Below are positions 1 to 64,000 of a stretch of 64,000 nucleotides of DNA, piece after piece. Below the pieces are notes generated by a model, which was not told the DNA's origin, ran no database searches, and was given only the letters and a program-made list of their open reading frames with translations. The position numbers were made by a program, and so were the translations under genes. Numbering within the stretch: the first letter of the stretch is position 1; each line of letters starts with the position of its first letter. Source of the DNA: Lysobacter panacisoli (GTDB taxonomy: Bacteria > Pseudomonadota > Gammaproteobacteria > Xanthomonadales > Xanthomonadaceae); the NCBI RefSeq assembly GCF_009765165.1, contig NZ_VLNU01000001.1, positions 1,178,001 through 1,242,000 on the forward strand, given 5' to 3'.

Positions 1-1
1 C

Positions 2-658
2 GCGCGTGCGGAGATCACGATCTACCGCTGCACCGCCGCCGACGGCAAGCTCACGCTGCGCGACACACCTTGCCGCAAGGGCGAGACGCAGCAGACACGC
101 GAAATGCAGCGACCGAAGGACGCACCACCCAGTCGCGCCAAGCCGGCGAAGGCGGCACCGGCGGCCGCTGCGTCCGATGCGCCACCGACGCGCTACGTCG
201 TGATGGCGCCCGCGCAGCCGATGTACGAATGCACCACGCCCGACGGCAACCAGTACCTGAGCGATACCGGCCAGGGCAATCCGCGCTGGGTGCCGCTGTG
301 GACCCTGGGTTATCCGGTCGTGGTACCGCGCGGCGTACGCGAGGACAGCGGCTTCTATGCACGCGCCGGTGGCAGCTTCAACGGTGGCGACGGTCGCTAC
401 GACGTGCGCGTCGGCGACAGTCCCTCGCCGCGACCACCGCCGCAGCACCCTGAATTCCCCGTCAGTTACGGCGCCGGCACGTGGATCTACGACGAGTGTC
501 ATGCATTGCCGCAGGAAGAAGTGTGCTCGCGCCTGCGCGATCGCCGCTGGACGCTCGATCGCCGCTACAACAGCGCGCTGCAGAGCGAACGCCACCAGAT
601 CGACGAGGAACAGCGCGGCATCGACGCGCGCCTCAACCGCGACTGCGGGGACAGCTGA
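2..658 (+). CDS. DUF4124-type envelope protein (5' end outside window)
   Basis: The reading frame is open from the left edge, so the start and any signal peptide are missing and 218 residues are visible. The first visible residues carry the DUF4124 pattern: a hydrophobic strand, then YRC, a D-G-K turn and a second Cys (residues around 8 and 24). A second Cys-containing strand follows (YECTTPDGNQYL, about residue 75), then a Pro-rich segment and a charged helical C-terminus. DUF4124 proteins are exported envelope proteins of unknown function. The next gene is a diverged paralogue whose ATG overlaps this stop codon (TGATG), so the two are translationally coupled. Confidence 0.8.
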   Translation, partial: ARAEITIYRCTAADGKLTLRDTPCRKGETQQTREMQRPKDAPPSRAKPAKAAPAAAASDAPPTRYVVMAPAQPMYECTTPDGNQYLSDTGQGNPRWVPLWTLGYPVVVPRGVREDSGFYARAGGSFNGGDGRYDVRVGDSPSPRPPPQHPEFPVSYGAGTWIYDECHALPQEEVCSRLRDRRWTLDRRYNSALQSERHQIDEEQRGIDARLNRDCGDS

Positions 659-1308
659 TGCGGTTCGTGCATCGCGCACGGATGCGTGCGCTGTGGTTCG
701 CGCTGTCGATGGCAAGCGTCGTATCGATCCCGACCGCCGCCGCGCAGATCGTGATCTATCGCTGCACCGATGCCAGCGGCGCGGTCACGCTGCAGAACGG
801 CACGCCCTGCCCCAAAGGTACGCGCCAGCAGAAGCGCGTGCTGGACACGCCTGCGCCATCCGCGCCGCCGATCATGCCCGTGGCCGCCACACCGCCGGTG
901 GCCGTACCCGCGCCCGTCGCACTGCCCGCGGAACCGGCGCCCGCGCCGGAGCCGGAACCCGAACCCGTCGTCGAAGCGCCGCGCCAAACGCCTCCGGCAC
1001 TTTTCCAGTGCACGACCTGGGACAAGGAACGCTACTTCGGTGAGAACGCGCAGCCACCGCCGCGCTGCGCGCCGTTGCAGGTGACCGGACTGGATGGCAC
1101 CGGTGCGAACGCGGGCGGCCTCGCCTGCCAGATGGTCGAGGACCGCTGCCAGCCCGTGATCGAGTCACGCCTTTGCGATGCGTGGCAGCAACGCCTGCGC
1201 GACGCGCAGTCGACCGCCCAGTTCGGCGATCTCGACAAGCGCGCGCAGGCTGCCGCGGACGCCGAACGCAGCCGGCAGGTGCTGGACGAAAGCACCTGCC
1301 CACGCTGA
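658..1308 (+). CDS. DUF4124-type exported protein, paralogue of the upstream gene
   Basis: 216 residues. The ATG shares a base with the upstream stop codon, which decides the start. Residues 1-29 form a signal peptide: basic start, hydrophobic core, cleavage near TAAAQ. The mature protein begins with the DUF4124 strand (IVIYRCTDASG) and a second Cys in TPCPKG. A Pro/Ala/Glu-rich linker (about residues 65-110) leads to a C-terminal region with six more cysteines and a repeat of the FQCTTWDKERYF pattern seen upstream. The function of the family is unknown. The even number of cysteines and the export signal suggest a disulphide-bonded periplasmic protein. It probably arose by tandem duplication of the preceding gene. 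Confidence 0.8.
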   Translation: MRFVHRARMRALWFALSMASVVSIPTAAAQIVIYRCTDASGAVTLQNGTPCPKGTRQQKRVLDTPAPSAPPIMPVAATPPVAVPAPVALPAEPAPAPEPEPEPVVEAPRQTPPALFQCTTWDKERYFGENAQPPPRCAPLQVTGLDGTGANAGGLACQMVEDRCQPVIESRLCDAWQQRLRDAQSTAQFGDLDKRAQAAADAERSRQVLDESTCPR

Positions 1309-1458
1309 CCGCCTGAGCCCGCGCGCTGGCCGTTCAGCGTCGCGGCGCACGTTCCAGCCAAGGGGCGGGATCCGATACAGGCGCTCCGCATGTCCGGCGG
1401 CGTCGTTGCCCTGCACGCCGCCCATCCACACCGGCGCTTCAGGGAACGACCTTTGGAG

Positions 1459-3336
1459 ATGGACTTGTCCGCACTGCGCCCCGCGCTGGCCTGGTGGATC
1501 GTGCTCGTCGTGGCGTTGCTCGCGCTCGCCGCATGGGTGTTGCGCGAACGAATCCCTGCGCACTGGCAGCAGCCGCTGCGCGCGCTCGCGTTCGGCGTTC
1601 GCATCGACAACGACGTCCGCATCGCGATGCCCGACGGCACGGAGCTGGCGGGCACGCTGTATCGCCCGCGCGGCAACCAGGGTGCGCTGCCGACCGTCTA
1701 CGTGCGCCTGCCCTACGACCGTCGCCGCTACGGCGAGGCGCTGGGCGAAGGGATGTTCTTCGCGCGCAACGGCTACGCCGTGCTGGTGCAGGACGTGCGC
1801 GGCAAGTTCGAATCGCAGGGCGACGACTTCGTGCCGTGGCGCCACGCGACCGGCGACGGCGTTGCCACGCTCGACTGGATCGTCCACCAGCCCTGGTCGA
1901 ACGGAAAGGTCGGCACCATCGGCTGTTCCGCACTGGGTGAACTGCAGTACGCACTGGCGCGCGCCAACCATCCCGCGCACGCGGCGATGATCCCGATGGC
2001 CGCTGGCGGCGCGGCCGGCGATGTGTCGGGGCATGCGGGCTACTTCGGCGCGTTCGAAGGTGGCGTGTTCCAGCTCGCCAGCGCGGCGGGGTGGTTTTCG
2101 AAGCACGGCATGAAGGCGTACCACGGCGCCTGGCCGGAATCATTGGACATGGCACCGGCGCTACCGACGCTGCCAGTGCTGGATGTCGTCCAGCGCGTGC
2201 GCCCCGGCGCGAACGCCTACCAGGATTTCCTGCAGACCTCGCTCGGCGATCCGCGCTGGCGCGATCTCGACTACATCGCCGAGGGCGATCGTCCGCGCGT
2301 ACCGTCGCTGGTGATCGACACCTGGGGCGATCCGAGCCTGTCCGGCACGCTCGCGATCAGCGAATCGGTGCGCCGGCATTCGCCCGACGCCGCGACGAAC
2401 CAGCACGTGGTGATCGCGCCCGGCAACCATTGCGAACACGAACTCGTCAACGGCATGGGTCGCTTCGGCGAACTGCCCGTGTACAACGCCGACCGTCCCT
2501 ACCGGCAGTGGTACCTCGCGTGGTTCGATCATTGGCTGCGCGGGCGCGGCGACGGACTGGCTAAGCTGCCGCCGTACACGTTCTTCGTGCTCAACGAACA
2601 ACGCTGGCTCACCGCCACGCAGTGGCCACCAGCCGAAGCGCAGATGCAGGCTTGGTACCTCGGCAGTCGCGGCCGCGCGCACGGACGCGACAGCGATGGC
2701 GTGCTGTCGCTGCAAGCCTCGCGCGATACGCGTTCCGACGAATACCTCTACGACCCGCTCAAGCCCGTGCCGTCGCGCGGCGGCCCGTTGTGCTGCACGG
2801 GCGATCCGAAACAGGTTTCCGGTCCCGCCGACCAGCGCGAGATCGAAGCGCGCGACGACGTGCTCACCTACACCACGGCGCCGCTGGCCGCACCGCTGCG
2901 CATCGCCGGACCGCTACGCGCACAACTCGTCGTGTCGTCGTCGGCACCCGATACGGATTTCGTCGCGCGCCTGGTGCACGTATGGCCCGACGGTCGCGCC
3001 ACCAGCATCCAGGAAGGCGCCTTGCGTGCGCGATATCGCGATGGCGTGGAGCGTCCCGCGCTGATGACGCCGGGCAAGCGTTACGTGCTCGACGTACCCA
3101 TGCGTTCGATCGCCTACCTTGTGCCGCGCGGGCATCGCCTGCGACTGGACATCACCAGCAGCAGCTTCCCGCGACTCGAACGCAACCTCAACACGGGCGG
3201 ACGCAACTACGACGAAAGCGTTCCGGCGCAGGCACTGAACCGCATCTTCCACGGCGGCGACGCGTTGAGTTTCGTCGAGCTTCCAGTGCTGGAAACGCCG
3301 GTGCCGGAAGCGCATCCGTTCGCAGCCAAGCGCTGA
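1459..3336 (+). CDS. CocE/NonD family (S15-type) hydrolase, membrane anchored
   Basis: 625 residues from the chosen start; an ATG at 1390 would add 23 unlike residues. An uncleaved hydrophobic segment (12-28) should anchor it in the inner membrane facing the periplasm. An alpha/beta-hydrolase domain follows, and then the C-terminal jelly-roll of X-Pro dipeptidyl-peptidase / cocaine-esterase proteins. Candidate triad: Ser157 in GCSALG (families usually have GxSYxG), Asp291 in TWGD and His324 in GNHCEH. The family hydrolyses acyl, ester or amide bonds; the substrate cannot be told. It stands alone in its transcription unit, with a terminator about 160 bases downstream. Confidence 0.85.
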   Translation: MDLSALRPALAWWIVLVVALLALAAWVLRERIPAHWQQPLRALAFGVRIDNDVRIAMPDGTELAGTLYRPRGNQGALPTVYVRLPYDRRRYGEALGEGMFFARNGYAVLVQDVRGKFESQGDDFVPWRHATGDGVATLDWIVHQPWSNGKVGTIGCSALGELQYALARANHPAHAAMIPMAAGGAAGDVSGHAGYFGAFEGGVFQLASAAGWFSKHGMKAYHGAWPESLDMAPALPTLPVLDVVQRVRPGANAYQDFLQTSLGDPRWRDLDYIAEGDRPRVPSLVIDTWGDPSLSGTLAISESVRRHSPDAATNQHVVIAPGNHCEHELVNGMGRFGELPVYNADRPYRQWYLAWFDHWLRGRGDGLAKLPPYTFFVLNEQRWLTATQWPPAEAQMQAWYLGSRGRAHGRDSDGVLSLQASRDTRSDEYLYDPLKPVPSRGGPLCCTGDPKQVSGPADQREIEARDDVLTYTTAPLAAPLRIAGPLRAQLVVSSSAPDTDFVARLVHVWPDGRATSIQEGALRARYRDGVERPALMTPGKRYVLDVPMRSIAYLVPRGHRLRLDITSSSFPRLERNLNTGGRNYDESVPAQALNRIFHGGDALSFVELPVLETPVPEAHPFAAKR

Positions 3337-3424
3337 AGGATTCGTCGCGTGTTACGACCGCATCACGCACGAGGCGCGACGCCTTCACCGACTCGTATCG
3401 TGGCGCGCGCTACGCTCCAACCCT

Positions 3425-3538
3425 GCCTTGAGGGGTGATCCGAGCTTCGGGCTCCGCACGATCCTCAATGGCAGTACAGCAGGCGTTACGTCTGCTATGG
3501 CCGCCGAGCGATTCAGCACCGCTCGGCGGCTTCTTGTT
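3425..3538 (+). ncRNA. candidate structured RNA or structured 3' UTR
   Basis: Between the hydrolase stop (3336) and its terminator, about 110 bases can fold into three successive hairpins. The first is a long stem, 3425-3433 with 3463-3472, nine pairs and one bulge, capped by an inner GAGC/GCTC stem. The second is AGCAG/CTGCT (3478-3496). The third is the terminator. The ordered fold suggests an independent small RNA or a processed 3' UTR. I recognise no known family and no convincing promoter, so this is inference from structure only. Confidence 0.3.
3500..3538 (+). terminator. rho-independent terminator
   Basis: A perfect 10-bp GC stem (3500-3509 with 3521-3530, arms GCCGCCGAGC and GCTCGGCGGC) with an 11-base loop is followed by TTCTTGTT. 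It serves plus-strand transcription from the CocE-type hydrolase or the candidate RNA. The left flank is not A-rich, so it is not an obvious terminator for the convergent SDR gene. Confidence 0.85.
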
Positions 3539-3574
3539 GGCTGTTCGCCGCGCGCGATGCGCCGGCATACGCAG

Positions 3575-4351
3575 TCAGAATCCGTAGCGCAGGAATCCGC
3601 CGTCCACCGCGATGCATTCGCCGGTGATGTAGCCCGATGCGGGCAGGCACAGGAACGCCACTGCCGCGGCGACTTCCTCCGGCTCGCCGATTCGGCCCAG
3701 CGGCGTGCGCAGCAGCACTTCGTCGAGGTAATCCGGATCGGCCAGCTTGTCCGACGTGCGGCGCGTGCGGATGTACCACGGCGCGACCGCGTTCACGCGG
3801 ATGCCGTCCTCGGCCCATTCGACCGCGAGGTTGCGCGTCATCTGGTGCATCGCCGCCTTGCTCATGCCGTACGGCGCGCCGGTGCGCACGTGGGTCATGC
3901 CCGACACGCTGCCGACGTTGACGATGCTCGACGCGGCATGGCGGGTGAGCAGCGGATGCGCGTAACGCGAGAGTTCGAACGCCGAGAACAGGTTCACTTC
4001 GAACACCTGCCGCCACTCGTCCTCGGTGTAGTCGGTCGACGGCTTGCTCACGTTGCCGCCGGCGTTGTTGACGAGGATGTGCAGGCCTTCGCCGAAATCC
4101 TCCACCCAGTCGAGCAGTTCGCGGCGCTGTTCGTCATCGGCGACGTCGGCGACGAAGCCCTGCACCTCGCGGTCGGGGAAGTCCTCCAGCAGCTCGGTCC
4201 TCGCCGCGTCGAGCGCGGCCACGTCGCGCGCGGCCAGCAATACGTCGGCACCGAAGCCGAGCAGCTCGCGTGCGATCGCGCGGCCGATGCCGGCGCTGCC
4301 GCCGGTGACCAGGGCCAGCTGACCGTCCAGCCGCCAACGCTTGGGATCCAT
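3575..4351 (-). CDS. SDR family oxidoreductase (tropinone-reductase-like)
   Basis: 258 residues, typical for a classical short-chain dehydrogenase. The start at MDPKRW is set by homology, since upstream codons are unlike the family. The Rossmann glycine motif TGGSAGIG lies at 16-23, NNAG at 95-98, and the catalytic Ser148-Tyr161-Lys165 triad has the standard 13-residue Ser-Tyr spacing and YxxxK. The C-terminal GxxxVDGG pattern ([14 protein letters not shown]) is also typical. It is an NAD(P)(H)-dependent alcohol/ketone oxidoreductase in the cytoplasm. The overall pattern resembles the tropinone-reductase-like branch, which in bacteria has mostly unknown substrates. It is monocistronic and divergent from the small lipoprotein gene. 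Confidence 0.9.
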
Positions 4352-4455
4352 CGCAGCTCTCCGTCGAATGCATCCGTGATGCAGGGCACAGGGTCGTGTC
4401 GCCGCGCGCGTCGGCCGCGCTAGCATAGCCGCCGGACCCGCCGAGGATGCCTGGA

Positions 4456-4683
4456 ATGTCGCGAATGCTGCGCTGTGTGATGCCGATGCTGGTCCTGATC
4501 CTGCTGGCGGGCTGCTCCGCCCCCAAGCCACCCGAGAAGGAGCGGCCGGTCGAACCGCAGGCGACGGAGCTGCGCGACGCGATCCAGCAGCCGATCGACC
4601 GCGCGAAGAAGGCAGGGGAACAGATCGAGGATGCGGCCCAGGCGCAGCGGGACGCGATCGAGGCGGCCGAGTCCGGCAACTGA
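4456..4683 (+). CDS. small lipoprotein
   Basis: 75 residues. The ATG at 4456 is preferred over 4447 because GAGG (4443-4446) lies nine bases ahead of it. The N-terminus is a lipoprotein signal, with a hydrophobic core ending in LLAGC and the lipidated Cys at residue 20. The mature part is short and highly charged, rich in Ala, Glu, Gln and Arg, and probably a single amphipathic helix (about 40-70). No family is recognised. It is likely a small envelope lipoprotein, and a hairpin terminator follows. Confidence 0.65.
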
Positions 4684-4706
4684 TGTTCCGGCGGCACCAA
4701 CGAAAA

Positions 4707-4726
4707 CGCCCGGCGCGAGCCGGGCG
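4707..4726. terminator. bidirectional hairpin terminator between lipoprotein gene and sppA
   Basis: An 8-bp perfect stem (4707-4714 with 4719-4726, CGCCCGGC/GCCGGGCG) carries a GCGA tetraloop. The four A bases just to its left read as TTTT on the minus strand, so it mainly ends sppA transcription. The plus-strand side lacks a good T run. Confidence 0.7.
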
Positions 4727-4759
4727 TCGTCGTGTGACCTTCGCTGATTCCGCCCGGGC

Positions 4760-6643
4760 TTACAGCCCGCAGAAGCAGTAGGCCAGCGTCTTCACCGGCA
4801 CGCCGCGGGTCGGCGTGATCGTGCCTTCGATGAAGCGCAGGTCCGCCGCGGCCTGCGGCGAAGCCTTCGCCAACAGCCCGCGCGCGACGTCGGAGTGCTG
4901 CACCCACGACGCACCGATGCGGCTTTCCACCATGCCGGTGAAGAAGCGCTCGAACGGCGTGGCCTGCTTCTCGATGTAGCGCACCTGGTAGTCGCCGCGC
5001 TTGCCCAGCTTGGCGCGCGCGGCGACGAATTCGACCGCCTGCTGCATGCCGCCGAGTTCGTCGACCAGGCCGCGTTCCTTCGCCTGCGCGCCGGACCACA
5101 CGCGACCGCGCGCGATCTCGTCGACCTGTTCGACGGGCTTGTTGCGCGCGGTGGCGACGCGACCGGTGAAGTCGCGGTAACCCTTGTCGATAACCGACTG
5201 GATGACCTGCCCCACTTCCGGCTGCAACGGACGGGTGATGTCGAACGCACCGGCGAAGCGCGTCGTCCCGACGCCGTCGCTGTGCACGCCGATCTTGTCG
5301 AGCGCGCGCGGGATCGTCGGAATCAGGCCGAAGATGCCGATCGAACCGGTGATGGTGGACGGATCGGCGTAGATGCGGTCGGCGTCCATCGAGATCCAAT
5401 AACCGCCCGACGCGGCGAGGTCGCCCATCGACACCGACACCGGCTTGCCGGCCTTCTTCAGGCCGACGATTTCGCGGCGGATCTGCTCGGACGCGAACAC
5501 TTCGCCGCCCGGCGAATCCACGCGCAGCACCACGGCCTGGACGTTCTCGTCCTCGCGCGCCTCGCGCAGCAGGGCCGCGGTCGATTCGCCGCCGACCGTG
5601 CCCGGCGGCTGCTCGCCGCCGCGGATTTCGCCCTCGGCCACGATCACCGCCACCTGCGGACGCGGATCGACCGCACGCAGGCCGTTGTCGAGGTGGGCGA
5701 GGTATTCGTCGAGCGACGCCTGGCGGAATCCGCCCTCGGCATCCTCGTCGGCGACGCCGCGCTTGAGCAGCAGGTCGTCCACTTCCTCGCGCGTCTTCAG
5801 GCCATCGACCAGCTTGTTCTGCAGCGCGAACCGGGCGAGGTCGCCCTGCGCGCCCTCGATGCCGGCCGGCATCTCGTCGATGCCCTTGGCCAGCGCGGCG
5901 GCGTCGAGCTTGCGCGCCTTCGCCACATCGCCCAGGTAGCGCTGCCACACGTCGTTCATCCAGAACAGGTCGGCTTCCTTCGCCTCCGGCGACGCCGCGT
6001 CGAGCACGTACGGCTCGGCCGCCGACTTGTACTCGCCGACCTTGAACAGGTGCACGTCGACGCCGAGCTTGTCCTGCAGGCCCTGGCGGTAATAGGTGCG
6101 GTAACGGCCCAGGCCCTCGAGCAGCATGCTGCCCATCGGGTCGAGGTAGACCTCGTTCGCCTGCGCGGCGAGCAGGTACTGCTTCTGGTCCATCGCCTCG
6201 CCGAACGCGACGACCTGCTTGCCGGCCGCCTTCACGCGCGCGACCGCCTCGGCGACTTCGCGCAGCGAGGCCATGCCGCCGCCTTCGAACTTGTCCAGGT
6301 CCAGCACGACGCGTTCGATGCGCTCGTCGCGTGCAGCCGCGTCCAGTGCGCGCAGCAGGTCGCGCAGCTGCACTTCGCCGCCACGTTCGCCCAGCGCCTT
6401 GCCCAGCGCGCGCGTCAGCGGATCGCTGCTGTACTGCTCGACGAGGTTGCCTTCCGGCGCGATGACCAGCGTGGTGCGGTCCAGGATCGGCGCGGTGCGC
6501 GGACCGGCGCCCAGGATCATCAGGAACACGAACAGCAGGAAGAAGAACAGCAGGTTGAGGATCAGCCTGCGGGTGAAGTTCATCGCATCCCACAGCCCGA
6601 CGAAGAAGCGGGCGATGGGTCCACGACGCGGTGTGTCGTTCAT
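4760..6643 (-). CDS. sppA: signal peptide peptidase SppA, 67K type
   Basis: 627 residues, close to E. coli SppA (618). A single N-terminal membrane segment (about 26-45) leaves two tandem ClpP-like S49 domains in the periplasm. The Ser/Lys dyad is split as in the family: Lys206 in EYKSAAEP in the N-terminal repeat and Ser412 in ASGGYW in the C-terminal repeat. It degrades cleaved signal peptides and may cut other membrane peptides. The gene has its own terminator, and the MATE gene lies about 100 bases upstream on the same strand. Confidence 0.95.
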
Positions 6644-6740
6644 AGGGACTCCAGGCTCAGGCTTCCAGCCTAAACGCTGACGGCTGCGGAATCACCCGCC
6701 ATTCGTAACACGCACCTGTTTCTGTCCACGTGAGGAATTC

Positions 6741-8126
6741 TCAGGGTCCGCGCATCATCAGCCGGTCCGGGTGGCTGGAACGCACGAAACGCATGCACAG
6801 CAGGACCGCGGCGAAGGTCAGGCCGGCGATCAGGCCGACCCACATGCCCTTCGGACCCCAGCCCAGACCCAGGCCCAACCCGGCCCCCAGCGGCATGCCG
6901 ACGCCCCAGTAGGCCACGGCCGCCAGCACCATCGGCACGCGCGTGTCCTTCAGTCCGCGCAGCGCGCCGGCCGACAGCACCTGCACGCCATCCGGGAACT
7001 GGAACGCCGCTGCGTACAGCAGCAACGACGCGGCCAGCGTCGCGACCGCCGCGTCGCGCGTGTAGAAACTCACCAGCAGGTCGTTGCCGGCCAGCAGGAC
7101 GATGCCCGACAGCAACTGCGTACCCAGCACGATCGCGTAGCCAGCCTTGGCCGCGCGGCGCACGCCGTGGAAATCGCCGCGTCCGAGCGCATGGCCGACG
7201 CGCACCGTGGTCGCCTCGGCCAAGCCCATCGGCACCATGAAGCACAGTGCCGCCAGGTTGATCGCGATCTGGTGCGCGGCGGCCGGGATCTCGCCCAGCC
7301 GGCCCATCAGCAGCGCGGTGGTGATGAACAGGCCGCCCTCCATCAGCACGGTCACGCCGATCGGCAGGCCGGTCGCGAGCAGGCCGCGGATGGTCGGCCA
7401 GTGCGGCAGGTCGAAGCGTTCGAACAGCTTCAGGTCGGCGAACCGGCGCGAACGCTTGAGCACGATGTAGAACCCGATCGCCTGCGCCCACAGCATGATC
7501 GCCGAGGCGAAGCCGAGCCCGCCCGCGCCCATCTCCGGGAAGCCGAACTTGCCGAACGTCAGCGTGTAACCGATCGGCAGCAGGATCAGCAGCCCGCCCG
7601 CGCTGAGCAGCAGCGTCGGCAGCGTCCAGTGCAGGCCCTCGCTGAGGTAGCGCATGCAGAAGAACAGCGTCAGCGCCATCACGCCCCAACGGATGCCGTG
7701 CAGGAACGCGGTCGCGCCGGGGACGATCTCCGGCGCGATGCCCATCGGCAACAGCGCATGCGGGATGAAGGTGAGGAATGCGAACAGCAGCACGCCCAGT
7801 CCCGCCGCCAGCCACAGGGCCTGGCGGAACAGCGAACCGATGTCGCCGCGACGGCCCGCGCCATCGAGCTGCGACACCGACGGCGGCACCGACAGCAGCG
7901 TGCCGATCGGCACCATCATCGGCAGCCACCACAGCGCGGTGCCGATGGTGACCGAGGCCAGCGTGGTGGTGCTGTGGTGGCCCGCCAGCACGTTGTCGAC
8001 GAAGCCGATCAGGCCGGTCGAGACATGGCCACCGACCAGCGGCGCGGCGAGCAGGGCGGTGGTGCGGACTTCGCCCAGCAGGCCGGAGCGGCCCGGGGCG
8101 GGAGCGGGAATCGGGGGAAGCGACAT
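6741..8126 (-). CDS. MATE family efflux transporter (NorM-like)
   Basis: 461 residues with about 12 predicted membrane helices in two related halves. The start at MSLPPIP fits the family; an ATG at 8171 would add 15 unlike residues, and neither has a strong Shine-Dalgarno. NorM-type MATE proteins export cationic drugs and metabolites in exchange for Na+ or H+. Conserved features include the GxxxP-type turn after helix 1 and charged cytoplasmic loops between the halves. The substrate cannot be told from sequence. It lies upstream of sppA but about 100 bases away, so cotranscription is possible though not shown. Confidence 0.88.
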   Translation of the reverse strand: MSLPPIPAPAPGRSGLLGEVRTTALLAAPLVGGHVSTGLIGFVDNVLAGHHSTTTLASVTIGTALWWLPMMVPIGTLLSVPPSVSQLDGAGRRGDIGSLFRQALWLAAGLGVLLFAFLTFIPHALLPMGIAPEIVPGATAFLHGIRWGVMALTLFFCMRYLSEGLHWTLPTLLLSAGGLLILLPIGYTLTFGKFGFPEMGAGGLGFASAIMLWAQAIGFYIVLKRSRRFADLKLFERFDLPHWPTIRGLLATGLPIGVTVLMEGGLFITTALLMGRLGEIPAAAHQIAINLAALCFMVPMGLAEATTVRVGHALGRGDFHGVRRAAKAGYAIVLGTQLLSGIVLLAGNDLLVSFYTRDAAVATLAASLLLYAAAFQFPDGVQVLSAGALRGLKDTRVPMVLAAVAYWGVGMPLGAGLGLGLGWGPKGMWVGLIAGLTFAAVLLCMRFVRSSHPDRLMMRGP

Positions 8127-8371
8127 CGGATGCAACCAGACGCACGACTGCGGCCGCGCGACCGCATCCATTGTCGGGCGCTGGCGCCGGGTCGCGGCGG
8201 ACGGCTATCTTACTGACCCGGCATGAACAGCCGGTTTGCCGCTTTCGCCGTCCGCCCTGTCGCGCCGCGACGGTCGGCATCCATCGAAGTTCCATCCGGC
8301 ATCGCCGCACACGCGGGATTGCCGCTGCCGCGGCGCTCTGCCGCGGCCACCCGGGGAGAGGTTGCAGGACC

Positions 8372-9877
8372 GTGAGCACATCCGCTGGACATGCCGTTCC
8401 CACGCATTGCGAAAACTGCGGCGCCCCGCTGCAGGGCCACTACTGCCAGGACTGCGGGCAATCGGTGGTCAATCCGATCCGCGACACCGCGCACGCGGTG
8501 GAGGAAGTGTTCGAGGCCTTCTGGCATCTCGACGGACGCATCTTCCGCACCCTGCGCGACCTGCTGTCGCCGGGTCGCGTGGCGGTCAACTACCTCGCCG
8601 GCCAGCGCGCGCGCTACGTCGCGCCGCTGCGCCTGTTCGTGGTGCTGAGCGTGCTGACGTTCTTCGTCGCGCAGCTGGTGATCCACGTCGACAGCGACAG
8701 CGCGGCCAAGCCAATGGTCGAGCTGGAACAGGGCGTGTCGAGCAAGCCGCAGGGTTCGGCCAAGGAGAGCAAGCGCTTCGCCGAGGCCGACACCATCGCG
8801 CAGGTCGAGAAGCTGCGCCGCCGCGAGCTGGACGATCTGGCCGAGGCGCGCGACGCGATTCCCGCCGTGCTGCCGCACGCGCGCAAGGCGATCGACGTGG
8901 CCGCGAACGACGTCAACCTCGCCGCCGACCGTCGCGTCGACGTGCTGCGCATCGAAGGCGGCCTGACCGCGGCGCAGGTGCTCGAGCGCCAGCAGGAAGC
9001 GCGTGCGGAGTTCGAACACAAGGACGCGGAAACGCGTGCGATCCCGAGCATGGAGAAGGCCACCAGCCTGGCCGACCTCGAACGTCTGCGCGACGTGCGC
9101 CTGAAAGAGCAGCAGGCGAAGCTGGTCGCGATCCCACAGGCGCAGGCCGCGGCGCGCACGCGCCAGCTCGGCGAGATCCGCGAGACCAACCAGGCCGCGG
9201 GCTGCCGCGCCGCGCAGCTGCAGATCGCCGTCGCCACCGCGACCGAAGGCGGCCGCCACCGCAAGGCGACCGAGGACTCGCGCATCTACGGCGATATCGA
9301 CTGCGACGGCCGCCTGACGCTGTTCGGCAGCGAGGAGCCGTGGGACGAGGAAACCAATCCGCTGACGTTCTCGTGGGCGCCGTCGTTCTTCAACCGCTGG
9401 GTCAACAAGCAGATCGCGCACGGCAAGGAGAACCTCTCGCGTGCGCAGAAGGACCCGAGCCTGTACGTGCGCGCGCTGCTCGGCGCGGTGCCGTCGGCGC
9501 TGTTCCTGCTGGTGCCGGTGTTCGCGCTGCTGCTGAAGATCGCGTACCTCGGTTCGGGCCGGCTGTACCTGGAACACCTGGTCGTGGCGCTCTACAGCCA
9601 TGCCTACATGTGCCTGGCGATACTCACGCTCTTCCTGCTGATCGGGCTGGACGGCGCGATCACGCCGCACTGGTCCGCGTTCGGCTGGATCGCCGGCACG
9701 CTGGAAACCCTGCTGTGGCTGTGGCTGCCGGTGTATCTGTGGCTGATGCAGAAGCGCGTCTACCGCAACGGCTGGCTGCTGACCACGGTGCGTTACCTGG
9801 TGATCGGCAACCTGTACTTCATGCTGCTGGGCTTCGCCGCGGCGTTCCTCGCGCTGGCCAGCATCGTGCGGATGTGA
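8372..9877 (+). CDS. DUF3667 zinc-ribbon membrane protein
   Basis: 501 residues from a GTG start preceded by GGGGAGAG. An N-terminal zinc ribbon (Cys13, Cys16, Cys25, Cys28) is followed by the conserved DUF3667 stretch with RDLLSPGRV and a first membrane helix (about 88-102). The central region (about 115-300) is long, charged and probably coiled-coil; it contains repeated Ala/Arg/Glu helices and a few cysteines. The C-terminal 150 residues hold four hydrophobic helices. The function is unknown; the shape suggests a cytoplasmic metal-binding head tied to a membrane domain. The next gene starts ten bases downstream. Confidence 0.8.
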   Translation: MSTSAGHAVPTHCENCGAPLQGHYCQDCGQSVVNPIRDTAHAVEEVFEAFWHLDGRIFRTLRDLLSPGRVAVNYLAGQRARYVAPLRLFVVLSVLTFFVAQLVIHVDSDSAAKPMVELEQGVSSKPQGSAKESKRFAEADTIAQVEKLRRRELDDLAEARDAIPAVLPHARKAIDVAANDVNLAADRRVDVLRIEGGLTAAQVLERQQEARAEFEHKDAETRAIPSMEKATSLADLERLRDVRLKEQQAKLVAIPQAQAAARTRQLGEIRETNQAAGCRAAQLQIAVATATEGGRHRKATEDSRIYGDIDCDGRLTLFGSEEPWDEETNPLTFSWAPSFFNRWVNKQIAHGKENLSRAQKDPSLYVRALLGAVPSALFLLVPVFALLLKIAYLGSGRLYLEHLVVALYSHAYMCLAILTLFLLIGLDGAITPHWSAFGWIAGTLETLLWLWLPVYLWLMQKRVYRNGWLLTTVRYLVIGNLYFMLLGFAAAFLALASIVRM

Positions 9878-9887
9878 CGGAGCCGAT

Positions 9888-10229
9888 ATGAGCACGGGCG
9901 ACGACGCGCGCGTGGTGTACGAGGTCAGCCTCGACCTGGATGCGTCGATCGCCGATGCGTACCGCGCGTGGCTCGACGCGCACGTGCGCGAGATCCTCGC
10001 GTTGCCGGGCTTCATCGATGGGCGCGTGTCGGAGGTGATCGATCCGGCCGCCGCCGAGGGCCGCGTCGGCTTGTGCGTGCATTACACGCTGCGCGACGCG
10101 GCCGTGCTCGACGACTACCTGCGCGAACACGCACCGCGCATGCGCGCCGAAGGCCAGGCGCGGTTCGGCGGGCGGTTCCTGGCGCAGCGACGGGTGATGC
10201 GCGTGGTGTCGGACGTCGGCGTGCGCTAA
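9888..10229 (+). CDS. DUF4286 family protein
   Basis: 113 residues, a small soluble protein matching DUF4286, a ferredoxin-like alpha-beta fold resembling antibiotic monooxygenase domains. The start pattern VVYEVSLDLD, the middle LPGF-x-DGRV and the terminal RRVMRVV strand are typical. No catalytic residues are known for the family. It starts ten bases after the DUF3667 gene and is probably cotranscribed with it, although there is no evidence for a shared function. Confidence 0.8.
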   Translation: MSTGDDARVVYEVSLDLDASIADAYRAWLDAHVREILALPGFIDGRVSEVIDPAAAEGRVGLCVHYTLRDAAVLDDYLREHAPRMRAEGQARFGGRFLAQRRVMRVVSDVGVR

Positions 10230-10274
10230 GCGCTGCCGTCGACCCGCGACCCGCCCGACGGGCCACCGTCATGT

Positions 10275-10354
10275 GTAGCCCGGGTAAGCGCAGCGCACCC
10301 GGGATCCAGTCGTGTCGAAGCCCCGGGTGCGGCCTGCGGCCTTACCCGGGCTAC
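10275..10354. repeat. palindromic REP-like element
   Basis: A 14-base inverted repeat (GTAGCCCGGGTAAG at 10275-10288, complement at 10341-10354) encloses a second, nested pair built on CGCACCCGGG / CCCGGGTGCG. The whole 80 bases could form a large cruciform or mRNA hairpin. Similar short palindromic intergenic elements are frequent in xanthomonad genomes. It lies between two convergent genes and may also act in 3' end formation. Confidence 0.75.
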
Positions 10355-10397
10355 GGACCTGTCGGGTTCGCGACGCCGTGACGCAACGGCTCTGCGG

Positions 10398-11027
10398 CTA
10401 GTGCTGAAGCCGGTTCCAGAGCCAGTCGGCGCGATCGACCGGACTGACAGCGAGCAGTTCGCGTCGCAGCGCTTCGCGGCCGGTCGGCGGCGTGCGCTGT
10501 GCGAGCACGCCGAGTTCGCGTCGCTGCTGCGGCGTCATCGCACGCAGCGTCGCCAGCAACTTCGCGTGCTCGGCCTCGGGCACCTGTGCCAACAGCGGTT
10601 GCAGCAGCGCGTAGTCGGCGCCGAGCGCGGGACCGAGCAGCCAGCCGCGGCGTTCGCTGCGATCCAGCGCATCGAACTGCGCGCGCCAGGCGTTCTGCAC
10701 GTCGGGTGGTAGCGCGGCGAACTGTGCGGCCGCGGCCTGCACCTGCACCTGTTCGGCGGCGGGCAGCGCGCGCCAGGCGAGATAACCCTCGCGCGTCGCA
10801 TCGCGTTGCGCACGCGGCAGCGCATCCCACTGCGCGACACGTGCACGGAAGTCGGCCTGGCCGGTGGCGTTCCATCCCTGCCAGCGTTCGGCGTTGCGGC
10901 GCAGCTGCGACTGCGCGACGGGCGGCAGGCGTTCCAGCAGCTCGGCCAGTCCGGCCGGCGCGGCGACGGCGCCGGTCGCGCACAGCAGCGCCAGCAGCGT
11001 CATGCGGCGCAAGACATCACGGCACAT
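10398..11027 (-). CDS. DUF3106 family exported protein
   Basis: 209 residues. The ATG at 11027 overlaps the end of the upstream gene by 11 bases, which supports this start; MTLLALL at 11003 is an alternative. Residues 1-25 form a signal peptide ending in AVAA. The mature protein is made of helical repeats with W-x-x-L/M and Q-R-x-x-L patterns such as RNAERWQGW and WDALPRAQR, the DUF3106 signature. The function of the family is unknown. Overlap with the tethered sigma-like protein argues for a joint role, possibly as a periplasmic partner of its extracytoplasmic part. Confidence 0.8.
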   Translation of the reverse strand: MCRDVLRRMTLLALLCATGAVAAPAGLAELLERLPPVAQSQLRRNAERWQGWNATGQADFRARVAQWDALPRAQRDATREGYLAWRALPAAEQVQVQAAAAQFAALPPDVQNAWRAQFDALDRSERRGWLLGPALGADYALLQPLLAQVPEAEHAKLLATLRAMTPQQRRELGVLAQRTPPTGREALRRELLAVSPVDRADWLWNRLQH

Positions 11028-12003
11028 CGGCGGTCTCCGCCCCGGTCTCGGGACCGGTTTCGGATGCGATCGGCGTCGGCGCCACCGTGTCCTGCACCGG
11101 CTGGTCCGCAGGCGGCGTCGGCTGGGTGACGCCCGCCGCCTGCTGCGCGGCGAACCAGCTCTCAAACGCGAGGTCGCGCGCCTGCGCCGCGCCTTCCGGA
11201 TCGGCGATGAGTTCGAAATCGCGATGCGCGACCAGCGCCAGTTGCTCGTCGTAGCGCGCGGCGGGCGCGTCCTCGGCAGGCAGCGGCTCGACGCGGACCC
11301 GATGCGCGACCGAGAACCCCTCCGACGAGCCCCACGGCCAGAACGTCGCGGCCAGCCCGATCGCGCACGCCGCCAGCAGCACCCACAGCAGCGGCATCAG
11401 CCAGCGCGGGCGGGAGCGGGCCGGCGCAGCCTGTGCGGGCGCCGGCGCGGCCGTCCCGCCGCCACGCAGGACCGCTTCGCGCGCGTTGCTCAGCCGGACC
11501 AGGCGGTCGGGCGGAAGGGTCTTGATGCGGCGGTGGATCTGTTCGCGCAGCTGCTGCCAGGCGACCGGATCGGCGCGGCCGTCCTCGTGGTGCGGCAGGG
11601 CGCGCTGCAGGGCCAGCCGGTAGCTCGCCAGCGGCACGCCGAGCACCTGCGCCGCCTCGTCGTCCGACAGCCCCGCCGCGACCCGCAGGAGCAGCGCCGC
11701 GCGCGGACCGCCGCCGAGCTCGCCGAGGCGGTCGGTCGCTTCGATGGGGATCGCCACCTCGGTGCGCTGGCGCAGCTGCGGCTGGGCCAGCAGCCCGCTC
11801 CAGAAGCGCTCCGGCCAGGCGGCCATCGGGGTGGATTCGGCCGCTTCGCGGAACTCGCGCATGGCGGCGACCAGCGCGGCGTCGCCGGCCCGGTCATCGC
11901 CGGCCTGCAGCTCGGCCAGCACCGCGCCGCGTCGTTCGACACCACGAAGGAAGGCCGACAGCGCAGGCGGCGCGGGACGGACGGAAGGGGGGGAAACGCT
12001 CAT
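11017..12003 (-). CDS. membrane-tethered sigma-region-4-like protein
   Basis: 328 residues from ATG 12003. The cytoplasmic N-terminal part ends in a helix-turn-helix stretch (about 92-137: LLLRVAAGLSDDEAAQVLGV then ASYRLALQRAL) that matches the region 4 recognition helix of ECF sigma factors. A linker leads to one membrane helix (about 201-224) and a periplasmic tail of about 100 residues with a Pro/Thr-rich end. A recognisable sigma region 2 is not visible, so it is probably not a complete sigma factor. It overlaps the DUF3106 gene. A role as a membrane-bound regulator is inference. Confidence 0.65.
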   Translation of the reverse strand: MSVSPPSVRPAPPALSAFLRGVERRGAVLAELQAGDDRAGDAALVAAMREFREAAESTPMAAWPERFWSGLLAQPQLRQRTEVAIPIEATDRLGELGGGPRAALLLRVAAGLSDDEAAQVLGVPLASYRLALQRALPHHEDGRADPVAWQQLREQIHRRIKTLPPDRLVRLSNAREAVLRGGGTAAPAPAQAAPARSRPRWLMPLLWVLLAACAIGLAATFWPWGSSEGFSVAHRVRVEPLPAEDAPAARYDEQLALVAHRDFELIADPEGAAQARDLAFESWFAAQQAAGVTQPTPPADQPVQDTVAPTPIASETGPETGAETADVP

Positions 12004-12309
12004 CGCGACTGCATCACCATACGCCGCATCATAGCGATGCCTTCGCTCTGCAAAACCGCTTGACAAGGCGCGCGCAGCCGCTCCGTCAAGCGTGGCGCGG
12101 GCTGCACCGAAAAAGCGGTTGTGCACAGCAGTAACGGGACCGTCACGCAGCCCCGCCTGAATGGAGGGCGTGACCGAGTGACAACCATGTTTCACAGTCA
12201 ACTCATTGATTCTGAAGCAAATATCAGCGTTGGCACTTTTTTCACCAACCTGTGCCGAAGGCTTGTTTCTGCGTGATCGCGCTGTTCTGCCGACACGCCA
12301 TGCACAGAT

Positions 12310-12332
12310 TTATCCACAAGCGATGTGGATAA
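12310..12332. promoter_or_regulatory. inverted pair of perfect DnaA boxes
   Basis: TTATCCACA (12310-12318) and its exact complement TGTGGATAA (12324-12332) are separated by five bases. Both match the high-affinity DnaA box consensus TTATNCACA. They lie about 115 bases before the priA start. The site may bind DnaA to regulate priA or to titrate DnaA; alternatively the palindrome could act as an RNA hairpin. Confidence 0.6.
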
Positions 12333-12362
12333 GGACGTTTTTGCTTTGCCATCCGCAACTTG

Positions 12363-12378
12363 CGTGACTTTTGTCACA
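12363..12378. promoter_or_regulatory. Clp/CRP-like operator
   Basis: CGTGA-N6-TCACA matches the CRP/Clp consensus TGTGA-N6-TCACA at nine of ten positions and is a near-perfect palindrome. Clp is the xanthomonad CRP homologue that responds to cyclic di-GMP. The site lies 69 bases before the priA ATG, a position from which it could repress or activate. Confidence 0.4.
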
Positions 12379-12446
12379 AACCCCAAAGCTATCGACGGCA
12401 AGTTTCCCTGGCACGTTCGCTGCCGGCCGGACGGTAGACTGCGCCG

Positions 12447-14642
12447 ATGCCCGACCCCTCCTCGTCCCCGCCGCCGGTCTGGCGGCTGGCCCTGCCGGTG
12501 CCGCTGCCGCGGCTGTTCGACTACCGGCCACCGGACGGTGAGACAGCGGTCGCCGGCGATGTCGGCAGCCGGGTGCGGGTGCCGTTCGGGTCGCGCGAGC
12601 TCATCGGCGTGGTCGCCGAGGTCGGCGCACCCGAGGGCGGCACGGAGCTGCGCAGCGCGCTGGCCCGGCTCGACCCCGAGCCGCTGTTCCAGGGCGAACT
12701 GCTCGAGTCCCTGCATTGGCTGGCCCGCTATACCCACGCGCCGCTCGGGGAAGTCCTGGCGACCGCCCTGCCCGCCCCGCTCCGCCGCGGCGAGCCTCTG
12801 CCGGACACCCACGCCTGGGCCTGGCAGCTGACCGAGGCCGGCAAGACCGCACGGGAGCGCCTGCGCGCCGGCAAGCCGCGCCGTCTGGCCGATCGCCTGC
12901 ATGACGGCCCCTGTGATGAGGACCGCCTCGACGACGAGCTCGACGACTGGCGTAGCGCCGCCCGTGCCCTCGCCAAGCGCGGCCTGGCCGAGCGCATCGC
13001 CGTGCCGGCCCTCACCCTTGCGCCGCGTGCGCAGCCCGGCCCTGCCCTGAACGCCGAACAGCAGGTCGCGGTGGACGCGATCCACGCCGCCCGCGACGGC
13101 TTCGCCGCGCTGCTGCTCGACGGCGTCACCGGCAGCGGCAAGACCGAGGTCTACCTGCACGCCATCGCCGACTGCCTGGCGCGCGGCAAACAAGCGCTGG
13201 TGCTGGTGCCGGAGATCGGCCTGACCCCGCAGACGCTGGCGCGCTTCCGCGCGCGTCTGGGCGTGCCGGTGCATGCGCTGCATTCCGGGCTGAGCGACGG
13301 CGAACGCGCGCGCACATGGACCGCGTTCGCGCGCGGCGAGGCGCGCGTGGTCGTGGGCACGCGCTCGGCGGTGTTCCTGCCGCTGCCGGAGGCCGGACTG
13401 ATCGTCGTCGACGAGGAGCACGACGGCAGCTTCAAACAACTCGACGGCATCCGTTACCACGCGCGCGACTTCGCCCTCGTGCGCGGCAAGGCGCTGGGCG
13501 TGCCGGTGCTGCTCGGCAGCGCGACGCCCTCGCTGGAATCGCTGCGCAACGCGCTGACCGGGCGCTACACGCACCTGCGCCTGCAACAGCGCGCGGGCCA
13601 GGCGCAGCCACCGAGCGTGCGCATCTGCGACGTGCGCAAGCGCCCGCTCGAAGCCGGCCTGTCGCCGGAACTGTTCGATGCGGTCGCCCGTGCGCTCGAT
13701 GCCGACGGCCAGGTGCTGGTATTCAAGAACCGTCGCGGCTACGCGCCGGTGCTGCTGTGCCACGACTGCGGCTGGAGCGCGCAATGCCAGCGCTGCGACG
13801 CGCCGATGACCGTGCACGGCGGCGGTCGACGCCTGCAATGCCACCATTGCGGCGCGCGCCGGCCTGTACCGGATGCCTGTCCCGACTGCGGCGGCCTCGC
13901 GTTGCAACCACAGGGCGCGGGCACCGAGCGCATCGAGGAAGTCCTCGCCGCGCGCTTTCCCGACGTCCCGGTGCTGCGCATCGACCGCGGCACCACGCAG
14001 CGGCGCGACGCGCTCGAACAACACCTCGCGGCGTTCGGCACGCAGCGCGGCATCCTCGTCGGCACGCAGATGCTCGCCAAGGGCCACGACCTGCCCAACC
14101 TGACGCTGGTCGCGGTGGTCGGCGTGGACGAGGGCCTGTTTTCCGCGGATTTCCGCGCGCCGGAGAAGCTGGCGCAGCTGCTGATCCAGGTCGCCGGCCG
14201 TGCCGGCCGCGCACAGCGCGCGGGCGAAGTGCTGCTGCAAACGCACCATCCCGGGCATCCGCTGCTGGCGACGCTGATCGCGGGCGGTTACCACGCGTTC
14301 GCCGACAGCGAACTGGAACAGCGCGAAATGGCGGGCTTCCCGCCGTTCGCGCACATGGCGATGCTGCGCGCCGAAGCGCAGCAGGTCGACGCCTGCGACG
14401 CCTTCCTGCGCAGCGCGCGCGACGCCTTGCGCGACACCGGTGCGCCGCTAGACGTTCACGGACCGCTGCCCGCGCCGATGCCGCGCCGCGCCGGCTTCCA
14501 GCGCATGCAACTGCTGCTGTCCGGCGCGGACCGGCGCAGCCTGCACGCTGCGCTCGACGCCGCGCTGCCCGCGATCTACGCCGCGCCCGAAGCGCGCCGC
14601 GTGCGCTGGTCGCTGGACGTGGATCCCGTCGACCTGTACTGA
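12447..14642 (+). CDS. priA: primosomal protein N' (replication restart helicase PriA)
   Basis: 731 residues, the E. coli size (732). An N-terminal DNA-binding domain with winged helix (1-195) is followed by a superfamily 2 helicase core with Walker A GVTGSGKT (226-233) and DEEH box (322-325). The eight-cysteine zinc region (about 436-480, CxxC pairs such as CHDC, CQRC, CHHC, CPDC) and the C-terminal helicase motifs with QVAGRAGR are complete. PriA recognises stalled forks and D-loops and reloads DnaB. The last 67 bases overlap the convergent spermidine-synthase-like gene. Confidence 0.97.
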   Translation: MPDPSSSPPPVWRLALPVPLPRLFDYRPPDGETAVAGDVGSRVRVPFGSRELIGVVAEVGAPEGGTELRSALARLDPEPLFQGELLESLHWLARYTHAPLGEVLATALPAPLRRGEPLPDTHAWAWQLTEAGKTARERLRAGKPRRLADRLHDGPCDEDRLDDELDDWRSAARALAKRGLAERIAVPALTLAPRAQPGPALNAEQQVAVDAIHAARDGFAALLLDGVTGSGKTEVYLHAIADCLARGKQALVLVPEIGLTPQTLARFRARLGVPVHALHSGLSDGERARTWTAFARGEARVVVGTRSAVFLPLPEAGLIVVDEEHDGSFKQLDGIRYHARDFALVRGKALGVPVLLGSATPSLESLRNALTGRYTHLRLQQRAGQAQPPSVRICDVRKRPLEAGLSPELFDAVARALDADGQVLVFKNRRGYAPVLLCHDCGWSAQCQRCDAPMTVHGGGRRLQCHHCGARRPVPDACPDCGGLALQPQGAGTERIEEVLAARFPDVPVLRIDRGTTQRRDALEQHLAAFGTQRGILVGTQMLAKGHDLPNLTLVAVVGVDEGLFSADFRAPEKLAQLLIQVAGRAGRAQRAGEVLLQTHHPGHPLLATLIAGGYHAFADSELEQREMAGFPPFAHMAMLRAEAQQVDACDAFLRSARDALRDTGAPLDVHGPLPAPMPRRAGFQRMQLLLSGADRRSLHAALDAALPAIYAAPEARRVRWSLDVDPVDLY

Positions 14643-17122
14643 GCCGGCCACACCCACGCGGCGAACAGGTACAGCGCCAGCGCAAGCAGCAACGTCGCGC
14701 GCAGGCCGATGGCGATCGCAAGCAGCAGCGCGAGGATCGCCGCGATCACCGATGCACAACCGTTGAGGCCCCACGCCCACGGCACGAACGCCGGCGCGCT
14801 GCGCGCCAGCCGCGCCAGGCCGAGCGGGAACGGCATGCCCATCGCGAATGCCAGCGGCGCGAGACCGCACAGCCCCAGCAGAACGCGCAGTCCCACCGGC
14901 CACGCAGACGCGTAGGTGTACACCAGCGTGAACACGACGAACTGCCACAGCAGCCCGAACACTATCAGCCGCGTCGACCAGACGATGCGCCGCGCAATGC
15001 GCGCGTCGCCGCCGCCGTCGCGCGTGAGCCAACGTTGCGCCTGCAGGCTGCCGAGGCCCGCGAAAAGCAGTGTCGCTGCGAGTCCGACATTCGCAGCGAG
15101 CAGCGGATGCCCGGTCACCCAGGTCAGGCGCGACAGCATCGCGATTTCGATCAGCAGGAATGCGAGACCAAGTGCGAGGAAGTACAAGCCCGCGCGTAGC
15201 CGAGTTCCGGGTATCGCACCTGCTTCGTCTGCGCGCGGCAGCGCACGCAGCGGCATCAGCACCAGCAGAAGCGCCAGCGGAACCGCTTGCAGCAATGCCG
15301 CGACCAGCAGCAGGTAGCCCGAGTCCAGCAGCACCGCACTGCCCTGCGCGCGCAACCGCAGCAATTCCGGCAAGCTGCGCCAGCGGAAGAAGTGGCCGAA
15401 GTACGGGCGATCATCGGTGGTCGGCGCGATGTCGAAGCGGTAGTCGCGCAGGTAGCGGCGCGATTCCGGCGACAGCAGTGCGCGCACGCCGTCGAACAGG
15501 TACGGCGGATCGAGCTGGTGGAAACGTTCGTGTGCCGCACGCGCGCCCGGCGCCTGCACCACGTCGAAACCCTGTGCATCCGAGAAGCGTTGCAGCGACG
15601 TCACCGCGTGCGGCGTCAGCGGCGCGCGCGCGATCAGCCACGTGCTCGCATCCCAGTTTCGGATCGCGGCGAGTTGCCGTGCGGGATCCAGGACGCCGTC
15701 CTCGCGCAGCGCACGCACGGCGGTGGCGAACAGCTTGAGTTCGTCGCGCGGCGGCTGCTTGCTCCAGCGCGTGGCGACGATCGCACCGTCCGGCGTGAGT
15801 CGTGACAGGTACTCGCGCATCGCCTCGACCGTGAGCGCGTACTGCTCGCTCGCCGACTGCACGCCGGCACCACCGCTGGCGAAGGATTCGCCACCAGCGA
15901 GCACGATCAGGTCGTAGCGCTGCGGGCTGGCGCGAACGAAGGCGCGTGGCTCGGCGACGATCACGCGCACGCGGCGATCACGGAACAGGTCACCCGCATA
16001 CCTCGCGTACGTGTCGCGCACCCATTGCATGCGTTGCGACGACAGCTCCACCGCATCCACCCGGCGTGCGCCCAGGCTCAACGCCTGCAGCACTTCCACG
16101 CCACCGCCCGCGCCGAGCACGAGCACCGAGTCGGGCACGCGCAGGCGATACGGCAACGCGGACGTACTCGCCTCCAGCCAGCGCCATTGCGCGCTTCCGT
16201 CCTCGCGGGCGATCACCGTCGGTGCGTCGCCGTCGGTGTAGACGGCGAGCTGTTCGGGCGGTTCATCGGTGTACGACAGGCTCAGCCCCGGCGCATGGCG
16301 CAGCGGCACGCGCGGACTTGCGACGACCGCGAGCCAGCCGTAGGGACCGGACTGCTCGGCGATCACCCGCGCCTGCGGCAGCAGCAGCGTCTTCGACAGA
16401 TCCTTGAACTCGTTCGTCCGTGGCGCCATCAGCTGGGTCGGCCACAACGCGAGTACCGACACCAGCGCAAGCACGCCCGACCATCGCGCCGACGCGCGCG
16501 TCGCCAACGGCAGCACCGCGAGCACGCCGCACGCGGCGGCGAGCAGCAGCCCCCGCTGCACCGGCAGCCACGCCATCGCGAGCGCCGCCAACGCGCCAAC
16601 GCCCGCGCCTGCGAGATCCGCGCCGTACAGCATCGGAATGCGCCCACCATGCCTCGCGAAGGCCAGACCGAAGCATGCGGCGGCGAAGAAGAACGGGACC
16701 GACAGCAAGAGGTACAGCGCGCTGAGCCACATCAGCTGGCGCGGATTCCACACCAGCTCCAGTCCGTTGAACGGAATCACGCGTGCGGCGATAGGCGCGA
16801 GGATCGCCGACGCCGCGAACATCAGCGCGCAGGCCACGAAGATCCGCTCGAAGTTCGCCGCCAGCGTCGCGCTTCCGTGGCGACGCAGCCACAAGCTCAG
16901 CCACGTACCGCTGGCGCCGTGTCCCAGCAGTGCGAGGCTGATGATCATCACCGCGAACGGATGCCAGTGCGCGATCGCGAGCCAGCGCATCAGCAGCAGC
17001 TGATACGCCAGCGCACCCGCGGAGACGAGTGCGATCGCCAGCGCCAGACGCAGCGGACGCACTGCGTCGCGCTCGACGTTCGCTGCGGTAGCGTGCACGG
17101 CGGCGGGCGTGGTCGCGGCCAT
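14576..17122 (-). CDS. membrane protein with spermidine-synthase-like domain
   Basis: 848 residues. The start is fixed by the TGATG overlap with the upstream methyltransferase gene. About seven or eight membrane helices (40-260) precede a soluble Rossmann domain (about 340-520) with VLVLGAGGGVEVLQAL and AVELSSQRM, the S-adenosyl/decarboxy-S-adenosyl binding motifs of spermidine synthases, then LIVLAGGES at the active-site strand. A second block of about six helices follows. Such fused membrane spermidine-synthase-like proteins are widespread and mostly uncharacterised. The residue at the usual catalytic Asp of the strand is replaced in this AGGES segment, so aminopropyl transfer is doubtful. 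Confidence 0.8.
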   Translation of the reverse strand: MAATTPAAVHATAANVERDAVRPLRLALAIALVSAGALAYQLLLMRWLAIAHWHPFAVMIISLALLGHGASGTWLSLWLRRHGSATLAANFERIFVACALMFAASAILAPIAARVIPFNGLELVWNPRQLMWLSALYLLLSVPFFFAAACFGLAFARHGGRIPMLYGADLAGAGVGALAALAMAWLPVQRGLLLAAACGVLAVLPLATRASARWSGVLALVSVLALWPTQLMAPRTNEFKDLSKTLLLPQARVIAEQSGPYGWLAVVASPRVPLRHAPGLSLSYTDEPPEQLAVYTDGDAPTVIAREDGSAQWRWLEASTSALPYRLRVPDSVLVLGAGGGVEVLQALSLGARRVDAVELSSQRMQWVRDTYARYAGDLFRDRRVRVIVAEPRAFVRASPQRYDLIVLAGGESFASGGAGVQSASEQYALTVEAMREYLSRLTPDGAIVATRWSKQPPRDELKLFATAVRALREDGVLDPARQLAAIRNWDASTWLIARAPLTPHAVTSLQRFSDAQGFDVVQAPGARAAHERFHQLDPPYLFDGVRALLSPESRRYLRDYRFDIAPTTDDRPYFGHFFRWRSLPELLRLRAQGSAVLLDSGYLLLVAALLQAVPLALLLVLMPLRALPRADEAGAIPGTRLRAGLYFLALGLAFLLIEIAMLSRLTWVTGHPLLAANVGLAATLLFAGLGSLQAQRWLTRDGGGDARIARRIVWSTRLIVFGLLWQFVVFTLVYTYASAWPVGLRVLLGLCGLAPLAFAMGMPFPLGLARLARSAPAFVPWAWGLNGCASVIAAILALLLAIAIGLRATLLLALALYLFAAWVWPAQYRSTGSTSSDQRTRRASGAA

Positions 17123-17868
17123 CAGCCCGGTCCGCCCGTCAGTGGCACGAAGCGCACCGGCAGGACCTGGCGCGTGCGCACACGTCCCTGCGGGTCCTTG
17201 TGCACCAGCAACAGTGTCTGGGTGAAGAAGCTGCTGCCGACCGGGATCACCATGCGCCCGCCGGGGCACAGCTGTTCCAGCAGTGGCGGCGGGATCGAGG
17301 ACGCGGCCGCGGTGACGACGATGGCGTCGAACGGGGCGTGTTCCTTCCAGCCGTAGTAGCCGTCGCCGGTGCGCGTGCCAACGTTGGGATAGCGCTTGAG
17401 TCGTTGCGCGGCCTGCGCCGCGAGCGGCGCGATGATCTCGATCGAGTACACCTGCGCACCGGACTCGGCGAGCACTGCCGCCTGGTACCCCGAACCTGTA
17501 CCGACTTCGAGGATCTTCAGCCCTTTCTTCGGCGCCGCCAGCGATGTCATCAACGCGACGATGTAGGGCTGCGAGATGGTCTGTCCGTAGCCGATGGCGA
17601 GCGGGCGATTCTCGTAGGCATCGTCGCGCTCCGAGGCGGGCACGTACTCGTGGCGCGGCACGCGCGCGAGCAGGTCGAGCGCGGTCCGTTCGATGCGTGC
17701 GGCCGAACCTGCGTCCGCGCGTGCTTCGGCCTGCAGTTCGGCAATCAGCGCACGGCGCTGCGCAAGGTAAGGATCGGCTGGCTGGCCGAATGCGAAGCCG
17801 CCCGGCAGCAGCGTCAGCAGGATCGCCGCTCGGACCCGTCCCCTGGCGATGGCGACCTCGCCGGACAT
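17122..17868 (-). CDS. exported protein-L-isoaspartate O-methyltransferase
   Basis: 248 residues. The core (about 45-240) is a PCMT: QTISQPYIVALMT substrate-binding loop, motif I LEVGTGSGYQAAVLAE, then IEI, DAIVVTAA and GGRMVIPVG. It repairs isoaspartyl residues by S-adenosylmethionine-dependent methylation. Unusually, the N-terminus is a hydrophobic signal-like segment (about 9-28, ending FAFG), so the enzyme may be exported, although SAM is cytoplasmic; a membrane anchor on the cytoplasmic side is the alternative. E. coli Pcm lacks this extension. It is coupled to the membrane spermidine-synthase-like gene. Confidence 0.85.
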   Translation of the reverse strand: MSGEVAIARGRVRAAILLTLLPGGFAFGQPADPYLAQRRALIAELQAEARADAGSAARIERTALDLLARVPRHEYVPASERDDAYENRPLAIGYGQTISQPYIVALMTSLAAPKKGLKILEVGTGSGYQAAVLAESGAQVYSIEIIAPLAAQAAQRLKRYPNVGTRTGDGYYGWKEHAPFDAIVVTAAASSIPPPLLEQLCPGGRMVIPVGSSFFTQTLLLVHKDPQGRVRTRQVLPVRFVPLTGGPG

Positions 17869-17919
17869 GGCGGCGAGTCTAGGACCGGCGGCGTTAGCGC
17901 CCCGGCAAGGGTCGCGGCC

Positions 17920-18666
17920 TCATTTCTTCGTCGCGGCGCGAGCGCGGCGCGGCTTGAAGCGCACCCACACGATCTGTTCGTCGCGCTTCACTTCGAACAG
18001 CCCGCTGGCCTCGATCAGGTCACTGAGCTTGCGGTAGCCGTAATTGCGCGAGTCGAACGACGCCTGGTTGCTGATCTGGTGCCCGACCGCGCCCAGGTGC
18101 GCCCAGCCATCGTCGCCTGCGGCCGAATCGACCGCGCTGCGCAGCATCTGCACCAGGCGCGTATCGCCCTTGAGTTCGCCCGCGCTGGCGGGCTTGGCCG
18201 CGACCGGCGCCGTCGTTTCGCTGCTGGCCTGCACCAGCGCTTCGAGGTAGGTGAACTTCGAGCACGCGTTCACGAACGGCAGCGGCGTCTTCTTTTCGCC
18301 GAAGCCATAGACCTTCACGCCGTCGGTGAGCAGACGCATCACCAGCGGGGTGAAGTCGGCGTCGCTGGAGACGATCGCGAAGCCGTCCAGGTTGCGCGCG
18401 TAGAGCAGGTCCATCGCGTCGATCACCATCGCCATGTCGGAGGCGTTCTTGCCGCTGCTGTAGGCGAACTGCTGGATCGGGCGGATGGCGTACTCGTGCA
18501 GGGTCGCTTCCCAGCCCTTCAGGTGCGGGCTCTTCCAGTTGCCGTAGGCGCGGCGCACGTTGGCCACGCCGTGGCGGGCGACCTCGGCGAGGATCACGTC
18601 GATCTTGCCCGGCGGTGCGTTGTCGGCGTCGATCAGCAGGGCGATGCGGCGTTCGGGTTCGGGCAT
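17920..18666 (-). CDS. NYN domain protein with C-terminal OST-HTH/LOTUS-like domain
   Basis: 248 residues; ATG 18666 has AGGAG eight bases upstream. The N-terminal NYN (PIN-like) nuclease domain (about 7-140) shows the acidic residues expected for metal binding: LLIDADNAP, SDMAMVIDAMD and IVSSDADFTPLVMR. The C-terminal region (about 175-245, ending in KLSDLIEASGLFEV) fits the OST-HTH/LOTUS fold, thought to bind RNA. The combination suggests an RNA-cleaving or RNA-surveillance enzyme; targets are unknown. It is monocistronic and divergent from transaldolase. Confidence 0.85.
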   Translation of the reverse strand: MPEPERRIALLIDADNAPPGKIDVILAEVARHGVANVRRAYGNWKSPHLKGWEATLHEYAIRPIQQFAYSSGKNASDMAMVIDAMDLLYARNLDGFAIVSSDADFTPLVMRLLTDGVKVYGFGEKKTPLPFVNACSKFTYLEALVQASSETTAPVAAKPASAGELKGDTRLVQMLRSAVDSAAGDDGWAHLGAVGHQISNQASFDSRNYGYRKLSDLIEASGLFEVKRDEQIVWVRFKPRRARAATKK

Positions 18667-18723
18667 GATGCGATCTCCTGTCCGGCAGCCGTCGGAGCCT
18701 AGCGCACGATCACGGACACGGGC

Positions 18724-18752
18724 ATGACGGCGCGGGCGCAATCCCCCACAAT
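18724..18752 (+). promoter_or_regulatory. possible transaldolase promoter
   Basis: ATGACG (18724-18729) and CACAAT (18747-18752) match the sigma-70 consensus at eight of twelve positions with a 17-base spacer. Just downstream a 7-bp hairpin (18753-18759 with 18764-18770) ends eight bases before the tal ATG, where a Shine-Dalgarno would be expected but is missing. Transcription starting near 18759 would give a very short leader. Confidence 0.35.
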
Positions 18753-18778
18753 GGGGTCGAACCCGACCCCCTATCGCC

Positions 18779-19732
18779 ATGACCAGCCAGCTCGAACAAC
18801 TCCGCACCCTGTCGGCGGTCGTCGCCGACACCGGCGACATCGACGCCATCGCCCGCTTCCATCCGCTCGACGCCACCACCAATCCGTCGCTGCTGCTCAA
18901 GGCGGCCTCGCTGCCGACGTATGCGCCGCTGATCGACTCGGCGATCTCGCAGGCACGCGGCACCGACCTGCCCGCGCGCGTGGCGGACGCCGCCGACCTG
19001 CTCGCGGTGACGGTGGGCGTGGAAATCCTCAAGCTGATCCCGGGCCGCGTCTCGACCGAAGTCGACGCACGCCACAGCTTCGACACGCAGGCCACGCTGG
19101 CGCAGGCGCGCAAGCTGGTCGCGCTGTACGAGCAGGTCGGCATCGGCCGCGAGCGGCTGCTGATCAAGATCGCCTCGACGTGGGAAGGCATCCGCGCCGG
19201 CGAGCAGCTCGAGCGCGAAGGCGTCAACTGCAACCTGACCCTGCTGTTCTCCTTCGCCCAGGCCGTGGCCTGCGCGGAAGCGGGCGTGTTCCTGATCTCG
19301 CCGTTCGTGGGCCGCATCCTCGACTGGCACATGTCCAACGGCGGCGAGAAGCCGGCCACGCCGCAGGACGATCCGGGCGTGCAGTCGGTGACGCGCATCT
19401 GGCACCACTACAAGCGCCACGGCTTCAACACGGTCGTCATGGGCGCGAGCTTCCGCAACACCGGACAGGTGCTGGCGCTGGCGGGCTGCGATCGCCTGAC
19501 GATCTCGCCGGACCTGCTGGCCGACCTCGCCGCGAAGGAAGGCGGCGTCACGCGCGCACTGACGGACAGTGGCGAGCGCGCCGCGGCACTGCCGCGCCTG
19601 ACCGAATCGGCGTTCCGCTGGGAACACAACGAGGACGCGATGGCGACCGACAAGCTCGCCGACGGCATCCGTCGTTTCGCTGCCGACCAGCGCAAGCTCG
19701 AGACCATGCTGGCGCAGCGACTGGCGGGCTGA
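18779..19732 (+). CDS. tal: transaldolase
   Basis: 317 residues, the size of E. coli TalB. The TIM-barrel landmarks are present: [12 protein letters not shown] (31-42), the Schiff-base Lys130 in [11 protein letters not shown], and [13 protein letters not shown]. It exchanges a dihydroxyacetone unit between sugar phosphates in the non-oxidative pentose phosphate pathway. No Shine-Dalgarno is visible before the ATG. The gene has its own terminator and no cotranscribed neighbours. Confidence 0.97.
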
Positions 19733-19756
19733 AGCCCGGTCGCAGTCCGCATCGAA

Positions 19757-19787
19757 AGCCTGGCTCCGGCCGGGCTTTTTCGTTTTT
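19757..19787 (+). terminator. rho-independent terminator of tal
   Basis: A 7-bp stem (AGCCTGG 19757-19763 with CCGGGCT 19770-19776, one G-T pair) with a 6-base loop is followed by TTTTT and, after CG, another TTTTT. Confidence 0.85.
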
Positions 19788-19838
19788 GCAGGTGATCGTC
19801 GACTGCGACGACGCGCTGCTTCAGGCAAACTGGTGCGC

Positions 19839-21194
19839 ATGGATGCCACCGTTCCGATGACACCCGCCCGCCGCCTGCGCAGCATCTTCAGCGGTTCGGT
19901 CGGCAACCTGGTGGAGTGGTACGACTGGTACGCGTATTCGGCGTTCGCCATCTACTTCGCACCGCACTTCTTTCCCAAGGGCGATTCGACCGCGCAGCTG
20001 CTCGACACGGCGGCGGTGTTCGCGGTCGGATTCCTCATGCGCCCGGTCGGCGGCTGGCTGATGGGCCTTTACGCCGACCGCCACGGACGCAAGGCCGCGC
20101 TGATGGCGTCGGTACTGCTGATGTGCGCCGGCTCGCTGATGATCGCGCTGGCTCCGGGTTACGAGCGCATCGGCCTGGCCGCGCCCGCGCTGTTGGTGTT
20201 CGCGCGCTTGCTGCAGGGACTGAGCGTCGGTGGCGAGTACGGCACCTCCGCGACGTATCTGAGCGAGATGGCCGACTCGCGGCGTCGCGGCTTCTGGTCG
20301 AGCTTCCAGTACGTAACGCTGGTGATGGGCCAGCTGCTCGCGCTGGCGCTGCTGGTGCTGCTGCAGCGCGCACTGCTCACCGAGGAGCAGCTGCACGATT
20401 GGGGCTGGCGCATTCCGTTCGTGGTCGGCGCTCTGTGCGCGGTTACCGCGCTGTACCTGCGCCGTGGCATGGAGGAAACCGAATCCTTCGCGGTGGCGCG
20501 TACGCGTGAGCGCCAGCAGCGCGGCAGCCTGCGCGTGCTGTTGCAACACCCGCGCGAAGTGCTGACGGTGATCGGCCTGACGATGGGCGGCACGCTGTCG
20601 TTCTATACCTTCACCACGTATCCGCAGAAGTTCCTGGTCAACACCGGCGGCTTCAGCAAGGCCGATGCGACGCTGGTGTCCGCGGCTTCGCTGCTGGTGT
20701 TCATGCTGCTGCAACCGCTGGTCGGCGCGCTGTCCGATCGCACGGGACGGCGTCCAATCCTGATCGCCTTCGGCGTGCTCGGCACGGCGTTCACGTACTC
20801 CATTCTCAGCGGGCTGGCCTCCGCATCCACCGTGGGCAGCGCGTTCGCATGGGTGATGGCGGGGTTGCTGATCGTCAGCGGTTACACCTCGATCAACGCT
20901 GTGGTGAAGGCGGAACTGTTCCCCGCGCATATCCGCGCGCTTGGCGTCGGCCTTCCATACGCAATGACCGTGTCGCTGTTCGGTGGGACGGCCGAGTACG
21001 TCGCGCTGTGGTTCAAGCAGATCGGACGCGAGTCCGACTTCTACCTGTACGTCACCGCCTGCGTCGGTGTGTCGCTGCTGGTGTACGTGTTCATGCGCGA
21101 CACCAAGCACCACTCGCGCATCGACCGCGATCACGACATCGCCGACGACCGCGACGCCGACATCACCCTTCCGGACCGGACACCCATCGCATGA
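19839..21194 (+). CDS. MFS transporter, MHS (metabolite:H+ symporter) family
   Basis: 451 residues from ATG 19839 (a GTG six bases earlier and an ATG at 19857 are alternatives). Twelve membrane helices are expected. Signatures of the MHS branch are GNLVEWYDWYAYSAFA in helix 1, RPVGGWLMG and DRHGRKAAL after helix 2, and RLLQGLSVGGEYGTSATYLSE in helix 4. The closest characterised type is alpha-ketoglutarate permease KgtP, so a dicarboxylate or related organic acid is the likely substrate. Its stop overlaps the NDH-2 start by four bases (ATGA). Confidence 0.88.
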   Translation: MDATVPMTPARRLRSIFSGSVGNLVEWYDWYAYSAFAIYFAPHFFPKGDSTAQLLDTAAVFAVGFLMRPVGGWLMGLYADRHGRKAALMASVLLMCAGSLMIALAPGYERIGLAAPALLVFARLLQGLSVGGEYGTSATYLSEMADSRRRGFWSSFQYVTLVMGQLLALALLVLLQRALLTEEQLHDWGWRIPFVVGALCAVTALYLRRGMEETESFAVARTRERQQRGSLRVLLQHPREVLTVIGLTMGGTLSFYTFTTYPQKFLVNTGGFSKADATLVSAASLLVFMLLQPLVGALSDRTGRRPILIAFGVLGTAFTYSILSGLASASTVGSAFAWVMAGLLIVSGYTSINAVVKAELFPAHIRALGVGLPYAMTVSLFGGTAEYVALWFKQIGRESDFYLYVTACVGVSLLVYVFMRDTKHHSRIDRDHDIADDRDADITLPDRTPIA

Positions 21195-22450
21195 GTTCGC
21201 ACGACGCACGCCCGCACGTGGTCATCGTCGGCGGCGGATTCGGCGGGCTGTGGGCCACGCGCGCGCTCGCCGGGCGCGCGGTGCGCATCACGCTCATCGA
21301 CCGCCGCAACCACCACCTGTTCCAGCCGCTGCTGTACCAGGTCGCCACCGCAGGATTGTCCGCGCCCGACATCGCCGCACCACTGCGCCACATCCTGCGC
21401 AACCAGCGCAACGTCGAAGTGCGGCTTGGTGAAGTGGTCGGCCTGGACAAGCAGGCGCGCGCGGTGACGCTCGCCGACGGCGACGCGATTGCGTACGACT
21501 ATCTGCTGATCGCCAGCGGCGCGACGCACGCATACTTCGGCCACGACGAATGGAGCGCCGACGCGCCGGGCCTGAAGACGCTCGACGATGCGCTCGCGAT
21601 CCGGCGCCGGCTGCTGCTCGCATTCGAGCGTGCGGAAGCCTGCGACGATCCCGCTGAGCGCGCGGCATGGCTGAGTTTCGCGGTCGTCGGCGGCGGCCCG
21701 ACCGGTGTCGAGCTGGCCGGGACGTTGGCGGAGATCGCGCGCCACACGCTGAAGCGCGAGTTCCGCAACATCGATCCCTCGCACGCGAAAGTGCGCCTGC
21801 TCGAAGCCGGCCCGCGCGTGCTTTCGTCATTCCCCGAGTCGCTTTCGGAGAAGGCGAAGCAGCAACTGGAACGTCTCGGTGTGGAGGTCGTCGCCGGCAC
21901 GCCGGTCGGCGCGATCGACGAACGTGGCTACACGCTCGGCGACATCTTCGTTCCCGCGCGCACGGTGTTGTGGGCAGCGGGCGTGGCTGCGTCGCCACTG
22001 GGCGCGTTGCTCGATGCGCCGCGCGATCGTGCGGGACGCGTCGCGGTATCGCCGGACCTGAGCGTGCCCGGCCATCCGGAGATCTTCGTCGCCGGCGATC
22101 TGGCCAGCGTGCAGCAGGACGGCAAGCCGGTGCCCGGTGTCGCCCCGGCGGCCAAGCAGATGGGCGCGCATGTCGCGACGGCGATCGCGGCGCGGCTCGC
22201 CGGCAATCCCGCACCTGCGTTCCGTTATCGGGACTACGGCAACCTGGCCACCATCGGGCGCATGGCCGCGGTCGTGGACGTGCACGGATTCCGCTTGTCG
22301 GGACTCATCGCGTGGTGGTTCTGGCTCGCCGCGCACGTGTTCTTCCTGATCGGCTTCCGCAACCGCATCATCGTGCTGATCAACTGGGCCTGGGCGTACT
22401 GGAGTTACCAGCGGCACGCGCGGATCATCTTCGGCCCGCTCGATCGATGA
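21191..22450 (+). CDS. NAD(P)/FAD-dependent oxidoreductase, type II NADH dehydrogenase
   Basis: 419 residues, starting in an ATGA overlap with the transporter gene. Two dinucleotide-fold motifs are seen: GGGFGG (14-19) for FAD and VVGGGPTGVELAG (about 160-172) for NAD(P)H. FQPLLYQVATAGLS and the VAGDLASV motif are characteristic of NDH-2. The C-terminal part has amphipathic/hydrophobic helices (about 370-405, AWWFWLAAHVFFLIGF) that bind the membrane. It passes electrons from NADH to quinone without pumping protons. The coupling to an organic-acid permease suggests joint expression during respiratory growth on such acids, which is inference. Confidence 0.9.
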   Translation: MSSHDARPHVVIVGGGFGGLWATRALAGRAVRITLIDRRNHHLFQPLLYQVATAGLSAPDIAAPLRHILRNQRNVEVRLGEVVGLDKQARAVTLADGDAIAYDYLLIASGATHAYFGHDEWSADAPGLKTLDDALAIRRRLLLAFERAEACDDPAERAAWLSFAVVGGGPTGVELAGTLAEIARHTLKREFRNIDPSHAKVRLLEAGPRVLSSFPESLSEKAKQQLERLGVEVVAGTPVGAIDERGYTLGDIFVPARTVLWAAGVAASPLGALLDAPRDRAGRVAVSPDLSVPGHPEIFVAGDLASVQQDGKPVPGVAPAAKQMGAHVATAIAARLAGNPAPAFRYRDYGNLATIGRMAAVVDVHGFRLSGLIAWWFWLAAHVFFLIGFRNRIIVLINWAWAYWSYQRHARIIFGPLDR

Positions 22451-22451
22451 A

Positions 22452-22479
22452 GACGGCAGCCGCGAGCGCGGCTGCCGTC
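22452..22479. terminator. 12-bp hairpin between convergent genes
   Basis: A perfect 12-bp stem (22452-22463 with 22468-22479, GACGGCAGCCGC arm) with a GAGC loop sits between the NDH-2 stop and the end of the minus-strand secreted protein gene. Neither side has a T run, so it may rely on Rho or simply protect 3' ends. Confidence 0.55.
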
Positions 22480-22486
22480 GGATGCA

Positions 22487-22894
22487 TCAGGTCCAGATGT
22501 CGATGTACTCGGCCGTCGCGGTGACGGTCTTGGTCGCGCCGGTGGCGACGTCCTGGATCGTCACGGTAACGGTGACCGGCTGCCCGCCGCTGGTGTCTTT
22601 GCGGATGGAACGGTTGCACCACGACGCGGTCGCGCCGCAGCCCGTGACCGACCACTGGAAGGTGTAGCTGCCCGGCGCGAGGCCGATCACCTCGAAGTGC
22701 GCCGTCGTCGGATTGGGCTGGCCCGGACGCCAGCCGCTGGAACAGAAACCGGACGTCAGCTGGTCGAACGCCGACGTGTCCACGTAGCACGCGAGCGTCG
22801 CATTGCTCACGTCTCCCGCCTTCGCCGCGGGCGCATACGTCCCCAGCATCGAACCGCACAGCACCAAAGCCGCCATCAGAAGCTTCGCACTCAT
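22487..22894 (-). CDS. small secreted protein of unknown function
   Basis: 135 residues; ATG 22894 has AAGGAG upstream. Residues 1-26 are a signal peptide (core LLMAALVLCGSML, cleavage near AKAGD). The mature protein is Ser/Thr/Gly-rich with four cysteines (ACY, FCS, TGCG, SWC) and strands such as GSYTFQWSVTG and VTVTVTIQD, suggesting an immunoglobulin-like beta sandwich with disulphides. No family is recognised. It is likely periplasmic or extracellular. Confidence 0.7.
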   Translation of the reverse strand: MSAKLLMAALVLCGSMLGTYAPAAKAGDVSNATLACYVDTSAFDQLTSGFCSSGWRPGQPNPTTAHFEVIGLAPGSYTFQWSVTGCGATASWCNRSIRKDTSGGQPVTVTVTIQDVATGATKTVTATAEYIDIWT

Positions 22895-23026
22895 CCTGAG
22901 TCTCCTTGCGTTGGGTTCACCCTTCCCTGTCACCGCACCGCGCGGTGGCGGAGGGCCCGCGCACGTTCCGGGGCGCGCGATGAAGACGATGTGAACTCGA
23001 CCGCGTTGTCGGGAGTCCCAAACGAA

Positions 23027-23050
23027 AACGGCCCGGAAATCCGGGCCGTT
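23027..23050. terminator. bidirectional terminator after rpoH
   Basis: A perfect 10-bp stem (AACGGCCCGG 23027-23036 with 23041-23050) with an AAAT loop. On the minus strand it is followed by TTTTCG, as expected for rpoH; the plus-strand T tract is weaker. Confidence 0.85.
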
Positions 23051-23075
23051 TCGTGAGTCGTGCGGATGCGCTGGA

Positions 23076-23951
<876 letters not shown>

Positions 23952-23961
23952 GGGCAGCATA

Positions 23962-23988
23962 TTAGCAGTCGAAATGGTGGTCTGCTAA
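23962..23988 (-). promoter_or_regulatory. hairpin in rpoH leader, possible RNA thermometer
   Basis: TTAGCAG and CTGCTAA (23962-23968 and 23982-23988) can pair into an AU-containing 7-bp hairpin in the mRNA. It ends 10 bases before ATG 23951 and one base before ATG 23960. Its position over the ribosome-binding region resembles heat-labile structures that control rpoH elsewhere, but the fold is short and the sequence is not homologous to the E. coli thermometer. Confidence 0.35.
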
Positions 23989-24114
23989 AGGTCGAAAGGG
24001 CCTCAGTGTTTCATGGATGGGACAAAGGCCGGTGCCCGGGAAATACCGCCGCCTGCGACTGAATCTTTACGAATCAACCACTTGGGCAGCCCTGGGCGGG
24101 CGACCATCGCAAAT

Positions 24115-24134
24115 GCCGCCAGGATTGTGGCGGC
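24115..24134 (-). terminator. weak terminator downstream of ung
   Basis: A 7-bp stem (24115-24121 with 24128-24134, GCCGCCA arms) lies 44 bases beyond the ung stop. On the minus strand only ATTTG follows, so termination may be partial and ftsEX-operon transcripts may read on towards rpoH. Confidence 0.4.
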
Positions 24135-24177
24135 CCTTCATAGACCGGCTCATGGGCCGAAAGTTCAGGGGCCCCGT

Positions 24178-24897
24178 TCAGGCCTGCAGCGAAGCCCGGG
24201 CGGGCAGCGACCAGTCGATCGGCGGCTGCCCGTGACGAGCGAGGTACTCGTTGGTCGCAGAGAAATGCCCGCAGCCCAGAAAGCCGCGGTGCGCCGACAA
24301 CGGCGAAGGATGCGGCGCCTTCAGCACCCGGTGCCGACGCGGATCGATCACCTTGCCCTTGGCCTGCGCGTAGCTGCCCCAGAGCAGAAACACCAGACCG
24401 TCGCGTTCGCGGTTGAGGGTTTCGACGACGTGATCAGTGAAGCCTTCCCAGCCCTTGCCCTGATGTGCGCCGGCGCGGCCTTCTTCGACGGTGAGCACCG
24501 CGTTGAGCAGCAAGACACCACGACGCGCCCACGGCAGCAGGCAGCCGTGATCGGGACGCGGAATGCCGAGGTCGCGCTGGATCTCCTTGAAGATGTTGTC
24601 CAGCGACGGCGGCACCGGCACGCCGGGCAGCACCGAGAAGCACAGCCCATGCGCCTGCCCGGGCCCGTGGTACGGGTCCTGGCCGAGCACCACGACCTTT
24701 ACGTCATCGAACGGCGTCGCGTCGAACGCGGCAAAGATGTTCTGCCCGGGCGGATAGATGCGCGCGCCGGCAGCCTTGCGGTCGCGCAGGAACGTCGACA
24801 GCGACTGCATGTCGGGTCGTTGCAGGTAGTCGCCGACCTTTTCCTTCCAGGACGCTTCGAGGCGGATGCGCTCCGGACTGGCCGCCGCGTCGTTCAT
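24178..24897 (-). CDS. ung: uracil-DNA glycosylase
   Basis: 239 residues. The family 1 water-activating loop GQDPYHG has its catalytic Asp at 74, and the minor-groove loop HPSPLSA begins at His196. It removes uracil from DNA as the first step in base excision repair. It begins in an ATGA overlap with the response regulator gene and is the last gene of the ftsE-ftsX-regulator-ung operon. This placement is unlike E. coli, where ung is separate. Confidence 0.97.
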
Positions 24898-25733
24898 GCG
24901 TCCAGCGTCGCCGGCTCCGCCAGCCGTGCCAGCCGCAGCTGGAACAGGGTCTTGGTGACCAGCAGGCGCTCCTCGATCGGCTTGAGCACCAGATCGTTCG
25001 CGCCCGCGCGCAGCAGCGCACTCTGGTTGTCGGCATTGCCGTCGCCGGTCATCACCAGCACCGGCAGGCGACGCTTGCCGTAGTTGAAATCCTCGCGCAG
25101 GCGCGCGAGCAGGTCGTTGCCGCTGAGCGCGCCCTTCAGATAAACGTCGGTGAGCACGAGGTCGCAACCGACATCGTCCTGGCCGCGATGCGTCTCCAGG
25201 TACTCCAGCGCTTCTTCCACGCCGACGAAATGCAGCACGGTGAGGCCGTGGCGTTCGAGCATGCGCTTGGTCGCCAGCGCGACGACCTTGCTGTCCTCCA
25301 CGTACAGCACGCGGGCGCCGGGGATCGGCTGCGGCTGCACGTAGCCGCGGATGAACGCGGCCAGCGCGGTGTGGCCGAGCGCCTTGTCGAAGTAGTCGGT
25401 GACGTCCTCCGTGAAGCGGCGCGATTCCAGGTGCGACTGCGCATCGCCGGAGACGACGATGATCGGCACGTAGGCCTGCCCCGCGGATTCACGCACCGCG
25501 CGCGCAAGCGCGATGCCGTCGCCGTCGGGCAGCACCAGCGAGGTGGTCACCAGGTCGACCGCGCCGCTGGCGAGCGCATTGCGCGCCTCGGCGATATCGG
25601 CGCACGGCACGACCACGGCGTCGGACAGCTCGCGCTTGAGCACGTCGCCGATCAGCTTGCGCACCAGCTTGGAGCCGTCCACGACCATGATCCGCGGCGC
25701 GTTGCTGGCGAGATGGCGGAGATCCTGGCTCAT
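24894..25733 (-). CDS. tandem-REC response regulator without output domain
   Basis: 279 residues made of two receiver domains (about 13-130 and 140-265). The second is intact: acidic pair ED at 146-147, phospho-acceptor Asp196 in LVLTDVYL, Thr in VMTGD and Lys in VLKP. The first keeps its early Asp and Lys117, but the acceptor position holds Ser65 ([12 protein letters not shown]), so it probably cannot be phosphorylated. There is no DNA-binding or enzymatic domain, so it should act by protein contacts. It overlaps ftsX and ung by four bases each. No histidine kinase is nearby. Confidence 0.85.
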
Positions 25734-26683
25734 GCGGTCGGTCGATTCTGTCGCAGATGATGGCCGGTGACGAAGCCCGCGCCGAGCCAGCCGAGCAGGC
25801 CCGACGCGACCGTGATCGCCACCGCGTACGGCAGGTCGAAACCCTGCAGCGAAAACTGGCTGCCGTAGCTGCGGGCGAGATCGTGCAGCGGCGCGCGCAG
25901 CGCGTGTTCGGCAGCGGTCAACAGCGCCAATGCCAGCGCGCCTGCGACAACACCGTAGCTCGCGCCCAGGTAGAGGAACGGCCGGCGGATGAAACCGTCG
26001 GTGGCGCCAAGCTGCTGCAGCACGGTGATTTCCTCGCGTCGCGACTGGATGTCCAGGCGCACGGTGTTGCCCACCACGAGCAGCGCACCGAGGCCGAGCA
26101 GCACGCCGAGCACCCACGCCAGGCGGATGCCGAACCGCAGCCAGCTGTCCAGGCGCTGGCGCCATGCGGCGTCGTGCTGGACGACGTCGACTTCGGGCAG
26201 GTGGCTCAGCGAATCGGCCAGCAGCGTTTCATCGCCCTTCGGCGACACGATCAGCAGGCTCGGCAGCGGATTGCCGTCGACGGCGGAAATCGCATCGCCC
26301 AGCCCGCTGCTGCGACGCAGTTCTTCCATGCCCTGCTCCGGCGTGCGCAGCTCGATCGCGGCCACGTCGGAACGGCCACGCAATTCTTCGGTCAGCGCGC
26401 GGGCGCGGGCGACGGCGACATCGGTCTTCAGGAACAGGCTGATCTGGCGCGACTCCTGCACCGTTCCGGTGAAGCGCTCGACGTTGCCCAGTGCCGCCCA
26501 CAATCCCAGCGGGAGCGCGATCGCCACCGCCATCACGCCGATGGTCAGCGCGGTGGCCCAAGGCTTGCGCAGCATGCGGCCGACGCTCGCCACCAGACTG
26601 TAGACGTGGTGGTCGAACCAGGTACCCAGCCGCGAGCGCGAGCGGGCTGGCGCGGTGGACGCGCCCTGCGTCTGCGCGCTCAT
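25730..26683 (-). CDS. ftsX: cell division protein FtsX
   Basis: 317 residues with four membrane helices: one near 40-65 and three at about 185-210, 230-255 and 280-305. The large periplasmic loop lies between the first and second helices. FtsX is the membrane partner of the FtsE ATPase; in other bacteria the complex activates peptidoglycan amidases at the septum through EnvC-like proteins. It is joined by ATGA overlaps to ftsE upstream and the response regulator downstream. Confidence 0.94.
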   Translation of the reverse strand: MSAQTQGASTAPARSRSRLGTWFDHHVYSLVASVGRMLRKPWATALTIGVMAVAIALPLGLWAALGNVERFTGTVQESRQISLFLKTDVAVARARALTEELRGRSDVAAIELRTPEQGMEELRRSSGLGDAISAVDGNPLPSLLIVSPKGDETLLADSLSHLPEVDVVQHDAAWRQRLDSWLRFGIRLAWVLGVLLGLGALLVVGNTVRLDIQSRREEITVLQQLGATDGFIRRPFLYLGASYGVVAGALALALLTAAEHALRAPLHDLARSYGSQFSLQGFDLPYAVAITVASGLLGWLGAGFVTGHHLRQNRPTA

Positions 26684-27366
26684 TGGGCCAGGTCCTCCGG
26701 CGAGATGTCGTCGACGAGCCGCCCCTGGTTGAGCACCAGCACGCGCTTCTTCATGCGCCTGACCAGTGCGAGGTCATGGCTGGCGACGAGCACGCTGGTG
26801 CCGCGCTCGGGCAGCGATTCGAACAACGCCATGATCTCCGCCGACAGGGTCGGATCGAGGTTGCCGGTCGGTTCGTCCGCGACCAGCAGGCGCGGCTCGC
26901 CGACGATGGCGCGGGCGATGCCCACGCGCTGCTGTTCGCCGGCCGATAGCTGCGACGGCAGCGCATTGGCGCGCGCGCCCAGGCCGACCTTGTCGAGCAC
27001 GCTGCGCACGCGCTTGCCGATGTCGCCGCGGCGCATGCCGCGCAGGATCAGCGGCAGCGCGACGTTGTCGGAGACGCTGCGGTCGGCAAGCAGGCGGTGA
27101 TCCTGGAAGACGATGCCGACTTCGCGCCGGTGCAGCGCGATACGGCGTCCGCGCACCTTCAGCAGGTTCTGCGAACCGAACAGCACCGTGCCACGGCTCG
27201 GGCGTTCGGACAGGTGGATGAGTCGGAGCAGGGTGCTCTTGCCGGCGCCCGAATGCCCGGTGACGAACAGCATTTCGCCCTGCGCGACTTCGAAGCTGAC
27301 TTCGCTCAGCGCGTCGTGGCCGCCGCCGTACCGCTTGCTGACATTGTCGAAGCGCAGGACGCTCAT
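26680..27366 (-). CDS. ftsE: cell division ATP-binding protein FtsE
   Basis: 228 residues, a stand-alone ABC ATPase. Walker A GHSGAGKST begins at residue 37, the signature LSAGEQQRVGIARAI at about 138, and Walker B LLVADEPTGNLD follows. It energises FtsX. It is the first gene of the ATGA-linked operon. The 138 bases between it and the end of rhlB upstream should contain the operon promoter. Confidence 0.95.
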   Translation of the reverse strand: MSVLRFDNVSKRYGGGHDALSEVSFEVAQGEMLFVTGHSGAGKSTLLRLIHLSERPSRGTVLFGSQNLLKVRGRRIALHRREVGIVFQDHRLLADRSVSDNVALPLILRGMRRGDIGKRVRSVLDKVGLGARANALPSQLSAGEQQRVGIARAIVGEPRLLVADEPTGNLDPTLSAEIMALFESLPERGTSVLVASHDLALVRRMKKRVLVLNQGRLVDDISPEDLAQ

Positions 27367-27504
27367 CGCTCACCGTTGCTCACACGTGCCGCCAAGTATC
27401 GGCGGCGCGGGCAAGGAAGGCTAGGGCGAAAACCGCTGTCGCGCACATTCCGCGATGCGGTCCGACCGTCGGCGCGCGCAATCCCGCGCCGACGCGGTGC
27501 GGGA

Positions 27505-29217
27505 TCAGTGCTGGCTGCGCGGCGAACGCGAGATCAGCGACTTCAGGCCGCGGCCGATGCGATGCAGCAGGCCGAGCTTGTCGCCATCGGCCTTGGCCGG
27601 CTTCTGGGCGTGCACCTGGGTCGGGTTGCGCGGCGTGGACGCGGCGGACGCGGCCTCGGGCGCACCTTCGATGCGGCGACCGCCACGACGGCGACGGCGC
27701 TTGCGTGGCGCGCGATCGGTATCGGTCTCCAGGCCCGCGATCGGCGCAGGCGCAGGCGTCGGTGCAGTGGCGACGGCATCGGCCGCCTGCGGCTGCGGGC
27801 GCGGCTTGCGTTCGCCGCGCGGCGCGCCATCGCGACCGCCTTCGCTGCGACGACCGTCGCGACGCTCGCCACGACCTTCGCCGCGACCACCACCGGAACG
27901 ACCACCACTGCTGCGACCGCGACCACCGCCGCGACGCTCCTCGTCGGCGGCGCGCTGCTCGCGCGCTTCCTTGAAGATCGCGCCGATGCTCTCCTGCTCA
28001 CCCTCGGCACCTTCCGGCACTTCGCGCGGCGCGCGCGGCAGCGCGACCAGCAGATCGGCTTCGACCGTCGCCACCGGCAGCTTCTGCTCGATGTAGGACT
28101 CGATGTCCGGCAGCGACATCGCATAGCGCTCGCAGGCGAAGCTGATCGCGTCGCCCTCGGCTCCGAGGCGCGCGGTGCGGCCGATGCGGTGGACGTAATC
28201 CTCCGCGTCGAACGGCAGGTCGTAGTTGTAGACGTGGCTAACGCCGTCGATGTGCAGGCCGCGCGCGGCCACGTCGGTGGCGACGAGGATCTCGAGCTGG
28301 CCCTTCTGGAACTTGTTCAGCAGCGTCTCGCGCTTCTTCTGCGGCACGTCGCCGGAGAGCACGCCGACGCGGTAGCCGCCCTTCTCCAGCGCGCGCGCGA
28401 CGCGCTCGACGAAGGCCTTGGTGTTGACGAACACCATCGTGCGCGCGCCCTCGCTGCGCGAGAGCAGGCCCAGCAGCAGCGGGATCTTCTCGTCGTCGGC
28501 CGGGAAGTAGACCTTCTGGCGGACCTTGGCGGCGGTGATGAACTCGGTCTCGACGACCACCTTTTCCGGCTCGTTCATGTGCTCATAGGCCAGCTCCAGC
28601 ACGCGGTGGCTGAGCGTGGCCGAGAACAGCAGGGTCTGCCGCTCGGTGCGGATCGGCATGCGCCGAAGCAGGAAACGGATGTCCTTGATGAAGCCCAGGT
28701 CGAACATGCGGTCGGCTTCGTCGAGCACGCAGATCTCGCAGGCGTGCAGCGACACGACCTTGTGCTGCTTGACGTAGTCGATCAGGCGGCCGGGCGTGGC
28801 GATGATGACGTCCGCACCCTTCTGCAGCAGCTCGCGCTGTTTGTCGTAGTCGACGCCGCCGTAGACCAGCGCGAACTTCAGGCCCAGGTCGGAGCCGAAC
28901 TTCACCGCGTCCTTGTGGATCTGGATCGCGAGTTCGCGGGTCGGCGCCAGGATCAGCGCGCGCGGGTCTTCCGGTTTGCGCTCGGCGAGCGCCGGGCGCG
29001 TGAGGAGGCGGTTCATCACCGCGACCAGGAACGCCAGCGTCTTGCCGGTGCCGGTCTGCGCCTGGCCCGCGACATCGCGGCCCTGCAATGCGATCGGCAG
29101 CGTCAGCGCCTGGATTGGCGTGCAGCGCGTGAATCCGGCGGCTTCGAGGCCCGCCAACAGGCTCGGATGCAGGTCGAAGGAAGAAAAGGAAACGTCGGTT
29201 AGGGGCTTGTCGCTCAT
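27505..29217 (-). CDS. rhlB: ATP-dependent RNA helicase RhlB (DEAD box)
   Basis: 570 residues from ATG 29217. The Q motif region ([14 protein letters not shown]), Walker A AQTGTGKT (53-60), DEAD (166-169), SAT and [10 protein letters not shown] are all present. After the two RecA-like domains (to about 380) a long tail rich in Arg and Gly (about 430-540) replaces the short E. coli tail and probably binds RNA. RhlB assists RNase E in mRNA decay. Its place, divergent from trxA and rho, is conserved in xanthomonads. Confidence 0.93.
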
Positions 29218-29484
29218 CTGCTGGAGTCGTCCGCGCGCGCCGTACAGTTGCGGCATGCAATGTTGCGTTGGCGCGCTTGCGTGGGTGGCGTCCGCCATCG
29301 CAGACTGCCGGGGCCGGTCCGGTCGTTCGCCGGCCCGGTCAGGGTGTCGGGCGGACTTGAAGTCGCCCCGAAACGCCCCAGTTTACCGTAACGCCCGATC
29401 CGGCAACGCCGGGGCCGGGCCAGAACCCCGTCGGGCGGGGGCGGCCTCCGCCCGGCCCGCGATCCAAATCCGCAGGAGATCCCC

Positions 29485-29811
29485 GTGAGCGAGAAAATTT
29501 TGCACGTCGGCGATGCCGATTTCGACGCCTCCGTGCTGCAGTCGTCCGAACCCGTGCTGGTCGATTTCTGGGCCGAATGGTGTGGCCCGTGCAAGATGAT
29601 CGCCCCGGCCCTGGACGAGCTCGCCAAGGAATTCGAGGGCAAGGCCAAGATCGCCAAGGTCAACGTCGACCATAACCGGGCGACGGCCATGAAGTACCAC
29701 GTGCGCTCGATCCCGATGCTGCTGCTGTTCAAGGACGGCCAGGTCCAGGCCACCCAGATCGGCGCCGTCGGCAAGGCGCAGATCAGCCAGATGATCGCCA
29801 AGGCGCTCTGA
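29485..29811 (+). CDS. trxA: thioredoxin
   Basis: 108 residues from a GTG start with AGGAG seven bases upstream. The active site WCGPC is at 32-36 and the cis-Pro loop SIPMLLLF is intact. It reduces disulphides in ribonucleotide reductase, methionine sulphoxide reductases and other proteins. It lies between rhlB (divergent) and rho (same strand, 269 bases downstream), the order found in many gammaproteobacteria. The GC-rich segment after it holds several potential stems but no T-run terminator. Confidence 0.96.
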   Translation: MSEKILHVGDADFDASVLQSSEPVLVDFWAEWCGPCKMIAPALDELAKEFEGKAKIAKVNVDHNRATAMKYHVRSIPMLLLFKDGQVQATQIGAVGKAQISQMIAKAL

Positions 29812-30080
29812 CGCCTCCGGATCCGGCGCCTCGCCGGTCCATCGGCCGCGCCCGCCCTGCGGGCGCCGGCCCCGCGGGGCCGCCCCGGCCACGTGAACGC
29901 CCCATGTCCGGCCGCTTGCCGGCGCGCAAAGGCAGTGCTAGTTTCATCCCACCCGGCTTCCTTGACCGTCTGCGACATGCCGTCGAAAGACCCGTCCTGG
30001 GCCGCACCCCCTCTTGAAACCCGTCCCTGACGTTCCGCTCGCCGCATGCGAGCGCTCGCCGCTTAGCGAGGATTCCCTGC

Positions 30081-31748
30081 TTGTCCGATAACACCCCAGA
30101 CGCTGGCGACACCGCCGAGAAGCGCGTGCGCAAGCCGCGCGTCAGCAAGGCCGCCGACAACGCGCCGGCCGCCGTCGCCACCGACAACGCGCCCCGCGCC
30201 GAGGCCACTGCGCCCGCGCCCGCGCCGGCCCCGGCCGGCGAACCGGCCGCTTCCGAACCCCGCGCCGACGGCGCCTCCGCCCAGGGTGGCGAGGGTGGCG
30301 GCCAGGCGTCGCGCGAGAACCGCGACAATCCCGATGGCCGCGGCAACCGACGCGACCGTTTCCGCAACCGCCGCGACCGTCAGCGCGAGCGCTACCGCGA
30401 CCAGAGCGGCGGCATGCAGGACGACGGCGGTAACGGCGAGCAGTTCATCGCCCGCCCGCACCCGCAGGTGCCGGAAGGCTTCCCGCTGTACTCGCTGGGC
30501 GACCTCAAGCGCATGCCCACGCCGAAGCTGCTCGACGTCGCCGACCAGCTGCAGATCCAGGAAGGCGTCGCCCGCGCCCGCAAGCAGGACGTCATCTTCG
30601 CGGTCCTGAAGGTGCTGACCCGCCACGGCGAAGGCGTGGCCGCCGACGGCGTGCTGGAGATCCTGCCGGACGGCTTCGGCTTCCTGCGCGCCGCCGAGGC
30701 CAGCTACCTGGCCGGCCCGGACGACGTCTACATCTCGCCCAGCCAGATCCGCCGCTTCAACCTGCGTACCGGCGACCACCTGTCCGGCCGCATCCGCTGG
30801 CCGAAGGACGGTGAGCGCTACTTCGCCCTGGCCGTGGTCGACACGATCAACGGCGAGCCGCTGGAAGCGAGCAAGAACAAGGTCCTGTTCGAGAACCTCA
30901 CCCCGCTGTTCCCGCGCCGCAAGTTCCGCCTGGAACGCGGCGACGGCTCGACCGAAGACATCACGGGCCGCATCCTCGACCTGATGGCGCCGCAGGGCAA
31001 AGGCCAGCGCGCGCTGATCGTCTCGCCGCCGAAGGCCGGCAAGACGATGATGATGCAGCAGGTGGCCACGGCCATCACGTCCAACCATCCGGACGTGCAC
31101 CTGATCGTGCTGCTGGTCGACGAACGACCGGAAGAAGTGACCGAAATGCAGCGCACCGTGCGCGGCGAAGTGGTCTCCTCCACCTTCGACGAGCCCGCCG
31201 GCCGCCACGTGCAGGTCGCCGAAATGGTGATCGAGCGCGCCAAGCGCCTGGTCGAGCACAAGAAGGACGTCGTCATCCTGCTCGACTCCATCACCCGCCT
31301 GGCCCGCGCGTACAACAACGTCGTGCCGTCGTCGGGCAAGGTCCTGACCGGTGGTGTCGACGCCAACGCCCTGCATCGTCCGAAGCGTTTCTTCGGTGCC
31401 GCGCGCAACGTCGAGGAAGGCGGTTCGCTGACCATCATCGCCACCGCGCTGATCGACACCGGCAGCAAGATGGACGAGGTGATCTACGAAGAGTTCAAGG
31501 GCACCGGCAACTCGGAAGTGCACCTGGACCGCCGCATCGCCGAGAAGCGCGTCTACCCGGCCATCAACATCAACCGCTCGGGTACGCGTCGCGAAGACCT
31601 GCTGATCGAGCCGGAACTGCTGCAGAAGATCTGGATCCTGCGCAAGCTGCTGCACGGCATGGACGAGATCGGCGCGATGGAGTTCCTGCTGGACAAGATG
31701 AAGACGACCAAGTCCAACGACGAGTTCTTCAGCTCGATGAAGCGCTGA
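30081..31748 (+). CDS. rho: transcription termination factor Rho
   Basis: 555 residues from a TTG start; GAGG precedes it by about ten bases, and the following residues MSDNTPD fit xanthomonad Rho. The core begins near residue 133 and is standard: N-terminal RNA-binding domain with GFGFLR (199-204), Walker A PPKAGKT (316-322), Q-loop and R-loop, ending EFFSSMKR. The first 130 residues are an added low-complexity region, Ala/Pro-rich and then Arg/Asn/Asp-rich (80-108). Rho is the hexameric RNA helicase that ends untranslated transcripts. Confidence 0.97.
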
Positions 31749-31774
31749 GTTTCGTTCGACTGGCAGCAACGAAA

Positions 31775-31804
31775 AACGCCCCGCACTGCGGGGCGTTCTT
31801 TTTG
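31775..31804 (+). terminator. rho-independent terminator after rho
   Basis: A perfect 10-bp stem (AACGCCCCGC 31775-31784 with 31788-31797) with an ACT loop is followed by CTTTTT. A-rich sequence on its left also gives a T run on the minus strand, so it can serve the convergent amidase gene. Confidence 0.9.
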
Positions 31805-31822
31805 GGGCATGAAGATGCCCGC

Positions 31823-33338
31823 TCAGCGAGGGGAACAGGTCGTCGTGTGATCGACCGGTTTCGTGGCCACACCATCAGCATCGACAAGGGTCGTCCGCCA
31901 CTTGAAAGTGGCCGCTGGCGTGGTCGACTGTGCTGTGCAATAGAAGTTGGAGGTCAACGGCGAAGGCACCACCCTGGCGTAACTGGTGGACTTGTTACTG
32001 CACGTCCACCCACTAGGACAACTTACATTGGTCGTCTTAAGCGTTACGGGGAATCTTGGGTAGCCCGTGAAGTAGTACTTCACCGGGAAGTCCTGGTAAT
32101 ACTTTCCGGGAGAGGAAGGAATACTGCTGATTGCAAATGGCGTACAGCCCGTCCTCCCTTCGGAGTTGAGTCGATAGCCTTTTTCAACCCCGCGCATCGC
32201 GGCAGACCGGAAAGTAGCGTTCTGAAGTGCGGCCGCATCGGTCGGATTGGTGTGGAATCCGACCTCGACTATTACGGACGGCATTGTGGCAAGCCGATTT
32301 TCGCCGTAGTTGTCGTACTGCGGCGCCGTTTGCACTGGGAATGCTGTGTACGCTGGAAGCGATTGAATCTGCTCTCTCATGTAACAAAGAATGCTCGCAC
32401 CGAGCTGGGCATCCGCAATGCGCCCTTCTTGAATGAAAACTCGCGTCCCGCGCGCCAAAGGATCGCCAGCATTCGTATGGACGTGAATAAGGGTGCTAGC
32501 GCCGACATGATTCGCGAAGAGCGGCCTGCTGCGTATATCCTCATCCCGTTCTCGCAACCCGTCTGTCGATCCAGGCAACGAATGCCATATCTCTGGATTA
32601 CCTGGATATTGCCCCTGCAAGCTATAGCGAGCGAGCGCCCATCTTCCACCACGACTGCCCGCTCGGCGAATGAAGGACCCCGCTGGTCGACCTTGGGTTC
32701 GCCACAACGACACCGCTCCTCGACGCGAGGAATGCCCCAAGCTCCGTGACGAATGTCGGCGTAATGAAGTCCTCCGTGACCCCATTACTGGGATCACGCT
32801 GTGGACGCCAATCGTTGAACCCATGATGGAAGTACACGCCATGACCGGCCGAGACAGCCACCTTCCTAGGTTGCACCGACAGTACGCGGGCGCGATGACT
32901 CGCGGGCGGCAATACATCTGGGATGTAGTACTCGATCGGCCGTCCATCGAACCGATACCTGACGCCGTCGATGGAAATGATGTCCCTCAGGAGCTCCAAA
33001 GCAGCCGTACTCAGTTCGTGCTGAAGATCCTCGAAGGCCGCTCCGTTGAACTTTGGAACGTAGCTCTTGCTCAGATTGATGATCAACGCTCGACTATTTG
33101 TGTCCAGCGTGACGTTGACCGACGCGTACTTCGCTTGCCCTTCGATGCGCTCTTGGCGATCCACGATTTTCTGAAGCTCGACGCTGAGCATCCTCTCGAT
33201 CGCCACCCTGTTCTTAGCCGACAACGCCCTCGCCGGAACTTCGCTGGCCTTCACTTGGGGCAGAGCCGACATGCTGGCGGCGGCCAGCGCTACAGCAAGC
33301 ACGATTGATCTGGCCAATATGCCCTTGAATGCTTCCAT
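31823..33338 (-). pseudogene. secreted N-acetylmuramoyl-L-alanine amidase, broken by a 4-base frameshift
   Basis: The 5' part (33338 to 32622) encodes a signal peptide (to about residue 33, SRBS GGGAAGG), a domain of unknown family and the first Amidase_3 elements (VAVSAGHGV). The reading then stops at TAG just after KMGARS. The other frame continues with YSLQGQYPGNPEIW, HVHTNAGD and VEVGFHTNPTDA, the remaining zinc and catalytic motifs, plus about 110 C-terminal residues of unknown fold. Removing one CGCT unit from the three at 32626-32637 restores a single 503-residue protein. Amidase_3 enzymes cut the bond between muramic acid and L-alanine in peptidoglycan. The gene is visibly lower in GC than its neighbours. 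The frameshift may be real, phase-variable or an assembly error. Confidence 0.8.
32626..32637. repeat. tetranucleotide repeat (AGCG)3 at the amidase frameshift
   Basis: Three tandem AGCG units (CGCT on the coding strand) lie exactly where the amidase reading frame breaks. Two units would keep the frame. Replication slippage at such a repeat is the simplest explanation of the shift. Confidence 0.8.
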
Positions 33339-33462
33339 TCTTGCCTTCCCGTGCAGTAGGTGAGTGGTCTTTGCATACGGCCGTGGCGTGCAACTAATGA
33401 AGTCCGTGCACGGCAATGCCGCCTGCCGGACAACGCTGCCTTGGACCCCATCAAGGAGCCAT

Positions 33463-33491
33463 AAGACAATTCCCCAATCGGCGCGCATAAT
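33463..33491 (+). promoter_or_regulatory. probable kefC promoter
   Basis: AAGACA (33463-33468) and CATAAT (33486-33491) with a 17-base spacer resemble a sigma-70 promoter. Transcription near 33498 would leave a leader of about 12 bases holding the GGAGG Shine-Dalgarno (33500-33504). Confidence 0.45.
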
Positions 33492-33509
33492 TTCTACACG
33501 GAGGTTTGA

Positions 33510-35336
33510 ATGCACGGCGGCGGTCTCGAACTGGCACTCGTTTTCCTGCTGGCCGCGGTGATCGCGGTGCCGGTGTTCAAGCGCTTTGGTCTCGGCGCGG
33601 TGTTGGGCTATCTCGTCGCGGGCGTGATCCTCGGACCGTACGGCCTGCGTTTCGTCACCAATGCCGACAAGGTGCTCGCCGCGGCCGAGATCGGCGTGGT
33701 GATGCTGCTGTTCGTCATCGGCCTGGAACTGTCGCCGGCGCGACTGCGCGTGATGCGCAAGCCGATTTTCGGCGCGGGCGGTGCGCAGGTGGTGTTGAGC
33801 ACGCTCGTGCTGGGCGGCGCGGCGATGCTCGCGGGCATGACCTGGGAAGCGGCGCTGGCGGTCGGCATGGGTCTGGCGTTCTCGTCGACCGCGGTGTGCC
33901 TGCAGCTGTTGTCCGAGCGCAAGGCGATGACCAGCGACCACGGCCGCCTCGGCTTCGCGATCCTGCTGTTCCAGGACCTCGCGGCGATCCCGTTGCTCGC
34001 CGCCATTCCCCTGCTCGGTCGCGGCGCAGCGGTCGATACGGAACTTAGCTGGCAGGAAGTCGTCAAGGCGCTCGGCGCGATCGCGATCGTGGTCGTCGGC
34101 GGACGCGTCGTGCTGCGCCACATGTTCCGCGTGGTCGCGCGCGCGCAGATGCCGGAAGTGTTCACCGGCGCAGCGCTGCTGGTGGTGCTGGGCACCGCGT
34201 GGATCATGCAGGGCGCGGGGCTCTCGGCGGGCCTGGGCGCGTTCCTTGCCGGCGTACTGCTGGCCGATTCCGAATACCGGCACGAACTCGAATCGCAGAT
34301 CGATCCATTCAAGGGCCTGCTGCTCGGCCTGTTCTTCATGGCCGTTGGCATGAGCATCGACCTGCAGCGCGTGCTCTCGGAGCCGTTGCTGATCGTCGGC
34401 CTCGTGCTCGCACTGGTGGTGGTGAAGTTCATCATCCTTTATGGCGTCGGCCGCGGTCCCGGCGGACTCGGCTCGCGCGAATCCCTGCGGCTCGGCGCGG
34501 TGCTCGCGCTCGGCGGCGAGTTCGCCTTCGTGATCTTCCACGAAGCGGTGAAGTCGGGGCTGATCGACGACCCCACGCGCGACCGCCTCGTCGCCGCGGT
34601 CGGCATGTCGATGGCGATCACGCCGTTGCTGGTGATCGCCGTCGCACGCATGCTGGCGAAGACGCGCGAAGAGGAAACGCGTCCGTTCGACACCATTCCC
34701 GATCATCAGCCCAAGGTGCTGATCGCCGGCTTCGGCCGCTTCGGCCAGATCGTCGCGCGACTGCTGGTCGCGCAGAAGACGCCCTTCATCGGCATCGAGC
34801 ACAGCGCCGACCAGGTGGATTTCGTGCGCCGTTTCGGCAACCCCGTGTACTACGGCGATCCCGCGCGGCCCGACCTGCTGCGCTCGGCCGGCGCGGCCGG
34901 CGTGCGCGTGTTCGTGGTCGCGATCGACGGCGTCGAGGAAAGCCTGCACACCGTGCGCACCATCCGCCGCCTGTATCCGGACGCGACGGTGTTCGCGCGC
35001 GCACGCGATCGCCGGCATGCATGGGAGCTGATGGACCTCGGTGCGCGCGCGGTGCGCGAGACCTTCTACAGCAGCCTGAGGATGGGCGAGAAGGTGCTGG
35101 TGGAGCTGGGCATTCCGGAAGACGTCGCGCGCAACCACGCCGAAACGTTCCGCGACCACGACCAGCGCCTGCTGCGCGCGCAGTACCTGATCCGCGACGA
35201 CGAGGATGCGCTGCTGCAATCCACACAGGATGCGCGGCGCGAACTGGAAGAACTGTTCAACGCCGACTTCGGCACGGGCGTTCTCGGCGAGATCGCCGAT
35301 GCGGCGCGCAAGGAAGCGGTCGACGAAGAGGAATGA
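33510..35336 (+). CDS. monovalent cation:proton antiporter (CPA2, KefC-like)
   Basis: 608 residues. The first 385 form about twelve membrane helices of the Na+/H+ exchanger domain, with VIGLELSPARL and LLFQDLAAIP typical of KefB/KefC. A cytosolic RCK_N (TrkA-N) domain follows from about 403, with the nucleotide-binding motif AGFGRFGQ. The acidic C-terminus (from about 545) is probably helical. KefC-type systems release K+ in exchange for H+ when glutathione adducts of electrophiles bind the RCK domain. A KefF/KefG-like ancillary protein gene is not adjacent, so glutathione gating is uncertain. GGAGG lies six bases before the ATG. Confidence 0.88.
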   Translation: MHGGGLELALVFLLAAVIAVPVFKRFGLGAVLGYLVAGVILGPYGLRFVTNADKVLAAAEIGVVMLLFVIGLELSPARLRVMRKPIFGAGGAQVVLSTLVLGGAAMLAGMTWEAALAVGMGLAFSSTAVCLQLLSERKAMTSDHGRLGFAILLFQDLAAIPLLAAIPLLGRGAAVDTELSWQEVVKALGAIAIVVVGGRVVLRHMFRVVARAQMPEVFTGAALLVVLGTAWIMQGAGLSAGLGAFLAGVLLADSEYRHELESQIDPFKGLLLGLFFMAVGMSIDLQRVLSEPLLIVGLVLALVVVKFIILYGVGRGPGGLGSRESLRLGAVLALGGEFAFVIFHEAVKSGLIDDPTRDRLVAAVGMSMAITPLLVIAVARMLAKTREEETRPFDTIPDHQPKVLIAGFGRFGQIVARLLVAQKTPFIGIEHSADQVDFVRRFGNPVYYGDPARPDLLRSAGAAGVRVFVVAIDGVEESLHTVRTIRRLYPDATVFARARDRRHAWELMDLGARAVRETFYSSLRMGEKVLVELGIPEDVARNHAETFRDHDQRLLRAQYLIRDDEDALLQSTQDARRELEELFNADFGTGVLGEIADAARKEAVDEEE

Positions 35337-35388
35337 CGCAGCGCCGGCCATCTGCCGGCACGCGATGCGTATTCACGGGTTGCGAAGG

Positions 35389-35411
35389 CACCGCGCCTGT
35401 CCGGCGCGGTG
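35389..35411. terminator. hairpin between convergent kefC-like and ankyrin genes
   Basis: A perfect 9-bp stem (CACCGCGCC 35389-35397 with 35403-35411) with a TGTCC loop. No T run on either side; it may mark 3' ends of both transcripts. Confidence 0.45.
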
Positions 35412-35417
35412 CGGTGC

Positions 35418-38400
35418 TCAGCGCGGATCGCGCAGGAAGCGCGCCATCGACACGTTCTGCCCCGGCGCCGGCGGCGCGAATTCCGCGGCGATGTCGATGA
35501 AACCACGCATGACCGCGATCTCGCGCGGCGTGCGGTTGAGCGAATCGCGCAGGTCCGGATCGGCGCCCGCGCGCAGCAGGAACTGCACCACGCGCAGCAG
35601 GCCGTGCAGCGCCGCCAGGTGCAGCGGGCCGAAGCCGCGCGGGTCCTTGGCGTCGAGCGAGGCTTCGTGGTCGATCAGCAACTGCAGGCCGGCGATCAGC
35701 ACGTCCTCGTCGGCCGCGCTGCCGGGTTCGGCGCGCGCGCCGAGCAGCAGCAACAGCGGCGTCGCGCCGGCCGCGGGCTGGTCGGCATCGACGCCGGCCA
35801 GCAGCAGCGTGTCGAACAAAGCAACCAGACGCGAACGTTCGCGCGCGTTGAAGCCGTACATCGCCGCGCAATGCAGCGCCTGGCGTCCCTGCGAGTCGCA
35901 GGCCTGCACATCGGCACCTGCGGCGAGCAGGCGCGCGGCGAGGTCGGTGAGACCGAGCGCGCAAGCCACCATCAACACCGTGAGATCGCCCGGCAGTCGC
36001 TGTTCCAGCGGCGCGCCCGCGGCGATCAGGCGATCGACGATTTCGGCGTGGCGCATGCTCACCGCCGCCGACAGCGCGGTCGCACCGGAATGCGCGGCAA
36101 GTTCGGGATCGGCGCCGCGCGCGAGCAGCAGGTCGACCACGGCGCGATGACCGCCACCGGCCGCGCGCAGCAGCGCCGTGCAGCCCTGTGCGTCGACGGC
36201 ATCGACCGGAAGGCCGAGGTCAAGCAGACGGCGCACCGCGTCCGCATCACCGACGATGGCAGCGGCCGGTACGTCCTGCGCGTGCAACGGACGCCGCGGC
36301 AGCGGCCAGCCGCGCCAGTCGAGCCAGTCGGCGAGATCGCGGCGACCCGATGCCAGCGCCACGCCGAGCGGGGTCTGGCCGTCCGCGGCGAGCAGGTCGG
36401 GCGCGGCGCCTTCCGCGACAAGACGCTTGAGCATGCCGTCGCGACCGAGCGCGGCGGCGAGATGGAGCGCGCTCATGCCGTGGCTGTCGCGTGCGTTGAG
36501 GTCGGAGCCGATCGCAAGCAGACGATCCATCACGCGCGTCCACGCCAGTCGCACCGACAGCGCCAGCGGCGGATCGCCCGCGGGCGAGCGTCCGAACGGA
36601 TCGGCGCCGCGTTCGAGCAGCTCCACCGCGAGCGATTCGAGGTTCTCCACGTCGCGACCGCTGGCGTGACACGCGGCGAGGAAGCGCGCCAGACCGCCGG
36701 CACCGGCCGGCGAGACGCCGTGGCGCAGCAGCGCGCGCACCGACGGCTCGGCTTCGGGACCGCGCGCGAGCAGCGCCTGCATCGGCGTATCGCCTTCGCT
36801 GTCGCGCACTTCCGGGTCGGCGCCCTGCGCGAGCAGCCATTGCACGCGCTCGGCGGAGGCAACGGCGTCCTCGTCGTGCAGAAGCGCCCCGCGTTCGCGC
36901 GCGCTCAGCAGCTGGGCGAGTCCGCCGAGTTGTTCGGCGCGTCCGTCGCGCAGACCATCGCGCAGCAGCACGGTGGGTGCACGGTCGGGCAGCGGCGCGT
37001 CGTCCTCGACGTCCCCGCTCAGCGCGGCCGGCAGCGGATATGCGCGATCGAGCGCGGCGACCAGCGACCAGCGACCGGCCTCGGCGGCGCGATCGATGGC
37101 GCGCTTGCCTTCGACGTCGCGCTGCTCGGCATCGACGCCCAGGTCGATCAGGCGCTGCACCAGTTCCGGCGACGGCGCTTCGGACATGCACGCCAGCACC
37201 AGCGCATTGCGACTGCGCGCATCGGCGCTCGTCGCTGCTTCCGCGCCGCGGCGCGGGAGGTGCTCGAGTAGACGCTCGATCACCTCGAGGCGACCACCGC
37301 GCGCGGCTTCGAGGAACGGCGTGCGTCCGTCTTCGTCGCGGATGCCCGCGTCGGCACCGGCCGACAGCAGCGTCGTCACGACTTCGAGATGTCCGGCGAA
37401 CGCAGCCTCATGCAGCGCGGTGCGACCGCGGCGATCGCGCGCATCGACCTTGGCCTTCTGCTTGAGCAGCAGGCCGACGCCGGCTGCATCGTCTTCCTCA
37501 CCACCGGCGGCGGCGAGCAGCGCCGGCTGGCCGCCCGCGGGCTCGGGGCGCGCGCCGCGTTCCAGCAGGAATTTCGCCAGCCGCCAGTTGCCGACCGCGC
37601 AGGCCACGCCGAGCGGCGACTGGCCGTCGCGATTGAGCGGATCGAGGTCGGCCGCGGCATCGCGCAGCAGCGCGGCCACGCCGGGGTCGGAACTGCGCGC
37701 GGCGTGGTGCAGCGGCGTGTTGCCTTCCGCGTCGGTCAGGCGCGGGTCGGCGCCGTTGGCGAGCAGGGTCATCACCGCGTCCGGCCGGCCGTGCCAGCTG
37801 TCGCGGGTGGCGGCCAGCAGCGGCGTCACGCCGGCGTGGCTGGCATTGAGGTCGATGCCGTGCGCGATCAGCGCACGCAGCAGGCGCAGGTCGGGCAACA
37901 CCGCGGCAAGTACGGCGAGATTGCGCTGGTCGCGGTCGTCCGCCGGCGGCGGTGCAGTCACGTCGGCGCCGAGTTCGATCAGCTCCATCGCGCGTTCGAC
38001 GCGGCCGGCACGCGCGGCGGCATAGAGCGCCGGGGCCATCGGCTCGCCTTCGGCGACGGCGATCGCGGGCTCTTCGTCCTCGTCGTCGTCCTCGTCGTCA
38101 TAGGCGAATCCGGGCAGCGGTTCGGCCGGTTCGGTCTGTTGCAGCAGCGCGTGCAGCGCGGGCGCGGCGAGCGCGAACAGCGCGGCGAGCGTCCAGCGCG
38201 CGCCGGTACCGAGCAGGCCCGGCCACGCCAGCAGCAGGACGACCAGCGCCGCGGCCAGCACGATCGCCGCCACGCCGAGTCCGCGCCACGCGCCGAGTTC
38301 GAGTTCACCGAGCGCGTGCCAGTGCTCGCGCAGCGGGCCGCCTTCGCGTTCCAGGCCCAGCCACAGCGGCCACACGCGCCACAGGCCGAGCAGGACCACG

Positions 38401-38750
38401 CCGACCACCGCGCTCAGGCCCAGGGCCGCGGCGAGCGAGCCGGTCCCAAGCAGCGACGACAGCGGCCATGCGACCACCGCGGCGAGCACGGCCGTGGCCG
38501 CGACCCAGGCCAGCAGCAGCGAACCGCCGTCGCGAAGGAGATCGCGGCGTGCGGGCAGGCCGCCGTCGCGCCAGGCGCGTACGCCGAGCGCGTTCAACGG
38601 TTGGGCTAGGACGGCAGCGACGGCCGCGACCGCACCGCCGAGACCGGCGAGCAGTCCGAGCACGACGCCGCCCGCAAGCAGCGCACCGGCGCGCATCGGC
38701 AAGGAAGCCGGCGCGCCCGGCCGGCGGGAGGACGTCGTCGGCTCAGGCAT
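35418..38750 (-). CDS. giant membrane-anchored ankyrin repeat protein
   Basis: 1110 residues. The N-terminal 215 residues contain about four or five hydrophobic helices (roughly 20-50, 75-100, 105-125, 155-175, 185-205). A very acidic stretch follows ([10 protein letters not shown], about 218-227). From about residue 240 to the end the protein is a chain of roughly twenty ankyrin repeats, with G-x-TPLxxA and LLxxGADP patterns throughout. Ankyrin arrays bind proteins; here the array should extend from the inner membrane, probably into the cytoplasm. The partner is unknown. The start overlaps the ycgL-like gene by eight bases. Confidence 0.85.
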
Positions 38751-39012
38751 CGGTGCCCCAGTCCTCCTTCATCGGATCTTCCACGGTCGGCGGGAACTGC
38801 AGGTGGAACCCGCGTTCGACGAGGTTACCGCGGACCACGGTGGCGTCCTCGCGGGCGAGTCTGCGCTCCGGCGTGAGGGCGACCTCGAGCACGAACTGCA
38901 GCGTGCCCAGCTGCGTGCGCAGCGGTTCGGGCAGGCGAGCGAAGTCGTCGCGCGTGGCGAGATAGACGTAGGTGTCGGCCTTGCGGAGGCTCTTGTATAC
39001 GTAGGCTTGCAT
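38743..39012 (-). CDS. YcgL domain protein
   Basis: 89 residues from ATG 39012; longer starts would add unlike residues. The start [19 protein letters not shown] and the LGxLxFVLEVxL segment match the YcgL family, small cytoplasmic alpha-beta proteins of gammaproteobacteria. Its biochemical role is unknown. The end overlaps the start of the ankyrin gene by eight bases, so the two are cotranscribed and probably translationally coupled. The cydAB operon lies upstream on the same strand, 160 bases away. Confidence 0.85.
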
Positions 39013-39172
39013 CGGTCGGGGCAGCGGCGCGCTGGGGGAAGGCGCGGCGAAATGTTCGCCACAGCATACCCGCGCAACGAGCAGATTCGGCAACCGCGAT
39101 TCGGCCTGCGTAAAGGCCGTGTCCGAGCACCCCGTCGCGGCCGCGCAGGGCGCGGCCGGATCGCGGGCGGGT

Positions 39173-40186
39173 TCAGTGATAACCGGCGTCGGGCGCGACC
39201 TTGCCCTTGAACACGCTGTACGACCAGTACGTGTAGCCCAGGATCGCCGGCAGCAGCACGATCAGGCCGACCAGCACGAAGCCCTGCGAGGACGGGTGCG
39301 AGGCCGCATCCCAGATGGTCAGGCCCGGCGGCACGATGTTCGGCCAGATGCCCAGCACCAGGCCGGCGAAGCCCAGCGCGAAGAAGCACAGCGTCAGCAC
39401 GAACGGCGCCGCATCGCGGCCCTGGCGCATCGCCGCGCGCCACAGCGCGAACGCGTTGAACAACGCCAGCAGCGGCACCGGCGCCAGCCACCAGAAATTC
39501 GCGCCCTCGAACCAGCGCGCCATGATCCGCGAGTCGAGGAACGGCAGCCACGCGCTGACCAGCCCCATGAACGCGACCACCACCAGCACCAGCGGCCGCG
39601 TCAGTCCGCGCGCGATCTGCTGCATGCGCCCTTCGGTCTTCAGGATCAGCCAGGTCGAGCCGAGCAGCGCGTAGCCGAACACCACCGCCACGCCGGTCAG
39701 CATCGAGAACGGACTGAACCAGCCGAACGCGCCGGCCATGTACTTGCCGTCCTGCAGCGGCATGCCTTCCACCAGCGCGCCCAGGATCACGCCCTGCGCG
39801 AACGCGGCGAACATCGAACCCAGCGCGAACGCCGCGCCCCACGCCGGCTTGGCGCGCTGCGCCTTGAAGCGGAACTCGAACGCGACGCCGCGGAACACCA
39901 GCGCGATCAACATCAGCAGCACCGGCAGGTACAGCGCCGAGAGAACAACCGCGTACGCCTTGGGGAAGGCCGCGAGCAGGCCCGCGCCACCGAGCACCAG
40001 CCAGGTTTCGTTGCCGTCCCAGATCGGCGCGGCCGTGTTCATCATGTGGTCGAGCTGGTGCTCGTCCTCGGCGAACGGCGCGAGGATGCCCAGGCCGAGC
40101 ACGAAGCCGTCGAGCACGACGTACATCAGCACGCCGAAGCCGATCACGCCGAACCAGATCACCGGCAGTACGGTCGCCATGTCCAT
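39173..40186 (-). CDS. cydB: cytochrome bd-type quinol oxidase subunit II
   Basis: 337 residues with about eight or nine membrane helices. The start [19 protein letters not shown] and [18 protein letters not shown] are standard CydB/CioB motifs. Together with subunit I it forms the quinol-oxidising terminal oxidase. The ATG shares a base with the cydA stop (TGATG). I see no convincing cydX-type small-subunit gene in the 160 bases downstream. Confidence 0.94.
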
Positions 40187-41589
40187 CAGACGCCCTCCTC
40201 GAGGTTCTCGCCCGCGGCCGAGAGCGGACGCGCGGGTGTCTTCTCGCCGCCCGCGGTGTGCTGCGGCGGCTCGTGCGGCAGCGGGCCCTTCTTCACCAGA
40301 CGCGTGAGGTACCAGATGCCGGCGCCGAACACGATCGCGTACACCACCGCGTACACGATCAGCGAGGTCAGCACGCTCGATGCGGCGAGGATCGGGCTGA
40401 CCGCATCGGCGGTGCGCAGCAGTCCGTAGATCACGTACGGCTGGCGGCCGATCTCGGCGACGTACCAGCCCGAGAGGATCGCGACGAATCCACCCAGCGT
40501 CAGCAGGCGCCAGCCGTGCAACGCCACGCGCGATTGGTACAGCCGGCGTCGCCAGAACAGATACAGCGACCACAGCACGAGCACCAGCATCAGCGTGCCG
40601 ACGCCGACCATCACGCGGAACGCGTAGAACACCGGCTTCACCGGCGGTCGCTCGCTCGCGGGCACGGACTTGAGCGGTGGGATCTCGCCGTCGAGCGTGT
40701 GCGTGAGGATCAGGCTGCCGACCTGCGGGATGGCGATTTCCAGATCGTTGCGCTCGGCCTTCTCGTTGGGCACGGCGAACAGGATCAGCGGAATACCCTC
40801 GCCCTTGGGCTGGTGTTCCCAGTGCCCTTCCATCGCCGCGACCTTGATCGGCTGGTACTCCAGCGCCTTCAGACCGTGCTGGTCGCCGACGAAGACCTGC
40901 GCCGGCACCGTGATCGCGGCGAAGATCACCGCCGCCTTGAGCATGCGTTTGCCCGCATCCACGTGCACGCCACGCAGCAGGTACGACGCACCGACGCCGC
41001 CGATCACGAAGCACGTGGTGATGAACGCCGCCAGCACCATGTGCGCCAGGCGCAGCGGGAACGACGGATTGAACACGATGTCCCACCAGCTGTCGGGCTG
41101 GAGCACGCCATCGACGATCGTGTAGCCCTGCGGCGTCTGCATCCAGCTGTTGGCGGAGATGATCCAGAACGTCGAGATCAGCGTGCCCAGTGCGACCATC
41201 AGTGTCGAGACGAAATGCATCTTCTCGCTCACGCGGCCCCAGCCGAACAGCATCACGCCGAGGAAGGTCGCTTCGAGGAAGAACGCGGTCAGCACTTCGT
41301 AGCTGAGCAGCGGACCGAGGATGTTGCCGGCCTGCTCGCTGAGCGTCGCCCAGTTCGTGCCGAACTGGAAACTCATGACGATGCCCGACACCACGCCCAT
41401 GCCAAAGGACACGGCGAAGATCTTGATCCAGAAGAAGTAGAGGTCCCGCCAGAGGGTGTCGCGGGTGCGCAGCCAGCGCCATTCGGCGAAGGCCAGCCAG
41501 CTCGCCAGGCCGATGGTGAAGGCGGGGAACAGGATGTGGAACGAGATCACGAAACCGAACTGGATCCGCGACAACAGCAGGGCATCCAC
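40186..41589 (-). CDS. cydA: cytochrome bd-type quinol oxidase subunit I, CIO type
   Basis: 467 residues, nine expected membrane helices. The heme-ligand His18 lies in ISFHILFPAFT; the second-heme His is in RLAHMVLAA (about 183). GDQHGLKALEYQPIKVAAMEGHW begins the quinol-binding loop. The loop is short (about 70 residues before the next helix), as in cyanide-insensitive oxidases (CioA), unlike the long-loop E. coli CydA. The enzyme reduces oxygen to water with high affinity and little sensitivity to cyanide or sulphide. Confidence 0.94.
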   Translation of the reverse strand: MDALLLSRIQFGFVISFHILFPAFTIGLASWLAFAEWRWLRTRDTLWRDLYFFWIKIFAVSFGMGVVSGIVMSFQFGTNWATLSEQAGNILGPLLSYEVLTAFFLEATFLGVMLFGWGRVSEKMHFVSTLMVALGTLISTFWIISANSWMQTPQGYTIVDGVLQPDSWWDIVFNPSFPLRLAHMVLAAFITTCFVIGGVGASYLLRGVHVDAGKRMLKAAVIFAAITVPAQVFVGDQHGLKALEYQPIKVAAMEGHWEHQPKGEGIPLILFAVPNEKAERNDLEIAIPQVGSLILTHTLDGEIPPLKSVPASERPPVKPVFYAFRVMVGVGTLMLVLVLWSLYLFWRRRLYQSRVALHGWRLLTLGGFVAILSGWYVAEIGRQPYVIYGLLRTADAVSPILAASSVLTSLIVYAVVYAIVFGAGIWYLTRLVKKGPLPHEPPQHTAGGEKTPARPLSAAGENLEEGV

Positions 41590-41738
41590 GGCGTTACTCC
41601 GGTGCTAACCACGCTGAGGCGGCATTGTGCGCCGCGTCATGTGAAGAGGAAAGGCCGACCATGACGCATGACCCGATCCGGCAAAGCTCGGGACTGATAC
41701 GCTGCGCCGGTTTTGTCCAATCGTGCCGGTACGAACTC

Positions 41739-44123
41739 ATGCCATCGCGTCCCATCCGTTTCGCTCCCGCCGCATCCGCCTTCGCGGTGTCCGCCCTCTT
41801 CCTGGCCTGCGCCGCGCATGCGCAGACGCCGGTCACCCTGACCGAAACGATGGCCGATCCGGACTGGATCGGTCCGCCGGTCGAACAGGCCTGGTGGGCT
41901 TGGGACGGTCAGCGCGTGCAGTACCAGCTCAAGCGCGAAGGCGCGGCGATCCGCGACACGTGGCAGCAGGGCATCGCCGGCGGCTCCGCGGCGAAGCTCG
42001 ATGGTGCCGCACGCGCGGACCTCGACGCGCCGCGCGCGCAGATCGACGCCGCACGCACGCGCATGGCGTTCGTGCGCAACGGTGACGTGTTCGTACGCGA
42101 CCTGCGCAACGGCGCGCTGACCCAGGTCACGCGCAGCAACGAGGACGAGGCGCAGCCGCTGTGGAGCAGCGACGGCAACCTCATCTTCCGCCGCGGCAAC
42201 GACTGGTTCCAGTGGCGTGCCGGACAAGGCACGAGCGAAGCGGCGATCGTGAAGGCTTCGATGGATCCCAACACCGCGCCGAAGGCCGACGATCTGCGCG
42301 ATCGCCAGCTGGCGATGGTGACCACGCTGAAGACCGACCGCGACCAGCGCGAGGCCGCGAAGAAGCAGCAGGAAGCATGGCGTCGCGCCGATCCCTCGCG
42401 TGCTCCGTCGCCGGTGTACCTCGGCGACGACGTGGCGATCGACGACAGCGCGCTTTCGCCCGACGGCAAGTGGCTGCTCGTGGTGACGACGACCAAGGGC
42501 GCCGACGCCGGCAAGGGCGGCAAGATGCCCAAGTACGTGACCGAGTCGGGTTACGAGGAATTCGAGGACGTGCGCACGCGCGTCGGCCGCAACGCGCCGC
42601 TGCCGCACAAGTTGTGGCTGGTCGATGTCGCCAACGCGAAGGCCAGCGAGGTCAAGTTCGATTCGCTGCCGGGCATCAAGGACGATCCGCTCGCGGCGAT
42701 GCGCAAGGCGGCGAAGCAGGACCCGATCAAGGGCGACCGCGCGGTGCGCATCGAAAGCGACGGCGACGGTTCCGGCCCGGCGATCCACTGGAGCGCCGAT
42801 TCCAGCCAGGTCGCGCTGCTGGTGCGCGCGATCGACAACAAGGACCGCTGGATCGCCGGCGTCGATCTCGCCAACGCGAAGCTGGTCACGCGAGATCGCC
42901 TCACCGACAACGCGTGGATCAACTGGGGTTTCAACGAGTTCGGATTCACCGGCGACAATGCGCTGTGGTTCCTGTCCGAACGCAGCGGCTACTCGCACCT
43001 GTACGTCAACGAAGGCGGCAAGTCGCGCGCGCTGACGTCGGGCAAGTGGGAAGTGTCGTCGCCGACGCTGTCGGCGGACGGCCGCACGTTCTACTTCACC
43101 TGCAACCGCAAGTGGCCGGGCGACTACGAAGTGTGCGCGGTCGACCGCAGTGGCGGCGACGTGCGTGAAGTCACCTCGCTCGACGGCGTGGAGGACTTCT
43201 CGCTCTCGCCGGACGGTTCGAAGGTGCTCGTGCGCCATTCGTCCAGCTACATGCCGCCGCAGCTGTCGGTGGTGAATGCCGCCGGTGGTGCCGCCACGCA
43301 GCTGACCGACACGCGCAAGCCCGAGTTCAAGGGCCGCGAATGGATCCAGCCCGAATACGTACAGGTGCCGAGCAAGCATGGCGCCGGCGTGGTGTGGGGC
43401 AAGTTCTACGGTCCGAAGAATTACGAGCCGGGGAAGAAGTATCCGATCGTGATGTTCGTGCACGGCGCGGGTTACCTGCAGAACGTGTCGGAGCGTTACC
43501 CGAACTACTTCCGCGAGCAGATGTTCCACAACCTGCTGGTGCAGCAGGGCTACGTCGTGCTCGACCTCGACTACCGTGCGTCCGAAGGTTACGGCCGCGA
43601 CTGGCGCACGGCGATCTATCGCCAGATGGGTCATCCGGAACTCGAGGATTACCTGGACGGCCTGGACTGGCTGGTCGCCAACAAGCAGGGCGACAAGGAT
43701 CACGCCGGCATCTACGGCGGTTCCTACGGCGGCTTCATGACCTTCATGGCGCTGTTCCGTTCGCCGGGCACGTTCAAGGCCGGCGCCGCGCTGCGCCCGG
43801 TGGCGGACTGGTCGCAGTACAACCACGAGTACACCAGCAACATCCTCAACACGCCTGAACTCGATCCGCAGGCCTACAAGGCGTCGTCGCCGATCGAGTA
43901 CGCCGACAAGCTGCAGGACAACCTGCTGATCGCGCACGGCATGATCGACGACAACGTGTTCTTCAAGGATTCGGTCGTGCTGACCCAGCGCCTGATCGAA
44001 CTGCGCAAGGACAAGTGGGAGATCGCGCCGTACCCGCTGGAACGCCACAGCTTCACGCGTTCGGACAGCTGGTACGACGAGTACCGTCGCATCCATGAGC
44101 TGTTCGAGCGGACGCTGAAGTAA
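41739..44123 (+). CDS. S9 family prolyl oligopeptidase-like exported peptidase
   Basis: 794 residues from ATG 41739, with a signal peptide ending near AAHAQ (28). A seven-bladed beta-propeller (about 60-550) with WD-like and SPDGK repeats precedes the alpha/beta-hydrolase domain. Catalytic triad: Ser662 in GGSYGG, Asp737 in HGMIDDN and His770 in ERHSF. Family members cleave short peptides, often after proline or small residues. A periplasmic or secreted location fits the protein-degrading habit of Lysobacter. It is monocistronic and followed by a palindromic repeat. Confidence 0.9.
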   Translation: MPSRPIRFAPAASAFAVSALFLACAAHAQTPVTLTETMADPDWIGPPVEQAWWAWDGQRVQYQLKREGAAIRDTWQQGIAGGSAAKLDGAARADLDAPRAQIDAARTRMAFVRNGDVFVRDLRNGALTQVTRSNEDEAQPLWSSDGNLIFRRGNDWFQWRAGQGTSEAAIVKASMDPNTAPKADDLRDRQLAMVTTLKTDRDQREAAKKQQEAWRRADPSRAPSPVYLGDDVAIDDSALSPDGKWLLVVTTTKGADAGKGGKMPKYVTESGYEEFEDVRTRVGRNAPLPHKLWLVDVANAKASEVKFDSLPGIKDDPLAAMRKAAKQDPIKGDRAVRIESDGDGSGPAIHWSADSSQVALLVRAIDNKDRWIAGVDLANAKLVTRDRLTDNAWINWGFNEFGFTGDNALWFLSERSGYSHLYVNEGGKSRALTSGKWEVSSPTLSADGRTFYFTCNRKWPGDYEVCAVDRSGGDVREVTSLDGVEDFSLSPDGSKVLVRHSSSYMPPQLSVVNAAGGAATQLTDTRKPEFKGREWIQPEYVQVPSKHGAGVVWGKFYGPKNYEPGKKYPIVMFVHGAGYLQNVSERYPNYFREQMFHNLLVQQGYVVLDLDYRASEGYGRDWRTAIYRQMGHPELEDYLDGLDWLVANKQGDKDHAGIYGGSYGGFMTFMALFRSPGTFKAGAALRPVADWSQYNHEYTSNILNTPELDPQAYKASSPIEYADKLQDNLLIAHGMIDDNVFFKDSVVLTQRLIELRKDKWEIAPYPLERHSFTRSDSWYDEYRRIHELFERTLK

Positions 44124-44154
44124 GCGCTTGCTTCTCCCTCCAACGTTGCGCCGT

Positions 44155-44275
44155 CCCTCTCCCCTTGCGGGAGAGGGACAGACCGCCGAAGGCGGTCAGG
44201 GAGAGGGCTGCCGCACCGCCCTCCCCTCTCCCTCGGCCGCTTCGCGGCCTTTCCCTCTCCCGCAAGGGAAGAGGG
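44155..44275. repeat. palindromic intergenic repeat with four hairpins
   Basis: The ends are inverted copies: CCCTCTCCC-CTTGC-GGGAGAGGG (44155-44177) and CCCTCTCCC-GCAAG-GGAAGAGGG (44253-44275), each itself a hairpin. Inside are two more: GACCGCC/GGCGGTC and GGCCGC/GCGGCC. Elements of this CTCTCCC type are dispersed in many xanthomonad genomes. It lies between convergent genes and may affect transcript ends. Confidence 0.75.
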
Positions 44276-44282
44276 ATGTCAG

Positions 44283-45191
44283 TCAGGGCGTCGCCGCCGC
44301 TGTCGCCGTCGCCGGCGTCGCATCATCCTTCGCTTCAGTCCAGCTGCTGTCCGGATCGAACGACTTCATCGCCTTCGCCTGCGCTTCGCCGTTCGGACCG
44401 AGATCCTTCTCGAACACCTGTCCGTCGGTGCCGATCATGAAGCTCATCACGCCGGTGTCGTTGTACTTCGCCGGCCATGCGACGAGCGCGAATCCGCGCG
44501 TCATGCGGTTGCCGATGCGATAGTCGTGCGCGCCGCCGGGCGCGGACGCCCCCTGTGCGGTGAGGATGCGGTAGCGGTAGCCGAGGTAATCGCCCTTGGG
44601 CAGTTCGTCGCCGAACAGTGGCCCGAGCGGACTCACGTCGCTGCTGTCGTCGTCGGGCCAGTAGAGGCCATCGTGCTCGCCGTCGCTGCTGAGGATGCGC
44701 TGCGCGTATTCGAGGACGCCATCGCCATTGTGGTCGGTCTCGGCGTAGTCGAGCTGCGCATCGCGATAGGCCTGTACCGCCTGCAGCACAGCGAGCTCAT
44801 TGCGACCAATGCGGCGCACGCGCATTTCCTCGCCGCCGGCCTTCGTGTCGAAGCGCCATCCCGCCTTGTCCTGCTTTAGCGGGATCGGCAGTGTCCATCC
44901 CTCGTTGCCGACCGCGACCTGCGCCTTCGCGCCGTCGGCGACGACCCGGTGCGACGCCTTCCACTGCGCGAGGAACGCATCGACGTCCTCGCGGTCGATG
45001 CCTTCGGTCGGGATGTAGTCGCGCCACGTGGCGCCCAGCACCTTCTTCATCGCCGCCTCGTCACGACTCTGCACCGCGGCGGTGAACGCGTCGGCGGCGG
45101 CTTCGGCGGTCGGAAACGCGTCCTGCGCGAAGGCGGACGCGACCGGCAGCAAGGCGAACAGGGCCAGCGTGATCTGGATCGGACGCTTCAT
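44283..45191 (-). CDS. DUF2950 family exported protein
   Basis: 302 residues. ATG 45191 is preferred because AGGAGGA lies seven bases upstream; the ATG at 45197 would touch it. The signal peptide ends near SAFAQ (23). The mature protein matches DUF2950: FPTAEAAADAF near the start, an EF-hand-like DHNGDGVLE loop (about 155), and a C-terminal YRYRIL ... MTRGFALVAWPAKY block. Function unknown; the family is typically encoded beside DUF3300 proteins, as here (22 bases apart). Confidence 0.88.
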   Translation of the reverse strand: MKRPIQITLALFALLPVASAFAQDAFPTAEAAADAFTAAVQSRDEAAMKKVLGATWRDYIPTEGIDREDVDAFLAQWKASHRVVADGAKAQVAVGNEGWTLPIPLKQDKAGWRFDTKAGGEEMRVRRIGRNELAVLQAVQAYRDAQLDYAETDHNGDGVLEYAQRILSSDGEHDGLYWPDDDSSDVSPLGPLFGDELPKGDYLGYRYRILTAQGASAPGGAHDYRIGNRMTRGFALVAWPAKYNDTGVMSFMIGTDGQVFEKDLGPNGEAQAKAMKSFDPDSSWTEAKDDATPATATAAATP

Positions 45192-45213
45192 CGACATTCC
45201 TCCTGATCTTCCG

Positions 45214-46857
45214 TCAACCGCGACGATGTCCGCCGCCGCCACGCGACTGCCGCTGCACCTGATGCCCGCCCGATCGCGAGGCCTGCGGACGCTGTGCAGA
45301 CTGTCGACTGGCCTGCCCGCGGTTCGCCTGGGCGCGCGCTTGCTGCGGATGGCTCGCTCCAGCGAAGGCGTTGTTGCGCGAGACATCGTGAGCCCGTGGT
45401 TGCGCACGCTGTTGCTGCGGTCGCGGCGTGTGCGTCTGCGAACGCGGTTGCGCACGCGCCTGCTCTGCATGACGCGAGCGAGCCTGCTCGCGCGCCTGCG
45501 TGTTGGCGTGTGAGGTTCGTTGACCGCTGCCGGCCCGCGCGCCGTCGTGGCGCTGGCCCTGCGTGCGCGCGGCCGCCGTCTCGCGTGCGCGATCGCGCTG
45601 TCCCGCCTGCCCCTGCGTGCGGTTCTGAGCGACGTCGCGCGCGCGATCGCGCTGCGCCTGCGTGCCTGCACCGCCCTGTCCGGGACGCGAGTCGAGCCCG
45701 CCCGGACGTTCGCGTGCTTCGCGACCGGCTTCGCGCGCACGGTCCTGCGCCTGGCGGTTGCTCGCCGCCGGCGCCTCGAAGCCGCGCCGCTGCATTTCCT
45801 GGCGTGCACGTTCGCGATTGGCCTCGTGCGCGGCATCGTTGCCTCGGAACGCCTGTCGATTCTCGGCGCCGGGCATGCGCTGTTGCCCGAACTGCTCGCG
45901 ACTGCGCGAATCGCGATATGGCGTGCCGCCACGGAAGTTGGAATCGTGCCGCCAGACGTTGCGGTCGGAACTGATCTGGCGATTGGTATTGATGTTGTTG
46001 TAGCGGTTCACGTCGATATCGACGTCGCCGCCGTGCCAGTCCCAGTCTCCCCACAGCGCGTCGGCGACCGCGACACCGGTACCGAAGGCCAGGCCGGCGA
46101 CGATCGCGCTGCCCGGATACCACGCCGGCGACGGCGGGTAATACGGCGGCGGGTACGACGGATACGGCCAACTGCCGTAGACCGTGGTCGGGTTGTAGCT
46201 CGGCACGTAGACCACTTCGGGATTGGTCGGCGCGATCTCGATGATCGTGTCGCCGCCCGCGGGCGGCGGTGGCGGCGCGGCGCTTCCCTCGACTGGTGCA
46301 GGCGCGGGCGCGGCCTGCGCCGGTGCGACTGTCACCGTCTGCTGCGGCGTCGATTGCAGGTTGCCCGCAGCCTGTGCCGCGCGACGAAGGCGCTGCACGG
46401 CGTCCATCACGTCGCCCGGCTGTGCAAGGAATGCATCGCCCAGACGCTGCACCCAGCCCGGATCCTGGCCGAGCGTGTCGAGTACCTGCGGGAACGCCAC
46501 GAGCGACTGCACGCTCGGATCCCAGGGCTGATCGGCGACGAGTTTCACCGCCGCGTCGCCCTTCGAGTCGGGATGCGCCTTCGCCCACGTCACCGCATCG
46601 GCGACATTGCCCGGATAGGTCGCCGCCATCAGCACCTGCGTCAGCAGCGGATCGGGATACAACGCGATCGGCGCGACCATCTGGTCGAGCTCTTCCTGCC
46701 CGAACACCTTCTGCGCCGCCGCCTGTGCTGCGGGCGCGGGGGCCGTCGCGGGCACCGTGGCCGGCGGTTTTGCCGGCGTGGCGGGCTCCGGCGTATCGCG
46801 CGAGCACGCGGACGCCAGCAGGATCGACACGGCACAGCACAGGCGAAGCATGCGCAT
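45214..46857 (-). CDS. DUF3300 family exported protein or lipoprotein
   Basis: 547 residues. The signal sequence ends LLASAC, and Cys18 may be lipidated although Ala at -3 is unusual. The DUF3300 domain (about 50-290) shows [26 protein letters not shown] and a Tyr/Pro-rich segment ([10 protein letters not shown]). From about 300 to the end the sequence is an unfolded-looking tail rich in Arg, Gln, Ala and Gly, strongly basic. It is likely an outer-membrane or periplasmic protein whose tail binds polyanions; that is inference. It is the first gene of the pair with DUF2950. Confidence 0.85.
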
Positions 46858-46949
46858 GGGGCCTCTCCATTTGCCCGCGACGGCCGAAGCGACGGCCCCG
46901 AATGGGCGGCGGCTATGATGCGCGCCATCCCCGCTACGTTCCTGTGAAC

Positions 46950-47873
46950 ATGACCGAGCCTGTCCCCGGCTTCGATGCCGTCCGCGATTACCTCACCGGC
47001 CTGCAGGACCGCATCTGTGCGGCCATCGAAACGGCCGACGGCACTGCGCGCTTCCGCGAAGATCTCTGGGAGCGCGCCGAAGGCGGCGGCGGGCGCACCC
47101 GCGTGCTGCGCGATGGCGCGGTGTTCGAGCAGGCCGGCATCGGCTTCTCCGACGTTTCAGGCACGAAACTGCCGCCGTCGGCGACCGCGGCACGGCCGGA
47201 ACTCGCCGGCGCTTCATGGCGCGCGGTCGGTGTCTCGCTGGTATTCCATCCGCGCAACCCCTACCTGCCGACGACGCACGCGAACGTGCGCCACTTCCGC
47301 GCGATCCGCGACGGCGAGACGGTGGCGTGGTGGTTCGGCGGTGGCTTCGACCTGACTCCGTTCTATCCCTTCGACGAGGACGTGCTGCACTGGCATCGCG
47401 TCGCGCGCGAACTGTGCGAACCGTTCGGCGGGCAGTCGCGCTACGACAAGCACAAGCAATGGTGCGACGAGTACTTCTTCCTCAAGCATCGCAACGAGAC
47501 GCGCGGCGTCGGCGGACTGTTCTTCGACGACCTGCACGAGGACGCGACGCGGGACTTCGATTACCTGCGCGCAGTCGGCGACGGATTCCTCGACGCCTAC
47601 CTGCCGATCGTCGAACGCCGCAAGCACACGCCTCACGGCGAGCGCGAGCGCGATTTCCAGCTCTACCGTCGTGGCCGCTATGTCGAGTTCAACCTGGTGT
47701 TCGACCGCGGCACGCTGTTCGGCCTGCAGTCGGGCGGACGCACCGAGTCGATCCTGATGAGCCTGCCGCCGCTGGTGCGCTGGGAGTACGGCTTCGCGCC
47801 GGAACCCGGCAGTGCCGAGTCGCGCCTGGCCGATTACCTGCGCCCGCGCGACTGGCTGGTCGAACTGCGCTGA
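46950..47873 (+). CDS. hemF: oxygen-dependent coproporphyrinogen III oxidase
   Basis: 307 residues, like E. coli HemF (299). Conserved segments: [52 protein letters not shown] and [17 protein letters not shown]. It decarboxylates coproporphyrinogen III to protoporphyrinogen IX with oxygen in haem synthesis, supplying the cytochromes used by the nearby bd oxidase. It is divergent from the DUF3300 gene. A TATGAT -10-like hexamer lies at 46914-46919, but no good -35 is seen. Confidence 0.97.
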
Positions 47874-47883
47874 CCCGCGCGAC

Positions 47884-48372
47884 TCACACGCGCTCGTCGT
47901 CCTTCGCCTCGTCGCGCACGACGATGGTGATGTGGCCGTTGGTTTCCAGCAGCGCGAGGTGGATGCGATCGACCTCGCTGCAACCGGCCTCGCGCATCGA
48001 CTTGGCGAAATCGTCGCGGCTGACCAGCTCGCGCCGCAGCACTTCCTGGTAGACGTGGCCGTTGCGCGCGAGTACCACGGGCACGCCTTCGAGCAGTCGC
48101 TCGGCGCGCTTGTTGCGCGCGGTGACGAATCCGACGATCCAGTTCAGCACGATCAGTGTCGCGGCCAACAGCAGGCCGCCCGACATCGATGTGTCCTTGC
48201 CCAGCAGCGCGTTCTGCACCGCGTTGCCGAGCAGCACGATCAGCAGCATGTCGAACGCGGTGAACTGCCCCATCGTGCGCTTGCCCGACAACCGGATCAT
48301 CGCCAGCAGCACCACGTACACGACCACCGCACGCAGCACGAACTCCCACCACGGCATCGACATCTCGAACAT
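47884..48372 (-). CDS. DUF421 (YetF-like) membrane protein
   Basis: 162 residues. Three membrane helices (about 10-30, 38-58, 65-85) are followed by a cytoplasmic alpha-beta domain. RLSGKRTMGQFTAFDMLL and LLEGVPVVLARNG are family hallmarks, and ELVSRDDFAKSMREAG lies in the soluble domain. YetF-family proteins have no established enzymatic role. It converges on hemF, with ten bases between stop codons. Confidence 0.87.
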   Translation of the reverse strand: MFEMSMPWWEFVLRAVVVYVVLLAMIRLSGKRTMGQFTAFDMLLIVLLGNAVQNALLGKDTSMSGGLLLAATLIVLNWIVGFVTARNKRAERLLEGVPVVLARNGHVYQEVLRRELVSRDDFAKSMREAGCSEVDRIHLALLETNGHITIVVRDEAKDDERV

Positions 48373-48562
48373 CGCACGCCTCGCCAGCTACGGTTTGGCA
48401 GACGCTAGCCGCTGGCGGGCGCATTGGTAAGCCCCGACGGCGATCGCGGTCGAAGATCGCGGGGGGAGAGGCGAAGCGCGCGCACCGAACCCGTCCGGAG
48501 CACCAGCCCCCTTGGTAAGGGGGCGCGGCGGCAGCCGCGGGGATCGGAAGCGCATAGTGGGG

Positions 48563-48599
48563 CCCGAAGTTTTGCGCAGCGAAACTTTGGGTTTTTATT
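48563..48599 (+). terminator. strong plus-strand terminator with no obvious upstream gene
   Basis: A 13-bp stem (48563-48575 with 48579-48591, two G-T pairs) with a GCA loop is followed by TTTTTATT. No plus-strand gene ends nearby, since the DUF421 gene lies on the other strand; hemF ends 690 bases upstream. Confidence 0.6.
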
Positions 48600-48627
48600 G
48601 CCCTGCGTAAAACGCAGGCAATAAAAA
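48592..48627. repeat. inverted repeat, bidirectional terminator-like hairpin
   Basis: TTTTTATTGCC-CTGCGT and ACGCAG-GCAATAAAAA pair over about 16 bases with one bulged C and a AAA loop. The arms start with T runs on both strands. It overlaps the T tract of both the plus-strand hairpin and the small RNA terminator, so the two terminators lie back to back. Confidence 0.65.
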
Positions 48628-48745
48628 GCCCCGCAGGCAGGGGGGGCCGGCGGGGCTGGGGAGCGGGACCTGGGGAGGGGTCTTCGCTCCGGGATCACTC
48701 CAGGGGAGGGAGAGATCAGCGACAGGCGTTGCACCTGTCGCGACC
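48620..48745 (-). ncRNA. sX13: sX13-like C-rich small RNA
   Basis: On the minus strand about 125 bases fold into successive hairpins. The 5' stem is GCGACAGG/CCTGTCGC (48719-48741). Then come stem CTCC/GGAG with loop CTCCCCT (48698-48712), stem GGAGCG+GACC / GGTC+CGCTCC with loop CCTCCCCA (48660-48690), and a terminator stem AGCCCCGC/GCGGGGCT (48627-48657) with an inner GGC/GCC closing loop CCCCCCT, followed by TTTTTATT. Three C-rich loops and the position next to polA match my recollection of Xanthomonas sX13, which pairs its loops with G-rich translation-initiation regions of mRNAs. The exact 5' end is uncertain; a TATAGG -10-like sequence is near 48744-48749. Confidence 0.65.
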
Positions 48746-48924
48746 TATATGACCATTCCGCACATGGATGGTTCGTGAAGATAACCGTTAACAAAATGTT
48801 GGATTCAGGAAGGATTCATGCGTTTGGAAACGTTTTTTCCCGGGATTCCCGTTCAGACAGGAATGGCCCCGGTGATGGCATGAAACCTGTCGGACCTGAA
48901 TCCGACGAACGGTAGGCGCAGGCG

Positions 48925-51717
48925 TCAGTGCGCCTCGTCCCAGTTGGCGCCCACGCCGCTGTCCACGACCAGCGGAACCCGCAGGCCGGCCGCGCTGGAC
49001 ATGCGCTCGCGCGCTTCGGCGACCAGTGTATCGACGAATCCGGCCTCGACCTCGAACACCAGTTCGTCGTGGACCTGCAGCACCATCAGCGCGCGATCAG
49101 CGTGGTCGGCCAGCCAGCCGTCGATTGAGATCATCGCACGCTTGATGATGTCGGCGGCCGTGCCCTGCATCGGCGCGTTGATCGCGGCGCGCTCGGCGCC
49201 CGCACGCAGGCCCGCGTTGCGCGCATGGATGTTGTCCAGGTACAGGCGGCGGCCGAACACGGTCTCGACGTAGCCCTGGTCGCGCGCCTGCTGGCGGGTG
49301 CGTTCCATGAAATCGCGCACGCCCGGATAACGGCTGAAGTACAGCGCGATGTAATCCTGCGCCTCGCCGCGCGCGATGCCGAGCTGGCGGGCCAGTCCGA
49401 ACGCGCCCATGCCGTACATCAGCCCGAAGTTGATCGCCTTCGCGGCCCGACGTTCGTTGCTGCTCACGTCATCCATCGCCTTGCCGAACACTTCCGCCGC
49501 GGTCGCGCGGTGGATGTCCGCGCCCGACTCGAACGCGCGCAGCAGGCTCGGGTCCTCCGACAGGTGCGCCATGATGCGCAGCTCGATCTGCGAGTAGTCG
49601 CAGGCGACGATGCGGCGGCCTTGCGGCGCGACGAACGCCTGGCGGATGCGGCGACCGTCCTCGGTGCGGATCGGGATGTTCTGCAGGTTCGGATCGCTGG
49701 ACGCCAGCCGTCCGGTCGCCGCGCCCGCCTGGTGGTAGCTGGTATGCACGCGACCGGTATCGCGATTGACCATCTCCGGCAACTTGTCGGTGTACGTACT
49801 GCGCAACTTCGACAGACCGCGGTACTCGAGGATCACGCGCGGCAGTTCGTGGTGCTCGGCGATCGCCTCCAGCGCTTCCTCGTTCGTCGACGGCGCACCG
49901 GACGGCGTCTTCACCAGTGCCGGCAGCTTCAGTTCATCGAACAGCAACTGGCCCAGCTGCTTGGGCGAATCCAGGTTGAAGGTGCGTCCGGCGAGTTCCG
50001 TCGCCTTCTGCTGTGCGGCGAGCATGCGCTTGCCGAGATCCGCCGACTGCCGGCGCAGTTCGTCGGCGTCGATGCGCACACCGTTGGCTTCCACGCGTTC
50101 GAGCACCGGCACCAGCGGCATCTCGATCTCGCGGTAGACGTGCGCCAGGCCGGATACCGCCTCCACCTTCGGCGACAACACGCGGTGCAGGCGCAACGTG
50201 ATGTCCGCATCTTCCGCGGCGTAACGCGTGGCGTCCTCGATGGACACCTGCGAGAACGGAATCGACTTCGCGCCCTTGCCGGCGACGTCCTCGTACTTGA
50301 CCGTCTCGTAGCCGAGATAGCGGCGAGCGAGCGAGTCCATGTCGTGGCGCGTGGCGGTGGCGTTGAAGACGAAGCTTTCCAGCATCGTGTCGTCGGCGTA
50401 GTTGCGCACCTCGATGCCGTTGCGACGCAGTACGTGCAGGTCGTACTTGCCGTGATGGCCCATCTTCTTGCGCGCCGGATCGGCGAGGAGCGGTGCGAGT
50501 GCGGCCAGCGCCTCGGTACGGTCGAGCTGCTTGGGCGCGCCCGGATAATCGTGCGCGAGCGGCAGGTAGGCGCCGCTACCCGGCTCGACCGCAAAGCTGA
50601 TGCCGACCAGGCGCGCCTGCATCGGATCGAGCGAATCGGTTTCGGTGTCGAACGAGAACTCCTCTGCTGCGCGCAGGCGTTCGAGCCAGCGATCGAACTG
50701 TTCGCTGGTCAGCACGGTTTCGTATTCGCCCGGCGCGGACAGCGCGGGATCGGTCGCGTCGGCCGGTGCTGTGGCGCTGCGCGCATAGCCGGCCGCGGTG
50801 TTGCGCACACCGGACGGACTGCCGGGATGGTCTTCGACCACCGCGCCCGGGCCTTCCAGCTCGCGCAGCGCCTGCTTGAAGCCGTAGCGCGCGTACAGCG
50901 TGCGCAGCGCGTCGACGTGGCGCTCGCGCAATACAAGATCGGTCGGACCGCGGTCGAGTTCGACGTCGGTATGGATGGTCGTGAGCGTGCGATTGAGCGG
51001 CAGGCGCGGCAGCGCGGCGCGCAGGTTCTCGCCGATCTTGCCCTTGATGCCGTCGGCATGCGCGATGACGGCGTCGAGCGTGCCGTACTCGCCCAGCCAC
51101 TTGGCGGCTGTCTTGGGCCCGCACTTGTCCACGCCCGGAATGTTGTCGACGCTGTCGCCCATCAGCGCCAGCAGATCGACGATCTGGTCCGGCCGCACGC
51201 CGAACTTCTCTATCACCGCCGCGTCGGAATCCAGACGACTACCGCTCATCGTGTTGACCAGCGCGATGCCGGGGCGCACCAGCTGGGCGAAATCCTTGTC
51301 GCCGGTGGAGATGGTGACGTCGATGCCCTCGCCCGCCGCGCGCAGGGCGAGCGTGCCGATCACATCGTCGGCCTCCACGCCGTCCACGCGCAGGATGGTC
51401 ATGCCCAGCGCCTCGACGATCTCGCACATCGGCTGCACCTGCGCGCGCAGGTCGTCGGGCATCGCGGCACGGTTGGCCTTGTATTCGGGATACAGATCGT
51501 CGCGGAAGGTCTTGCCGGGCGCGTCGACCACGAAGGCGACGAACTCCGGTCGTTCCTTCAGTGTCGCGCGCAGCATGTTGACCACGCCGAACAGCGCGCC
51601 GGTCGGCTCGCCGGCATCGTTGGTCAACGGCGGCAGCGCGTGGAAGGCGCGGTAGAGGTAACTGGAACCGTCGATCAGGACGAGACGGCGCGGCGCGGTC
51701 GGGGCGGGATTGGACAT
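48925..51717 (-). CDS. polA: DNA polymerase I
   Basis: 930 residues, all three domains intact. The 5'-3' exonuclease (1-290) begins LVLIDGSSYLYRAFHA and has VEADDVIGTLA. The 3'-5' proofreading domain (about 330-520) retains the DxE motif (SFDTETDSL). The polymerase domain has DYSQIELR (motif A), the O-helix region RRAAKAINFGLMYGMG and QVHDELVFE (motif C). It fills gaps and removes RNA primers. Its 3' side carries the sX13-like RNA, whose terminator may also end polA transcripts. Confidence 0.97.
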   Translation of the reverse strand: MSNPAPTAPRRLVLIDGSSYLYRAFHALPPLTNDAGEPTGALFGVVNMLRATLKERPEFVAFVVDAPGKTFRDDLYPEYKANRAAMPDDLRAQVQPMCEIVEALGMTILRVDGVEADDVIGTLALRAAGEGIDVTISTGDKDFAQLVRPGIALVNTMSGSRLDSDAAVIEKFGVRPDQIVDLLALMGDSVDNIPGVDKCGPKTAAKWLGEYGTLDAVIAHADGIKGKIGENLRAALPRLPLNRTLTTIHTDVELDRGPTDLVLRERHVDALRTLYARYGFKQALRELEGPGAVVEDHPGSPSGVRNTAAGYARSATAPADATDPALSAPGEYETVLTSEQFDRWLERLRAAEEFSFDTETDSLDPMQARLVGISFAVEPGSGAYLPLAHDYPGAPKQLDRTEALAALAPLLADPARKKMGHHGKYDLHVLRRNGIEVRNYADDTMLESFVFNATATRHDMDSLARRYLGYETVKYEDVAGKGAKSIPFSQVSIEDATRYAAEDADITLRLHRVLSPKVEAVSGLAHVYREIEMPLVPVLERVEANGVRIDADELRRQSADLGKRMLAAQQKATELAGRTFNLDSPKQLGQLLFDELKLPALVKTPSGAPSTNEEALEAIAEHHELPRVILEYRGLSKLRSTYTDKLPEMVNRDTGRVHTSYHQAGAATGRLASSDPNLQNIPIRTEDGRRIRQAFVAPQGRRIVACDYSQIELRIMAHLSEDPSLLRAFESGADIHRATAAEVFGKAMDDVSSNERRAAKAINFGLMYGMGAFGLARQLGIARGEAQDYIALYFSRYPGVRDFMERTRQQARDQGYVETVFGRRLYLDNIHARNAGLRAGAERAAINAPMQGTAADIIKRAMISIDGWLADHADRALMVLQVHDELVFEVEAGFVDTLVAEARERMSSAAGLRVPLVVDSGVGANWDEAH

Positions 51718-51826
51718 GGCGGGATTCTACGACGCGATCCGCGCACGTCCGTCACCGCCGCGTCCACGGCAAGCGCGTATGCTGTGCGTGGGACCCCCAC
51801 CGCTGCACCCTGGCCAGGAGATCGCC

Positions 51827-52123
51827 ATGCGTCCGTTGCTCACCGCCCTGCTGCTCCCGCTGTTCCTGTACGGCTGCGCGACGATGGGCGGCGCGGACGA
51901 CCCGACCGCGGGCCTGGTCAATCCCGAAGTCCGTTCGCGCACCGTGAGCGGCGGCGACGCGATCGACGAGTACTACGTCGCCGGCCAGCTGCGCGTGGTG
52001 AAGATCACGCCGGCGCGCGGCCCGGTCTACTACCTCGTGGACAACAACGCCGACGGCATCCTCGACAGCAGCAAGGGCGAGGGCCCGATTTCGCCGGTGC
52101 AGTACAAGCTGCTGACCTGGTGA
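51827..52123 (+). CDS. DUF2782 family small lipoprotein
   Basis: 98 residues; ATG 51827 has AGGAG seven bases upstream. The lipoprotein signal ends LFLYGC, with Cys17 as the lipidation site. The mature protein matches DUF2782: a YYVAGQLRVVKITPARGPVYYLVD core of beta strands. Function unknown; the gene is conserved beside polA in xanthomonads. It is divergent from polA, and a TATGCT hexamer (51779-51784) could be its -10. Confidence 0.83.
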   Translation: MRPLLTALLLPLFLYGCATMGGADDPTAGLVNPEVRSRTVSGGDAIDEYYVAGQLRVVKITPARGPVYYLVDNNADGILDSSKGEGPISPVQYKLLTW

Positions 52124-52219
52124 CGCCGCGCTGAGCGCGCGAAACCGCCGCACGATCCGGATATCGGGGATGCCTGCGCATCCCTAGAGTCGATCGCGTT
52201 GCTTCCACGGGAGAACGCG

Positions 52220-52744
52220 ATGAACACCAATGGATCCGATCGTTTCGCGGCGCTGCGCTTCGCCATAGGCGAGAGCTCGCTCGGCCTGGTGCTGGTCGCC
52301 GAGGGCGAGCGCGGCATCCGCGCGATCCTGCTCGGCGACGACGCCGGCACGCTGGTCGAGCAGTTGCAGGCGCAGGCGTCGGATGAGCCGCTGTCGATCG
52401 ATGCGGGCGGCGTGCAGGACACGCTCGCCGAGGTGATCGACTGCATCGAAGCGCCGCACCTGCCATTGGAGCGCCCACTCGACCTGCGCGGCACGCCGTT
52501 CCAGCAGGCGGTGTGGCAGGCGCTGCGGACGATACCGCCGGGCACGACGCTCAGCTACGGCGAACTTGCGCGACGCCTCGGCCTCCCGCGCGCGGCGCGC
52601 GCGGTGGCCGCGGCCTGCGCGGCGAACGTGCTCGCGGTGGCAGTGCCGTGCCATCGCGTGATCGCGGGCAACGGCGCACTGTCGGGCTATCGCTGGGGCG
52701 TCGCACGCAAGCGTGCGTTGCTCACCCGCGAGGCGCGCGCATGA
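52220..52744 (+). CDS. ogt: methylated-DNA--protein-cysteine methyltransferase
   Basis: 174 residues; ATG 52220 has GGGAG seven bases upstream. The C-terminal active site PCHRV has the methyl-accepting Cys144, and GTPFQQAVWQALRTIP and LSGYRWGVARKRALL are typical. It resembles the C-terminal half of Ada but lacks the N-terminal zinc and AraC domains, so the Ogt type is likely. It removes O6-methylguanine by irreversible transfer. It overlaps the oxygenase gene by four bases (ATGA). Confidence 0.93.
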   Translation: MNTNGSDRFAALRFAIGESSLGLVLVAEGERGIRAILLGDDAGTLVEQLQAQASDEPLSIDAGGVQDTLAEVIDCIEAPHLPLERPLDLRGTPFQQAVWQALRTIPPGTTLSYGELARRLGLPRAARAVAAACAANVLAVAVPCHRVIAGNGALSGYRWGVARKRALLTREARA

Positions 52745-53474
52745 ACGCCGTGTTGCGCTCCTCGCGCGATGCGCTGCTGCAGCGCCTGGCGTGGTTCGAC
52801 TGGGACGGCATCGCGCGCACGCTCGACCAGCAGGGCCATGCACGCCTGCCGTCGGTGCTCGAGGACCCGAATGCGCGCGGCTGGCCGCGCTCTACGATCG
52901 CGCCGATGGCTTCCGCAGCCGCGTGGTCATGGCACGACACGGGTTCGGTCGCGGCGAGTACCGCTACTTCGACTATCCACTGCCGGATACGATCGCGCTG
53001 CTGCGCGAGGCGGTCTATCCGCACCTGGTCGCGACCGCGAATCGCTGGAACGCGACGATGGGCATCGACATGCGCTACCCATCGACGCACGCGGCGTTCA
53101 TCGCGCGGTGCCACGAGTCCGGACAGCGGCGACCGACACCGCTGCTGCTGCGCTACGACCGCGACGACTACAACTGTCTGCACCAGGACTTGTACGGCGA
53201 GCATGTCTTTCCGCTGCAGATGGCGATCCTGCTGTCGCAGCCGGAGCGCGATTTCGAAGGCGGCGAGTTCGTGCTGACCGAGCAGCGGCCGCGCATGCAG
53301 TCGCGCGCCGAGGTCGTGCCACTGCGCCAGGGCGATGCGGTGGTGTTCGCCGTGCATCACCGGCCGGTGCAGGGAACGCGCGGTGCGTATCGCGTGAACA
53401 TGCGGCACGGCGTGAGCCGGATTCGTTCAGGTCGACGTCACACTTTGGGCATCGTCTTTCACGACGCACTGTAG
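52741..53474 (+). pseudogene. 2OG-Fe(II) oxygenase, broken by a one-base frameshift
   Basis: Residues 1-42 (MNAVLRSSRDALLQ ... SVLED) read from ATG 52741, which overlaps the ogt stop. At about 52864-52868 the frame is lost; the downstream frame carries ECARLAALYDRADGF and the whole catalytic part. GAGGACCC would keep the frame with one more C (ACCCC). The intact protein would be about 244 residues. The iron site His-x-Asp is in CLHQDLYG, the distal His in NMRHGVS and the 2OG-binding Arg in RRHTLGIVF. The family oxidises alkylated bases or protein side chains. Coupling to ogt suggests alkylation repair. Confidence 0.75.
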
Positions 53475-53602
53475 TTGCGCGCCATAGTCTGGCGGCCAAA
53501 CCCGCATTCGATGCGCGGCGCTCAAGTCAGGGCGCACGCATGCCGTTAACGGCATGCCGCGTCGCCTGCGACGCGCCCGCGACGAAAAGAGGAAGCCCTG
53601 GA

Positions 53603-53854
53603 GTGTCAGGCACAGAACGACGCAAGACCCAACCCACGCTGGACACCGAAACGCTGCGCAAGGGCCTGACCGAGCCGCAGCGTCGCACGCTGGACGAACT
53701 GGAACACTTCCAGTGGTCGCTGGAGTTCGTGCGCCGCCCGATGTTCCAGGATCCGGTGCCGGTGCTTTACGACCGCGAGCGCAAACGCTGCGTCGCGCTC
53801 TTGCCCGACGGAACCCTCGACGAGGCGCCTAAGCTGCGCAACGCAAAGGGCTGA
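53603..53854 (+). CDS. small conserved hypothetical protein
   Basis: 83 residues from GTG 53603, with AGAGGAAG about eight bases upstream; no ATG in frame fits. It is soluble, charged, and has no signal. The stretch LTEPQRRTLDELEHFQWSLEFVRRP and VPVLYD-x-x-x-KRCVALLPDG suggests a helix followed by a beta hairpin. I do not recognise a named family, though short proteins with this ending seem common in xanthomonads. It stands 128 bases after the oxygenase gene. Confidence 0.65.
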   Translation: MSGTERRKTQPTLDTETLRKGLTEPQRRTLDELEHFQWSLEFVRRPMFQDPVPVLYDRERKRCVALLPDGTLDEAPKLRNAKG

Positions 53855-53927
53855 GCGCACGCCCCTCTCCATTGGCGAACGAGGGGTTCCGGCAAGAAGC
53901 GGGAAGGTTTTCGCTTCCGTCTTAGCT

Positions 53928-54027
53928 GTCATCCCCGCGAAGGCGGGGATCCACCGTTCCGAACCAGTTCCGGCCTCCGGCGAGTGTGGTGCTCGCAAAG
54001 TTGGATTCCCGCCTTCGCGGGAATGAC
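53928..54027. repeat. REP-like inverted repeat pair
   Basis: GTCATCCCCGCGAAGGCGGGGATCC (read from 53928) and its near-complement ending at 54027 flank about 45 bases. Each end is also a hairpin with arms CCCCGC/GCGGGG or CCCGC/GCGGG. This TCATCCCCGC motif is a widespread repetitive extragenic element in proteobacteria. Confidence 0.75.
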
Positions 54028-54092
54028 GAGCAGGAACGTCGGAGCACGTCTGGAGAGCGCACGTCCAAGCCAGCGAACTTGAACCGGCTTGT

Positions 54093-56273
54093 TCAAGCCG
54101 GCTGCAGGTTCGCATAAGCCAGCACCAGCCATTTGCTGCCGGCGTCGTCGAAGTTCACCTGCACGCGTGCGTGCGCGCCGCTGCCTTCGTAATCGGTGAC
54201 GGTGCCCGTCCCGAACGAAGGATGGCGCACGGTCGAACCCAGCTTCACCGGCGGCGCTTCGATCGCCGCATGGCCCATGTCGCGTCGCGGTGCGCCCCCG
54301 GAGTACGGGCGCGATACCTGCACCTTCGGCCGCACCTCGTGCAGCAATGTCGCCGGAATCTCGCGCAGGAAGCGCGACGGCACGCCGTACATGTCCATGC
54401 CGTGGATGCGGCGCGTTTCCGCATACGCGAGGATCAACTTCTGCCGTGCACGGGTGATGCCGACGTAGGCGAGACGACGTTCTTCTTCGAGCCGCCCGGA
54501 TTCCTCGGTCGACCGACCGCTCGGGAACACGCCCTCTTCCATGCCGACCAGGAACACCAGCGGGAATTCCAGGCCTTTGGCGCTGTGCAGCGTCATCAGC
54601 TGCACGCCTTCCTCGCCGGACTGCACCTGGCCTTCGCCCGCTTCCAGCGCGGCATAACTGAGGAAGGCCACCAGCTCCGGCATCGCCGCGGCGTCTTCCT
54701 CGTCGTTGTGCGTGAAGCGCGAGGCCACGGACACCAGCTCGTCGAGGTTGTCCACGCGCGAATCGAGCTGGCCGCGGGATTCGTTGAAGTAGTGGTCACG
54801 AAGACCCGAGCGGATCAACACGTGGTCGATCTTCTCCGGCAACGTCATCGTCCCCACTTCGTTGTCGACATCGTCGATCAACGCGAGGAAGCCGGCGACG
54901 GCGTTGCGTGCGCGCGCGGCGAGGCCGTTCTCGGCGACGACGCGACGCCCCGCTTCCCACAGCGAGACGCCGTCGGCACGTGCGCGGCGACGCACTTCAT
55001 CGAGCGTGCGCTCACCGATGCCGCGCGCCGGCGTGTTGACCGCGCGCTCGAACGCCGCGTCGTCCAGGCGCGAGGCGATCAGGCGCAGGTAGGCCAGCGT
55101 GTCCTTGATCTCGGCGCGCTCGAAGAAGCGCTGACCGCCGTACACGCGGTACGGCACCTGTTCGGACAGCAGCGATTCTTCGATCGCGCGCGACTGCGCA
55201 TTGCTGCGGTAGAGCACCGCGACCTCGCCGTAGCTGCCACCGTCGCGCACCCACTGGCGCAGGCGTTCGACCACGAAGCGCGCTTCGTCCATCTCGTTGT
55301 ACGCGGCGTACAGGTCGATCGGATCGCCGTTGCCGCTGTCGGTCCACAGGTTCTTGCCCAGACGGTCCGGGTTGTGCGCGATGACAGCGTTGGCGGCTTC
55401 GAGGATGTTGGCGCTGGAGCGGTAATTCTGTTCCAGGCGGATCGTGCGCGTGTCCGGGAAATCCTTGAGGAAGCGCTGCATGTTCTCGACCTTGGCGCCG
55501 CGCCAGCCGTAGATCGACTGGTCGTCGTCGCCGACCACGAACACGTGCCCACTGTCGCCGGCCAGCACGCGCACGAAGGCGTACTGGATCGCGTTGGTGT
55601 CCTGGAACTCGTCGACCAGGATCTCGCGGAAGCGATGGCGGTAATGCGCCAGCAGCGCCGGGTTGTCGCGCAGCAGTTCGTGCGCGCGCAGCAGCAGCTC
55701 GGCGAAGTCCACGAGGCCGGCGCGCTCGCAGCGCTCCTGGTAGGCCTCGTACGACTTCAGCATCACGTCCGCCCACGGGTCGTTGCCCGCGGGCTGGATG
55801 TTGCCCGGGCGGCGACCTTCGTCCTTCTGTGCGTTGATCCACCAGGCGATCTGGCGCGGCGGGAAACGCGCTTCGTCGAGTTCCAGCGCCTGCACGACGC
55901 GCTTGACCAGTCGCAGCTGGTCGTCGGAGTCGAGCACCTGGAAGCCTTCGGGCAGCTTCGCTTCCTGCCAGTGCAGGCGCAGCAGGCGATGGGCGAGGCC
56001 GTGGAAGGTGCCGATCCACATGCCGCGCGCGCCGTAGCGCAGCTGCGCGTCCACGCGCGCGCGCATCTCGCCCGCGGCCTTGTTGGTGAAGGTCACGGCG
56101 AGGATGCCGTGGGTCGGCACGGCGTGGACCTCGTTCAGCCACGCGATGCGATGGGTGAGCACGCGGGTCTTGCCGGAGCCGGCGCCGGCGAGGACGAGGT
56201 AGTGACCGGGCGGGGCGCTGACGGCCTCGCGCTGCGCTGGATTCAGCGCGTCGAGCAGGTGGGAGACATCCAT
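54093..56273 (-). CDS. uvrD: DNA helicase II UvrD
   Basis: 726 residues. The superfamily 1A core has Walker A GAGSGKT (30-36), VTFTNKAA, VDEFQDTN, GDDDQSIYGWRGA and MTLHSAKGLEFPLV. The C-terminus ends in a Tudor-like domain (GTGTVTDYEGSG ... FDDAGSKWLVLAYANL) typical of UvrD/PcrA, which contacts RNA polymerase and UvrB. It unwinds DNA in mismatch and nucleotide excision repair. It is monocistronic. Confidence 0.95.
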   Translation of the reverse strand: MDVSHLLDALNPAQREAVSAPPGHYLVLAGAGSGKTRVLTHRIAWLNEVHAVPTHGILAVTFTNKAAGEMRARVDAQLRYGARGMWIGTFHGLAHRLLRLHWQEAKLPEGFQVLDSDDQLRLVKRVVQALELDEARFPPRQIAWWINAQKDEGRRPGNIQPAGNDPWADVMLKSYEAYQERCERAGLVDFAELLLRAHELLRDNPALLAHYRHRFREILVDEFQDTNAIQYAFVRVLAGDSGHVFVVGDDDQSIYGWRGAKVENMQRFLKDFPDTRTIRLEQNYRSSANILEAANAVIAHNPDRLGKNLWTDSGNGDPIDLYAAYNEMDEARFVVERLRQWVRDGGSYGEVAVLYRSNAQSRAIEESLLSEQVPYRVYGGQRFFERAEIKDTLAYLRLIASRLDDAAFERAVNTPARGIGERTLDEVRRRARADGVSLWEAGRRVVAENGLAARARNAVAGFLALIDDVDNEVGTMTLPEKIDHVLIRSGLRDHYFNESRGQLDSRVDNLDELVSVASRFTHNDEEDAAAMPELVAFLSYAALEAGEGQVQSGEEGVQLMTLHSAKGLEFPLVFLVGMEEGVFPSGRSTEESGRLEEERRLAYVGITRARQKLILAYAETRRIHGMDMYGVPSRFLREIPATLLHEVRPKVQVSRPYSGGAPRRDMGHAAIEAPPVKLGSTVRHPSFGTGTVTDYEGSGAHARVQVNFDDAGSKWLVLAYANLQPA

Positions 56274-56335
56274 GCGGGTATTGTAGCGGCGGCGGTCTCA
56301 GGACCTGCTCCGCGACTGGACGAGGCTATGGCTGA

Positions 56336-57295
56336 ATGCGCACGCTCGCGATCCGCTGCCGATGGTTGTGCCCGCTCGTGCTGGCGTTCGCCGGTCTCGC
56401 GCCCGCATGGGCACAGGACGAAGAGCGCACGCTGAGCGCGGGCGGCAACACGCTGGAGGTCACCGTCGTCGACGTGGACGATCCGGCCCGCCGCGCCGAG
56501 CTGCAGGGCTGGCTGGCGGAAGTCGCCGCCGCGACCCTCACCGCCTATGGCCGCTACCCGCTTGCGCAGGCGCGGGTGCGGATCATGCAGATCGACAGCG
56601 ACGACGACAGCCCGGTGCCGTGGGGCCAGACTCGCCGGCGCGGCGATGCGGCGGTGCTGCTGTACGTGCGCCGCGACGCGAGCCTGTCCGAACTGCGCGC
56701 GGACTGGACCGCGATCCACGAACTCTCGCACCTGTTCCATCCCTACCTCGGCGACGACGGCCGTTGGCTGGCCGAAGGCCTGGCGAGCTACTACCAGAAC
56801 GTGCTTCGCGCCCGCGCCGGACTGGTCGCGCAGGACGAAGCATGGCGCTTGCTGGAAGCGGGCTTCGCGCGCGGCCGGCGCGAATCCAGCGGCACGCCGC
56901 TGGTGGAACTGAGCCGTCGCCATCGCGGCACCATGCGCGTTTACTGGGCCGGCGCGGCGTTCTGGCTGGAAGCGGACATCGCGCTGCGTCGCGACCATCG
57001 CAGCAGCCTGGACCAGGTGCTCTCGCGCTACTCGACCTGTTGTCTGCGCGGCGTGGGCGAAGTGCCGCCGCAGGAATTCCTCGCGTCGCTGGACGAACTC
57101 TCGCGCAGCCGCGTGTTCTCGGAGTTGTACCGTCGCTACGCGGATTCGCGCGCGTTCCCGCCGCTGGAACACGCGTATCGCGCGCTCGCGATCGAGGAAG
57201 ACGCGGACGGCAAGCTGGATTTCCGCGACGGCCGCGCGGCCGCGTTGCGGCGCTCGATCATGGCGCCGCCGGCGTCGAAGCCGACGGCGCCCTGA
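56336..57295 (+). CDS. exported HExxH metallopeptidase-like protein
   Basis: 319 residues with a signal peptide ending AWAQ (27). A zinc site HELSH (128-132) is followed by WLAEGLASYY with Glu147. The layout resembles gluzincins, but the gap between the second His and Glu is only 14 residues, shorter than the usual 18 or more. The rest is helical, with one Cys-Cys pair (TCCLRG). It probably acts in the periplasm on peptides; specificity is unknown. It diverges from uvrD, 62 bases apart. Confidence 0.75.
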   Translation: MRTLAIRCRWLCPLVLAFAGLAPAWAQDEERTLSAGGNTLEVTVVDVDDPARRAELQGWLAEVAAATLTAYGRYPLAQARVRIMQIDSDDDSPVPWGQTRRRGDAAVLLYVRRDASLSELRADWTAIHELSHLFHPYLGDDGRWLAEGLASYYQNVLRARAGLVAQDEAWRLLEAGFARGRRESSGTPLVELSRRHRGTMRVYWAGAAFWLEADIALRRDHRSSLDQVLSRYSTCCLRGVGEVPPQEFLASLDELSRSRVFSELYRRYADSRAFPPLEHAYRALAIEEDADGKLDFRDGRAAALRRSIMAPPASKPTAP

Positions 57296-57304
57296 CCACA
57301 CGGG

Positions 57305-57862
57305 TCAATGGCCGTTCTTGTGCGCCTTGGCGACGCCCGCCATCAGGTGGTCGGTCCAGGCGATGCCGATGGCCGACAGGATGAAGACGCAATGGATGAT
57401 GGTCTGCCACATCACGCCGGTCTGCGTGTAGGCGCTGTCGGGCGAGCCGAGGTTGCCGATCGCGATGAAGGTCTTGAGCAGGTGGATCGAGGAGATGCCG
57501 ATGATCGCCATCGCCAGCTTCACCTTCAGCACGCTGGCGTTGACGTGGCTCAGCCATTCCGGCTGGTCCGGGTGGCCCTCCAGGCGCAGGCGCGAAACGA
57601 AGGTCTCATAGCCGCCGACGATCACCATCACCAGCAGGTTGGAGATCATCACCACGTCGATCAGACCGAGCACCGCGAGCATGATCAGCTGCTCGCTCAA
57701 GGTCGTGGCATGTGAGATCAGGTGCCACAGTTCCTTGATGAACAGCACCACGTACACGCCCTGCGCGACGATCAGGCCCAGGTACAGCGGCAGCTGCAGC
57801 CAGCGCGAGGAGAAGATCAGGGAGGGCAGCGGGTTGAGCGGGCTCGATCGGGTCTCGGACAT
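57305..57862 (-). CDS. UPF0114 (YqhA-type) inner-membrane protein
   Basis: 185 residues, with three or four membrane helices (about 25-45, 60-85, 110-135, 150-172). SSRWLQLPLYLGLI, IDVVMISNLLVMVIVGGYETFVS and VNASVLKVKLAMAIIGISSIHLLKTF are hallmarks of the YqhA/TIGR00645 family, whose function is unknown. It converges on the HExxH gene with nine bases between stops. Confidence 0.9.
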   Translation of the reverse strand: MSETRSSPLNPLPSLIFSSRWLQLPLYLGLIVAQGVYVVLFIKELWHLISHATTLSEQLIMLAVLGLIDVVMISNLLVMVIVGGYETFVSRLRLEGHPDQPEWLSHVNASVLKVKLAMAIIGISSIHLLKTFIAIGNLGSPDSAYTQTGVMWQTIIHCVFILSAIGIAWTDHLMAGVAKAHKNGH

Positions 57863-57901
57863 GCGAAAAAGGCTCGGCGACGAAACGGCGGGCTAGGGTA
57901 G

Positions 57902-60973
<3,072 letters not shown>

Positions 60974-61002
60974 TCGCGCGCGTCATTGCGGGACGGAAAA
61001 AA

Positions 61003-61026
61003 AGCCCGGCGAAAGCCGGGCTTTTT
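61003..61026. terminator. bidirectional terminator between convergent genes
   Basis: A perfect 8-bp stem (AGCCCGGC 61003-61010 with 61015-61022) with a GAAA tetraloop, with A6 on the left and T5 on the right. It can end the DPP-IV transcript and the convergent oxygenase transcript. Confidence 0.9.
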
Positions 61027-61047
61027 CGTTGCCTCGCGATTCGCCGA

Positions 61048-62004
61048 TCAGCGCCGCGAACGCACATACAGGCGCTTGGCCAGGTACAGGAACTTGCCGG
61101 CGAGACCACTGTCCTGCGCCTGCAGCAGTTTCGCGATCTCTTCCTGCTGGTCGCGGATGTAGGCATCGCGTTGTTGCAGCAGGCCCTGCAGTTCGTGGAT
61201 GTCGTGCTCGCTCAGCGCGTGGCCGGCGTGCAGGTGCGCCGGCAACTGGCGCTTGACGTAGTGCGTGGTGTGGCGGCCGGCGGTCTGCTCGACCGGGCGG
61301 TCCTTGCTGTAGAAGTACAGCGCGACCGACTTGCGACTGAGGTCGCGCTTGTCTTCGGGCAGCTGGATCGGATCGAACGCGTGCCAGCTGTGCTCGGTGG
61401 TCTCGAAGATCACACAACGGTTGAACGCCGGCACCACCGACACTGACGGCGTGCGGTCGGCGTAGGGATCGCGGAACAGCTCCAGCGAACCGCCCCACTC
61501 GTGCTGCCATTCGTGGTTGAGGTAGACGATCAGGTTGAGCCGGCGATGCCAGCGCTCGCTGGGGTGGTAGTTGAAGTCGATGTGCGGATCGAGCGCCGCG
61601 CCATGACGGTTCTCGTGCGTGCCGCCACCGAGGTAGAACGGGTCGTAGATCAGCTCGGGGATGTCGGTGATGCGGCCGACCAGATCGAGGAACGGCCGAT
61701 TCTGGATGGCGTCGTCGAGCGCCGCGAATTCCGGGCCGAGGCCGCGGATGCGGTCCAGCGTCGACTTGCCGCCGGGACGCCCGTCGTCGCCGATGTAATT
61801 GCCGCGCTCGAACGCCGGGAACGTGCGCAGCAGCGCCTGCGCGTAGTCGGCGTCGAAGAAGTCGTCGATCACCACATGGCGGAACGGCTGGGCGCTGGCG
61901 AAGCGCTCGCGCCAGGCTTCGGCCTGGGCGACGACGGCGGGATTGAGCAGGGCGAGCGAAGAAGGCACGGCGGACACGGGTACGGCGGACATCGGATCGT
62001 CCAT
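61048..62004 (-). CDS. 2OG-Fe(II) oxygenase family protein
   Basis: 318 residues from ATG 62004 (61992 also possible; neither has a good Shine-Dalgarno). The double-stranded beta-helix holds the iron site His-x-Asp in DPHIDFNYH, the distal His in TEHSWHAF and a 2OG-binding Arg or Lys in DLSRKSVALYFY. The C-terminal 50 residues are a coiled coil (HDIHELQGLLQQRDAYIRDQ). Related proteins hydroxylate proline or modify polysaccharides or lipids; the substrate here is unknown. It lacks a signal peptide. Confidence 0.85.
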   Translation of the reverse strand: MDDPMSAVPVSAVPSSLALLNPAVVAQAEAWRERFASAQPFRHVVIDDFFDADYAQALLRTFPAFERGNYIGDDGRPGGKSTLDRIRGLGPEFAALDDAIQNRPFLDLVGRITDIPELIYDPFYLGGGTHENRHGAALDPHIDFNYHPSERWHRRLNLIVYLNHEWQHEWGGSLELFRDPYADRTPSVSVVPAFNRCVIFETTEHSWHAFDPIQLPEDKRDLSRKSVALYFYSKDRPVEQTAGRHTTHYVKRQLPAHLHAGHALSEHDIHELQGLLQQRDAYIRDQQEEIAKLLQAQDSGLAGKFLYLAKRLYVRSRR

Positions 62005-62170
62005 GAAAGCGAAGCGGCGATTATGCGGCAGGCGCGGTGCGGGCCGGAATTCTTCCCGCGGCCGCGCGTCACGGATCGCGCGCGCCGATGCCGTTCCATG
62101 ACCTTCGGCGCTGGCCGCGCGGGCCGCGGCGACGCAATGCTGGCGCACCTCCTCCGTGCCGGATCACTCG

Positions 62171-63976
62171 ATGAAGCCTCTCGTCCTTGCCGTCGCCCTC
62201 GCGCTGGCCGCCCCGTTGCCCGCCCTCGCCGCCCACGCGGCCGCCAAGCCCGCCGCCGCCGCGGCGAAGCCCGCGCCGGCATGGGTGGCCACCAGCAACG
62301 AGTACGCGCAGATCCTGATCAAGGCCCAGGCCGAGTTCGCGCCGGAGCAAATGTCCTTCCTCGGCGTGCCCGGCTACGACGAGCGCATCGCCGACTTCAA
62401 GCCCGACAACAGCAAGCGATTCCGCGACGCCACCGCGAAGGCCAAGGCCGGACTGCAGGCCAAACTCGCCACAGAACGCGACCCGAACGTGCGCCAGGAC
62501 CTGGAGATCATGATCCAGGCCGCCGACGACAGCATCGAGACCAGCGCGCTCAACGAGCGCCTGACCCTGCCGTGGAACGACGTGCCGCAGGTCATCTTCA
62601 CCGGTCTGCGCGCGCTGCTGTCCGACCAGACGCCGCCGGAGCGCCGCGCATATGCGCTGGAACGCCTGAAGAACTACGTCGGCCAAGGCAAGGAAACCAC
62701 GCCGATCACCGAGCTGGCGATGGCCCGCTACACCGAACGCGCGAAGGACGGCGCGCTGCTGCGTCCGACCAGGCTGGAGGTCGAACAGGCGCTGGGCAAC
62801 ATCGACACCTACGGCGCAGGCATCCGCAAGCTGTTCGCGCAGCACAAGGTGGCCGGTGCCGACGCCGCGCTGGCGGCGCTGGACGCGCAGCTGAAGGCGT
62901 ACGGCCAGTGGGCGCGCACCACGGTCCTGCCGGAAGCGCGCACCGACACGAAGCTGCCGCCGGAGCTGTACGCCAACCAGCTCAAGCAGTTCGGCATCGA
63001 CATCGATCCGGCGCTGCTGGTGCGCCGTGCGCAGGTCGAGTTCATGGAGACGCGCGCGGCGATGGCGCAGCTCGCTCCGCTGGTGGCGAAGGACAAGGGC
63101 CTGAAGGTCGCCGATCCGCACGATTACGTGGCCGTGATCCGCGCGCTCAAGCAGGACAACATGCCCAACGACCAGCTCGAGTCGCGCTACCGCACGGTGA
63201 TCGACGCGATCGATCCGATCATCCGCAAGGAGCGCATCGTCGACGTGCCGAACCGCCCGATGGTGATGCGCCTGGGTACCGAAGCGGAGTCCGCCGCGCA
63301 GTCCGCGCCGCACTTCCTGCCGGCGCCGTTGGTCGGCAACACGGGCCAGCAGGGCCAGTTCGTGCTGCCGGTGTCAGTGCCGACCGCCGACGGCAAGGCG
63401 CTGCAGTACGACGACTTCAACTTCGACGCGGTGCGCTGGACGCTGTCCGCGCATGAAGGCCGTCCGGGCCACGAACTGCAGTTCACCGCGATGGTCGAGC
63501 GCGGCGTCTCGCTGGCGCGCACGATGTTCGCGTTCAACTCGGTCAACGTCGAAGGCTGGGCGCTGTACGCCGAAGCCGAGATGGTTCCGTACGAGCCGCT
63601 CGACGGCCAGCTGATCGCGCTGCAGTTCCGCCTGATGCGCGCCGCACGCGCGATGCTCGACCCGATGCTCAACCTGGGCCAGATCGATCGCGAGGCGGCC
63701 GGCCGCATCCTGCGCGACAAAGTCGGCCTGTCGGAGGCGATGACCAAGCAGGAGCTGGACCGCTATACGTTCAACGCCCCGGGCCAGGCCGGCAGCTACT
63801 TCTACGGCTACACCCGCATCCTCGAGCTGCGCATGGAGACGGAAGTCGCGCTGGGCGAGAAGTTCGACCGCCTCGCGTTCAACAACTTCCTGCTCGACCA
63901 GGGCCTGCTGCCGCCGGACCAGCTGGCCAAGGCCGTGCGCGAGACCTTCGTGCCGGCGCAGCGCAGCCGCAAGTAA
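62171..63976 (+). CDS. DUF885 family exported metallopeptidase-like protein
   Basis: 601 residues; ATG 62171 starts a signal peptide ending ALAAHA (about 25); an upstream GTG at 62156 is less likely. The protein is almost all helix, as in M32/DUF885 enzymes. The zinc motif is HEGRPGH (His428, Glu429, His434), followed by VEGWALYAE, which supplies the third ligand. DUF885 proteins are thought to be carboxypeptidase-like; specificity is unknown. The gene ends 24 bases before the window edge. Confidence 0.88.
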   Translation: MKPLVLAVALALAAPLPALAAHAAAKPAAAAAKPAPAWVATSNEYAQILIKAQAEFAPEQMSFLGVPGYDERIADFKPDNSKRFRDATAKAKAGLQAKLATERDPNVRQDLEIMIQAADDSIETSALNERLTLPWNDVPQVIFTGLRALLSDQTPPERRAYALERLKNYVGQGKETTPITELAMARYTERAKDGALLRPTRLEVEQALGNIDTYGAGIRKLFAQHKVAGADAALAALDAQLKAYGQWARTTVLPEARTDTKLPPELYANQLKQFGIDIDPALLVRRAQVEFMETRAAMAQLAPLVAKDKGLKVADPHDYVAVIRALKQDNMPNDQLESRYRTVIDAIDPIIRKERIVDVPNRPMVMRLGTEAESAAQSAPHFLPAPLVGNTGQQGQFVLPVSVPTADGKALQYDDFNFDAVRWTLSAHEGRPGHELQFTAMVERGVSLARTMFAFNSVNVEGWALYAEAEMVPYEPLDGQLIALQFRLMRAARAMLDPMLNLGQIDREAAGRILRDKVGLSEAMTKQELDRYTFNAPGQAGSYFYGYTRILELRMETEVALGEKFDRLAFNNFLLDQGLLPPDQLAKAVRETFVPAQRSRK

Positions 63977-64000
63977 GCGCACCACGGCCCTCTCCCGCGC

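Follow-up and report, generated by a model that had tools for sequence, protein, structure and literature searches.

A 2013 study of Xanthomonas sX13 (PMC3771888) asks, in the accessible part of its text, if the polA locus encodes RNAs in other bacteria too and if RNAs of related structure behave in the same way. In the 64-kb stretch of DNA analysed here (the window), the original prediction had placed an sX13-like RNA, with a chain of hairpins, three C-rich loops and a terminator, on the minus strand just behind polA of a Lysobacter-like organism.

An sX13 RNA behind polA

A covariance search against Rfam, the check that had been proposed with the prediction, recovered sX13 (RF02232) at 48622 to 48730 on the minus strand, with 80.7 bits against a gathering threshold of 50, an E-value of 1.9e-13 and the full model covered (1-115 of 115), bearing out the family call. 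This is the sole gathering-level match across the window, and the 3.88 Mb genome holds one copy. The core-only model R1 (below) scores the same RNA at 101.6 bits, with the window itself as one of its 32 training rows. The place is also as predicted: the upstream neighbour, a 930-aa open reading frame on the minus strand (48925 to 51717), is polA, which as a query aligns to 80 loci (the best 80 of 586) at 60-90% identity. This frame ends at 48925, and the RNA starts on the same strand at 48741 (with a 5′ hairpin) or 48730 (the Rfam match). The next open reading frame on the RNA's strand, 47884-48372, is by sequence not engB. Among the best 80 of 586 loci, Lysobacter sp. MMG2 has the closest polA, at 90% identity, which fits a Lysobacter-like host, and its locus (L002) carries a near-identical RNA.

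The hairpin chain on the minus strand was confirmed by folding, as the RNA from 48734 to 48622 has a minimum free energy of -49.1 kcal/mol (z -5.56) and none of 200 dinucleotide shuffles folded as well. All three C-rich loops are where they had been claimed, in stem-loops given by both the Rfam model and the fold. Stem-loop 1 (48693 to 48717, minus strand) has the loop CUCCCCU at 48708-48702, with C columns invariant in 32 sequences, and stem-loop 2 (48660 to 48690, minus strand) has the loop CCUCCCCA at 48678-48671, in which three C columns are invariant in 32 sequences. Stem-loop 3 (48627 to 48657, minus strand), with the loop CCCCCCU at 48645-48639 and a U-run at 48627-48623, is the intrinsic terminator with UUUUUAUU expected after the hairpins.

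The window RNA shares with Xanthomonas sX13 the full-length RF02232 match, the polA-adjacent place, three C-loop stem-loops and the terminator, and what the prediction said of the Xanthomonas RNA (three C-rich loops, a polA neighbour, target mRNAs with G-rich motifs near the start) agrees with PMC3771888 as far as its accessible text goes. It differs in its Lysobacter-like host and in the third of its loops (4C/4C/6C), which has six C as opposed to five in Xanthomonas. The window RNA is an ordinary member of the sX13 family, a known kind of regulatory RNA, and would presumably be active as a regulator in this organism as well. The 5′ hairpin, the promoter type and the relation to ErsA described below are all absent from the original prediction.

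An inverted repeat, GGGTTTTTATTGCC / GGCAATAAAAAGCC, at 48589-48630 overlaps the T-run of the sX13 terminator, and a further hairpin follows; the repeat is possibly a second, two-way terminator, and Lysobacter sp. MMG2 has a like arrangement with changed letters. At a locus of Rhodanobacteraceae bacterium ZG21-1 (L058, 5817-5980) there is seemingly an extra C-loop hairpin, giving four C-loops in place of three.

A putative sigmaE-type promoter

Upstream of the RNA, on the minus strand, lie a -35-like element of sigmaE type, GAACCA (48769 to 48774), and, 14 nt from it, a -10-like element, GGTCATA (48748 to 48754). The spacing of this GAACCA-N14-GGTCATA equals that of the motif upstream of the genome's own rpoE, TGAACTT-N14-TGTC (TGAACTTTCGCCCGAGAGGGCTGTCC); in the rpoE genes of 20 genomes, TGAACTT-N14-.GTC is found in most, and an upstream motif in 17 with a broad pattern. 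The exact form GAAC-N16-GGTC, which the window has, occurs in 19 of 52 polA loci of the own-family type against 0.12 expected. In the sister-type set (n = 24; 21 alignment rows plus L047, L079 and L081), AACTT-N15..17-TCT was present within 71 nt upstream of the RNA in 20 loci and at no other place on either strand of these loci (417,668 nt), with a pattern that had been picked after inspecting the upstream sequences.

The case for sigmaE is weaker in the own family, where the strict AACTT pattern is found in only 3 of 52 loci and many loci have TATA-like -10 letters; the -35 of the window is likewise GAACCA and not GAACTT. Sigma70 is thus a possible reader of these promoters, and under this explanation a housekeeping sigma factor would transcribe sX13 in the own family from an extended -10 (TGGTCATATAG), at whose place T/G is strong, with the sigmaE resemblance left as a relic. 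We regard this as a real possibility, though a doubtful one, given the excess of the exact GAAC-N16-GGTC form, the box spacing found upstream of the genome's own rpoE, and a consensus scan of 48400-49000 that reported no sigma70-like site. The promoter of the window looks sigmaE/AlgU-like from its letters, less clearly so in the own family than in the sister type. Xanthomonas sX13 rises at 37 C and at high salt and not with peroxide, according to the accessible part of the published account. Within the accessible text of the literature searched, no printed link between sX13 and RpoE was found, and co-mentions of the two were unrelated.

Further upstream, a direct repeat TGAATC-N5-TGAATC (48802 to 48818, minus strand) has the 11-bp step bound by some response regulators and may be an activator site; a looser form, T[GA]AA-N7-T[GA]AA, occurs in 39 of 52 own-family-type loci as a raw count.

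Distribution around polA in the order

With polA and not sX13 as bait, the best 80 of 586 loci, all from named organisms, were searched with R1, a core-only model that omits the 5′ part and was trained on 32 sequences, of which these same loci supplied 31. Owing to stems misaligned by MAFFT, its consensus contains just 17 pairs, and it served for finding the RNA and not for its structure. R1 found the RNA in 77 of the 80 loci (31 of the 77 being training rows), with no match at L067, L069 and L080; at the end of L069, model R2 (below) gives a partial match. The RNA lies mostly within ~600 nt of the polA stop, with L047 (~1.8 kb) and L079 (~2.2 kb) farther off. The genera represented are Xanthomonas, Stenotrophomonas, Pseudoxanthomonas, Luteimonas, Thermomonas and Arenimonas, together with the Rhodanobacteraceae names Rhodanobacter, Dyella, Luteibacter and Frateuria and individual metagenome bins that carry the labels Steroidobacteraceae and Nevskiaceae. 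RF02232 itself matches 146 of 299 genomes of the order, 84 of them above gathering, and nearly all lie in the own family and one other (f12). The accessible text of PMC3771888 has sX13 occurring only in Xanthomonadaceae and names four genera. A weak second match in the window, at 31771-31856 on the minus strand, is attributed to chance (E 0.032 with R1, 0.29 with R2 and 0.047 with R3).

Relatives across the class

Model R2, built from the sister-type RNA including the 5′ hairpin, has matches at E ≤ 0.001 in 30 of the 274 class genomes, 27 of them outside the own family. Within 60 nt upstream of those 27 loci, a sigmaE-like motif is present in 22 by a loose and in 17 by a strict pattern, where 0.30 and 0.07 would be expected. 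One R2 match, L231, has no promoter and is probably false.

The wider model R3, from 52 sequences, matches 130 of 274 class genomes at E ≤ 0.01. As a sample of the window's own genome gave further R3 matches at E 7e-4 to 0.14, the E-values of this model are optimistic and counts were taken at E ≤ 1e-6, which leaves 85 class genomes outside the own family, 59 of which gave no training sequence. The polA gene was sought in 80 of these (the five weakest were omitted) and located in 77. In 49 of the 77 the RNA follows polA on the same strand, at a median distance of 137 nt and within 514 nt in 46 cases; without the training genomes the proportion is 30 of 52. Among the 28 genomes with the RNA away from polA, 20 loci were examined, and 12 have it beside a gene with the motif GRSN-GKS, which we take to be that of EngB and which was used, as motif identification only, to call engB neighbours; 11 of the RNAs converge on the gene.

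In 40 non-training loci, some of which share a genus, the loose promoter motif was found 26 times (18 of 30 near polA, and 8 of 10 among L293 and nine other loci away from polA), where shuffles would give about 0.5. CTCCC occurs in the first-loop region of 37 and CCCC in the second of all 40.

As a control, R3 was run on 200 genomes of the phylum, inside and outside the class, and matched 33 at E ≤ 0.01; 16 of the 33 are outside the class, none of them below 2.1e-5. Three genomes of another class of the same phylum (G639, G698 and G732) match at E 2.1e-5 to 1.9e-4, by chance or as distant relatives. One class locus (L214; G503, C33:13149-13900) has four tandem sX13-like copies just behind polA.

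Relation to ErsA, anti-hemB and Spot 42

Pseudomonadaceae were marked in the class set through the PrrF match of one genome (127.5 bits). R2 matches 7 of 16 polA loci of this family (E 8e-4 to 0.022), and R3, which includes no Pseudomonadaceae sequences, matches 11 of the 16 at E 2.2e-6 to 0.012 and has no match at the other five. All 11 matches are just behind polA, and the 90 kb searched gave no other at any E-value to 10. Both of the loci given to Rfam, L240 and L238, were identified at the place of the R3 match as Pseudomon-1/ErsA (RF01719; 130.3 and 121.3 bits), and in L240 a converging open reading frame with EngB sequence follows ErsA. According to the accessible portions of PMC8575079, PMC5819304 and PMC7565897, ErsA is encoded in the polA-engB region and requires sigma22, its level goes up with temperature, and it reduces twitching; the dependence of its transcription on sigma22/AlgU is stated in PMC7565897 and PMC8575079.

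The window RNA and ErsA of Pseudomonas have in common the place behind polA, a 5′ stem-loop and a C-rich terminator loop. ErsA differs in having engB as its neighbour, which the window RNA does not, and in a long U-rich single-stranded part with Hfq dependence, unlike sX13, which acts without Hfq in Xanthomonas (PMC3771888; all as given in the accessible text of these sources). In the Rfam search the window gave no match to RF01719 at gathering, and when checked for an ErsA-type promoter its GAACCA-N14-GGTCATA proved to have a degenerate -35. The same search gave no match of the window to anti-hemB (Burkholderia RNA 7, RF02837), which is tied to the window RNA through intermediates only. When 20 class-level RNAs were compared with Rfam at a loose threshold, 19 matched anti-hemB (E ≤ 0.1; L293 above gathering), 7 sX13 and 5 ErsA, mostly over one shared stretch of RNA. 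Matches of the same RNAs to ar14 (4), Atu_C7 (2) and CcsR1 (1), all below gathering, mean that such cross-matches speak for kinship only when combined with place and promoter.

The three RNAs could instead be non-homologous, with C-loops, sigmaE promoters and the polA/engB place having arisen independently. The difference in U-rich part and Hfq dependence would fit this explanation, as would the lack of an Rfam clan for sX13 and ErsA and the weak ar14, CcsR1 and Atu_C7 matches of the intermediates, by which C-rich architecture alone scores. We consider it unlikely, given that models free of Pseudomonadaceae sequences match 11 of 16 polA loci at one place and nowhere else to E 10, and that intermediates stand beside polA or engB in many families with a shared promoter type. 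The union of sX13 with ErsA and other polA-linked RNAs is probable, and on this evidence we favour a reading in which sX13, ErsA and perhaps anti-hemB are branches of one ancient, Gammaproteobacteria-wide, sigmaE-controlled RNA at polA/engB, with a 5′ hairpin and C-loops that would cover G-rich ribosome-binding regions. No printed link between sX13 and ErsA was found in the literature searched, which took in few subscription papers. Spot 42 (spf) of E. coli is flanked by polA and yihA/engB, is encoded on the strand of polA and is by sequence not of the C-loop type, unlike sX13; it was rejected as a homologue, as a search of the E. coli K-12 locus with R3 gave nothing at E ≤ 10.

A covarying hairpin at the 5′ end

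Preceding the three C-loop stem-loops, at 48719 to 48741 on the minus strand, is a hairpin with an 8-bp stem and the loop UGCAACG (GCGACAGG-UGCAACG-CCUGUCGC), within the interval 48620-48745 of the original prediction. It is outside RF02232, whose model starts inside the hairpin loop: AACG is the start of both the Rfam model and the published 5′ end, and the other half of the hairpin lies upstream. When extended in the 5′ direction, the window RNA folds into four hairpins at -65.3 kcal/mol (minimum free energy), the R2 alignment of the window begins at 48739, and RNAalifold predicted the 5′ helix unaided on the sister-type alignment.

Across related loci GCAA is kept in the loop and the stem shows compensated changes. 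In alignment A3 (53 rows of the own-family type, 43 distinct), 94.2% of the hairpin cells are paired, a percentage favoured, more than covariation is, by the rule through which the rows of A3 and A4 were chosen (at least four stem pairs; 73 of 80 loci used). In A3, 46 cells carry changes on both sides, where shuffles give 14.6 and none of 500 reaches 46, and sliding the partner by 1-3 columns lowers pairing to only 28-53%. In A4 (21 sister-type rows, 18 distinct) 100% of the cells are paired, again under that rule, and 19 are changed on both sides against 6.1 in shuffles (0 of 500 reach 19); further pair types, one of five measures, gave no excess in A4 (6 against 7.2). At the 40 class-level loci, a 5′ stem of at least 5 is present in 38 against a shuffled fraction of 0.53, a moderate excess only, and one of at least 7 in 28 against 0.08. 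This covariation makes it very improbable that the dyad serves in DNA as an operator bound by a transcription factor and is not an RNA hairpin, as its position at the expected primary transcript start and the beginning of the Rfam model in its centre might suggest, since its arms vary with compensation while the loop GCAA stays, and protein binding would preserve the half-sites.

The covarying hairpin of the window locus stands against the published description of the Xanthomonas sX13 5′ region, in the accessible text of PMC3771888, as unstructured and dispensable, with a 14-nt truncation functional in plants. As the published 5′ end lies within the hairpin loop and at least 14 nt behind the -10-like box, we infer that it is a processed or shortened end.

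Proposed mechanism and wider meaning

We think it highly likely that the locus makes an sX13-type regulatory RNA with a sigmaE-type start and four hairpins whose C-loops lower the translation of G-rich targets. A holoenzyme of sigmaE/RpoE type would initiate near 48743-48739 and give a transcript of ~120 nt with four hairpins, the first of which, with the published 5′ end in its loop, would cap the transcript or be processed. The three C-rich loops would then base-pair with target mRNAs at G-rich stretches of the Shine-Dalgarno or early coding region, and this pairing would block or lower translation. The window RNA most likely works like Xanthomonas sX13.

With the extra hairpin, the stress-type promoter and the likely kinship to ErsA, separately named RNAs may be one widespread family. 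The 5′ hairpin, the sigmaE-like promoter, the probable ErsA kinship and the 85 further class genomes go beyond the literature searched. The polA-locus question of PMC3771888 is answered directly, as such an RNA is found in many families, usually beside polA or engB and with an rpoE-like promoter, and the question of whether related RNAs act alike gets a testable answer. If the common origin is true, the window RNA is the Lysobacter form, the sX13 'virulence regulator' is at root an RNA arm of the envelope-stress response, and the findings on ErsA (envelope stress, biofilm, motility) and those on sX13 (type IV pili, hfq, stress induction) concern a single regulator.

hfq as a candidate target

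In Xanthomonas, according to the accessible text of PMC3771888, three reporters were repressed only if the C-loops and the 4G motifs of the targets were both present, compensatory mutants failed to restore regulation, and hfq was repressed via a 4G motif located nine nt after the AUG. The hfq leader of the window's own genome, TTGGGGAACAACGTC-ATG, has GGGG at -13 to -10. Starts of hfq could be placed in 39 of 42 family loci (L112-L153), and GGGG is present at -20..-5 in 23 of the 39, the own genome included, within the gene's first 20 nt in 16, and in neither place in 10. Of 228 genes called crudely from a sampled 424 kb of the own genome, 20 have GGGG at -20..-5, so that hfq stands out, with the reservation that a run of G makes a good Shine-Dalgarno sequence in its own right. 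From these motifs, hfq appears to be the likeliest target of the window's sX13 RNA. A GGGG at codons 3 and 4 as a general feature of hfq was rejected on the same counts. The position of the motif differs between genera, being either codons 3-4 (AAGGGG) or the ribosome-binding site, and at least 5 of the 39 have both.
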